From positions 1 to 44,655 of the forward strand of contig JADFXV010000017.1 of the NCBI GenBank assembly GCA_015233395.1: DNA of 44,655 bases. The letters are read 5' to 3'. Position numbers and translations under genes: made by a program. The notes under the pieces are model-generated. The model ran no database searches, was not told the DNA's origin, and saw nothing but the letters and a program-made list of their open reading frames with translations. Source of the DNA: Desulfovibrionaceae bacterium (GTDB lineage Bacteria; Desulfobacterota; Desulfovibrionia; Desulfovibrionales; Desulfovibrionaceae). Shown here piece after piece: positions 1 to 44,655 of this stretch (within the stretch, counting starts at the first letter, position 1; each line of letters starts with the position of its first letter).

Positions 1-30
1 CTCCGGGAATAAAAGTTTTTTGAAGGGGGT

Positions 31-68
31 CCAGGGGGAAACTTTTTTTCAAAAAAGTTTCCCCCTGG
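31..68. terminator. Perfect 18-bp hairpin (family C) after ddl
   Basis: Two 18-nt arms (CCAGGGGGAAACTTTTTT and its complement) are separated by TC, with T and A runs meeting at the apex. It lies 3 nt past the ddl stop and is flanked by GGGGGT, which reads ACCCCC on the other strand. It probably ends ddl transcription in the minus direction and may work in both directions. An almost identical element sits at 43825-43862. Confidence 0.7.
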
Positions 69-71
69 TCT

Positions 72-989
72 TTATTCTCCCTGGCCTTGCCGGGCAAGTC
101 CCAGTTTGATGAGTTCGGCGATCAGTTCTTCGAAGCTCATCCCGATCGCCGCCGCCTCTTTGGGGATCAGGCTCGCGGCGGTCATGCCGGGCAGGGTGTT
201 GACTTCGAGCAGCATGGGGCCGTTCTCGGTCAGGATGAAGTCGGCGCGGCTGTAGCCGGAAAGTCCCAGGGCGTCGTGGGCTCTGCGCGAGAGGGACTGG
301 ACGTGCGCGGTGGTTTGTTCGTCGATCGGGGCCGGGCAGATTTCGCGTGCTCCGTGGTCGCTGTATTTCGCTTCGTAGTCGAAGAAGGCGTGGCTTTCGG
401 GCGTTTGGATCAGGACCAGGGGCAGGGCGGCGTCGCCGAGCACGCCGCAGGTCACTTCCGGGCCGGCGCAGACGCGTTCGATCAGGGCGGTTTCGCCGCT
501 TTGGAAAACGAGCGTCAGGGCGTTAAACAGGTCGTCCGGCGTTTGCACGAGGCTCATGCCGAGGCTTGAGCCGCCCAGGTTGGGTTTGACGAACCAGGGC
601 GGGTCAAAGCGCGGCGTCCAGCCTGGTTTGGGTGGTTTGGGGAGAAATTCCCATTCGGGCGTGGGCAGGTCTCGCCGGGCGAAAATTTGCTTGGCGGCGG
701 CCTTGTGGAGCGCCAGGAACGACCCGGCCGGGCCGCTGCCCTGGTAGGGGACGCGCGCGGCGTCGAGCAGCGCCTGGATCAGGCCGTCCTCGCCGGGCGA
801 GCCGTGCAGATTGATGAAGCAGAAATCGCTTTCCAGGGCGCGGCTGGTCAGCTCGTCGAAACGGCAGGCCGGGTCGAAGGGTTCGACCTCGTGCCCGAGT
901 TTCGTAAGCGCCTTTGCTATCTGGCCCGCGCCGGCGAGGGAGACTTCGCGCTCACTCGACCAGCCCCCGGCTATCAAAAGGATACGCAT
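72..989 (-). CDS. ddl: D-alanine--D-alanine ligase
   Basis: Cytosolic ATP-dependent ligase that joins two D-alanines for peptidoglycan precursors. The 305-aa length is normal for Ddl. Visible hallmarks are the N-terminal [10 protein letters not shown] loop, the [10 protein letters not shown] segment, the ATP-grasp core ([14 protein letters not shown], then [15 protein letters not shown]) and the C-terminal metal and substrate-binding run around [16 protein letters not shown]. Its first codons overlap the end of the upstream HD-domain gene by 38 nt, so the two are probably co-transcribed and translationally coupled. A perfect hairpin follows the stop codon. Confidence 0.95.
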
Positions 990-1572
990 GCAGGTCGATC
1001 TCCAGGATGCGGCTCAAGGAGGCTTCGATGTCCTTGGCCTGTTGGTTGGACAGTCCTATCCGTTGGCGGATGCGTTCGGTGGTCCCGTAGCGTTCGAGCA
1101 GATCGAGGAAGCGCTCCGTAAGCGGCACCACCCGGTCGTGTTTGACGCGTTTGTCGGCGTAGATGATGGCCAGCGGCAGGAAATGGCGTTTCACGTCCAG
1201 TTCAAAAGGCCAATGGACGTGGTGGACCACGCCTTGGGCCAGGCGGGCGTCCCCGGTCCAGTCCATGGCCCAGGCGCCGCCGAGCTGGCTGTGGTGGCCG
1301 CCGTGGCGGATGGTGTAGGTTTTGGCGATGTCGTGGAGCAGGCCCGAGGCGCGCACCATGGCGACGTCGACGTCCAGGCCGCGCTGCGCCGCGCGCTTGG
1401 CCAGGAACGTGGCCAGGCCCGCCACCAGCAGGCTGTGCTCCCGGATATGCGGCAGCATGGCAAGCGCGTCCCAGCAGGCGAAGCATTCCGCGTCCGTGGG
1501 CGTGAACGCGCCCCGGCCGCCGCGTCCCGGCGGGAAATCGTATTTTTCGAAGGCCTGCTCGCAGTGGGGCAT
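952..1572 (-). CDS. HD-domain phosphohydrolase (HDIG type)
   Basis: A 206-aa cytosolic protein with a metal-dependent HD domain. The ligand pattern is visible: HIREHS near residue 42, the HD doublet in LLHDIAKT near residue 80, a His pair in HGGHHS, and VVHHVHWP further on. HD proteins of this size hydrolyse phosphate esters, often nucleotides; the substrate cannot be read from sequence. A Cys pair and a Gly/Arg-rich stretch precede the domain. It overlaps ddl by 38 nt on the same strand, so the two form a transcription unit, but no functional link to cell-wall synthesis is shown. The start is the ATG that gives the complete HD fold. Confidence 0.8.
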
Positions 1573-1713
1573 GGGGAACCTTTGGCCTGGGCCGCTTGTG
1601 ACCGGTCGTCATGGAATAGCAGCCTTAAGCCCAAAAATCAAAGCGTCCGGAAATCGGCGCGGCGCCGATCGCGCCGATCTCGCCGATCTCGCCGGGCTGC
1701 CGCCAGGCGGGCG
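1573..1713. other. Gap with short GCCGATCTC direct repeats
   Basis: This 141-nt gap separates pssA from the downstream HD-domain gene. Around 1665-1695 the 9-mer GCCGATCTC occurs twice in direct succession after a related GCCGATCGC, followed by a small GC-rich hairpin (CTGCCGCCAGGCGGG). There is no gene here. The hairpin may end pssA transcription, but it has no clear T run. Confidence 0.4.
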
Positions 1714-2502
1714 TTACGGCCTTTTGGGGTCGCCTTGGGTGTTGGACTGGGGTTCGCGCGGCAGCACGGCGCGGCGGGGCAAAATCAGGAAGGTGTAGAT
1801 CGGGCCGGACAGGACGTAGCCGATGAAGAACAGAAATCCGAGCAGCCTGGGTTGGGAGGCGACCAGGGCGAAGAGCAGGATGGCCGTGACCATCATGCTG
1901 AAGGGGTGGGCCTTGATGAAGCCGTATTCCTTGAACGAGGCGTAGCGCACCCGGCTGACCATGAGGAAGGACAAACCGTAGGCCATAAGCAGGCAGGCCA
2001 CGGGCAGGATCTTTTCGGCGAAGCCGTCCGGCAGAAGCGGGGTGAACAGCACCAGCGCGGCCAGGGTGGAGGCGGCGGCCGGAATGGGCAGGCCGACGAA
2101 GAATTTCTTGTTCGGATTCTGGGCCTGGACGTTGAACCGGGCCAGGCGCAACGCGCCGCAGGCCACGAGCAGAAAGGAGGCCATAAAACCCATCCTGCCG
2201 AAATGGTGCAGACGCCACTGGTAGGTCATCAGCGCCGGGGTGACGCCGAAGGCCACCAGATCGGCCAGGGAATCGTATTCCACGCCGAACAGGCTGCACG
2301 TGCCGGTCAGGCGGGCGACTTTGCCGTCGAGGCCGTCGAACAGGCAACTGACCAGGATGGCCAGGGCGCAGGATTCGAATTGCCCTTCCGTGGCGTATTT
2401 GATGCCCAGAAAACCGCAAAACAGGCTGGCCGTGGTCAGCAGGTTGGGGAGGATGTAGACTCCCCGGGCGATGGGTTTTTTATCGAAGGGGGGGTCGTCC
2501 AT
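1714..2502 (-). CDS. pssA: CDP-diacylglycerol--serine O-phosphatidyltransferase
   Basis: Membrane enzyme making phosphatidylserine from CDP-diacylglycerol and serine, the first committed step to phosphatidylethanolamine. The CDP-alcohol phosphatidyltransferase signature is complete (D-G-x2-A-R-x8-G-x3-D-x3-D), running from DGKVAR to GVEYDSLAD at about residues 60-82. Several hydrophobic helices follow (LPNLLTTASLFCGFLG, then ACGALRLARF, LAALVLFTPLLP and LLGFLFFIGYVLSG). The length of 262 aa is typical. It starts 5 nt after the psd stop, so psd-pssA is an operon whose products act in sequence. Confidence 0.95.
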   Translation of the reverse strand: MDDPPFDKKPIARGVYILPNLLTTASLFCGFLGIKYATEGQFESCALAILVSCLFDGLDGKVARLTGTCSLFGVEYDSLADLVAFGVTPALMTYQWRLHHFGRMGFMASFLLVACGALRLARFNVQAQNPNKKFFVGLPIPAAASTLAALVLFTPLLPDGFAEKILPVACLLMAYGLSFLMVSRVRYASFKEYGFIKAHPFSMMVTAILLFALVASQPRLLGFLFFIGYVLSGPIYTFLILPRRAVLPREPQSNTQGDPKRP

Positions 2503-2507
2503 GGCGC

Positions 2508-3149
2508 TTACTTGGCGGCGGCGATGACGCTTTGGCCGGCCAAAACGCGTTCGCCCACGGCCACTTTGGCTATATAGTCCTCGGGCAGGTACACGTCAAG
2601 GCGGGAGCCGAACTTGATCATGCCCAGGCGCTGCCCCCTGGCCAGGCTGTCGCCGGGGTCGGCCAGGCAGACGATGCGCCGGGCGATCAGGCCGGCGATC
2701 TGCACCACGGTCCAGGTTCTTCCGTCCTCGCCGGTCAGGGACAGGGCGCAACGCTCGTTGTGCTGGGAGGCCTTGTCGAAGGAGGCGTTGAAGAATTTGC
2801 CCGGATGGTAGCGGATCGCCGCGACCGAGCCGGCCACGGGCGCGCGGTTCACGTGGACGTTGAAGACGTTCATGAAGATGCGCACGACCGTGCGGGTCTC
2901 CCCGGTGAACGGATCGGCGGCGCGCTCCACGGCGGACACCCGGCCGTCGGCCGGAGAGACGGCCAGGCCCGGTTCTTGCGGGATCACCCGTTCGGGATCG
3001 TGAAAGAAATTCGCGGCCAGGGCCAAAAGGGCCAAAGCCGCAAGCGTGGCCGCGCCCCAGCCGAGCAGGGCGAAGCACACGCAGATGACGGTCACAAGCC
3101 CGAGACAGGGCAGGCCTTCGGGGGTCAAGCCCGGCGACGGTCGGCGCAT
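2508..3149 (-). CDS. psd: Phosphatidylserine decarboxylase, short form
   Basis: Converts phosphatidylserine to phosphatidylethanolamine using a pyruvoyl cofactor made by self-cleavage. It is the short form (213 aa), with an N-terminal hydrophobic hairpin (LGLVTVICVCFALLGWGAA), the conserved FMNVFNVHVNRAP block, and FGSRLDVYLP near the C-terminus, where cleavage is expected between Gly and Ser to form the pyruvoyl chain. The ATG at 3149 is preferred over one 45 nt upstream because AAGGA lies about 6 nt before it. It is first in the operon with pssA. Confidence 0.93.
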   Translation of the reverse strand: MRRPSPGLTPEGLPCLGLVTVICVCFALLGWGAATLAALALLALAANFFHDPERVIPQEPGLAVSPADGRVSAVERAADPFTGETRTVVRIFMNVFNVHVNRAPVAGSVAAIRYHPGKFFNASFDKASQHNERCALSLTGEDGRTWTVVQIAGLIARRIVCLADPGDSLARGQRLGMIKFGSRLDVYLPEDYIAKVAVGERVLAGQSVIAAAK

Positions 3150-3437
3150 GGCGCATCCTTGGTGAAAAGTAAGAAAAGAGCCTCCGGCGGCCAAAGGGGC
3201 TAAGCCCCTTTGGAATCCCTTTTCGGGGCGCGGCCGTGAAAGGGTGCATTATCCGTTTTCAGGGGGGCGGGCAATCATTTCGTGCGCCGGGTAAAGCCCC
3301 GGGGACGCCTTGTTTGGCTCGTCCCGGCAAGGGCGTTCGCGGCTTGTGCGGGAAAAAAAAATACGCTAAGTAAATCCGCTTTGCGAAACGAAATTTCCAC
3401 GGGCGTTTTGATCCCCATCTCAGCACGAAGGGTTGTC
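3150..3437. promoter_or_regulatory. Divergent psd / pyruvate carboxylase intergenic region
   Basis: This 288-nt region lies between two divergent genes and must hold both promoters. The left part has a family B hairpin at 3191-3213. The right part has an A-rich tract (nine A at about 3352-3360) and an AT-richer stretch before the pyruvate carboxylase RBS (GAAGGG, 3428-3433). I see no promoter boxes strong enough to assert. Confidence 0.4.
3191..3213. repeat. Family B hairpin element
   Basis: CCAAAGGGGC, loop TAA, then the exact complement GCCCCTTTGG, preceded by CCTCCGGCGG and followed by AATCCC. The same module, with the same flanks, occurs at 12901-12923 and 23797-23817, and in reverse orientation at 26621-26641. 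Confidence 0.8.
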
Positions 3438-6400
3438 ATGTCAGAGAAAACCTTTGAAGACGTGGTCCGCGAGCTCGCGGGCAAGAAGATTCTGGTGGCC
3501 AACCGGGGCATTCCGGCCCGGCGCGTGATCCGCACCATCCGCGAGCAGTTCAAAGCCATTTCCATCCTCACCGTCACCGACGTGGACAAAAGCTCTCCGA
3601 CCACGGCCGGGGCGGGGCAGCTTCTGCTGCTTGGCTCGAGGCCGTCGGCCTATCTCGATCTGCCGCTGATCATCAAAGGCGCCAAGGAGCGCGGCGTGGC
3701 CGCCCTGCATCCGGGCTGGGGGTTCGGCTCCGAGGACAGCAATTTTCCGATCCTGTGCAAGGAAGCCGGCATCATCTTCATCGGCCCGACCGCCGAGGCC
3801 ATGAACATGCTCGGCAACAAGGTCGAGGTGCGCGGCCTGGCGGGGCGTCTGGGCGTGCCGGTCGTGCCCGGGAGCGAGGGCGCGGTGAGCATTCCCGAGG
3901 CGCGCGAGCAAGCCAAGAAGATTGGCTTCCCCATCATGCTCAAGGCCGAGGGCGGCGGCGGCGGGCGCGGCATCTACGAGGTCTACCGCGAAGAGCAGTT
4001 GGAAGAGGCCTTTCTGAAGGCCTCCTCCCAGGCCCAGGCGGCCTTCGGCAATCCCAGGCTGTACGTGGAAAAGCTGCTGACCGGCGTGCGCCACATCGAA
4101 ATCCAGGTCATCGCCGACAAGTACGGCAACGTCTTCGCCTTCGACGAGCGCGACTGCACGGTGCAGCGCAACCACCAGAAACTCATCGAGATCACCCCCT
4201 CGCCCTGGTCCGGCATGACCGAGGAGCTGCGAGCGCAGCTCAAGCAGTGGTCGGTGAAGCTCATTCGGGACGTGGGCTACCATTCGCTGGCCACGGTCGA
4301 ATTTCTGCTCGACGGGGGCGCCACCCCCTATCTCATCGAGGTCAACACCCGGCTTCAGGTCGAGCACGGCATCACCGAATGCCGCTACGGCGTGGATCTG
4401 GTAGAGGAGCAGATCGCCGTGGCCTTCGGCTCCAGGCTGCGTTTCACCGAGGAAAACACCAAGCCTTACCAGATGGCCATGCAGGTGCGCATCAACTGCG
4501 AGGACCCAAGGAACAATTTCACCCCCAACGCGGGGCTCATCACCCGCTACATCTCGCCCGGCGGCCAGGGCATCCGCCTGGATTCCTGCATTTCCTCGGG
4601 CTACGATTTCCCGGCCCAGTACGATTCGGCCGGGGCGCTGCTCATCGCCCACGGCAAGCAGTGGCCCAAGGTCGTGGCCATCATGGACCGGGCCTTGCGC
4701 GAGTATCTCATCGGCGGCGTCAAGACCACCATCCCCTTCCACTGCCAGGTCCTGCGCAACAGGAAGTTCTTCGAGGCCGACTACGACACCAAGTTCGTGC
4801 AGAACACGCCCGAGCTGCTCGATTACCGCGACGAGGAGCAGGAGGCCCTGCGCCTGTCCCAGCTCGCCGCCGAGATCGCGGCCAAGGGCTACAATCCGCA
4901 CGTCATGCTCGGCCGCTACCGCAACCGGGGCGACAAGCGGGTCGGCCGTTTCGCTCCCCACCTGCCGCTGCTTTCCGCCGATTCCTGGAAATCTCCCTAT
5001 CCCCTGGGCGACAGGACGGCGATGCTCGATTACATCAGGGCTTCCGGACGGGTCCACTTCACCGACACCACCAGCCGCGACATCACCCAAAGCAACACCG
5101 GCAACCGCTTCCGCCTGGCCGAGGACCGCATCGTCGGCCCCTATCTCGACAATTGCGGCTTTTTCGCCCTGGAAAACGGCGGCGGCGCGCATTTCCACGT
5201 GGCCATGATGGCCAACATGACCTACCCCTTCACCGAGGCCATGGAGTGGAACCGCTTCGCGCCCAAGACGCCGAAGATGATCCTGATCCGCTCGACCAAC
5301 GTGCTCGGCTACAAGCCCCAGCCCAAAAACCTCATGCGCCTGACCGGCGAGATGATCTGCGAACATTACGACGTCATCCGCTGCTTCGATTTTCTCAATC
5401 ATGTCGAGAACATGGAGCCATTCGCCGAGGTTGCGCTGTCGCACGGGAAAAACATCTTCCAGCCGGCCATCTCGCTGTCCCAGGCCAAGGGCTTCGACGT
5501 CGACCACTATCTCGGCGTGACCCGCGACATCATCGCCATGTGCGCCCGCGCCTCCGGCCTAAGCGAGACCAAGGTCAGCCGGATCATCATGCTGTGCTTC
5601 AAGGACATGGCCGGCATGTGCAAGCCGTCGTTCATCCGCGCCCTGGTGGCGGCGGTGAGGGAGAAGTACCCGGAACTGGTGCTCGAATACCACCGCCATT
5701 TCACCGACGGCCTATGGACCCCGGCGGTGGCGGCCGCGGCCCAGGCGGGCTGCCACGTGCTCGACGCGGCCATCGGTTCGAGCGTGCGCTGGTACGGCCA
5801 CGGCGACGTCCTGTCCACGGCCGCCTATCTGGAAGAGCTGGGCCTTGAGACCAGCCTCAACAAGGAAATGCTCAGCGACTGCGGCTTCGTGCTCAAGCAG
5901 ATCATGCCCTATTTCGACCGCTACATGTCGCCCTATTTCCAGGGCGTCGACTACGAAGTCGTGGAGCACGGCATGCCCGGCGGGGCGACCTCCTCCTCCC
6001 AGGAGGGGGCGATGAAGCAGGGCTACATCCATCTGTTGCCCTACATGCTCAAGTTTCTGGCCGGCACGCGCAAGATCGTGCGCTACCACGACGTCACCCC
6101 GGGCTCGCAGATCACCTGGAACACCGCCTTTCTGGCCGTGACCGGGGCGTACAAGCGCGGCGGGGAACGCGCCGTCAAGGATCTTTTGAATATCTTAAAT
6201 ACGGTGGCGTTCACCCCGGAGCACGAGCTGACCAAAGCCGAGAAACACGACCGGCTGGCCATTTACGCCGACGGCAACGACGCCTTCCGCAACCTGTTGC
6301 TCGGCAACTACGGCCGGCTGCCCTTGGGATTCCCGCCGGATTGGGTGTACGAGAGCGCCTTCGGTCCGGATTACCATGCTGCTATCGCCAGGCGCACCGA

Positions 6401-7121
6401 GCAATCGCCGCTCGCCGTGCTGCACGACGTGGACATGGAGGCGGAAGCGGCGGCCTTGAAAAAGCGCCTGGAGCGCCAGCCCACGGACGAGGAATTCGTG
6501 ATGTATTTAAACCATCCGGGCGATGCGCTCAAAACCATCGACTTCGTGGCCAAATACGGCGACCCCAACAACCTGCCGCTGGACGTCTGGCTGGAAGGCC
6601 TGGAGCCGGGCCAGGAACTGGCCTTCAACGACAGCCTCGGCAAGGCGCACGTGATGAGCCTGGTGCATGTTTCCAGGCCCGACGCGCTCGGCTTCGCCAC
6701 GGTGCGCTACGTGCTCGATTCCGAGTCCCTGTCGCACCAGATCAAGGTGGGCGAGCCGGCGGCCGGGGCGGCCGCGGGCGTCGAAACGGCCCAGCCGGAC
6801 AATCCCTACCAGGTCGGCGCGCCCTGCAACGGCGATCTGTGGGTCATGCAGGTCAGGCCCGGCGATTTCGTCAAGGTAGGCGAGGAACTCTTCAACATCT
6901 CGGTGATGAAGCAGGAAAAATCCGTGCTCTCGCCGGTGGACGGCGTGGTTTTGCGCGTGCTCAAGGACGCCAACTACCACGAAGACAAAAAAATGGTTCC
7001 GGTCAAGGAAAACGAGCTGTTGATCGAACTCGGCCCGGTCGAGGGCGTCTGCGCCGGCTGCGGCCAGCCCCAGCCCGGGGATTACCAGTACTGCCCTTAC
7101 TGCGGATGCAAGTCGGAGTAG
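3438..7121 (+). CDS. pyc: Pyruvate carboxylase-like protein with C-terminal zinc ribbon
   Basis: Predicted to carboxylate pyruvate to oxaloacetate using ATP, bicarbonate and biotin. Order of parts: biotin carboxylase (about 15-480; GGGGGRGIYEV, ERDCTVQRNHQKLIE, EVNTRLQVEH), carboxyltransferase barrel (about 545-850), PYC/OADA region, biotinyl domain with VMKQ (Lys1158), then two CxxC pairs in the last 25 residues. Expected catalytic residues survive: Arg-Asp and Gln in TSRDITQS, Lys in FKDMAG, and the metal-binding HxH in YHRHFT. Nearby positions are atypical (HxHF for HTHD, MKQ for MKM). The start at 3438 has GAAGGG upstream and gives 1227 aa; an earlier in-frame start adds 52 unlikely residues. 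It precedes a PEP-synthase-like gene by 120 nt; I recall the same pair in Desulfovibrio. Confidence 0.88.
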   Translation: MSEKTFEDVVRELAGKKILVANRGIPARRVIRTIREQFKAISILTVTDVDKSSPTTAGAGQLLLLGSRPSAYLDLPLIIKGAKERGVAALHPGWGFGSEDSNFPILCKEAGIIFIGPTAEAMNMLGNKVEVRGLAGRLGVPVVPGSEGAVSIPEAREQAKKIGFPIMLKAEGGGGGRGIYEVYREEQLEEAFLKASSQAQAAFGNPRLYVEKLLTGVRHIEIQVIADKYGNVFAFDERDCTVQRNHQKLIEITPSPWSGMTEELRAQLKQWSVKLIRDVGYHSLATVEFLLDGGATPYLIEVNTRLQVEHGITECRYGVDLVEEQIAVAFGSRLRFTEENTKPYQMAMQVRINCEDPRNNFTPNAGLITRYISPGGQGIRLDSCISSGYDFPAQYDSAGALLIAHGKQWPKVVAIMDRALREYLIGGVKTTIPFHCQVLRNRKFFEADYDTKFVQNTPELLDYRDEEQEALRLSQLAAEIAAKGYNPHVMLGRYRNRGDKRVGRFAPHLPLLSADSWKSPYPLGDRTAMLDYIRASGRVHFTDTTSRDITQSNTGNRFRLAEDRIVGPYLDNCGFFALENGGGAHFHVAMMANMTYPFTEAMEWNRFAPKTPKMILIRSTNVLGYKPQPKNLMRLTGEMICEHYDVIRCFDFLNHVENMEPFAEVALSHGKNIFQPAISLSQAKGFDVDHYLGVTRDIIAMCARASGLSETKVSRIIMLCFKDMAGMCKPSFIRALVAAVREKYPELVLEYHRHFTDGLWTPAVAAAAQAGCHVLDAAIGSSVRWYGHGDVLSTAAYLEELGLETSLNKEMLSDCGFVLKQIMPYFDRYMSPYFQGVDYEVVEHGMPGGATSSSQEGAMKQGYIHLLPYMLKFLAGTRKIVRYHDVTPGSQITWNTAFLAVTGAYKRGGERAVKDLLNILNTVAFTPEHELTKAEKHDRLAIYADGNDAFRNLLLGNYGRLPLGFPPDWVYESAFGPDYHAAIARRTEQSPLAVLHDVDMEAEAAALKKRLERQPTDEEFVMYLNHPGDALKTIDFVAKYGDPNNLPLDVWLEGLEPGQELAFNDSLGKAHVMSLVHVSRPDALGFATVRYVLDSESLSHQIKVGEPAAGAAAGVETAQPDNPYQVGAPCNGDLWVMQVRPGDFVKVGEELFNISVMKQEKSVLSPVDGVVLRVLKDANYHEDKKMVPVKENELLIELGPVEGVCAGCGQPQPGDYQYCPYCGCKSE

Positions 7122-7241
7122 GCGGCCCGCGGCCGGACAGATCGCCCTGCCGCCGTTGACGAACACGACCCGCGCGCGTTACGTCTGCATTCGTGGCGTT
7201 GCCGGATTTTGGCGCTCGAAAGAATGATCAAGGAGGAGACA

Positions 7242-10200
7242 ATGGCTCAAGCCGCATCCAAGGGCAAAGCGGAGAAAAAATCCCCCGCTCCCGCCCCGGT
7301 CAAAGAGCTTCCCACGAAATTGATCCTGACCGGGGCCGACATCACGGCCACCGGCGAGGAAGCCGAACTGCTGGTGGGCGGCAAAAACTACAATACGGCC
7401 ATCATCAGCCAGGTGCCAGGCATCCGCGCGCCGCAATTTCGAGCCGTTTCCTCCATAGCCTTCCATAAGCTTCTCGACGAAACCCGGGTCAACGCCGCCC
7501 AGGTCCGCTCGATCGTGGACCGGGAATATTCGCGCATCGACTGGAACGACGACGAGGTCAACCGCGACATCGAATTCATCAAGAACATCGTGCGCTCCAT
7601 GGCCATGGAGATCAAGGCGCACCAGGACCCCAAGGCCACCCTGATCAAGCTGCGCACCTTCATCAACAACGTCGTCGAAGGCTTCGCCACCTCCCCGGAA
7701 GGCATCGACCAGCTGCGCAAGCGTAGCGTCCTGGTCCAGGTGGCCATCCTCTCGGTCGATTTGCCCCGCGAGGTCGACGAGGCCGTGCGCGGCGGCTACC
7801 TCGACATCTGCCGCGAGGCCGGGCTCGAAGACGTGCCCGTGGCAGTGCGCTCCTCCGCCGCGGGCGAGGACAGCCGCAAGAAGGCCTTCGCCGGGCTTCA
7901 GGACACCTATCTCAACATCGTCGGCGAAAACCAGGTCGCCGAGGCCTACCAGTGGGACTGCGCCTCGGCCTACAACCTGCGCTCCATGACCTACCGCCGC
8001 GAAGCGATTTTAGACGCGGTGAGCCTGGCCGAACGCACCGGCGACGACGCCGTGGCCGAAAAGGCCAAGCAGGAATGGGCCATCGAGAACACGTCGCTGT
8101 CGGTGTGCATGATGCGCATGATCAACCCGGTCATCTCGGGCACGGCCTTTTCCGCGGACACCGCCACCGGCTGCCGGGGCACGGACCGCAAGGAGCTGGT
8201 TTCCATCGACGCCAGCTACGGCCTGGGCGAGGCCGTGGTCGGCGGCATGGTCACCCCGGACAAGTTTTACGTCTTCCAGCGCGACGACGGGGCCGAGGTG
8301 GTCATCCGCTTCATGGGCTTTAAGGACAAGAAGATCGTCTACGACGAGCGCGGCGGCACCAAGATTGTCAAGGTCGAGGCCCGAGAGGCCTACCGCTGGT
8401 CGCTGTCCATGGCCCAGTCCGAGGAAGTCGCCCGGGGAGTGCGCAATATCTCCAAGGCCTACGGCGGCATGATCATGGACACCGAGTTCTGCATCGACCG
8501 CTCCGACCGTTTGTGGTTCGTCCAGGCCAGGCCCGAGACGCGCTGGAACGAGGAGTTCGAGCAGCACCCGAGCGTGATCTTCATGCGCCGCAAGGAAGTC
8601 GACGAAAAAGAACTGCCCCGGGTCGAAGTCGTGCTCGACGGCAACGGCGCCTCGCGCGGCGCCGGACAGGGCACGGTGCGCTTTCTGCGCTCGGCCCTCG
8701 AACTCAACAAGATTTCCAAGGGCGACGTGCTGGCCGCCGAACGCACCGACCCGGACATGGTCCCGGGCATGCGCGTGGCCTCGGCCATCCTGGCCGACGT
8801 CGGCGGCGACACCAGCCACGCCGCCATCACCTCGCGCGAACTGGGTATCCCGGCGATCATCGGCATCCAGCGCCTGGAAGTGCTGCGCTCCCTCGACGGC
8901 CAGGAAGTGACCGTCGACGGCTCAAGCGGCAAGCTCTACCGGGGACTCGTGCCGCTGGTCGACGTCGGCGGCGAGATCGACGTGGCCAAACTGCCGGCCA
9001 CCCGCACCAAGGTCGGCCTGATCCTGGCCGACGTCGGCCAGGCGCTTTTCCTGTCGCGGCTGCGCCACGTTCCGGACTTTGAAGTCGGGCTTTTGCGCGC
9101 CGAATTCATGCTCGGCAACATCGGCGTCCATCCCAAGGCGCTTGAGGCCTACGACAACGGCACCCTGTTCACCCTGGTCGAGGAAAAAATCCAGGAGCTT
9201 GAAAACAAGCTCACCAAGCTCATCAAGGACCAGCTGGCTTCGGGTTTCATCACCGTGGACATCAAACTGCGCCACTACGTCGGCCTGGTCACCGGCCTGG
9301 CCAAGGAACTCGACGACCTGGCCGAGAAAGAGGGCGCCCGGGGCACCAACGAGATTTTGGCCATCCACCGCCGGTTGCGCGAACTCGACAAGAAGCTCGA
9401 CGACCACCTCCAGTACGCCACCCAGCGCATGGAGACCATCAAGACCTCCACCAGCCTCGAAGACCACGTGGCGGTCATCCTCGGCCATTGGGACGAACTG
9501 CACGACGGCTCCAAGGACCCCGAGGCGGTCAAGCGCCGCCAGGAGCTCAAAACCCTGGTCCAGGAAAAGGCCGACGCGATCAAAAACGACCCGGGCATCG
9601 TCGAGGTCATCGAACGCATCCAGGCCATGCGCCAGGAAGTGGCGCGCCAGACCGGCATCCTCCAGGAAATGGAGGAAGTGAGCACCCTGCCGGAAAGGAT
9701 CAAGTCCCTGCTCTTTTCCCGGGGCTACCGCACCGGCAAGGAAAACTACGTCCAGACCCTGTCCCAGGGCCTGGGCCTGTTCGCCATGGCCTTCTACGGC
9801 CGCGACATCATCTACCGCACCACGGATTTCAAATCCAACGAATACCGCAACCTGCTCGGCGGCCTGCTTTTCGAGGCCTTCGAAGACAACCCCATGCTCG
9901 GCTACCGGGGCGTTTCCCGCAACATCCACGACTGGGAAGTCGAATCCTTCAAGCTCGCCCGCGGCATCTTCGGCGGCAAAAACCTGCACCTCATGCTGCC
10001 CTTCGTGCGCACCCTGGAGGAAGCCCGCAGCCAGCGCCGCTACCTCTCGCGCGTGCATAAGCTCAAAAGCGGCGACGACGGCCTGAAGATCTTCCTGATG
10101 AGCGAGATCCCCTCCAACGCCATCCTGGCCAAGGCCTTCATCGAGGAATTCGACGGCTTCTCCATCGGCTCCAACGACATGACCCAGATGGTCCTGGCCA

Positions 10201-10811
10201 CCGACCGCGACAACTCCTTCCTCCAGCACATCTACGACGAGGAAGACCCGGCCGTGGTCTGGGCGCTTCTGGTGACCATCTTCACCGGCCAGAAATACGG
10301 CAAGAAAGTCGGCTTCTGCGGCCAGGGCGTGTCCAACAGCCTGGTCATCCGGGGACTGGTGTGCATCGCCGGCATCCTGTCCGCCTCGGTCGTGCCCGAC
10401 ACTTACAGCCAGACCAAGCTCGACATGGCCGCCATCGACGCCGAAAACATTCCGGTCTCCAAACTCGGCGACTGGCTCTGCCGGCAACACTTAAGCCGGC
10501 TGCACAAGCTGTTGACCGATCACAAATACGGACACATCCTCAAGAAATACACCACGGCCAAGGATTTGAAGGAATGGTACGAGGGCGAACTGACCAGGTT
10601 CTGCGAACAACTGCGCGACCACCTGGAAACGCCCAAGGAAAACTTCTACCGCCAGGAGATGGAAGCCTTCCGCGCCCTGTTCCACAAACCGGTGATCTAC
10701 GCCGACTGGCCCTGGGAAGGCACGGTGCTCGACGCCCTGCACCAGGCCGGCTTCGCCGACTACGCGGCTCAGGAAAAGGCCCTGGCGGCGCAGCGGGCCA
10801 AGAAGTGGTAG
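7242..10811 (+). CDS. Phosphoenolpyruvate synthase-like protein, enlarged
   Basis: Predicted PEP/pyruvate phosphotransferase of the PpsA/PPDK family, about 400 residues longer than PpsA. It has the N-terminal nucleotide-binding domain (VGGKNYNT near residue 45; VRSSAAGEDS and FAGLQDTYLNI near 205-225), the phosphohistidine domain (GGDTSHAAITSRELG, His526) and the C-terminal PEP-binding barrel (RAEFMLGNIGVHP, DFKSNEYRNLLGG, NPMLGYRG, FSIGSNDMTQ, GFCGQGVSN). A charged helical segment at about 645-840 is inserted in the barrel where PpsA has only some 45 residues. About 115 extra residues follow the barrel. The ATG at 7242 is chosen because AGGAGG lies 5 nt upstream. Placement beside a pyruvate carboxylase suggests control of the pyruvate/PEP/oxaloacetate node. 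Confidence 0.85.
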   Translation: MAQAASKGKAEKKSPAPAPVKELPTKLILTGADITATGEEAELLVGGKNYNTAIISQVPGIRAPQFRAVSSIAFHKLLDETRVNAAQVRSIVDREYSRIDWNDDEVNRDIEFIKNIVRSMAMEIKAHQDPKATLIKLRTFINNVVEGFATSPEGIDQLRKRSVLVQVAILSVDLPREVDEAVRGGYLDICREAGLEDVPVAVRSSAAGEDSRKKAFAGLQDTYLNIVGENQVAEAYQWDCASAYNLRSMTYRREAILDAVSLAERTGDDAVAEKAKQEWAIENTSLSVCMMRMINPVISGTAFSADTATGCRGTDRKELVSIDASYGLGEAVVGGMVTPDKFYVFQRDDGAEVVIRFMGFKDKKIVYDERGGTKIVKVEAREAYRWSLSMAQSEEVARGVRNISKAYGGMIMDTEFCIDRSDRLWFVQARPETRWNEEFEQHPSVIFMRRKEVDEKELPRVEVVLDGNGASRGAGQGTVRFLRSALELNKISKGDVLAAERTDPDMVPGMRVASAILADVGGDTSHAAITSRELGIPAIIGIQRLEVLRSLDGQEVTVDGSSGKLYRGLVPLVDVGGEIDVAKLPATRTKVGLILADVGQALFLSRLRHVPDFEVGLLRAEFMLGNIGVHPKALEAYDNGTLFTLVEEKIQELENKLTKLIKDQLASGFITVDIKLRHYVGLVTGLAKELDDLAEKEGARGTNEILAIHRRLRELDKKLDDHLQYATQRMETIKTSTSLEDHVAVILGHWDELHDGSKDPEAVKRRQELKTLVQEKADAIKNDPGIVEVIERIQAMRQEVARQTGILQEMEEVSTLPERIKSLLFSRGYRTGKENYVQTLSQGLGLFAMAFYGRDIIYRTTDFKSNEYRNLLGGLLFEAFEDNPMLGYRGVSRNIHDWEVESFKLARGIFGGKNLHLMLPFVRTLEEARSQRRYLSRVHKLKSGDDGLKIFLMSEIPSNAILAKAFIEEFDGFSIGSNDMTQMVLATDRDNSFLQHIYDEEDPAVVWALLVTIFTGQKYGKKVGFCGQGVSNSLVIRGLVCIAGILSASVVPDTYSQTKLDMAAIDAENIPVSKLGDWLCRQHLSRLHKLLTDHKYGHILKKYTTAKDLKEWYEGELTRFCEQLRDHLETPKENFYRQEMEAFRALFHKPVIYADWPWEGTVLDALHQAGFADYAAQEKALAAQRAKKW

Positions 10812-10832
10812 GAAGAGAAAAACGATAGCGAA

Positions 10833-10874
10833 CCGGGGAGGCAACCTTTTGTGGACAAAAGGTTGCCTCCCCGG
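10833..10874 (+). terminator. 20-bp perfect hairpin after the PEP-synthase-like gene
   Basis: The arms begin CCGGGGAGGCAACC and end in TTTTGT, pairing perfectly over 20 nt around a GG loop; GGACCCC follows. It lies 22 nt after the stop at 10811. There is no terminal U run, but the T-rich inner arm matches family C at 31-68 and 43825-43862. It probably marks the 3' end of the pyc unit. Confidence 0.65.
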
Positions 10875-10962
10875 ACCCCAGCCTCCCAAAAACCGTAATT
10901 GTGAAAAATAAAGGGCCGGCCGGACCGGTCCTCGCCGGCGAACCTTCAACGACAAAGTGAAG

Positions 10963-10990
10963 CGCCCCACGCACGTGGGGCGTTTGTTTT
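10963..10990 (+). promoter_or_regulatory. Terminator-like hairpin in the typA leader
   Basis: CGCCCCACG, loop CA, CGTGGGGCG, then TTTGTTTT. This has the form of an intrinsic terminator but ends only 19 nt before the typA ATG, with the RBS (AGGAAG, 11001-11006) in between. It could block read-through from upstream or attenuate typA transcription. Confidence 0.55.
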
Positions 10991-11009
10991 GCAAACCAAC
11001 AGGAAGAAT

Positions 11010-12878
<1,869 letters not shown>

Positions 12879-12900
12879 GGGTACAGAACGCCTGCGGCGG

Positions 12901-12923
12901 CCAAAGGGGCTTAGCTCCTTTGG
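12901..12923. repeat. Family B hairpin element
   Basis: CCAAAGGGGC, loop TTA, GCTCCTTTGG (one G-T pair), preceded by GCGGCGG and followed by AAACCC. It lies 22 nt after the typA stop, just before a conventional terminator. Confidence 0.75.
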
Positions 12924-12940
12924 AAACCCACACAAGAAGA

Positions 12941-12968
12941 AAGGGCAGTCACGGGACTGCCCTTTTCT
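12941..12968 (+). terminator. Intrinsic terminator between typA and plsY
   Basis: AAGGGCAGTC, loop ACGG, GACTGCCCTT, then TTCT. It lies 62 nt past the typA stop and 37 nt beyond the plsY stop. The other strand also ends in a T-rich run (CTTTCTTC), so it can serve both convergent genes. Confidence 0.85.
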
Positions 12969-13005
12969 GTCCTGTAAAGACAAGAATGCCGAGGTGTCCG
13001 CCGGA

Positions 13006-13590
13006 TCATTTCTTCTTCCAACTCTTCTCCGTCCCTTCCCAGAGCCTGATGATGTTGTCCTTGTGGCGGACAACGACCAGCGCGGCCGCGAGCAGGGCCA
13101 AAGGCAGATAGGCGGGCTTGCCGGCGAAAAGGAGAAAAAGCGGCAGCGCGCACACCAGCGTCAGCGAGCCGAGCGAAACAAAACCGTAAAAATAGATCAC
13201 GCCGATGCAGGCCAGGGCGGAAAGCGTCGTCGCCAGAGGGGATATGGCCAAAAACACGCCCACGGCCGTGGCCACGGCCTTGCCGCCGCGCCCGTGCAAA
13301 AAGACCGAAAACATGTGGCCGCACAAGGACGCCAGCGCCACCAGACTCACGAAAAAAGCCGAGTCCGAAAACTCCAGAGCCACGGCCACCATGGCGTACC
13401 CCTTGAAAATATCGAGAATCAGCGTGGCGACTCCGTAGCGCGCTCCGCACAACCTGGCCACGTTGGTCGCGCCCACGTTGCCGCTGCCCGCTCTCCTGGG
13501 ATCGATCCCGCAAGCCATCCGGGCGATGAACAGGCCAAACGGAATCGAACCAAGCACATACGCCATCGCAATCCATCCCACCTGCAACAT
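13006..13590 (-). CDS. plsY: Acyl-phosphate:glycerol-3-phosphate acyltransferase PlsY
   Basis: Inner-membrane enzyme that moves an acyl group from acyl-phosphate to glycerol-3-phosphate, the first step of phospholipid synthesis. The 194-aa, highly hydrophobic protein carries the PlsY motifs: GSIPFGLFIAR, GSGNVGATNVAR (residues about 38-49), DIFKGYA, GHMFSVFLHGRGGKAVAT and a late RHKDNIIRLWEGTE. Five or so membrane segments are visible. The ATG at 13590 is chosen because AAGGAG lies 7 nt upstream; the frame stays open further, but only through repeat DNA. It converges on typA. Confidence 0.95.
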   Translation of the reverse strand: MLQVGWIAMAYVLGSIPFGLFIARMACGIDPRRAGSGNVGATNVARLCGARYGVATLILDIFKGYAMVAVALEFSDSAFFVSLVALASLCGHMFSVFLHGRGGKAVATAVGVFLAISPLATTLSALACIGVIYFYGFVSLGSLTLVCALPLFLLFAGKPAYLPLALLAAALVVVRHKDNIIRLWEGTEKSWKKK

Positions 13591-13610
13591 CGCGCGTCTC
13601 CTTATGAATC

Positions 13611-13767
13611 GGGGCTGCGCCCCGAACCCCGGCAGGGGCTCCGCCCCTGCACCCCGCCGGGGGGTGTGACACCCCCCGGGCCCCCGACATGGGGGTCTGG
13701 GGGCGATTATCGCCCCCAGTGGGGTCCGGGGCAAAGCCCCGGCGGGGTTCAGGGGCGGCGCCCCTGG
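13611..13767. repeat. Family A modular hairpin array, copy 1
   Basis: Six short GC-rich hairpins in a row with 2-3 nt loops: GGGGC/TGC, GCAGGGGC/TCC, GGGGGGTGT/GAC, TGGGGGCGA/TTA, CCGGGGC/AAA and CAGGGGC/GGC, separated by ACCCC- or GGGGT-type spacers. It fills the gap between the RNase gene stop and the plsY start. Related arrays lie at 20209-20415 and 43686-43751. Confidence 0.85.
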
Positions 13768-13772
13768 TTGTC

Positions 13773-15851
13773 TTATTCCTCGCTGACGGCTTCGAGCACT
13801 CTGATTTCGTTGGTCAGGGGGTCGATTTTGCCCAGCCTCAGGGCGAAGTGTTGTCCGGGCCGGACTTTTTCGCCGAGCATGTCCCGGTGCGCCCGCACGA
13901 AGATTTGTACTTCGGGCACGGCCAGTCCGACCCATTGCGGCGCCTCGTCCACGGCCACGCCGGTGAAAGTACGCTCCCTGCAATGCCGTTTCAAGTACAC
14001 CAGTTTCCAATAGCGGGGCCGGAAGCGCTGGATCTGGCCGACCGCGTCCATCCGGGCGGTCAGTTCCGGCAGCATGCGTTCGAGTTCCTCGCGGGAAAAA
14101 CGCGGCGCGCCCTCGCTGAGCATGCTGCGCGCCTGTTCGACGTTGATGAAGTCCACGTAGCGCCGCAGCGGCGAGGTGATCGGGGCGTAGGCGGCCACGC
14201 CCAGGCTCGCATGCCGGCGCGGGGAGGTTTCCATGACCGGCGGGGCGAGTTGCCTGACCACGGCCTGGATGTCTTCGGGTTTGGTCCAGACGCCGCTCGA
14301 ACCGGGGCCGAGTTCGATGTTTTGGGTGCGAAAGAGCAGGGGAACGCCGTGCTGTTCGGCCCAGACGGCGGCGGCGGCGTTGGCCAGGATCATCATTTCG
14401 CTGACCAAAAGCTGGGCCATGGGCGGCTGGTCCGGGTCGTGGATGGTCACGTCCACGTCGTTCGGATAGCCGGTGAGGCAGATTTTGGGCTCAAGGCGTT
14501 CGGTGATGACCGCGCCGTGGCGCAGTCTGGCCTGGCGCAGCTTGGCGGCCAGTTCGTGTCCCAGGACCAGCCCGGCGGCGGCCGCTCCGTTGGACAGCTC
14601 GTCCTCGACGGCCAGGTAGTTCAGGTTGGCGGCCAGTTTGACCCAGGCCAGGCGCGGGACTGCGCGGACGAGCTCGCCGCTCGCGTCGATGTCCATGTCG
14701 AGCACCAGTGAGGGCCGCGCTTCTCCCGCCGTCAGGCTGAGCAGGTCCGTGCCGAGCGCTTCCGGGAGCATGTGGCTTGTGCCTTCGGGCAGATACAGGC
14801 TGCTCACCCGGTCGGCGACCACCCGGGCGAGCGGCGAGGAGAAATCGAAACAATGCGCCGGACAGGCCAGGGCGAGCGAGAGTTTGTAGCCCTCGTCCCC
14901 GGCGCGCTCGATGTGGTAGGCGTCGTCGATGTCGCGGGTCGTGGCCGAATCGATGCTCACGAAGGCGGTGGCCTCGGGCTCCCGCGCGCTCGCGCGGACG
15001 GCTTCGGCCATGCGCTCGATGTCGCCGGCATAGGCCTTTTCCCAGGAGCGGCAAAAGGCGTAGCCGGCCTGGTCGAGCAGGTAGTTGTGGTGGGGCGCGA
15101 CCAGGCCCCATTGTTCGGCCAGCAGCAGGGCCTGGTGGGGATGCTCGGGCAGGCCCTTGCGCAGGTTGGCCCAGAGCGCGGCGTTTTCCCCGCCGTCGGG
15201 GTTTGCGATCTGCGCAAGCAGCAGCGCTTTGAGTTTGGCGTCCACGTCCGGGCACAGGCGGCCTTGCAGCGCCGCCGGATCGAGTTTGCGGCCCGAGGCC
15301 CAGGCGCTCCAGAGATCGTGCAGAAAGTCGCGGCCGTCGCCGACCAGGCGTTCGCGCTCGGCCGCCTGGGCTTGCTCGGACAGGCGTTTCTCCACCAGAT
15401 CCGCGGGATAGATCTCGAATTCCGGCGGATGGAATTTGAAATGGGATTTGCACGACAGAAGCGTCCGGCCGAGCCCGGCCAGCCGGTCGATGTCCGGGTC
15501 GTCCCACAGAAGGCTCGCGAACCATTCCGGCCGGGCGCTTTGCAGTTCGCCCTGGGCCAGGGACCACAGTTCCAGGGGGTCGATTTCGCTTGCGATCGCC
15601 TGGCGCTTGTTGTGGTGTTCGGCCAGTTTGGCGGACATGGCGGCGCGGTCGCAATGTCCGGAATAGACCGGCCCGGCCCAGGGCAGCATGCGGGCGACGG
15701 TCAGCTTCATTTCGCGCTGGCCAAGCGTGAAAAGCCGCAGCTTGCCACCGCTTTCCTCAAGAGTCCAGGCGGTTTGCGGCTGGTTGCCCTGCATGTACTC
15801 CACGATGCAGCCCGGTCCGGGGAAACGCACGATCGGGGAGGGCTTGCTCAT
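13773..15851 (-). CDS. RNase II/RNB family exoribonuclease
   Basis: A 692-aa protein predicted to degrade RNA 3' to 5'. The RNB catalytic centre is intact: SIDSATTRDIDDAYHIER (about residues 298-315) has the four Asp residues at the spacing seen in RNase II (0, +6, +8, +9). Further RNB features are SLYLPEGTSHMLPEALG and a later ASLGVAAYAPITSPLRRYVDFINV block with the RNA-contacting Arg residues. The last 60 residues look like a small OB/S1-type domain. The N-terminus is shorter and less typical than E. coli RNase II, so the call is to the family only. The gene lies downstream of purH on the same strand, but repeat DNA separates them. Confidence 0.88.
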   Translation of the reverse strand: MSKPSPIVRFPGPGCIVEYMQGNQPQTAWTLEESGGKLRLFTLGQREMKLTVARMLPWAGPVYSGHCDRAAMSAKLAEHHNKRQAIASEIDPLELWSLAQGELQSARPEWFASLLWDDPDIDRLAGLGRTLLSCKSHFKFHPPEFEIYPADLVEKRLSEQAQAAERERLVGDGRDFLHDLWSAWASGRKLDPAALQGRLCPDVDAKLKALLLAQIANPDGGENAALWANLRKGLPEHPHQALLLAEQWGLVAPHHNYLLDQAGYAFCRSWEKAYAGDIERMAEAVRASAREPEATAFVSIDSATTRDIDDAYHIERAGDEGYKLSLALACPAHCFDFSSPLARVVADRVSSLYLPEGTSHMLPEALGTDLLSLTAGEARPSLVLDMDIDASGELVRAVPRLAWVKLAANLNYLAVEDELSNGAAAAGLVLGHELAAKLRQARLRHGAVITERLEPKICLTGYPNDVDVTIHDPDQPPMAQLLVSEMMILANAAAAVWAEQHGVPLLFRTQNIELGPGSSGVWTKPEDIQAVVRQLAPPVMETSPRRHASLGVAAYAPITSPLRRYVDFINVEQARSMLSEGAPRFSREELERMLPELTARMDAVGQIQRFRPRYWKLVYLKRHCRERTFTGVAVDEAPQWVGLAVPEVQIFVRAHRDMLGEKVRPGQHFALRLGKIDPLTNEIRVLEAVSEE

Positions 15852-16125
15852 GCCAACCCGCTTTGCGGATTGCGAGAGGAAAATTTATGGATATTTTCAA
15901 TTTTTTCAAGCATTGGCATACTACTTTTGCATCATGCGACGTTTGAGGCGGTTTCGGTCGAGACCCGGCGTGACCGAAAACCAAAACCACTGTTTCTTTC
16001 CCAGGGGGCCGGCGCCCCCGGCCCCCGCTTTTGGAGGAGAAGGTTTGCCCCGGCCCCGGTCCGGCGTGACCGAAAACCAAAACCACTGTTTCCTTTCCAG
16101 GGGGCTTCCGCCCCCGGCCCCCGTT
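15852..16125. repeat. Intergenic region with two family D direct repeats
   Basis: This 274-nt gap between purH and the RNase gene holds two near-identical direct repeats of about 65 bp (15965-16030 and 16061-16127, the second reaching the purH stop). Each starts CCGGCGTGACCGAAAACC, continues through AAAACCACTGTTTC and ends in a G/C hairpin (GGGGGC...GCCCCC) plus GGCCCCCG. The remainder, 15870-15960, is AT-richer and probably holds the RNase gene promoter; I see no certain boxes. Confidence 0.75.
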
Positions 16126-17403
16126 TTAATGCTTGAACGACCGTTGTCCGGTGAAGACCATGGCCACTTGGGGCTTGGCCTGGTTGACGGCCTCGATGAT
16201 TTCGGCGTCGCGGATCGAGCCGCCGGGCTGGGCGATGGCGGTGACCCCCTGGGCCATGGCCAGATCCACGCCGTCGCGGAAGGGGAAGAAGCCGTCGGAG
16301 ACCAGGACCGAGCCGGGCAGGCCGCCCTTGGCCCGGGCCGCCTTGGCCTTGAAGCCGGCCAGGGTTTGGGCCGCTTCGGGATCGGTTTCGGCCTTGAGGG
16401 CCAGTTCGAACAGGGAGACGCCCTGCTCGGCGAAGCACAGTTGGTCGGCGTATTTGGTGAGCGCCTTGTGGATGGCGATGTCCACGCAGCCGACGCGGTC
16501 CTGTTCGCCGGTGCCGATGGCCACGGTGGCGCCGTCCTTGGCGAAGATGACCGAGTTGGAGGTCACCCCGGCCTCGACCGCCCAGGCGAAGAGCAGGTCG
16601 TCGGCCTCGGCGGCCGTGGGCTTGCGGGCCAGCAGCGCCGCGCCTTCTTTCGTGGTGGCTTGCGCGGGCAGAAATTCGCTTGCCTGACGCACCGAATTTT
16701 CAAACGAGAACTGGACGATCAGGCCGCCGTCGATGAGCGATTTGACGTCCAGAAAGGGCCGGCCCGAGAGTTTGTCCAGCGAGGCGATGCCGGGGATGCG
16801 CAGAATGCGCAGGTTCTTTTTGGCCGTCAGCGGCGCCAGGGCGTCCGGCGCGAAGTCCGGGGCGGCCACGACCTCGAAATACGAGGCCGCGATCTGTTCG
16901 GCGGTCTGCCGGTCCAAGGCGCGGTTGACCACGATGGTTCCGCCGAAGGCGGCGATGCGATCGCTCGCGAAGGCGCGGGCGAAGGCCTCGGCCAATCCCT
17001 TCTCCGACCAGGCCGCGCCGCAGGGATTGTTGTGCTTGAGGATGACGGCCGCCGGTTTGGCGGCGAGGTATTGCAAGATGTTCAGGCCGTTGTCCACGTC
17101 GGTCAGGTTGATCTTGCCCGGGTGTTTGCCGGACTGCAGCATGTTCTCTTCGGTCAGCGCGGAGACCAGGCCAAGCCCGGGGCCGCGAAAGACGACGCCG
17201 CCCACGCGCAGTTCGCCCGAAACCGGCTCGAACAGGGCGGCCGGCTGATCCGGATTTTCGCCGTAGCGCAGGCCCTTGACCGCGCCGTCGATGGTCCAGG
17301 TCCGTTTGCGGAAGACCATTTCCGTCTCGCCCAGGATCAGGCGCAGCTCGGCCGGAAAGGGGTCGTCTTGCATGGTGTGGTACATTTTTTTCAAGTCGCT
17401 CAT
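16126..17403 (-). CDS. purH: AICAR transformylase (stand-alone PurH C-terminal domain)
   Basis: Catalyses formyl transfer from 10-formyl-THF to AICAR, the ninth step of purine synthesis. At 425 aa it contains only the transformylase half of bifunctional PurH: LRYGENPDQPAAL near residue 45, the catalytic KHNNPCGAAW (about 122-131), FGGTIVVNRALD, and the C-terminal SDGFFPFRDGVDLA and AIAQPGGSIRD blocks. The IMP cyclohydrolase (MGS-like) domain is absent and is not encoded elsewhere in the window, so another gene must supply it. AGGAA precedes the ATG. guaB, which acts on the product IMP, is also in the window but distant. Confidence 0.92.
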   Translation of the reverse strand: MSDLKKMYHTMQDDPFPAELRLILGETEMVFRKRTWTIDGAVKGLRYGENPDQPAALFEPVSGELRVGGVVFRGPGLGLVSALTEENMLQSGKHPGKINLTDVDNGLNILQYLAAKPAAVILKHNNPCGAAWSEKGLAEAFARAFASDRIAAFGGTIVVNRALDRQTAEQIAASYFEVVAAPDFAPDALAPLTAKKNLRILRIPGIASLDKLSGRPFLDVKSLIDGGLIVQFSFENSVRQASEFLPAQATTKEGAALLARKPTAAEADDLLFAWAVEAGVTSNSVIFAKDGATVAIGTGEQDRVGCVDIAIHKALTKYADQLCFAEQGVSLFELALKAETDPEAAQTLAGFKAKAARAKGGLPGSVLVSDGFFPFRDGVDLAMAQGVTAIAQPGGSIRDAEIIEAVNQAKPQVAMVFTGQRSFKH

Positions 17404-17557
17404 GGCATTCCTCGAATTCCCGGTCCTTTGATGCCCGAATTGGCGTTTTTTTGTCGAGCGCGAGCGGGAAGCGGGAGCCTAGCACAGGCCGCAGCGGGGG
17501 GCAATTTGCCGCAATGGGCGTAAGCGGGGAATTATAGAGAAGCGGGGGGCTCTCCGA
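17404..17557. other. Gap between the alcohol dehydrogenase gene and purH
   Basis: 154 nt upstream of purH and after the dehydrogenase stop. The part near purH (17430-17460) is AT-richer with a run of T, consistent with a purH promoter. No repeat of the named families is present. Confidence 0.3.
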
Positions 17558-18541
17558 TTATCCGCCGAAATCGAGCAGGACTTTCAGCGCCCCGGGCGCT
17601 CGGGCGGCCGCAAAGGCCCGGGCGAACTCCGAGAAGGGATAGACCGCCTGGATCAGCGGCCGCACGTCGAGCCGGCCGTTCGCCAGGGTGTCCAGGGCGA
17701 GCGCCATGTCGCCGCAGCGCGAGCCGATCAGGTTGATTTCGTCCACCACCACCTTGGCCAGGTTGAGCGTCAAGGGCAGGCGCGAGGTGGTCTTGAGCGC
17801 GACCGTTCCCTCGGGCCTGGTCAGCTCGATCGCCTGGGCGAGGCCCTCGGGCCGTCCCGTGGCCTCGATCGCCAGATCGAAAAAGCCTCGCAGCCGCGGC
17901 AAAACCGCGTCTTCTTTTCCGGCCGGGCAATAGAGCGTGCGCACGCCCTGGGCGGCGGCCAGGGCGAGCTTCGCCTCGTGGCGGCCGATCAGGAGCAGGC
18001 CGGGGTTCAGGGGGCGCAGCCCCAGGGCGCACAGCAGGCCGAGCTTGCCGTCGCCGAGCACGGCCACGGTGTCGTTGCTCCCGATGTGGATCTGCTGGCC
18101 GATCTCCAGGGCGGCGGCCAGCGGTTCGGCGAACACCGCTTCCCGGTCGTCGAGGGCATCCGGCACGGGGTGGAGATTGGCGGCGGGGACGCACAGGTAT
18201 TCGGCAAAGGCCCCGGGCCGGCCCTTGATGCCGATGACCTGCCGCGCGGCGCAGTGGCGGCGGTTTCCGGCCAGGCAAAAGCGGCACGCGCCGCAGCCGC
18301 AGTTGATGTCGGCCACGACGCGAACACCCTCAAGGGCCGGGTCGTCTGGCGAGCGCGCGATCCGGCCCACGAATTCGTGTCCGGGCACGCCGGCAAAGCC
18401 GTAATAGCCGTTAAAAAGTTCGATGTCGGTGTTGCAGACGCCGGCCGAAAGCACCCGCACCAGGGCCTCGCCCGGCCCGGGCTCGGGATTGGGTTGGTCG
18501 ACCGTTACGGCGGTCCCTTGGGAGAAATATATCGCGCGCAT
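17558..18541 (-). CDS. Zinc-dependent alcohol dehydrogenase family protein (MDR)
   Basis: A 327-aa medium-chain dehydrogenase/reductase oxidising an alcohol or polyol with NAD(P); substrate unknown. The catalytic zinc site is visible (GVCNTDIE at about 36-43, GHEFVG at about 53-58), as are the four structural-zinc cysteines in NCGCGACRFCLAG plus RRHC. The Rossmann motif VLGDGKLGLLCALG follows near residue 167. Substrate-side features resemble threonine/sorbitol dehydrogenase relatives, not the ethanol type. The ATG at 18541 starts the conserved GroES-like domain; a longer in-frame start adds 31 atypical residues. It lies 132 nt after the UDP-glucose pyrophosphorylase gene on the same strand. 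Confidence 0.85.
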   Translation of the reverse strand: MRAIYFSQGTAVTVDQPNPEPGPGEALVRVLSAGVCNTDIELFNGYYGFAGVPGHEFVGRIARSPDDPALEGVRVVADINCGCGACRFCLAGNRRHCAARQVIGIKGRPGAFAEYLCVPAANLHPVPDALDDREAVFAEPLAAALEIGQQIHIGSNDTVAVLGDGKLGLLCALGLRPLNPGLLLIGRHEAKLALAAAQGVRTLYCPAGKEDAVLPRLRGFFDLAIEATGRPEGLAQAIELTRPEGTVALKTTSRLPLTLNLAKVVVDEINLIGSRCGDMALALDTLANGRLDVRPLIQAVYPFSEFARAFAAARAPGALKVLLDFGG

Positions 18542-18650
18542 GATCGGTCCGGAGGGGTCACCGGCCTGCCCGGGCAACCGGCTGCATGGCGCATCGGCCC
18601 GGCGGCCCAAGCGGTCTCGCGCTCGACCGGCCACAAGTGGCCGCTACCGG

Positions 18651-18680
18651 CGCTTAACCGGTCTTAACTGGTCTTAACTG
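18651..18680. repeat. 10-bp tandem repeat across a stop codon
   Basis: Three decamers in a row, CGCTTAACCG GTCTTAACTG GTCTTAACTG; the third holds the TAA stop (complement TTA at 18674-18676) of the upstream uridylyltransferase gene. The unit is not a multiple of 3, and each unit carries a TTAA. Confidence 0.8.
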
Positions 18681-20122
18681 GCCTTGTACTCGCCCGAAAT
18701 TTTCGTCCCGGGCTTGATACGCGCCTGCAATCTGGCCTTGTTGACGACGTGCGCCTCGCCGGAGAGCTTGACTCCCTTGCCGAAAACGACGTCGCCTTCC
18801 ACGGTCAGGGAGGAACACTGCATCATCGACGGCGCGCCGTCCGGAAAACGGGCGCTGAAGTCGTCGATCTTCTTGTAGAATTTTGGGTCCAGGCTGATCA
18901 GCGGCAAAGGCGTCTTGCGCCTGGGATTGGGCACGATGGTGTCGTCCTTGGTGCGCACGAAGGAGTCGCTCATCACCGCCAGCAGGTCGCCGGTGGTCTT
19001 GACCGGCGCGAAGCGGTTGCGCGGCACGCACACCGCCTTGGCCTTGTCGAAGGCGCTGATGGCCGAGCCCATGGCCGTCTCGATCTGGAACACCTCCGGC
19101 GACTGCGGATCGCGCGGATCGAGCGTCTTGGAGTTGACGATCATGTCCAGCGGCATCATGCGGTTCTCGATGAACACGCGCTCCACGGCCCGCAAATCCA
19201 TCCACAGGGAATTGGTGTTGAAATAGCGGTACTTGTCGATATCCTGGAAGGCGTCGGCGTCGCAGGCCGGACACTGGGCCAGTTCGCGCAGGATCAACCG
19301 GCCGTTTTTTTCGTACCGCGCCAGATGGCCGCCCTTTTTGTCCGAAGCCGTGCGCTCGGCGACCTCCATGACGAAATCCAGCCCCTCGACCGCGAGCAGG
19401 CCCAGGATGCGCTCGTCCATGATCGCGCCCAGATTGTCGGAATTGGAGACAAAGGCGTAGTGGATGCCTTTGGCCAAAAGCTTTTCGAGCAGCCCCGAGG
19501 TCACGAGCGCGGTGTAGAAATCGCCGTGGCCGGGCGGATTCCATTCCAGTTCCGGGTTGGCCGGCCATTCCGCCGGAGCGAGCGTCTTTTCGAGGATCTT
19601 GGGGTAGCGATGCTGGACGAACGCCAGCGGCAGATGCGCCGGCCCTCGGTCGAAATCCTCGATACGCATCATCGTGTCCAGATGCGTCTTGAAGCTGTTC
19701 ATGAAGGTCAGCGGCAAAGCCACCTTGTATTTTTCGCGCAAACGCAAGGTCTGCTGCAAAATCAGATCGAGAAAGTTGAGCCCGTCGCGCACCGTGATGA
19801 GCGACTTGGCCTTCTCAAGGCCCATGCTGGTGCCCAGGCCGCCGTTGAGCTTGATGACCACGACGTTGCGCAAGGCTTCGATGCCGGGCTTGGCGTACCT
19901 GGCCAGATCCGCGTAAGGCCGCACATCCTCCCCGCCCGCCGGCGCAATCTCGCTCTCGGAAATCTTGCCTTGAGCTCCGTAAACCAGATTGGCGTAGTAA
20001 CACTTGAAAATGTTGATCACGATGGGCGGAATGCCCTTCTCTTCCATCTTCAGGGCGAACGGCTTGAACATCCCGGGAATCACGGTGTCACCGGATTTCA
20101 AACAGGTCAGATTAAACGGCAT
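18674..20122 (-). CDS. UTP--glucose-1-phosphate uridylyltransferase (UDPGP family)
   Basis: Makes UDP-glucose from UTP and glucose-1-phosphate, feeding glycogen, trehalose or envelope polysaccharides. It is the eukaryote-like UDPGP type, not GalU: the 482-aa protein has the nucleotide-binding loop VVIKLNGGLGTSMGLEKAKS (about residues 88-107), LTFMNSFKTHLDT, HGDFYTAL and YAFVSNSDNLGA with the metal-binding Asp. The C-terminus is a short beta-helix (VEGDVVFGKGVKLSGEAHVV). The start ATG lies just beyond a repeat-rich gap. The malQ gene further on suggests alpha-glucan metabolism in this organism, but the two are not linked. Confidence 0.92.
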   Translation of the reverse strand: MPFNLTCLKSGDTVIPGMFKPFALKMEEKGIPPIVINIFKCYYANLVYGAQGKISESEIAPAGGEDVRPYADLARYAKPGIEALRNVVVIKLNGGLGTSMGLEKAKSLITVRDGLNFLDLILQQTLRLREKYKVALPLTFMNSFKTHLDTMMRIEDFDRGPAHLPLAFVQHRYPKILEKTLAPAEWPANPELEWNPPGHGDFYTALVTSGLLEKLLAKGIHYAFVSNSDNLGAIMDERILGLLAVEGLDFVMEVAERTASDKKGGHLARYEKNGRLILRELAQCPACDADAFQDIDKYRYFNTNSLWMDLRAVERVFIENRMMPLDMIVNSKTLDPRDPQSPEVFQIETAMGSAISAFDKAKAVCVPRNRFAPVKTTGDLLAVMSDSFVRTKDDTIVPNPRRKTPLPLISLDPKFYKKIDDFSARFPDGAPSMMQCSSLTVEGDVVFGKGVKLSGEAHVVNKARLQARIKPGTKISGEYKAS

Positions 20123-20422
20123 ACGCCCCCCCGGAAATGAAATTGCAACCCCGGCGCTTACAACAAATCAGTACCCCCGATCACCACCCCCGTCAAACCC
20201 GCCCGGCCCCCCAGGGGCGCTGCCCCTGGACCCCGGCAGGGGGCGCTGCCCCCTGCACCCCCGCCCTCCGGGGGCCAAGGGGCTCCGCCCCTTGGCGCCC
20301 CGCCGGGGGGCATGATGCCCCCCGGACCCCCGCGTCAGGGGGCTCGACCGAGCCCCTTACCGTGGGGGTCCGGGGGCGATCATCGCCCCCGGCGGGGTCT
20401 GGGGCGGCGCCCCAGTCCGATG
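20123..20422. other. 300-nt gap upstream of the UDPGP gene
   Basis: About 85 nt next to the uridylyltransferase start are ordinary sequence that may hold its promoter. The rest is the hairpin array listed at 20209-20415. No gene is supported. Confidence 0.5.
20209..20415. repeat. Family A modular hairpin array, copy 2
   Basis: Seven hairpins in a row: CCAGGGGC/GCT, GCAGGGGGC/GCT, CCAAGGGGC/TCC, CCGGGGGGCA/TGA, GGGGCTC/GAC, CCGGGGGCGA/TCA and CTGGGGC/GGC, separated by ACCCC-, ACCCCCG- or GGGGTC-type spacers. It ends 7 nt before the Sel1-protein stop codon. Confidence 0.85.
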
Positions 20423-21379
20423 CTAGGGTTGGGTTGCTTTTGCGGGCTGGGTTTGCTTTGCGGCGGGCTTTTTGGTTTTTTTCTTGTGCTTCTTTTTGTG
20501 TTTGCCGCCGGATTTGGCTTTGGGTGCTTCGTCTTGCTCGCCCGAGAGGTTTTCGTCTTCATCGGCCGTGGCGTCTTGCGGTTTGGCGACGGCCGTTTTG
20601 TCGGACTCGGCGGCGGTCTTTTCGGGCTCGGTCGCGGCGGCGTTTGTTTTCGCGGGTTCGGCCCGCTGATCAGGTTGCGTTTGGGCGGGCGCGGCGTCTT
20701 GCTTTTTGACGGCGGCGGATTTTTCGGATTCTGCCGCGGCGGCGGTTATTTTGGCGGATTCGGACGCCTGAAGCGCCGGGGGCAGGGCCGGGGCGCTTGC
20801 GTCCGGCGCAAACGGGTTCGCCGGCGGCTGGATTTGCCGCTTCTCGGGATTTTGCATAAACGCGGAGGACATTTTATATTTCTTCTCGCTGACGATGGGC
20901 GGCCTGTCGGTTTCGAGCATCTGGGCCCGTTCCAGGTCGTGCGGGCTGATTTCCGCCATGACCTCGTCCAGGGCCAGTTTGGCGGTTTTTTTGTATGCTT
21001 CGGACGCGCGCGGGTTGGCCAGGGCGGTATCGAGCCAGAATTTGGCCTCGGGCAGGTTTTTATCGCCGCCCTGGCCCTTGGCGAACATCACGCCCAGGCT
21101 GCCCTGGGCCATGGGGTGGCCCTGCGCGGCCGCGGCGGCGAACCAGCGGCGGGCCTGGATGAAGTCCTTCGACACGTGTTGCCCCTTGGCGTACATCACT
21201 CCCAGGTTGTACTGGGAGGAGTCGTGTCCGGCCTCGGCCAAAACCAGGAACTCGGCGAAGGCCGTATTGAAGTCGCCCTTCCTGTAGGCCGCGACGCCTT
21301 CGTCGTAGCCTGCCAGGCACGGCAAGGCGAAGCCCAGGGACACGATCAGTATAAGCATGGCGAGACGATGTTGCGTCAT
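20423..21379 (-). CDS. Sel1-repeat protein with lysine-rich tail, secreted
   Basis: A 318-aa protein with a clear signal peptide (residues 1-23, ending CLA before GYDEG). Two to three Sel1/TPR-like helical repeats follow (AEFLVLAEAGHDSSQYNLGVMY and ARRWFAAAAAQGHPMAQGSLGVMF in form). Sel1 repeats bind proteins and often scaffold envelope or signalling complexes. From about residue 190 the sequence becomes low-complexity, rich in Ala, Glu and Pro, ending in a very basic tail (KHKKKHKKKTKK, then PAAK/PAKA). The tail could bind peptidoglycan, LPS or nucleic acid; that is inference. It lies alone between two repeat-bearing gaps. Confidence 0.75.
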   Translation of the reverse strand: MTQHRLAMLILIVSLGFALPCLAGYDEGVAAYRKGDFNTAFAEFLVLAEAGHDSSQYNLGVMYAKGQHVSKDFIQARRWFAAAAAQGHPMAQGSLGVMFAKGQGGDKNLPEAKFWLDTALANPRASEAYKKTAKLALDEVMAEISPHDLERAQMLETDRPPIVSEKKYKMSSAFMQNPEKRQIQPPANPFAPDASAPALPPALQASESAKITAAAAESEKSAAVKKQDAAPAQTQPDQRAEPAKTNAAATEPEKTAAESDKTAVAKPQDATADEDENLSGEQDEAPKAKSGGKHKKKHKKKTKKPAAKQTQPAKATQP

Positions 21380-21685
21380 GGTGCGATCCTTTGCGAAGCG
21401 CGCCCCTTGGCGGGGCGTTCGGCAAAGCGTTTGTAGATGAATTTGTCCCGGGCATCCAGAGATTAACGTGAGGAGAAAATTTCTTGATTTTCCTGCTCCC
21501 GTTCATGCGTTCGACCCCGCGACCGGCGGGGCCAGGCGGCGTCCGCCTGCAAGACCTGCGCGATCCGCGCGGCCAGGCGAGACAAAGCGGGCGTGGGCGC
21601 GGGATCGGGGAATGCGCGATTTTGGGCTCGGGCGATGAAAACCAAGGCCTCTCGCCGCCGGGCGGCGGGGCCGGGCAGGGAACGT
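21380..21685. other. Divergent gap (306 nt) with family E repeat
   Basis: Separates the Sel1 gene (minus) from the ChbG gene (plus), so both promoters should be here. The segment 21474-21555 is a family E repeat, whose reverse complement matches 29190-29277: GGCGGACGCCGC, TGGCCCCGCC, CGGGAGC and AAGAAATTTTCT in the same order. The rest shows no gene. Confidence 0.6.
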
Positions 21686-22558
21686 ATGGCGCATCTGATT
21701 GTCACGGCCGATGATTTTTGTCTGACCGAGGGCGTCTGCCTCGGCATCCTGAAAGCCGCCGGGCAGGGCGTGGCGCGATCGATTTCGATCATGTCCCGGA
21801 CGCCTGGCGCGGAGGCGTTGCTGCGCCGCCACGGTCCGGCCCTGGCCGCGCTGGCCCGTCCCGCCGCAGCGCCCGAATCGCCCGGCGCGCGCGGGATGCA
21901 ACCGGGGATGCAACCGGGGATGCAACGGGGCATCCATCTCGGCGCGCATTTGCAGCTGACCAAGGGAACTCCGGTCCTGCCCGCCGCGCTTGTGCCGAGC
22001 CTGGTCGACGACTCCGGGCGGTTTCCCGAACGCCCGGAGGCGGTGACGCGCCCCGCTCCGGCCGAGGTCATGCTCGAATGGCGCGCCCAGATCGGCATGC
22101 TCGAGAAAATGGGCGTGCGGCCGGCCTATCTCGATTCCCACCACCATATCCACGCCCGGCCGGCCCTTTTGCCGGTCTTCGCCGCGCTCGCCCGCGAACT
22201 GTGCCTGCCCGCCCGGGCCGTCGACCGGGACATGGCCGCGCGCCTGCGCGGCGAGGGCGTGGCCTGTCCGGACGAATGCCTGACCGGCTGGTTCGGGCGC
22301 AATCCGACCGTGGAAAGCCTCATGGCCGTCTTGGACGAGGCCCTGGCCCGGTCCCGTGCGGACGCGGTGCTGGAACTGATGACCCATCCGGGGCGCGCCG
22401 ACGCCGAACTCGCGGCAGTCTCCTCCTACGCCGCGCCGCGCGAGCTGGAGCTTAACGCCCTCACCTCCCCGGAACTCCCGGCGCTTTTGCGCGAACGCGG
22501 TCTCGCGCTGGCCTCCATGGCCGATCTGCACGGCCCGTGCGGCCTGGGTTTGGAGTAG
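21686..22558 (+). CDS. ChbG/YdjC-family carbohydrate deacetylase
   Basis: A 290-aa metal-dependent deacetylase-like protein; family members remove N-acetyl groups from sugars such as chitooligosaccharides or hopanoid-linked GlcNAc. Metal-binding features are present: TADDFCLTEGV (Asp pair, residues 6-16), HLGAHLQLT, LDSHHHIHARP and ELMTHPG. A 12-bp repeat at 21893-21928 puts GMQPGMQPGMQRG before the first metal-site His block. The ATG at 21686 starts the conserved MAHLIVTADDF strand; upstream in-frame codons fall in repeat DNA. The flavoprotein gene starts 6 nt after its stop, so the two are an operon. Confidence 0.85.
   Translation: MAHLIVTADDFCLTEGVCLGILKAAGQGVARSISIMSRTPGAEALLRRHGPALAALARPAAAPESPGARGMQPGMQPGMQRGIHLGAHLQLTKGTPVLPAALVPSLVDDSGRFPERPEAVTRPAPAEVMLEWRAQIGMLEKMGVRPAYLDSHHHIHARPALLPVFAALARELCLPARAVDRDMAARLRGEGVACPDECLTGWFGRNPTVESLMAVLDEALARSRADAVLELMTHPGRADAELAAVSSYAAPRELELNALTSPELPALLRERGLALASMADLHGPCGLGLE
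21893..21928. repeat. 12-bp tandem repeat inside the ChbG gene
   Basis: GGGATGCAACCG occurs three times in direct succession (the last copy ends CGG), in frame, giving three GMQ(P/R) units. Copy number can change without a frameshift. Confidence 0.85.
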
Positions 22559-22564
22559 GCCGGC

Positions 22565-23749
22565 ATGAGCATGGGCATGGGCATGGGCGTAAGCGCCGGC
22601 GTCATCGTCATCGGGGGCGGCGCTTCGGGGCTGTTCGCCGCGATCGCCGCCGCCTCGCGGGGCAGGAGGGTGGTCGTGCTCGACGCCGGGGAGCGCCCGG
22701 CCCGCAAGGTGCTCATCGCCGGCGGCGGCCGCTGCAATTTCACCAATCTGGCCGCCGCGCCCGAACATTACGCCGGGGCGAACCCGATGTTCACCCGCTC
22801 GGCGCTTTCCCGGTTCTCCGGAGCCGACGCCTTGCGTTTTTTCCAGGACAGGGGGCTTGCTTTCGAGGAAATGGAGCCGGGCCGCCTGTTCTGCCGCCAG
22901 GGAGGCGGCTTTGTGGCCGATATTCTGACGGCGCAATGCCGCGAAAAAGGGGTGGCGCTGCTTGCGGGCAGGCGGGTGGACGCGGTCGCCCTGGAAGGCG
23001 GTTTCGCCGTGACGGCCGGCGGCGAGCGTTTCGTCGCCGAAAGCCTGATCGTGGCCACGGGCGGGCTGGCCTGGCCCAAGCTCGGAGCGCTCGGGACCGG
23101 CTACGCCCTGGCCAAGCAATTCGGGCTCAAGGTCGCGCCGCCGCGTCCGGCGCTCTCGTCCTTTGTCCTTGGCCCCCGGTCGCCGTTTGACGGTCTTTCC
23201 GGCATTACGCTTGCGGCGACGCTTGCGACCGGCGGTCGGGCCTTCACCGCCAGCCTGCTTTTCACCCACAAGGGCCTAAGCGGCCCGGCGGCGCTGAACG
23301 CCTCCTGCTTTTGGCGGCCGGGGGAAACGCTGCGCCTGAATTTCGTCCCGGGCCGAACGCCCGGCGAACTACTGGACCGCAGCGCCGGCGGCCGCGAACT
23401 CGTGAAAAACCGGCTCGGCCGGTTTTTGCCCGACCGGCTGGCGGCCAGGCTCGTCGCCCCGCCTCTGGCGTCCAAGCGCCTGGCCGACCTGACCAAGCAG
23501 GAGCTCGCGCTCATCGCGGCGCGGCTGACCGCGTTCGAGCTTACGCCAAAGGGACTGTCCGGCTTCGACGTGGCCGAGGTCACGGCCGGGGGCGTGGACA
23601 CGGCCGGACTCCATTCCAAGACCATGGGAGTCAAGGCCGCGCCGGGCCTGTATTTCACCGGCGAGGTTGTGGACGTGACCGGATTGCTTGGCGGGTTTAA
23701 CCTGCAATGGGCCTGGAGCTCGGGCTGGGCCGCCGGACAGTACGCCTAA
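22565..23749 (+). CDS. HI0933/BaiN-family NAD(P)/FAD-dependent oxidoreductase
   Basis: A 394-aa flavoprotein with an FAD-binding N-terminus (VIVIGGGASGLFAAIAAASRG, then the Arg-rich VLDAGERPARKVLIAGGGRCNFTN typical of this family) and the C-terminal FAD contact YFTGEVVDVTGLLGGFNLQWAWSSGWAAGQYA. The family's physiological substrate is mostly unknown; BaiN members reduce bile acids. The start carries a hexamer repeat (ATGAGC, then ATGGGC three times), so four in-frame ATGs lie at 22565-22585; the first is used here because GGAG is best spaced to it. It is co-transcribed with the ChbG gene. Confidence 0.88.
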   Translation: MSMGMGMGVSAGVIVIGGGASGLFAAIAAASRGRRVVVLDAGERPARKVLIAGGGRCNFTNLAAAPEHYAGANPMFTRSALSRFSGADALRFFQDRGLAFEEMEPGRLFCRQGGGFVADILTAQCREKGVALLAGRRVDAVALEGGFAVTAGGERFVAESLIVATGGLAWPKLGALGTGYALAKQFGLKVAPPRPALSSFVLGPRSPFDGLSGITLAATLATGGRAFTASLLFTHKGLSGPAALNASCFWRPGETLRLNFVPGRTPGELLDRSAGGRELVKNRLGRFLPDRLAARLVAPPLASKRLADLTKQELALIAARLTAFELTPKGLSGFDVAEVTAGGVDTAGLHSKTMGVKAAPGLYFTGEVVDVTGLLGGFNLQWAWSSGWAAGQYA

Positions 23750-24033
23750 CGGGCGGCTGCGGGGGCATGCCCGGCCGTTTTGGACGCCTCCGGCGGCCAA
23801 AGGGCTGCGCCCTTTGGAATCCCGTATAAGTTGAGTGAGTTACTCAGCCGCGTTGCGAGCCTGACATGGGCACAAATGAATTTTGCGAGAGGCTCCCATG
23901 CCACTCTTTTCCCCCCAGGGGGCCAGCGCCCCCGGTCCTGCTTGAAGATAAAACCGGGCGTCCTCTTCAACCAGCCGATAATATTCATAATGCATTGATT
24001 GTTGCTTGTTGGCTAGAACAGCGAATAAATTGG

Positions 24034-24062
24034 TTGACGCGCGGGGTGAGGCCGGGTAAAGT
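24034..24062 (+). promoter_or_regulatory. Candidate sigma-70 promoter of the arsR gene
   Basis: TTGACG (24034-24039), a 17-nt spacer, then TAAAGT (24057-24062). Matches to the consensus are 5/6 and 4/6. It lies 35 nt upstream of the arsR ATG and directly precedes the candidate operator. Confidence 0.6.
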
Positions 24063-24064
24063 CG

Positions 24065-24089
24065 TTTCGATTGTTGTCGAAAGTTAAAA
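24065..24089. promoter_or_regulatory. Candidate ArsR-type operator 1
   Basis: TTTCGATTGTTGTCGAAAGTTAAA, containing the inverted repeat TTTCGA-N6-TCGAAA. It overlaps the expected transcription start of arsR. A close relative lies at 24451-24475. Confidence 0.5.
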
Positions 24090-24097
24090 GGGTTGCC

Positions 24098-24400
24098 ATG
24101 GACAGCAAGCAGGCCGCCAAAGTTCTCAAGGCTCTCTCCCATCCCAACCGGCTGGAGATATACCTGAGCATCGCCAAGGGCGAGCAGGAACGCTTCGCGG
24201 TGAAGGAACTCCACGCCAAGGAGTGCTGCGTCGTGTCCGCGCTCATCGAAAATCTCAAGATCGGGGCGCCCACGGTCTCCCACCACCTGAAGGAACTGGT
24301 CAACGCCGGCCTGATCGTCACCGAGCGCCAGGGGAAGTTCCTGATCGCCCGGGCTGTACCCGAAACCTGGACCGAGGTGAATACGCTCCTGCTCGGCTAG
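24098..24400 (+). CDS. ArsR-family transcriptional regulator
   Basis: A 100-aa winged-helix repressor-type protein that should bind DNA as a dimer and release it on sensing a metal or thiol signal. The recognition helix region IGAPTVSHHLKELVNAGLIV is at residues 55-74, with a wing (TERQGKFLIARA) after it. A Cys pair (KECCVVSAL, Cys43-Cys44) occupies the helix that in ArsR/SmtB relatives carries the ELCVCDL metal site, so thiol or metal sensing is possible. A terminator follows, but the same operator-like sequence precedes the next gene, so it probably controls itself and that SDR operon. The start at 24098 gives the canonical length. Confidence 0.9.
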   Translation: MDSKQAAKVLKALSHPNRLEIYLSIAKGEQERFAVKELHAKECCVVSALIENLKIGAPTVSHHLKELVNAGLIVTERQGKFLIARAVPETWTEVNTLLLG

Positions 24401-24417
24401 CCGTCCGTCGCCGACAG

Positions 24418-24438
24418 AGCCCGCTCGCGGGCTTTTTC
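24418..24438 (+). terminator. Intrinsic terminator after arsR
   Basis: AGCCCGC, loop TC, GCGGGCT, then TTTTCTT, starting 17 nt past the arsR stop. The T tract is good. It separates arsR from the SDR gene, which has its own promoter-like sequence. Confidence 0.85.
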
Positions 24439-24439
24439 T

Positions 24440-24468
24440 TTGGGAGTTTATTTCGATGGTTGTAAAAT
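24440..24468 (+). promoter_or_regulatory. Candidate promoter of the SDR/flavoprotein operon
   Basis: TTGGGA (24440-24445), 17 nt, TAAAAT (24463-24468, 5/6 match). The -10 lies inside the candidate ArsR operator at 24451-24475, as expected for repression. Confidence 0.5.
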
Positions 24469-24475
24469 TGTTAAA
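24451..24475. promoter_or_regulatory. Candidate ArsR-type operator 2
   Basis: TTTCGATGGTTGTAAAATTGTTAAA. Compared with operator 1 it shares TTTCGAT, GTTGT, AAAA and GTTAAA in order with one gap. It overlaps the -10 of the SDR gene. Confidence 0.5.
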
Positions 24476-24499
24476 CCGTAGTATTGCAAAGGAGTTTTC

Positions 24500-25456
24500 A
24501 TGAACAAAACAGAGAAAGTCGTGCTGGTGACAGGCGCCTCCTCGGGCATCGGCAAGGCTGCGGCCGCGCTGTTGGCCCAAAAAGGCTGGAAGGTGTACGC
24601 GGCCGCGCGCCGTCTTGAGGCCATGCAGGACTTGGCCGCGGCCGGGGTCGTCCCCCTGGCGCTCGATGTGACCGAGGAGCGGTCGCGTCTTGCCGTGGTG
24701 GAAAAAATCCTTCGCGACGAAGGCCGCCTCGACGCCTTGGTGAACAATGCCGGGTACGGTTCCTACGGCGCGTTGGAGGATGTTTCCGATGCAGAGGCGC
24801 GGCGTCAGTTCGATGTGAACGTCTTCGGGCTTATGGCCCTGACCCGGCTGGCTCTGCCGCACATGCGCGGCCAGGGGAGCGGACGGATCGTGAACGTCGG
24901 CTCCATCGGCGGCCGCCTTGCGACCCCGATGGGCGGTTGGTATCATGCCACCAAATTCGCCTTGGAAGGCTTGTCCGATTCGTTGCGGTTGGAGGTCAAG
25001 CCGTTCGGGATCGAGGTGGTGGTGATTGAGCCGGGCGGCGTTGCGACCGAATGGAGCGGCATCGCGGGCCGGGGGCTTCTGGCCGCTTCAAGCGGCGGGG
25101 CATACGCCAAACCGGCCCGGGACATGGCGGACGGGCTGGAAGCCATCGGCCGAGGGAAAGGGCCGGTCAGCCAAGTGGCGCCCGAGGTCATCGCCAAGGT
25201 CATCGTCCACGCCCTGCAAACGGACAGGCCGAAAACCCGCTACGCTGCGCCCTGCCACGCGAAGATCATTCTCTTTCTGCGCTGGCTGCTGCCGGATCGC
25301 GCCTTTGACGCGATGATCATGAAACAGCTTGCCGGATTGGCCGATTCAGGCGCAAAACGCCGTTGCCCGACCTGGCGCTGCGGACGCCGCGAACAAACGA
25401 ACGAATCCGCGCCCGGGGGCGCCGCGTCGCCGCTGCGGCAAAGGAGAGTGAAATGA
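24500..25456 (+). CDS. Short-chain dehydrogenase/reductase
   Basis: A 318-aa classical SDR using NAD(P)H on an unknown carbonyl or alcohol. Visible parts: cofactor loop TGASSGIGKAAA (residues 11-22), NNAGYGS, the catalytic Ser in VGSIGG, and the YHATK Tyr-Lys pair, followed by VIEPGGVATEW. Compared with typical SDRs (about 250-280 aa) it has a C-terminal extension ending in an Arg-rich tail that overlaps the next gene's ATG by 4 nt. AAAGGAG precedes the ATG. The operon with the iron-sulfur-flavoprotein-like gene, under an ArsR-type operator, suggests a redox or xenobiotic response. Confidence 0.88.
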   Translation: MNKTEKVVLVTGASSGIGKAAAALLAQKGWKVYAAARRLEAMQDLAAAGVVPLALDVTEERSRLAVVEKILRDEGRLDALVNNAGYGSYGALEDVSDAEARRQFDVNVFGLMALTRLALPHMRGQGSGRIVNVGSIGGRLATPMGGWYHATKFALEGLSDSLRLEVKPFGIEVVVIEPGGVATEWSGIAGRGLLAASSGGAYAKPARDMADGLEAIGRGKGPVSQVAPEVIAKVIVHALQTDRPKTRYAAPCHAKIILFLRWLLPDRAFDAMIMKQLAGLADSGAKRRCPTWRCGRREQTNESAPGGAASPLRQRRVK

Positions 25457-26028
25457 ACGTAGTCTGCCTGCTGGGAAGTCCCCAAAAAAAAGGAAACAGC
25501 TCGGCCATCGCGCAACGGTTTTGCGACACCGCCGAAAAGTCGGGCGCGTCCGTCGCGACCTTCGCCCTGAACGAGCTCAATTATCGCGGCTGCCAGGGCT
25601 GCATGGCCTGCAAGACCAAGCGCGACGACTGCGCCCTTTCCGACGATCTCACGGAAGTCCTGGAAGCGGTTCGCGAGACGGACGTTCTCGTGCTGGCCTC
25701 GCCGGTGTATTTCTGGGATGTCTCCAGCCAGCTCAAGACCTTCATCGACCGCACCTTTTCCTATCTGACGCCCGGCTTCATGACCAATCCCGTGAAATCC
25801 CGCCTGGCGCCGGGGAAGAAGCTGGTTTTCGTTCTCACCCAGGGCAATCCGGACTCAAGCCTTTTCCGCGATATTTTCCCCAAAATCGATTGCTTCTTCA
25901 AAGCCTACGGCTTTGCCGAGAGTTATCTCATACGGGCGTGCGGCGTCCGTGGCCCAGGGGAAGCGGAAGGGCGCGAGGACGTGATGGCCCTGACGCAAAA
26001 AACGGCCGAGGCGATTTGTCGCGCCTGA
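25453..26028 (+). CDS. Flavodoxin-fold reductase with iron-sulfur flavoprotein motif
   Basis: A 191-aa NAD(P)H-dependent FMN reductase-like protein. The flavodoxin phosphate loop GSPQKKGNSS is at residues 8-17 and the flavin-contacting SPVYFWDVSSQLKTFIDR follows near residue 80. Cys47, Cys50, Cys53 and Cys60 fit the C-x2-C-x2-C-x(4-7)-C pattern of iron-sulfur flavoproteins (Isf), which reduce oxygen or peroxide in anaerobes. Many FMN reductases have a similar CxxC motif without a cluster, so the cofactor is uncertain. The start ATG overlaps the SDR stop and has AAAGGAGAG 6 nt upstream. Confidence 0.85.
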   Translation: MNVVCLLGSPQKKGNSSAIAQRFCDTAEKSGASVATFALNELNYRGCQGCMACKTKRDDCALSDDLTEVLEAVRETDVLVLASPVYFWDVSSQLKTFIDRTFSYLTPGFMTNPVKSRLAPGKKLVFVLTQGNPDSSLFRDIFPKIDCFFKAYGFAESYLIRACGVRGPGEAEGREDVMALTQKTAEAICRA

Positions 26029-26082
26029 CGGGCGATTGGATCGTCCCGCGCGGGCGGGCCGGTCCGGGTGGAAGGCGTCCGG

Positions 26083-26520
26083 CTAGGCTTCTTCGCCGTC
26101 CTTGGGTTTGAAGGAGAGCAGCTTGCCGCGTTTGTTCGGAGCCGCAGCCGGGCGCAGCCGGGCCGGAGCGTCCGGCGCGGGCCTTTGCGGCGCGGGCAGC
26201 GTAGCGGTTTCTGGCGGGGCCTGCTGGCTGGCCCAATGCTCGTTGAAGAGTTGGTTTTTCAGGCGCGCGGCCTGGATCAGGCAAAAGACCAGGGCGGTTT
26301 CCTCCCAGCGTTTGGTCGGCTCGAACTGTTTGACCGCTTCGGCGTATTTGTCCCACAGGGCCATCATCGAGGCCTCGTCGAAGGCGGCCAACTGCTTGGC
26401 CATCTTGAGCAGTACTTTTTCCAAAATATTCCAGCCTTTTATTTGAGAGAGATTTTTAGGAAGCAAGTTCCTTTCGGGAGTCGCGGCGTTTTGCGACCCA
26501 TTTTTTTCAATCGCGATCAC
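26083..26520 (-). CDS. Unknown protein, about 100-145 aa
   Basis: No family recognised with confidence. The conserved-looking core is MAKQLAAFDEASMMALWDKY at residues 40-59, then EAVKQFEPTKRWEETALVF and IQAARLKNQLFNEHWA, all helical and without membrane segments or Cys clusters. A Pro/Ala-rich linker and a basic, acidic-ended tail follow. The start is uncertain: the GTG at 26520 has no clear RBS, and the internal ATG at 26403 would give 106 aa with the core intact. It probably forms a small helical cytosolic protein. It stands alone beside family B and D repeats, and the frame is well conserved in hydrophobic pattern. Confidence 0.55.
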   Translation of the reverse strand: MIAIEKNGSQNAATPERNLLPKNLSQIKGWNILEKVLLKMAKQLAAFDEASMMALWDKYAEAVKQFEPTKRWEETALVFCLIQAARLKNQLFNEHWASQQAPPETATLPAPQRPAPDAPARLRPAAAPNKRGKLLSFKPKDGEEA

Positions 26521-26705
26521 CGGTCAAGAAAAATCAAAACCACTGATTTTTGCCCAAGGGGCCGGCGCCTCTCGGCCCCCACTTTGGAGCGGACAAGAAC
26601 CGCAGTTCCTGGCTGGGATTCCAAAGGGCGCAGCCCTTTGGCCGCCGGAGGCGTTCTTCACACCCGATACTCGCCCCGTCCCCCCGTCGCCCGCCGCCCG
26701 CTCTC
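26521..26705. repeat. Gap with diverged family D and inverted family B repeats
   Basis: 185 nt between the GGDEF/TPR gene and the unknown gene. The segment 26517-26585 resembles family D (CCGGTCAAGAAAAATCAAAACCACTG, then GGGGCCGGCGCC). It is followed at 26621-26641 by a family B hairpin in the opposite orientation (GGATT before CCAAAGGGC, GCA, GCCCTTTGG, then CCGCCGGAGG). No gene is supported. Confidence 0.7.
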
Positions 26706-29141
26706 CTAGGCGCCTTCGGCCTTGGCCGAGGCGGCGGCCGCTTCGTTTTGTTTGCCTTGGGCGGTGAGCGCCCGGGCCAGTTCGCGCCAGAAGGTTTTTT
26801 GTTCGGGCCGCAGGGCTGCGCTTTGCCGGGCCATGGTTTCGGCGATGGCCGGGTCCTGGCCGCTGTCCAGGTAGAGTTTGGCCATCATGTGCAGGGAGAA
26901 GGCGTCGGTCGGGTTATAGAGCAGGGCTTTGTGCAGGTATTCCCTGGCCGCCTCGCCGTCGCCGTTTTTGAGCGCTAGTCTGGCCAGGTGGCGCATGGTC
27001 ACGCCTTCGCCCCCGGGGATGGCCGCCGCTTTGTGGTAGTATTTGAGGGCGTTGGCCAGCTGGTTTTTTTCCTCGGCCAGGCGCCCCAGGCGCAGCAGGC
27101 TGAAGATGTCCGCGGGATTGAGCTTCAGGCATTTGTGGTAGGCCTGTCTGGCCTTGGCGGTTTCGCCCAGGCGCTGGCAGACGTAGCCGTAGTTGTAGAG
27201 GGCCATGGCGTTTTTCGGCTCGATGGCCAGGACCTTTTCGAAGTGCCCCTTGGCCTGGGCCAGTTTGCCGAGCTTGGCGTAGCAGATGGCCAGGGAATTG
27301 TGGGCCAGGATGTTGGTTTCGTCCGCCGACAGGGCCAGTTTGTATTCCTGCATGGCCATGTAGGTGTCGCCCAGGGTGAAGAGCCGGTCGGCGCTGATGG
27401 TCAGGGAGAGCGAGTCGAAGAGCGCGAATTTCGGCCCGGTTTCCAGCAGCATGGCGTGGTCGAGCGCCTTGCGGCAATTCTCCAGCACGTCGGGCTTGGA
27501 AAATTGCAGGAAGGGGTAGCCGGCCAGGCCGGCGCTGATCGCCGCGCCCAGTTTGCCCGGAGCGATGCGGGTCAGTTCGCGGATGGGCTCCATGAGGTCC
27601 GCGGGTTCGGTCGCGGGCAGAAAAAAGATCACGCTGGTGGTGCTGAAGCGTCCGCCCACGGCCGTCTTGCCGAAGCGTTCCCGGCACAGGCCGGTGAGTT
27701 CCTGGATGCGGGTTTCGATGTGCTTGGGCGAGGCGTCGCGATCGCGGCTGGGTTCGAGCAGCCGAAAGAGCGCCAGACAGAATTTGGGCGTATGTTCGCG
27801 CACGGCCGCGAGATGGCGCATGAAATCGCGGTGCGGGTACAGGCCGCTTAAGATGTCGCGTTGCGGCGCGGGCGACTTGTCCGTATCAACCGTTTGCGTT
27901 TCGCCGTCGGCGGCGAGCAGCAGCCTGTCGCCCGGTTCGACGGTCCAGGCCGGGTCGTGCAGATGCAGGATCTCGGCGAAGGCCATTTCCTGCTGCACCT
28001 CGATCACGATGATTTCGGCCTTGATCATGGCCGGGTAGCGGCCGAGGATGCGCCCGCCGTCAGCGCGTTTGATCTCGGCGGTGCGTTCGTATTTGGGCGA
28101 GAAGACCTGGAAGCGCTGGCCCTCGCGGGCGTCGACCGAATGCCCGAGGCTGACGCTCACGCGCGACAGCGGCAAAACTTCCAGGACGCTGCCGCCTTCG
28201 CGCAGGATGCGGCCAAAGGGGAAGCTGCGGTTGCGGCCCAGATCCTTGGCCACGGACAGGGCCTTTTTGGCCCGCTTGGCGAGCGAACGGGCCTGTTCGG
28301 CGGCCGGCAGGCGAAACTGCGCCCCGTGCAGGTCGTGCGGGTAGCAGGCGATGCCGCAGCTGGCCGAAAGGGCCACGGTTTCGCCCGTGACCTCGTATTC
28401 CAGCCGGGCGTCCTTGATGGCGGCGCGGATCGTCCCCGAGAGCTCCAGGCAGGCGGCCGGAGCGGCCCCGGGCCAGAACACGGCCAAGGCGTCCTCGCCG
28501 AAACGGGCGGCCACGGCCTTTTCCGGGGAATTTTCCCGGACGATGGCGGCGGCCTTGGCCAGAGCCGACTCGGCGAACAAAAAGCCGTAATCTTCGGTGA
28601 TCCAGGAATAGTAGTCCAGATCGATCAGGATCAGCCCGAAGCAGCCGGCGAAGCTGGCCAGGCCGGTATCGAGGCAACTGGCGCTGCCCGGCAGGATGCA
28701 GTTCTGGACCAGGGCGATTTCGCGCTCGAGCGCGCCGGTCAGAAATTCCTGATTGGACAGGCCGGTGGCCTGGTCGGTAATGCTCGCCTTGTACAGGCGC
28801 AGGTTTTCGAGGCACAGGGCGGCGGCCTGGGAAAGCGCCGGCAGCATGGCTTTGGGCGAGGCCAGGCGCACGCCTTTGGCCATGAATACGCCAAGCAGTT
28901 CGCCCGCGCTCGCCAGCGGCAGCATGAGCCCGTGTTCGCCGGGAAGATACAGCGGGGTGTCGCAATCCGGGCCGAAGGCCTCGCGGGTCTGGTCCGAAAG
29001 CGAGGCGGGGAAGTACAGGCTGTAGGATTTGAAGGGCAGGAAGGCGGCCAGGGCGTCCTTGAGGCGGCGCTCGTTGGCGATCAGGTCGTGGCTGGTCAGG
29101 GCCGCCGGATTTTGGGGGACGCCGTGCGTGTCGTTGCCCAT
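26706..29141 (-). CDS. GAF-GGDEF-like-TPR protein, degenerate signalling protein
   Basis: An 811-aa cytosolic protein. Parts in order: GAF-like region (about 20-118), a GGDEF-fold domain (about 122-330) whose active loop reads RFGEDALAVF instead of GGDEF, a small beta-rich domain (about 335-440), a second GGDEF-like domain (about 455-620) with loop GGRFSTTSVIFF, then five or so TPR units (about 630-805; for example AKGHFEKVLAIEPKNAMALYNYG). Both GGDEF loops lack the catalytic GG(D/E)EF, so it is unlikely to make c-di-GMP; it may bind the nucleotide or act as a scaffold. The ATG at 29141 is preferred over a longer frame because the upstream codons run through a hairpin repeat. Confidence 0.75.
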   Translation of the reverse strand: MGNDTHGVPQNPAALTSHDLIANERRLKDALAAFLPFKSYSLYFPASLSDQTREAFGPDCDTPLYLPGEHGLMLPLASAGELLGVFMAKGVRLASPKAMLPALSQAAALCLENLRLYKASITDQATGLSNQEFLTGALEREIALVQNCILPGSASCLDTGLASFAGCFGLILIDLDYYSWITEDYGFLFAESALAKAAAIVRENSPEKAVAARFGEDALAVFWPGAAPAACLELSGTIRAAIKDARLEYEVTGETVALSASCGIACYPHDLHGAQFRLPAAEQARSLAKRAKKALSVAKDLGRNRSFPFGRILREGGSVLEVLPLSRVSVSLGHSVDAREGQRFQVFSPKYERTAEIKRADGGRILGRYPAMIKAEIIVIEVQQEMAFAEILHLHDPAWTVEPGDRLLLAADGETQTVDTDKSPAPQRDILSGLYPHRDFMRHLAAVREHTPKFCLALFRLLEPSRDRDASPKHIETRIQELTGLCRERFGKTAVGGRFSTTSVIFFLPATEPADLMEPIRELTRIAPGKLGAAISAGLAGYPFLQFSKPDVLENCRKALDHAMLLETGPKFALFDSLSLTISADRLFTLGDTYMAMQEYKLALSADETNILAHNSLAICYAKLGKLAQAKGHFEKVLAIEPKNAMALYNYGYVCQRLGETAKARQAYHKCLKLNPADIFSLLRLGRLAEEKNQLANALKYYHKAAAIPGGEGVTMRHLARLALKNGDGEAAREYLHKALLYNPTDAFSLHMMAKLYLDSGQDPAIAETMARQSAALRPEQKTFWRELARALTAQGKQNEAAAASAKAEGA

Positions 29142-29158
29142 GGAGGCCTTTTTTATTA

Positions 29159-29229
29159 CCGGGAGCGTAAAGTTTTTCACTTTACGCTCCCGGCGGCGGA
29201 CGCCGCTTGGCCCCGCCAAAAGCGGGGCC
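29159..29229. repeat. Two hairpins in the leader of the GGDEF/TPR gene (family E)
   Basis: CCGGGAGCGTAAAG, 7-nt loop, perfect complement (29159-29193), then GGCCCCGC, CAAAA, GCGGGGCC (29209-29229). The part from 29190 to 29277 is repeated in reverse at 21474-21555. The first hairpin lies 17 nt upstream of the gene's ATG and could control its translation or end readthrough from thiL's far side. Confidence 0.7.
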
Positions 29230-29359
29230 GCACAAAGAAACGGGAGCGCGAAAAGGAAGAAATTTTCTGCTCCCGCAAATACCATGCGAAAGCATCCGGC
29301 GACAATGCATTTTTTCGGGCCGTATTTTCAGGCCGAACACCGGGCGATTTTTGCGCTCT

Positions 29360-30346
29360 TTATTTGGCCCCTTTGGGGGATCCGGCCGGACGGAAATGGT
29401 CGAAGCCGCCGGTCGCGACCGGGCTTTGCCCGAGCCAGACGCCGGGGGCGGCGCCGATCACGCCGATAAGGCGCGCCCCGGGCAGGCGTTTTTTGAGCTC
29501 GCCGGTTCCCTCCGGCGCGACGCAGCCGAGCAGGGCGTAGTCTTCGCCGCCTTCCAAGGCGAAACGGATGGGATCGACGCCCGCCGAGGCGGCGTAGCGG
29601 ACGGTCTCGGCGTGCAGGGGAAAGCCGTGCAGGTCCAAGCTCGCGCCCAGGCCCGGCCCGAGAAAGCGGGGCAGGTCCATGAGCAGGCCGTCGGAGACGT
29701 CCATCAGGCCGCGCACGGCCGCAATTCCCGCCAGGAGCAGCCCGGCCTTGATAAGCGCCGTGGGATCGAGATGGGCGCGGCAGGCCGCCGGAAATTGCGT
29801 GAGCGCCGCGCGGCCTGTCGCCTCCAGGCCGAGCAGTCCGGCCCGGGCCAGGCCGAGTTCGCCGACGACGAAAAGAAAGTCGCCCGGCCGGCCCTGGCCT
29901 CGCCGCAGAAAACGGCCGGCTGGCCCAAGCCCGCCCCAGACGGTGACGCTCACGGCAAGCCGCTCGCAACGGGAGAGGTCTCCCCCGGCCAGGACGGCCT
30001 TGTGCCGCGCGGCCGTTTGCGCCATGGCGGCGAAAAACTCCGGCCAAAAATCGCTCGCCAGGTCCGGCGGCGCGCCGATGTTCAGGGTGAAACCGAGGGG
30101 CTGCGCGCCCATGGCCGCCAGATCGCTCAGGTTGACGGCCAGGGCCTTGCGCCCGATTGCGGCGGCGGTGAAATAGGAGCGCCGGAAATGGACGTCCTCC
30201 AGAAACAGGTCCGAAGACACGGCGATTGGCCCCGGGTGTTGTATCACCGCCGCGTCGTCGCCCCGGCCGAGGATCAGGCCAGGCGCGGCGTTCGGGAAAT
30301 GGGCGTCGATCAGGCGCAGAAAATCGTCTTCGCCGGCAAAGGGCAT
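29360..30346 (-). CDS. thiL: Thiamine-monophosphate kinase
   Basis: Phosphorylates thiamine monophosphate to the active cofactor thiamine diphosphate. The 328-aa protein shows the PurM/ThiL fold motifs: FLRLIDAHF, GRGDDAAVI (nucleotide and metal-binding Asp pair, about residues 27-35), SSDLFLEDVHFRR, NLSDLAAMGAQPLG, LAGGDLSRC, LMDVSDGLLMDL and LEGGEDYALL. The ATG at 30346 is chosen because GGGAG lies 5 nt upstream; a GTG 27 nt earlier has no RBS. It begins 23 nt after the tag stop, so tag-thiL may share a transcript. Confidence 0.93.
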   Translation of the reverse strand: MPFAGEDDFLRLIDAHFPNAAPGLILGRGDDAAVIQHPGPIAVSSDLFLEDVHFRRSYFTAAAIGRKALAVNLSDLAAMGAQPLGFTLNIGAPPDLASDFWPEFFAAMAQTAARHKAVLAGGDLSRCERLAVSVTVWGGLGPAGRFLRRGQGRPGDFLFVVGELGLARAGLLGLEATGRAALTQFPAACRAHLDPTALIKAGLLLAGIAAVRGLMDVSDGLLMDLPRFLGPGLGASLDLHGFPLHAETVRYAASAGVDPIRFALEGGEDYALLGCVAPEGTGELKKRLPGARLIGVIGAAPGVWLGQSPVATGGFDHFRPAGSPKGAK

Positions 30347-30369
30347 GGCGCTCCCGTTGCGCCCCGGTT

Positions 30370-30993
30370 TCACGGCGCGCCCCGGCCGGTCCGCCGCCAG
30401 CAGGACGCGACATGGTCGTCGACCAGCCCCACGGCCTGCATGAAGGCGTAGCAGATGGTCGGGCCGACGAATTTGAAGCCCAGCTTGGCGAGAGCGCGGC
30501 TTAAGGCCTCGCTTTCGGGCGTCTTGGCCGGTATTTCGCCGAGTGTTTTCCAGGAATTGCGCACGGTGGTCCCGCCTACGATCCCCCAGACGAAGTCCGA
30601 AAATCCGGTTCCGGTTGCGGCGAGGGCGAGATAGGCCCGGGCGTTGGCGATGAAGGCGCCCACTTTGAGCCTATTGCGGACGATGCCGGGGTCGCCGAGC
30701 AGCGAGGCGATCTTGGCCGGGCCGTAGGCGGCCATTTTTTCGGGATCAAAGCCGTCGAAGGCCAAGCGGTAGTTTTCGCGCTTTTTCAGGATGGTCAGCC
30801 AGGAGAGGCCCGCCTGGGCGCCTTCGAGGCAGAGCATTTCAAAGAGCGCCCGGCCATCGGAAAGCGGCCTGCCCCAGTGCGCGTCGTGGTAGTCGCGCTC
30901 CAGGTCGGTCTGGCCGCACCAGGCGCAACGCAAGAGCCCGTCGGGATGCGTCGTGACCGATTTGACGGGTTTGACGGGTTTGACGGGCTCCAC
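30370..30993 (-). CDS. tag: DNA-3-methyladenine glycosylase I
   Basis: Removes 3-methyladenine from alkylated DNA to start base-excision repair. The enzyme body matches Tag: RCAWCG, DYHDAHWGRPLSDGRALFEM, LEGAQAGLSWLTILKKRENY, FANARAYL-like FIANARAYLAL, and GFKFVGPTICYAFMQAVGLVDDH. The zinc ligands are the first Cys, the His of YHDAHW, and the His and Cys of DDHVASC. The start is uncertain. A GTG at 30993 adds a KPV-repeat leader (gives 207 aa); a TTG at 30933 gives 187 aa, the E. coli length. No ATG exists in frame downstream of guaB. Neither start has a clear RBS, so translation may depend on guaB, whose stop is 29 nt upstream. Confidence 0.9.
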   Translation of the reverse strand: MEPVKPVKPVKSVTTHPDGLLRCAWCGQTDLERDYHDAHWGRPLSDGRALFEMLCLEGAQAGLSWLTILKKRENYRLAFDGFDPEKMAAYGPAKIASLLGDPGIVRNRLKVGAFIANARAYLALAATGTGFSDFVWGIVGGTTVRNSWKTLGEIPAKTPESEALSRALAKLGFKFVGPTICYAFMQAVGLVDDHVASCWRRTGRGAP

Positions 30994-31005
30994 GGGTTTG
31001 ACCGG
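30959..31005. repeat. 9-bp tandem repeat at the tag 5' end
   Basis: TTTGACGGG (on the plus strand) occurs three times exactly and twice in diverged form (CACGGGTTTG, ACCGGTTTGG). Read in the tag frame it encodes KPV units. It sits between the guaB stop and the tag body. Confidence 0.8.
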
Positions 31006-31022
31006 TTTGGCGGCCGCGGCGG

Positions 31023-34102
<3,080 letters not shown>

Positions 34103-34220
34103 GCGGGAAGGCTCCGTGTTGAGGTTGGCGCGGCGGCGAACAAGGCCGTGACATAAACCAAAAGCCGCGATTGGGCAATCGACGCCCCGGGGAGACGCCG
34201 CGCTTGCTCCGGACGGGCTC

Positions 34221-34307
34221 GCTCAAGGACGCGCCGGCAGCCCAAAAGGCGCGCGGGCCGTGCCCGGACGCCTCCCGCGTTTGGGGCTGGCGCGCGACGC
34301 CTTGAGC
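34221..34307. terminator. Large imperfect inverted repeat after the lipoprotein gene
   Basis: GCTCAAGGACGCGCCGGCAGCCC (34221-34243) pairs imperfectly with GGGCTGGCGCGCGACGCCTTGAGC (34284-34307). It lies just past the stop of the DUF3568-like gene at 34312 and so may end the export-cluster transcript. No T run is seen. Confidence 0.45.
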
Positions 34308-34311
34308 GCGT

Positions 34312-34695
34312 TCAGATCCGGCCGGCGATGGCCTCGTGGATGCGCCGCGAAGCGAGCTCGTCGCCGAAATAGCCGACCTTGACCGAAACGAACACGAAGC
34401 CCTGTTTGCTGTCTTCGATGTCGATCCAAAACGGACTGCCGCCGTCCTTGCCGGTGAGCGAGGCCGAGGATGTCCCCTTTTCCGTTTTGTCCACTTTCAG
34501 GGCGAGGTCTTCGGCGGCGCTGCCGGCCGCCCGGTACGCCTTGTCCAGGCTGACCGGATAGTCCTTTTTGAGCCAGCCGGTGACATAGGTGTAAGTGCCC
34601 CCCGCAGCCAGGGAGCCGGCCACGACTGCGGCGCAGCCGCACAGGCACAGGGCCAGGGCCAGGGCGGCGAGCGCCCGGAGCCGGTATCGCGTCAT
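34312..34695 (-). CDS. DUF3568-like lipoprotein
   Basis: A 127-aa predicted lipoprotein: signal peptide with a basic start (MTRYRLR), hydrophobic core and lipobox LCGC (Cys at about residue 21). The body resembles DUF3568 proteins: VTGWLKKDYPVSLDKAYRAAG, then a compact beta-alpha fold with FWIDIEDSKQGFVFVSVKVGYFGDE. DUF3568 has no assigned function. The ATG at 34695 is favoured by GGGAGG 6 nt upstream. It is the last gene of the export-like cluster, 59 nt after the M50 protein, so a role near the outer membrane or periplasm alongside it is inferred. Confidence 0.7.
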   Translation of the reverse strand: MTRYRLRALAALALALCLCGCAAVVAGSLAAGGTYTYVTGWLKKDYPVSLDKAYRAAGSAAEDLALKVDKTEKGTSSASLTGKDGGSPFWIDIEDSKQGFVFVSVKVGYFGDELASRRIHEAIAGRI

Positions 34696-34754
34696 GATGT
34701 CCTCCCGGTAATTACGAGAGCGCAAAAGGTTTCGCCGGGCCGGCCAAGCCGGGG

Positions 34755-36872
34755 TCAAAAGCTCAGCTCGCGCACGACGGTCCGGTACAGGCGCCGACCG
34801 GCGTCCGCCAGGTGCGAACGGGGACTGGTGGTCAGCCAGACCACGCCGGTTTGGCCGATCCGCGCGCCGCGCGGCTGTTTGGCCAGGACGATCTCCAGGG
34901 TGTAATAGCTCTCCAGCATCACGAGTTTGCCCCGTGGTTCCTTGATGACCGGAAAAGCACCCTGGGCCTGCGAAGTCAAGCCCAGATAGTCAATGGTTTC
35001 GGCCCGGACCGGATAGACGGCCTTGATCGTCCCGGCCGCCGTTTCCCCGCCGGCGTCGGAAAAAAAGACCGCCCGGTCGCCGAGAGCCACGCCGCCGACC
35101 ATATCTTCTTGGACAAAGGCGTGCAATTTGAAATCGTCCAGGTCGGCCAGCCGGCCCAGAAGTTGCTGGTGCGCCACGGGCAGGCCGTTGCGCAGGTTTT
35201 CGTCCCAGGCGTACATGACGCCGTCGATCTCCGCGATCTGGCGGCTTTGCTCGCGCTGGCCGAGCAGGGAAGCGAGCTTGGCGTCGATATTGGCGATTTC
35301 CTCGTCCTGCTGCGGCAAAAACGCCTTGTCGCGCTCGTCGAGCAGGTACATGTCGCGGCGTTTTTCCATGATCCGCTTTTCCAGGTCGAGCACGGCGATG
35401 TCCTGGTCGAGCCTGTCGGAATGGATGCTGGAGACGGCCGTTCCCTTGGCGACGCGGCTGCCCCGGCCGGCGGCGACGCCTTGGAGTTCGCCCGGAAACG
35501 GGGCGTAGACGGCCAGATTTTTGGCCGCGACCAGCACCGCCGGCACGCTGATGCGGCGCGGCAGCGGCAGCGCCGCCCACAAAAACGCAACCCCCAGGAC
35601 GGCCGCCAAAAGCAGGTTGCGGCGGTTTACGCCGGTCGTTTTGCGCAGCTGGAGCCAAACTCTGGCCTCGCCCCACAGCGGCGCCACGAGGAACCAGCCG
35701 ATCTCCACGCAAAAGAGAAAAATGCCCAGCACCTTGGTGAACTTGTGATACACCAGGACGGCGATGCCCAGGTACAACCCCAGCCGGTAGAGCCAGGTGT
35801 AGGCGGTGTAAACGAGCGCCAGGGTAAGCGCGCGGCCGCGGATGTCCGGATCGGGCGAGGGGGCGTCGACGCCGAGCAGCCATTTGCGGGCGAACCACCG
35901 GGTCAGGGCGAAGGCGCGGGGCTGGAGATTGTCGATGCCCGTCAGATCCATGAGCAGGAAATAGCCGTCGAAACGCATGGCCGGATTGATGTTGACCAGG
36001 ATCGTGGACAAAATCGAGGAGGAGGAGATCACGAAAAAAACGCCGTGGAGCACGCCCGTCCCGGTCAAGGCCCAGCCGGTCAGGGCCATGCCCGCGATGG
36101 CCAGTTCGGCGATCATGCCGGCGGCGGTGATGGCCAGGCGCTTGCGCCGGTCGGCGATCTTCCAGGCGTCCGTCACGTCGCAATAGGCCACCGGCCACAT
36201 GACGATGAAGGCCAGACCCATGACCGGCACGCGCAGCCCCAAGCTTTTGGCGGTGAAGGCGTGGCTGAATTCGTGCACGGCCTTGATCGCGGCCACGCAC
36301 AGGCCGAAGGCGAACAGTCCCTGGAAGTTGAAAAAATAGTTGAAGGTGGAAAAGTATTCGTCCAGGCGCTCCAGGCACATCGCAAGCCCGGCCAGGGCGA
36401 TCAGGGCGTAAACGCCAAGCGCCGGGCGCGAGGCGAGCAGTCTGGCCCTGGGCAGGGCGCGGGTCAAAAAGGCGTCGGGCCGGAGAATCGGGACGCGGAA
36501 ATACAGATAGTGGTGCAAAAGCCATTGCAGCGGGTGGATCCGGGCGCGTTCGTATTCGGACAAAAGCTCTTCGGGCGGCCGGGTCAGGGTTTGGGTGGTC
36601 AGCCCTTTTTTGACCGCCTCCATGCAAAATTCGGCCACGTCCCGCCCGGTGACGCGCAGGGTCGTGTTGCGCTCGAGCGCGGCCAGCAGGCTTCCGAGGG
36701 TCGTTGGCCGGCGCAGCCTGGCGAACACCTCGGCCTCGGCCCAGCCGATCTTGTCGAACGTGCGCATCAGGGGATCGTGGACGGTGTAGGTGGGCGAGCC
36801 GTCGGGCGCCGCCGGCCCCTGGTGGACCTCGATGTCGGGCCGCAAGACGGGCAGCTCGGTATCCGGATTCAT
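34755..36872 (-). CDS. M50 site-2-protease-like membrane protein fused to HlyD-type adaptor
   Basis: A 705-aa protein. Residues about 20-105 form a small winged-helix-like segment, possibly PqqD-like. Membrane helices flank HEFSH (200-204), the HExxH metal site of M50 proteases, and NPAMRFDGY (296-304) supplies the usual third ligand, Asp302. Further helices reach about residue 445. A periplasmic part then has the lipoyl-like half (VYAPFPGELQGVAAGRGSRVAKGT), a coiled-coil hairpin (EKRIMEKRRDMYLLDERDKAFLP) and the beta-barrel strand (AVYPVRAE). Related proteins are annotated peptide zinc metalloprotease or efflux component. It lies 9 nt after the GAF adaptor. The metal site looks intact; whether it cleaves protein or forms a channel is unknown. 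Confidence 0.8.
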   Translation of the reverse strand: MNPDTELPVLRPDIEVHQGPAAPDGSPTYTVHDPLMRTFDKIGWAEAEVFARLRRPTTLGSLLAALERNTTLRVTGRDVAEFCMEAVKKGLTTQTLTRPPEELLSEYERARIHPLQWLLHHYLYFRVPILRPDAFLTRALPRARLLASRPALGVYALIALAGLAMCLERLDEYFSTFNYFFNFQGLFAFGLCVAAIKAVHEFSHAFTAKSLGLRVPVMGLAFIVMWPVAYCDVTDAWKIADRRKRLAITAAGMIAELAIAGMALTGWALTGTGVLHGVFFVISSSSILSTILVNINPAMRFDGYFLLMDLTGIDNLQPRAFALTRWFARKWLLGVDAPSPDPDIRGRALTLALVYTAYTWLYRLGLYLGIAVLVYHKFTKVLGIFLFCVEIGWFLVAPLWGEARVWLQLRKTTGVNRRNLLLAAVLGVAFLWAALPLPRRISVPAVLVAAKNLAVYAPFPGELQGVAAGRGSRVAKGTAVSSIHSDRLDQDIAVLDLEKRIMEKRRDMYLLDERDKAFLPQQDEEIANIDAKLASLLGQREQSRQIAEIDGVMYAWDENLRNGLPVAHQQLLGRLADLDDFKLHAFVQEDMVGGVALGDRAVFFSDAGGETAAGTIKAVYPVRAETIDYLGLTSQAQGAFPVIKEPRGKLVMLESYYTLEIVLAKQPRGARIGQTGVVWLTTSPRSHLADAGRRLYRTVVRELSF

Positions 36873-36881
36873 GGCCGGACT

Positions 36882-38255
36882 TCAGATGCCGAGCGTTTTG
36901 CGCGCCAGGGACAAAGGCTTGCGCAAAAGCCAGTAGGCCACGGAGACGGACTTGCCGTACACCACGGCGGTGCCTTGCAGGCCGATGCGCGGCGGCTGCC
37001 CGCCGGGTATCCAGTCGGCCTCGGCCAGCACGCAGGGGATGCCGTGGGGGCTGACGATCACGTTCTGGGAGACGAAGGTCAGCTTGCCCAGGAGCTGCGC
37101 TTCGGGCGCGGCGTTCAGGAACACGGCCACGGGTTTGTCCGCGTCAAAGGGCACGTTGTCGTCGATGGGCAGATAGATGCGCACCTTGGTTTGGGCGGGA
37201 TCGACGATCGAGAGCACCTTTTCCCCGACGGAAACCGGCCTGCCGCGCCATTCGCCGGGATCGTCGATGACCGCCAGGCCGCTTGTTTCGGCCGCGGCGT
37301 CGAGTTTGGCCACGTTGTGTTCGGCCAATTCCAGCCTGGTTTTTTCCTGATCGAGCTTGAGTTCGAGCACGCTGGCTTCGGCCTTGGCCTTGGGGTCGAG
37401 AAAGGCTTGCATGTTGGAGCGGGTGAGCATCGACTGGATGATCTGCAACTGCTGGCGGGCGATTTTTAAGTCTTCGGTGGCCACCCGCTTGTCGTAGGTA
37501 AAGAGCCGGTCGTTTTTCTCCACGGGCTGGCCGGGTTTGACGAAAACTTCTTCGATCACGCCGTTGAGCGGCGCGGTCACGATAAAGGGATCCTTGGGCG
37601 CCACCTCGCACGGGGCCGCCACCCGCAGGGAAATGCGCAGGCTCAGGACCAGGGCGAGCGCGGTCAGGAAGGTCCAGAGACTGCGCTTGCTCGTGAGCGT
37701 CTTGGTCCATTTGGCGGGATTGACGGCCAGGCGGCCGCATTTGTCCCAGGCGATGGCGTAGCCCAGCGCCAGGGGCGCAAGCAGCGACAGCTCGTGTTCG
37801 CTAAAGGCGCCCTCTCCCCAGCGTTCGAGCCAGAGTCCGACGGCCGGGCGCCCGTCGACGGGGATCGCAAGCCAGAGCGCGTCAAGCCCCTGGGTTCTGG
37901 CGCAGAGCGCGGCGAAGGCGGGCCGCAGGGCTCCCGGGAAATCGTTTTCGGTCAGGATCTTGGACTCAAGCGGGGGATCCAGGCCGCCGAGGAGTTCGCT
38001 CCAGACCGCCGCCAGCTCGGAATCCGCCGGGATCGACGATTGACCGGAAACGCCCAGCAATCGCGGCTTGCCGTGGCTGACGTCGAAGAGGCAGGCGCGC
38101 TGGTAGCTTGTGAGTTCGGCGGTCCGGTTGAGGATGCGGAAGGCGAGTTCCTTGCGATTCCGGGACAGGCCGGCTTCCAGGATGAGCTTGTTGAGCAGGC
38201 TGAGCGTGTTCAGGGCGGCCTGGGCCTGACTCTGCTCGTACGGCGTTTCTTGCAT
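36882..38255 (-). CDS. GAF-domain HlyD-family membrane-fusion protein
   Basis: A 457-aa protein with an unusual layout. Residues about 15-180 are a GAF-like cytosolic domain (LACLFD-type core ACLFDVSHGKPRLLGVSG, LDALWLAIPVDGRPAVGLWL). A single membrane helix follows at 192-210. The periplasmic part starts with the lipoyl half FIVTAPLNGVIEEVFVKPGQ, then an alpha-helical hairpin (about 265-330) and beta-barrel strands (KVRIYLPIDDNVPFDADKPV). GAF domains bind small ligands, so the adaptor may sense a cytosolic signal and transmit it across the membrane. It begins 2 nt after the preceding adaptor's stop and ends 9 nt before the M50 gene. Function is inferred from fold only. Confidence 0.8.
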   Translation of the reverse strand: MQETPYEQSQAQAALNTLSLLNKLILEAGLSRNRKELAFRILNRTAELTSYQRACLFDVSHGKPRLLGVSGQSSIPADSELAAVWSELLGGLDPPLESKILTENDFPGALRPAFAALCARTQGLDALWLAIPVDGRPAVGLWLERWGEGAFSEHELSLLAPLALGYAIAWDKCGRLAVNPAKWTKTLTSKRSLWTFLTALALVLSLRISLRVAAPCEVAPKDPFIVTAPLNGVIEEVFVKPGQPVEKNDRLFTYDKRVATEDLKIARQQLQIIQSMLTRSNMQAFLDPKAKAEASVLELKLDQEKTRLELAEHNVAKLDAAAETSGLAVIDDPGEWRGRPVSVGEKVLSIVDPAQTKVRIYLPIDDNVPFDADKPVAVFLNAAPEAQLLGKLTFVSQNVIVSPHGIPCVLAEADWIPGGQPPRIGLQGTAVVYGKSVSVAYWLLRKPLSLARKTLGI

Positions 38256-38257
38256 TG

Positions 38258-39004
38258 CTATTGGGCGGCGTCCGCCGGCGGCGCGAGCCTGCCGGTCATG
38301 CCGCTTCGCAAGCTGTCGCCGGTGTTCGGGACGTCGGCGTAAATCTCGTAGGTGGCGCTGGCCGGATCGAGCACCTCGCCGACGTTGGTGATCGTCCCGG
38401 CTGCGGTTGCGCCCGTCTCGACGACCTCGATGGACACCTCCTGGCCGACATGCACCTTGCCGAAAAGCGTGGACGGCAAAAGAATGCGGGCCTGGAGCAG
38501 GTGGTCGTCCACCACTTCGATCAGCGGCTTGCCCTTGTCCACCAGTTCATATTCCCGGACGTACACCTTTTTCACCCGGCCGGAAAAAGGCGCGTAGATT
38601 CTGCAGCCGGCCAATTCTTTTTGGGAGAGCGCAACATTGGCCGAGGCCATGCCCACGTCCTTGCGGGCGTTTTCAAGGTCGAGCGGCGAGGCGGACTTGC
38701 CCTCGTACAGCTTCTGGGTCACCTCGAAATTCTTGTTCGCGGCCGAGGCGGCGGCCTGGTTCTTACTTACGCTCGGGCGGTAACTGCCTTCGTCGAGCGC
38801 GATGAGCAGGTCGCCCTTGGAAAATTTCTGGCCGAGTTCCTTGACGATGTGTTCGACCTTGGCTGTGACTTCGGCCGAGAGCACGGCCTGCTGCTTGGCC
38901 TCAAGCACGGCCGAAAGCGGTTTGCCCGGCTGCGCCGGAGCTTTGGAGACAAAAAAAATCAGACCGGCGGCCATGGCCGCCAGCGCAAAGGCATATCGCT
39001 TCAC
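38258..39004 (-). CDS. Periplasmic adaptor (membrane-fusion protein), short
   Basis: A 248-aa adaptor of the RND/MFP type. The signal or anchor helix is at residues 1-20 (AFALAAMAAGLIFFV). The two lipoyl halves are LSAEVTAKVEHIVKELGQKFSKGDLLIALDE and IYAPFSGRVKKVYVREYELVDKGKPLIEV, with a short helical hairpin between them, and a beta-barrel and membrane-proximal part after. The GTG at 39004 is chosen because GGGAGAG lies 5 nt upstream; the longer frame lacks an RBS. It lies 42 nt after the TolC-like gene and 2 nt before the GAF adaptor. It would connect the outer-membrane factor to the inner components. Confidence 0.88.
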   Translation of the reverse strand: MKRYAFALAAMAAGLIFFVSKAPAQPGKPLSAVLEAKQQAVLSAEVTAKVEHIVKELGQKFSKGDLLIALDEGSYRPSVSKNQAAASAANKNFEVTQKLYEGKSASPLDLENARKDVGMASANVALSQKELAGCRIYAPFSGRVKKVYVREYELVDKGKPLIEVVDDHLLQARILLPSTLFGKVHVGQEVSIEVVETGATAAGTITNVGEVLDPASATYEIYADVPNTGDSLRSGMTGRLAPPADAAQ

Positions 39005-39046
39005 GTTTGCTCTCCCTTCGGCCGCCGAGGCCACGCCGCCGCGCCG

Positions 39047-41197
39047 CTAGCCCTCTTTCTTCACGGAAATGAGCAACCCGCCGTCCGCCGTTTCGATCAC
39101 CGGCGCGAACCGGCGCCAGTTTGCGTCCGACTCGTTGAACTCCAGGGCCAGGCCAAGCGCGTCCCGGCTCTGATCGACATGCACCGCCGTAATGTACTCT
39201 CCGTCGCCTGCGTACTTGATGAAGGGATTCTTGGCGACCCACCTGCCGCCGACATGGAACACGAGTCTGGGGGGATTGTCGAGGTATTCCCAAGTGGTCT
39301 CGCCGGGCTTGCGCATGGTTTTGATGTTCACGGCCACGAGGCCCGGTTTTTCCGAAAGCGTCAGGCTGCGCAGTCCGCCGTAGGCGTTGATGGTGACGTC
39401 TCTGGACCCGGTCTGGGCGGGCTGGACGGCCTTGGCCTCGGACCCGGCCGCAGTGGACTGGGCGGGCTGGACGGCCTTGGTCTCGGACCCGGCCGGGGCG
39501 CGGTTTTTTTGCACGGGCTCGACCGCGATCGTGAGTTCCGGCGGCTCCTGGGCCGAGGGGGCCTGCGTGGCCGCGAGCTCCGCGTCTGCCGGTCCGGCGG
39601 GCGTTTGCCGGGCCTTGGCCGCGGCCAGGGTGGGGGCGGCGTTCTCGGAGGTCAGGGGGCCTGCTGGCTGGCCGCCCCAGTCGCGGCCGAGCGAATTGTC
39701 GAGCCTGGCCAGGGCGATCAGCGCGCCGGCGTAGTTGGTCAGGTGCTGCACCCGGGCGTTCAGGTAACGCTGATCTTCGTCGAGCAGCATGCTTTCGCGC
39801 AGTTTCCCGGTGCGCACCTGTTCGCGCACGGCCTCCAGGAGCTCGAAGCGCTCCTTGACCAGATCGCCGGCCAGCTGCAGCCGGTCGGTGGTCTCGTTGT
39901 ATTCGATGATCGAAAGCCGGACCTGGGTCAGGACCGACAAGGCGATCTTCATGCGCCGCTTGGCCGCCAGATCGGCCTGTTGCTTGGCGGTGAAGCGTTC
40001 GTACATCAGCCTCGGGACGGAGAACAGGTCGAACGACAGCTTGACGCCGATGATATACCAGTCGTTTTTGCTCAGATATTTGTTGGAATCGTAGGAATAG
40101 CGGATGTACGGCGTGACCGAGGGGAACATCTGCATGAAGGCGGCGTCCGCGTCCTGCTGGGAGATCTTTTGCTCGATGTCCTGCTGAAAGAGTTCCGGGC
40201 GCTTGCTTAAGGCCTCGCCTTCGAGCGCGGCGATGTCAAAACGCCTGGGCTTCGGATCGCGCGAAAGGTCCATGTCCTTGATGTCGGCCATGTCTTCGGG
40301 TTTGAGCCCGAGCAGCTCGGAGAGTTCGGTCATGGCCGAGCGGTAGTCGCTGGAATAGGTCTTCAGGCGCAGCATCATTTCGGTGATGCCGGCGTCGCTT
40401 TGCAGGCCGTCGACCTTCGAGAGCGTGCCCTCGGCGATCTGCTTTTTGATGATTTCGCGGCGCTTGCGGCCCTCGTCGAGCAGGGCCTGGGCGTGGCTGG
40501 CGGCGTCCTTGGACACGGCCGCCTTGAGATAGGCCCGGGTGACGTTTAAGGCGATGTCCTGTTTGGCCCGGCGCAGGCGCTCGGCGGCGATGTCGGCCCG
40601 GCCCTCGCTTTGCCGCCAGCGCACGATGTTCACGCCCAGGTTGAGCAGGTCCCAGGACAGGCCGGCGTTGTAGGTGAAGGAATTGAGTTCCGAGGAAATC
40701 GAGGGCTCAAGGGACACCTGGCGGGTGTAGAGGCTGATGGACGTGCTGCCCACGTCCCAGGATTTCTGGCTGCGGTCGGCGTCGATGAGCAGGTTGGGCA
40801 GGAGCCGGTATTTGGCGCCGGTGACCATTTCTTCCTGCACGGACTTTTCCTGGGCCGCGACCAGCTTGTCCAGGTTGCGCTCCAGGGCGAAGGACACCGC
40901 GTCATCCAGGCCTAGGGGGGAATTCGGTTTGAGCGGGACCTTGGGAGCGCCGGGAGCGCCGGGCGCGGGAGCCTCGGCAAGACCCTTGGCCTTGGACGAT
41001 TTGGCGGCAGGGGTCTTGTAGGCCTCCGGTTCGCGGATCTGCTCGACATCCTTGCGGGCGTTCTCCTGCCGCAGGGCCTCGCGGTCCTTCTCGGCCAGGC
41101 AGCCTGGAAGGAGCAGGGCAACGGCCAGGACGGCAAGATAGACAATTCGGCGTCCTGTTCCATGAGCGCCAAGCAGATGCAGAGAGGTTATTTTCAT
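39047..41197 (-). CDS. TolC-family outer-membrane factor lipoprotein with C-terminal AMIN-like domain
   Basis: A 716-aa protein. The signal peptide ends in lipobox LPGC (Cys33), so it is a lipoprotein. Residues about 95-500 are an outer-membrane efflux (OEP) domain with the typical coiled-coil halves (LGLDDAVSFALERNLDKL, ARKLREIIKKQ-like RRKREIIKKQIAEGTLSKVD, SIIEYNETTDRLQLAGDLVKERFEL). A Pro/Ala-rich linker (about 505-595) carries a 45-bp duplicated unit. The last 115 residues (DVTINAYGGLRSLTLSEKPG, PPRLVFHVGGRW, FAPVIETADGGLLISVKK) look like an AMIN domain, which binds peptidoglycan. The ATG at 41197 is used because GGCGGGAA precedes it; an earlier TTG adds 11 residues. First gene of the cluster. 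Confidence 0.8.
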   Translation of the reverse strand: MKITSLHLLGAHGTGRRIVYLAVLAVALLLPGCLAEKDREALRQENARKDVEQIREPEAYKTPAAKSSKAKGLAEAPAPGAPGAPKVPLKPNSPLGLDDAVSFALERNLDKLVAAQEKSVQEEMVTGAKYRLLPNLLIDADRSQKSWDVGSTSISLYTRQVSLEPSISSELNSFTYNAGLSWDLLNLGVNIVRWRQSEGRADIAAERLRRAKQDIALNVTRAYLKAAVSKDAASHAQALLDEGRKRREIIKKQIAEGTLSKVDGLQSDAGITEMMLRLKTYSSDYRSAMTELSELLGLKPEDMADIKDMDLSRDPKPRRFDIAALEGEALSKRPELFQQDIEQKISQQDADAAFMQMFPSVTPYIRYSYDSNKYLSKNDWYIIGVKLSFDLFSVPRLMYERFTAKQQADLAAKRRMKIALSVLTQVRLSIIEYNETTDRLQLAGDLVKERFELLEAVREQVRTGKLRESMLLDEDQRYLNARVQHLTNYAGALIALARLDNSLGRDWGGQPAGPLTSENAAPTLAAAKARQTPAGPADAELAATQAPSAQEPPELTIAVEPVQKNRAPAGSETKAVQPAQSTAAGSEAKAVQPAQTGSRDVTINAYGGLRSLTLSEKPGLVAVNIKTMRKPGETTWEYLDNPPRLVFHVGGRWVAKNPFIKYAGDGEYITAVHVDQSRDALGLALEFNESDANWRRFAPVIETADGGLLISVKKEG
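39413..39495. repeat. 38-bp direct repeat in the TolC-like gene linker
   Basis: CTGGGCGGGCTGGACGGCCT followed by TGGCCTCGGACCCGGCCG occurs at 39413-39450 and, with one mismatch, at 39458-39495 (period 45 bp). It encodes duplicated SEAKAVQPAQ-like units. Confidence 0.85.
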
Positions 41198-41269
41198 TTT
41201 CCCGCCTCGTGAAGGATTGGATTTTCGCAACCCGCCGCCAGTATGCTCGTCGCCGCAATGCGCTTACGG

Positions 41270-41298
41270 AATATGAAAATTTCATGACATCAAAACAA
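41270..41298 (-). promoter_or_regulatory. Candidate promoter of the export cluster
   Basis: Read on the minus strand: TTGTTT (41298-41293), 17 nt, CATATT (41275-41270). Both boxes match the consensus at 4/6. It gives a leader of about 65 nt to the ATG at 41197. Confidence 0.45.
41273..41285. promoter_or_regulatory. 13-bp palindrome at the export-cluster promoter
   Basis: ATGAAA-A-TTTCAT, a perfect 6-1-6 palindrome overlapping the -10 of the minus-strand promoter. It is a candidate operator; the regulator is not known. Confidence 0.5.
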
Positions 41299-41357
41299 AG
41301 AAAAAGTCCAGCGAAAAGGCCCCCCGGTCCTTTGGGGTCAAAGACCACGGGAAAACT

Positions 41358-41386
41358 TTGACAATGTCTCCCGGAAGTTGGATAGT
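41358..41386 (+). promoter_or_regulatory. Candidate sigma-70 promoter of the cyclase gene
   Basis: TTGACA (41358-41363, perfect), 17 nt, GATAGT (41381-41386, 4/6). It lies 54 nt before the cyclase ATG at 41441. Confidence 0.65.
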
Positions 41387-41440
41387 GCAATATTCGACGC
41401 ACTTGGGTCAAAACGTTTCGTTGCGACAAAGGACGACGCC

Positions 41441-43678
41441 ATGGCCGCATTCAGTTTTCACAGCGTTTGGAGCGCCCTGAAGGAATATTTCAAGGGCAGA
41501 TTCGGCATCTTTCTGGCCGGCGCGGCGATTACCGCCGGCATGGCGCTGCTCTACGCCATCCAGCCTACCTGGATGGAGTCCCAAGACAACATGATCTACG
41601 ATTTTTTACTTCGCTCCCGGGGTTCCACCCCGGTTTCCGGGCAAGTGGTCCTTGTGGACATCGACGAGAAAAGCCTGGCGAAACTCGGCCAGTGGCCTTG
41701 GCCGCGCTACCGGCTCACGCTCCTGCTCGGCCAGATGCGCCAGGCCGGGGCCAGGGCCGTGGCCATGGACATGCTCCTGGCTGAACCGGACCGCACCTCG
41801 CCCGTCCTGCTGGAACGCCAGTTCAAGGACGAACTCAATTTCGACGTGTCCTTCAGCGGCCTGCCCGATCCCTTCCGCGACAACGACCAGGTTTTGGCCA
41901 AGATGCTCTCTCGCGGCCCGTTCGTCCTGTCGTATTATTTCGATTTTTCCGGCACGGGCGAGAAGTCGGCCTGCCGCTTGCCCGCCTCTCCCTTTTCCGT
42001 GGCCGGGCGCCAGGGAGCGGTCGCGCCGGCCGAAGCCGCCATGAACGCGTCCAACGTGCTCTGCCCGCTGCCGGTGCTGCTCGACTCGGCCACGGCCGCC
42101 GGATTTATGAACACCATCCCGGACAGCGACAACGTCATCCGCAGGCTGCCGCTGGTCATCGCCTATAACGGCGCGGTCTATCCCAGCCTGGCCTTGGCCG
42201 CGGCCATGCGCGGCCTGGGGGCGACCGGCCGCGAACTCGCCGGCGCGGAAGCCGGACTCAAATCCCTGAAGCTCTCCGGTCCGTTCGGCGAAAAAACCAT
42301 TCCCCTGGACGCCAGGGGAATGCTCCTGCTCAACTACCGGGGACGGGGCGGAATCTACCCGCGTCTGAGCGCCTGCGACGTGCTTTCCGGCGAAGTGGAC
42401 AAAAGCGCCCTGGAAGGCAAAACGGTCATTTTCGGCTCGACCGCCGTGGGCATGCAGGACATCCGGGCCACGCCGCTCGACCGGGCCACGCCCGGAGCCG
42501 AGATCCAGGCCACGGTCGTGGACATGATCCTGACCAACGACTACATTCTGCGGCCGGACTGGGCCCCGGCCCTGGAGTTTTGCCTGGTCCTGGCCATGGG
42601 CCTGCTCTCGGCCGTGCTGCTGTCGCGGGCCAAGGGCCTGTGGCTGATAGCCACCCTGGCCGGCCTGGGGCTTGCGATGTGGTTCGGCGCGGCCCAGACG
42701 CTCAAAACGCACAAGCTCTTCATCCAGCCGCTCTATCCCCTGGCCGTTTTGCTCCTCAACTTCGTCCTGCTGACCGTGTTCAAATTCTGGCGCGAGGAAC
42801 GCCAGCGCCGCTTCATCCATTCCGCCTTCGCCCATTACCTCTCGCCCAAGGTCGTCGACCAGATCGTGCAGTCGCCCGACAAGCTCAACCTGACCGGCGA
42901 GGAGCGTGAAATCTCCATCCTGTTTTCCGACATCCGGGGGTTCACCTCCATCTCGGAAAAACTCTCCCCGACCCAGCTGGTGGACCTGCTCCACGAATAC
43001 CTGACCCCCATGACCCACACCATCACCGAACACCTGGGCACCCTCGACAAATATATCGGCGACGCCATCATGGCCTTCTGGAACGCGCCGCTGGACGTGG
43101 CCAACCACCGCGCCGAAGCGCTGGCGGCGGGCCTGGACATGATCGAGCGGCTCGGCGAACTCAATACGGTCTTTGCGGCGAAATACGGCCAGACCCTGAA
43201 AGTGGGCGTGGGCCTCAACTGCGGCTTTGTGCGCGTGGGCAACTTCGGCTCGCAGGACCTCTTCAGCTACACCATCATCGGCGACAACGTGAACCTGTGC
43301 TCGCGGCTCGAAGGCCTGACCAAATACTACGGCCTGACGCTCGTGGCCGGCGAAGGCATGGTCCATCCGTCCACCGCCGGATTTCATTTCCAGGAAGTCG
43401 ACAGCGTCCTGGTCAAGGGCAAACACGAACCCGTGACCATCTATTCCGTCATGCACCCGGCCGAACGCGACCGCCGCGCCGAGGAACTCGACCTGGCCGG
43501 CAAAGCCCTGGCCAGATACAAGTCCCGGGATTTCGCCGCCTCGCTCGCAAGCTTCACCGACCTGGAAACGCGCTTCGGGGCGCGACTGTATTCGCTCTAC
43601 AAGGAACGCTGCCAAACCCTGATCGCCACCCCGCCGCCGGCGGAGTGGAACGGCGTGTTCGAACACCTGACAAAGTAA
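41441..43678 (+). CDS. CHASE2-domain adenylate cyclase (class III)
   Basis: A 745-aa membrane sensor predicted to make cAMP. An N-terminal helix (about 21-40), a periplasmic CHASE2 domain (about 45-365; VLVDIDEKSLAKLGQWPWPRYR, ATPLDRATPGAEIQATVVDM), three more membrane helices (about 372-450), then a class III cyclase domain (about 470-680). Catalytic residues are intact: Asp497 (FSDIRGFTS), Asp541 with Lys537 (LDKYIGDAIMAF), and IIGDNVNLCSRLEG with the Asp, Asn and Arg. The Lys and Asp in those positions favour ATP over GTP. About 60 helical residues follow. The ATG at 41441 is chosen because AAAGGA precedes it. Divergent from the export cluster. Confidence 0.92.
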   Translation: MAAFSFHSVWSALKEYFKGRFGIFLAGAAITAGMALLYAIQPTWMESQDNMIYDFLLRSRGSTPVSGQVVLVDIDEKSLAKLGQWPWPRYRLTLLLGQMRQAGARAVAMDMLLAEPDRTSPVLLERQFKDELNFDVSFSGLPDPFRDNDQVLAKMLSRGPFVLSYYFDFSGTGEKSACRLPASPFSVAGRQGAVAPAEAAMNASNVLCPLPVLLDSATAAGFMNTIPDSDNVIRRLPLVIAYNGAVYPSLALAAAMRGLGATGRELAGAEAGLKSLKLSGPFGEKTIPLDARGMLLLNYRGRGGIYPRLSACDVLSGEVDKSALEGKTVIFGSTAVGMQDIRATPLDRATPGAEIQATVVDMILTNDYILRPDWAPALEFCLVLAMGLLSAVLLSRAKGLWLIATLAGLGLAMWFGAAQTLKTHKLFIQPLYPLAVLLLNFVLLTVFKFWREERQRRFIHSAFAHYLSPKVVDQIVQSPDKLNLTGEEREISILFSDIRGFTSISEKLSPTQLVDLLHEYLTPMTHTITEHLGTLDKYIGDAIMAFWNAPLDVANHRAEALAAGLDMIERLGELNTVFAAKYGQTLKVGVGLNCGFVRVGNFGSQDLFSYTIIGDNVNLCSRLEGLTKYYGLTLVAGEGMVHPSTAGFHFQEVDSVLVKGKHEPVTIYSVMHPAERDRRAEELDLAGKALARYKSRDFAASLASFTDLETRFGARLYSLYKERCQTLIATPPPAEWNGVFEHLTK

Positions 43679-43685
43679 GAGAACA

Positions 43686-43751
43686 CCAGGGGCGCTGCCC
43701 CTGGACCCCGCCGGGGGCGATGATCGCCCCCGGACCCCCGCGACAGGGGCG
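43686..43751. repeat. Family A modular hairpin array, copy 3 (short)
   Basis: CCAGGGGC/GCT/GCCCCTGG, spacer ACCCCG, CCGGGGGCGA/TG/ATCGCCCCCGG, then ACCCCCG. It lies 8 nt past the cyclase stop, as copy 2 lies beside the Sel1 gene stop. Confidence 0.85.
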
Positions 43752-43824
43752 TGTCTTTCCCCCGCATCCCTTTCAAAAACGCAAACCGGCTCGCCGCCCC
43801 TATAGAAGTTTTTTGAAGAGGGGT

Positions 43825-43862
43825 CCGGGGGGAAACTTTTTTTCAAAAAAGTTTCCCCCCGG
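43825..43862. terminator. Perfect 18-bp hairpin (family C) near the window end
   Basis: CCGGGGGGAAACTTTTTT, TC, exact complement. It lies 17 nt after the transglutaminase gene stop (minus) and about 150 nt after the cyclase stop (plus), so it can stop both convergent units. Apart from C/T changes it is the element at 31-68. Confidence 0.75.
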
Positions 43863-43878
43863 TCTTCTCTCTCCCTCT

Positions 43879-44655
43879 CTATTCTTGTCCCATCTCCCGT
43901 CGCAGCGCGGGGATTTCCGGGTTGGCCGGGTCGAGTTTTTGCGCCGCGTCGAGCGCTTTGGCGGCGCGGTCGCGGTCGCCGGTTTTGAGTCTGGCTCTGG
44001 CCAGGCAGAGTTGGGCGTCCAGGCGGGACGGGTCGAGTTCGGCGGCTTTGCGGCACAGGCGCAGCGCCGAGGAGGGGACGTCTTTTTCCAGGAAGAGCAG
44101 TCCCAGTTTGGCGAAGGTCGCCGGGAAATCGAAATCGACCTGGCAGCGCACGGGCAGTTCGGGGTCGCGGTAGTCGCCGGCGTAGGTCGCGGCGGTCTGG
44201 CGCAGCAGGGCGTTGGCCTGGTCGACCGAAGCGATGCCGAGGGAGGCGAAGTCTTGTCCCCTGGCCATGGCGATTTCGCCGGAGGGCAGGTTTTTTTGGG
44301 CCGGATCGTAGCCGTCGTAGAGGACGAACGAGGTCGGGTCGGCCAGGCGCCAGCGGCCGTCGAGGAACACTTCGACGAAGCTGTGGCCGTTGCCCACGGC
44401 CAGGGAATTTTCCCGCCAGAGCTTGATCCATTTGACGTTGGCGGTCAGGGCCAGGCGCGCCGGAAAGCCCATGGCCCGAAACAGGGCCATCTCGGCCAGG
44501 GCGAAGTCGGAGCAGCCGCCCAGGATTTTCGACTGGAACAGGCCGGCGGCGGTTTTGGTGAATTGTTCCCGGTTGCCGTCGGGGTCGTAGGCCAGGTTTT
44601 CGCCCACGTAGCGCATGGCCCGGCAGATGCGTTCGCCGTCATCGCCGCCGGCGAT
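43879..44655 (-). CDS. Transglutaminase-like protein with TPR, 5' truncated by the window
   Basis: Partial: the reading frame is open to the window edge, so the N-terminus is missing. The visible part is at least 258 aa. A transglutaminase-like domain comes first, with the catalytic Cys in GGCSDFALAEMALFRAMGFPAR, the His in VGNGHSFVEVF and the Asp in GRWRLADPTSF, all intact. Two TPR-like repeats follow (DVPSSALRLCRKAAELDPSRLDAQ, ARLKTGDRDRAAKALDAAQKLDPANPE). Such bacterial proteins often act in the envelope as proteases or cross-linkers. The substrate and signal peptide cannot be seen. Confidence 0.8.
   Translation of the reverse strand: MAGGDDGERICRAMRYVGENLAYDPDGNREQFTKTAAGLFQSKILGGCSDFALAEMALFRAMGFPARLALTANVKWIKLWRENSLAVGNGHSFVEVFLDGRWRLADPTSFVLYDGYDPAQKNLPSGEIAMARGQDFASLGIASVDQANALLRQTAATYAGDYRDPELPVRCQVDFDFPATFAKLGLLFLEKDVPSSALRLCRKAAELDPSRLDAQLCLARARLKTGDRDRAAKALDAAQKLDPANPEIPALRREMGQE

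Follow-up and report, generated by a model that had tools for sequence, protein, structure and literature searches.

In a 2021 review, tripartite exporters are built on ABC, RND and MFS pumps only (PMC8277102). The tripartite and type I systems exemplified by HlyB-HlyD-TolC and LapEBC place TolC and HlyD- or RND-type adaptors next to a giant adhesin, and the same arrangement characterizes the module described here, which was identified in a window of 44,655 nucleotides representing one contig of the 3.4-Mb genome (G000) of a member of the Desulfovibrionaceae. Different from those systems, the module contains no ABC, RND or MFS pump, its inner-membrane parts are a site-2 protease fused to an HlyD-type adaptor (S2P-HlyD) and a GAF-adaptor protein, and the tag common to its giant proteins is N-terminal. 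Because the channel and the adaptors are of known kinds, it can be regarded as a variant of tripartite envelope export. In Gram-positives, large adhesins are exported by accessory Sec (SecA2) systems. The N-terminal LEPR-XLL domain has been named in passing in a Vibrio giant of ~8000 amino acids (PMC10868602), and neither a function nor an export route for it was found in the open-licence literature searched. The same literature yielded no description of S2P-HlyD fusions or of their link to giant proteins, although descriptions elsewhere could exist. A Moraxella bacteriocin system that it did yield is an ordinary HlyB/HlyD case, "M50" being there a piece of a DOI.

The operon comprises, from 5' to 3', the genes for a TolC-family channel, an RND-type adaptor, a GAF-TM-HlyD protein, the S2P-HlyD fusion in fourth position and a DUF3568 lipoprotein, with intergenic gaps of 12 nt or less or small overlaps (Table 1), and the module formed by the first four recurs among relatives. 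The RND-type adaptor starts with a hydrophobic, signal-like segment; the GAF domain of the third protein is weak in the window (GAF_2, 0.007) and clear in homologues. The DUF3568 gene was not seen next to homologues, and its membership of the module is uncertain. The TolC protein carries ~210 additional C-terminal residues (within 39047-40000, minus strand) with no Pfam match, AMIN-like by eye, and a CHASE2-domain adenylate cyclase gene (41378-43678, plus strand), a possible regulator, is divergent from the operon. No match emerged when the window was scanned for Rfam families and tRNAs.

Table 1. Features of the S2P-HlyD operon in the window
Feature	Coordinates	Strand	Basis
TolC-family outer membrane channel, 727 aa	39047..41230	-	PF02321, 5.8e-30
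RND-type periplasmic adaptor, 258 aa	38258..39034	-	TIGR01730 above cut-off; HlyD_3, HlyD_D23
GAF-like domain, one TM helix and HlyD adaptor, 457 aa	36882..38255	-	HlyD_3, 6e-11
RRE-S2P-HlyD fusion, 705 aa	34755..36872	-	ATG start; PF02163 and HlyD_3 above cut-off; family alignment
RRE/PqqD-like N-domain, ~residues 6-95	36588..36857	-	Homologue PqqD matches; 3g2b by profile; model and fold match
Membrane site-2 protease part, ~residues 150-438	35559..36425	-	PF02163; NF041824; hydropathy
HEFSH zinc motif, residues 200-204	36261..36275	-	H200, E201 and H204 invariant in 26 homologues
NPAMRFDGY second metal-site motif, residues 296-304	35961..35987	-	P297 and D302 invariant
HlyD/MacA-type periplasmic adaptor, ~residues 441-680	34833..35552	-	Pfam, family profile, model, Foldseek
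DUF3568 lipoprotein-like gene	34312..34758	-	PF12092, 3e-29; overlaps S2P stop by 4 nt

With Pfam and NCBIfam, no ABC, RND or MFS pump gene was detected in the operon, and no ABC exporter that could act as inner-membrane pump is present in it or among the conserved neighbours of relatives. The TolC and RND-type adaptor annotations would agree with a small-molecule or metal efflux system, to which giant proteins are associated passively via shared islands. We consider such a system extremely improbable, given that the pump gene is absent, that the protease site is invariant and that, as reported below, tag and fusion co-occur genome by genome in three phyla and in matched subtypes.

The fusion gene occupies exactly the position indicated by the earlier note, as an uninterrupted reading frame from its ATG. 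In the Pfam scan of the window protein, both Peptidase_M50 (PF02163, 31 versus 27.2 bits) and HlyD_3 (26 versus 22.2 bits) score above their gathering thresholds, while HlyD_D23 remains under its cut-off; when the single window sequence was compared with the PDB by phmmer, no useful match was obtained. About 26 full-length relatives were retrieved from the 99 family and 297 phylum genomes searched. Shorter S2P proteins (L044 and L060 to L065, 408 to 470 aa), lacking the HlyD part, occur in other genomes; several of them have a PqqD-like N terminus and are possibly daptide-like relatives. Hydropathy analysis indicates that ~7 membrane helices separate the N-domain from the adaptor. The N-domain would then be cytoplasmic and the adaptor periplasmic, a topology based on hydropathy and on a model in which the membrane region has low confidence. 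Since the full-length model has a mean pLDDT of 57, only its adaptor part was used.

As for the protease, the earlier note had described the HEFSH and NPAMRFDGY metal-site motifs as intact, and both are present, with H200, E201, H204, N294, P297 and D302 unchanged across 26 aligned homologues. The HExxH and the distant NPxxxxD halves of the metal site lie in membrane helices, as in M50 proteases, and the family profile retrieves MjS2P (3b4r, 2.3e-4) and RseP (7w6x, 0.014) from the PDB. S2P-HlyD is thus a candidate active protease on the grounds of its invariant active-site residues. Among characterized families, the S2P core is shared with the daptide protease NF041824, whose profile covers residues 102-388 (E value of 7e-40) and also matches 2 of the 26 homologue N termini, and with the YydH/LiaK epipeptide protease, whose NCBIfam profile matches at 9.5e-5. 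Different from the daptide and epipeptide proteases, the window protein stays below the equivalog cut-offs (137.3 versus 300 bits for NF041824), is fused to an HlyD adaptor and has no RiPP genes nearby.

The adaptor part downstream of the membrane region, proposed in the earlier note, was recovered by the HlyD comparison: the best match of the family profile in the PDB is MacA (4dk1, E value of 4.9e-19), and the model of this part, with pLDDT values mostly between 65 and 90 over residues 441-620, matches membrane-fusion proteins in Foldseek, with E. coli MacA at 3e-13. Both comparisons indicate the lipoyl, hairpin and barrel fold of HlyD/MFP adaptors. The joining of protease and adaptor in one protein is likewise borne out, with an intact conserved site and with genes for TolC and two further adaptors alongside. 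From the architecture, it would be fair to read the protein, as the earlier note did, as placing the catalytic site of the protease inside the duct itself.

At the N terminus, a winged-helix-like segment possibly resembling PqqD/RRE domains had been suspected, and it proved to be real. The Pfam profile PqqD (PF05402) matches 9 of the 26 homologue N termini at an E value of ≤1 (best, 9e-5), and other homologue N termini match PqqD-type NCBIfam models. The window N-domain alone has no PqqD match in Pfam, where it hits a chance family only; it is too divergent for that profile, and its assignment therefore depends on its relatives and on the model. In the PDB, a profile of the homologue N termini retrieves PqqD (3g2b, 3.7e-4) and, more weakly, two lasso RREs, TbiB1 and TfuB1 (0.14), values to be read with the fact that some designed repeat proteins score similarly on a helical stretch. 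The model of residues 1-105 (mean pLDDT of 73.6) shows three strands followed by three helices, the winged fold of known RREs, and its nearest solved structures are TfuB1 and TbiB1, both with leader peptides, TigE and PqqD (Z scores of 9.1-10.1 over 82-91 residues). This model was built from 3 sequences and was the only good one of five (73.6 versus 40-47 for the others), so that we placed weight on the agreement between profile and fold. Two residues of the N-domain, R11 and D33, are nearly invariant and are candidates for contacting the tag. The N-domain thus has its fold in common with the leader-binding proteins TfuB1, TbiB1 and PqqD (Z scores of 9-10, 82-86 residues) but, different from them, it is fused to a membrane protease, and its presumed target is the N terminus of a giant protein instead of a RiPP leader.

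The RRE fold of the N-domain and the matches of the protease core to the daptide and YydH/LiaK families would also suit a RiPP-type exporter-protease, with a small modified peptide that is bound by the RRE, trimmed of its leader by the S2P and released through the TolC duct. This is quite improbable in our judgment, as the scores are far under the equivalog cut-offs, neither peptide precursor genes nor genes for radical SAM or other modifying enzymes occur among the conserved neighbours, which are genes for giants, TolC, adaptors, SecA-like proteins and DUF3467 proteins, and the genes of the window operon are packed so tightly, end to end or overlapping, that a small gene would not fit between them. 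The small peptide cargo suggested by the earlier note is not supported, and the cargo is probably of another kind: what accompanies the module are giant LEPR repeat proteins, not peptide precursors or modifying enzymes.

At many loci, a giant repeat protein, of up to ~15,000-16,000 aa and composed of cadherin, Ig and DUF4347 repeats, is encoded within or adjoining the module. Within approximately their first 10-60 residues, these proteins carry the tag LExRhhh[D/S], corresponding to the "LEPR-XLL" motif of NCBIfam; the model NF012209 (LEPR-8K) matches several of them, two above the cut-off and the others more weakly. The tag occurs in all 21 giants near the module that could be read from their start, 14 from the window's phylum and 7 from Pseudomonadota plasmids, a count that excludes the giant of C. 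metallidurans, whose start was unread. In the window's phylum, the first reading gave 12 of 12, to which the giants of G345 (9,795 aa) and G247 (15,080 aa) were added; 13 of these 14 are close by the module, and the giant of G112 is ~8 kb away. By comparison, the tag was found in the first 100 residues of none of the 360 other ORFs at these loci. Magnetospirillum MSR-1 has just a 493-aa remnant, which lacks the tag, as does a 1413-aa protein neighbouring the module in Phyllobacterium.

The tags of the seven Pseudomonadota giants are LESRQLFD (E. coli), LEPRMLFD (Kosakonia), LEPRFMFD (two Azospirillum giants), LEPRVVYD (Burkholderia anthina), LEPRMMFD (Niveispirillum) and LEARYMFD (Variovorax), and the order giant-TolC-adaptor-HlyD-S2P-HlyD is recurrent on these plasmids. 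Among complete E. coli genomes, 24 of 5,426 have the S2P gene, mostly plasmid-borne and nearly identical, and the module is also present on plasmids of Citrobacter, Azospirillum and Cupriavidus. The E. coli plasmid NZ_CP081687.1 (L147/L153, 44829-64580) holds a complete module together with the giant tagged LESRQLFD. In A. brasilense (L156, 435-12979), the giant is distributed over two overlapping ORFs, one with DUF4347 (799 aa) and one Ig-like (3384 aa), through a frameshift, a sequencing error or a natural split. Genes annotated as "tail fiber protein" recur by the giant/S2P module on Pseudomonadota plasmids (L151, 12134-14241; L156, 14374-15001; L161, 4010-4501; L157, 3445-4059). A single relative emerged from the viral-contig scans. 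At locus L146 (IMG/VR contig 3300022658_000180), the GAF-HlyD and S2P-HlyD genes adjoin apparent phage lysis and structural genes, so that this copy of the module may be part of a prophage or lie next to one.

The LEPR N termini mostly have no strongly hydrophobic stretch, and hence they resemble neither ordinary Sec signal peptides nor membrane helices; their weak hydrophobicity fits a putative special recognition domain. At the opposite end, a motif of the form ~xP[SAGT][LF]xxQ[LIV], picked by eye, is found in 8 of 16 giants of type A (the window's subtype, defined below) versus 0.2 in shuffles, and its being common to many type A giants is taken as a lead only. Considering the RTX-adhesin-like repeat architecture of the giants, it is conceivable that they leave the cell by a type I (ABC) or other route and that the S2P module is an accessory, acting as a release protease, a quality-control protease or a secretion-reporting sensor. 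An accessory role would equally yield the genomic linkage, and in Phyllobacterium a type I ABC system lies ~5 kb from the module. Yet the conserved neighbours include TolC and two adaptors but no ABC exporter; one would hardly expect an accessory to bring along the entire outer half of an export system, and many giants end in the above type of motif, with no obvious RTX end. On balance, we regard the accessory role as unlikely.

Since NF012209 is too short to score the giant of the window's genome above the cut-off, whole genomes were searched with a profile (A3) of 13 tagged N termini from giants beside the module. In the family set (99 genomes), 9 genomes are tagged at an E value of <1e-3 and all 9 are positive for S2P-HlyD, no tag being found at this threshold in family genomes devoid of S2P-HlyD. 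In the phylum set (297 genomes), 8 of the 9 genomes tagged at an E value of <0.01 contain S2P-HlyD; the sole exception, G230, is 95% complete in 300 contigs. As the profile derives from giants beside the module, the family test is partly circular, and for this reason we relied on a phylum set from which the genomes that were sources of the profile had been removed (P = 8e-5) and on Chlorobia, which contributed no sequences to motif discovery or to the profile. Among 98 Chlorobia genomes, 9 have S2P-HlyD and 7 have the tag, every tagged genome also having S2P-HlyD (Fisher P = 2.6e-9), with giants of up to 15,320 aa in an open frame. These P values take no account of common descent inside each set, which makes the evidence look somewhat stronger than it is. 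A tag match is missing in nine genomes with S2P-HlyD (G029, G064, G201, G212, G297, G302, G373, G412 and G471), in some of them because of contig breaks and in some for no evident reason. The module is thus genomically linked to LEPR giants and co-occurs with them in Desulfobacterota-type, Chlorobia and Pseudomonadota genomes, a pattern that further speaks against a small peptide as the cargo.

Of the contigs that belong to the same genome as the window, C1 and C113 each break off within MSLRFMRLEDRIVLDGAA, an LEPR-type tag, and C95 contains a frame of at least 3242 aa, with two copies of DUF4347, a domain characteristic of such giants, that runs off the contig end. Tag and giant body are consequently on separate contigs, none of which is the window contig; they would belong to a putative LEPR giant, probably split by the assembly at repeats. 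A further tag match, on C55, was rejected because it lies 118 aa into a high-arginine frame and in this differs from the rest.

Two subtypes of the module could be recognized. In type B, a gene for a SecA-like ATPase lies directly 3' of the S2P gene, as observed in the window's phylum (8 loci) and in Chlorobia (5 of the 5 loci of this S2P type that were readable on that side). The encoded proteins (658-720 aa) consist of the motor domains only (SecA_DEAD, 1e-76 to 4e-102) and are ~40% identical to the housekeeping SecA of the window's genome over SecA residues ~56-680. A DUF3467 gene is present in 6 of the 8 SecA-like loci of the window's phylum; such genes encode ~107 aa and lie between giant and GAF-HlyD (e.g., L053, 13482-13799, and L041, 13052-13378), and their product is a candidate cytoplasmic partner of the giant. 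The window's type A module has no dedicated SecA-like gene, and the genome contains one SecA. Type B is similar to accessory Sec in that a giant adhesin is accompanied by a SecA-like ATPase of its own but, different from it, comprises the motor part only and is linked to TolC and S2P-HlyD, while type A departs from accessory Sec by the absence of the motor itself.

The tags differ accordingly in their last position, which is S in type B (LEQRILLS, LEKRILLS, LENRVLLS and LEPRILLS) and D, rarely E or A, in type A. In a tree of 46 S2P-HlyD proteins, one branch (100/98) separates the two tag classes; both S2P clans are present in both phyla, and in one Chlorobia genome, G399, the two S2P types occur together with the two types of tag. 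The D/S match is one ancient split, kept wherever the genes moved, and as a single split it does not amount to many independent events. The correspondence between machine and tag subtypes supports a putative matched recognition.

Taken together, we consider it likely that the operon encodes a machine dedicated to the export and processing of giant surface proteins with an N-terminal LEPR-XLL-type tag. It is possible to hypothesize that the cytoplasmic RRE-like domain would bind LExRhhh[D/S] in the way RREs bind peptide leaders, and that SecA would move the polypeptide across the inner membrane, the motor being the dedicated SecA-like protein in type B, whereas type A modules such as that of the window may use the housekeeping SecA. 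The S2P active site may then cut or gate the N terminus of the giant in the membrane, and the two membrane-anchored HlyD parts, together with the free adaptor, would link this site to TolC; with the adaptors joining protease site and channel, the giant could reach the surface in one step. Site-2 proteases usually cut transmembrane segments, and the lack of such a segment in most LEPR N termini, as judged from their sequence, would count against S2P cleavage of the tag. The more specific proposal of a secretion pathway of its own kind, in which the RRE reads the tag, SecA or the SecA-like protein feeds the TolC duct, the tag is cleaved and no ABC pump takes part, is advanced as a tentative one, to which we give slightly less than an even chance.

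If the reading of the tag, its cleavage and pump-free export hold true, the module would represent a class of its own, RREs, so far associated with peptide natural products, would be seen to serve in protein secretion as well, and the LEPR-XLL domain would gain its function. The proteins concerned are some of the largest of bacteria, here of ~15,000-16,000 aa, and their export route has so far been unassigned. With one protease gene, one tag and one adhesin, the tag would be tied to one specific machine, which makes the proposal testable, and, since the module is carried by plasmids of E. coli, Citrobacter, Azospirillum and Cupriavidus, tractable organisms exist.
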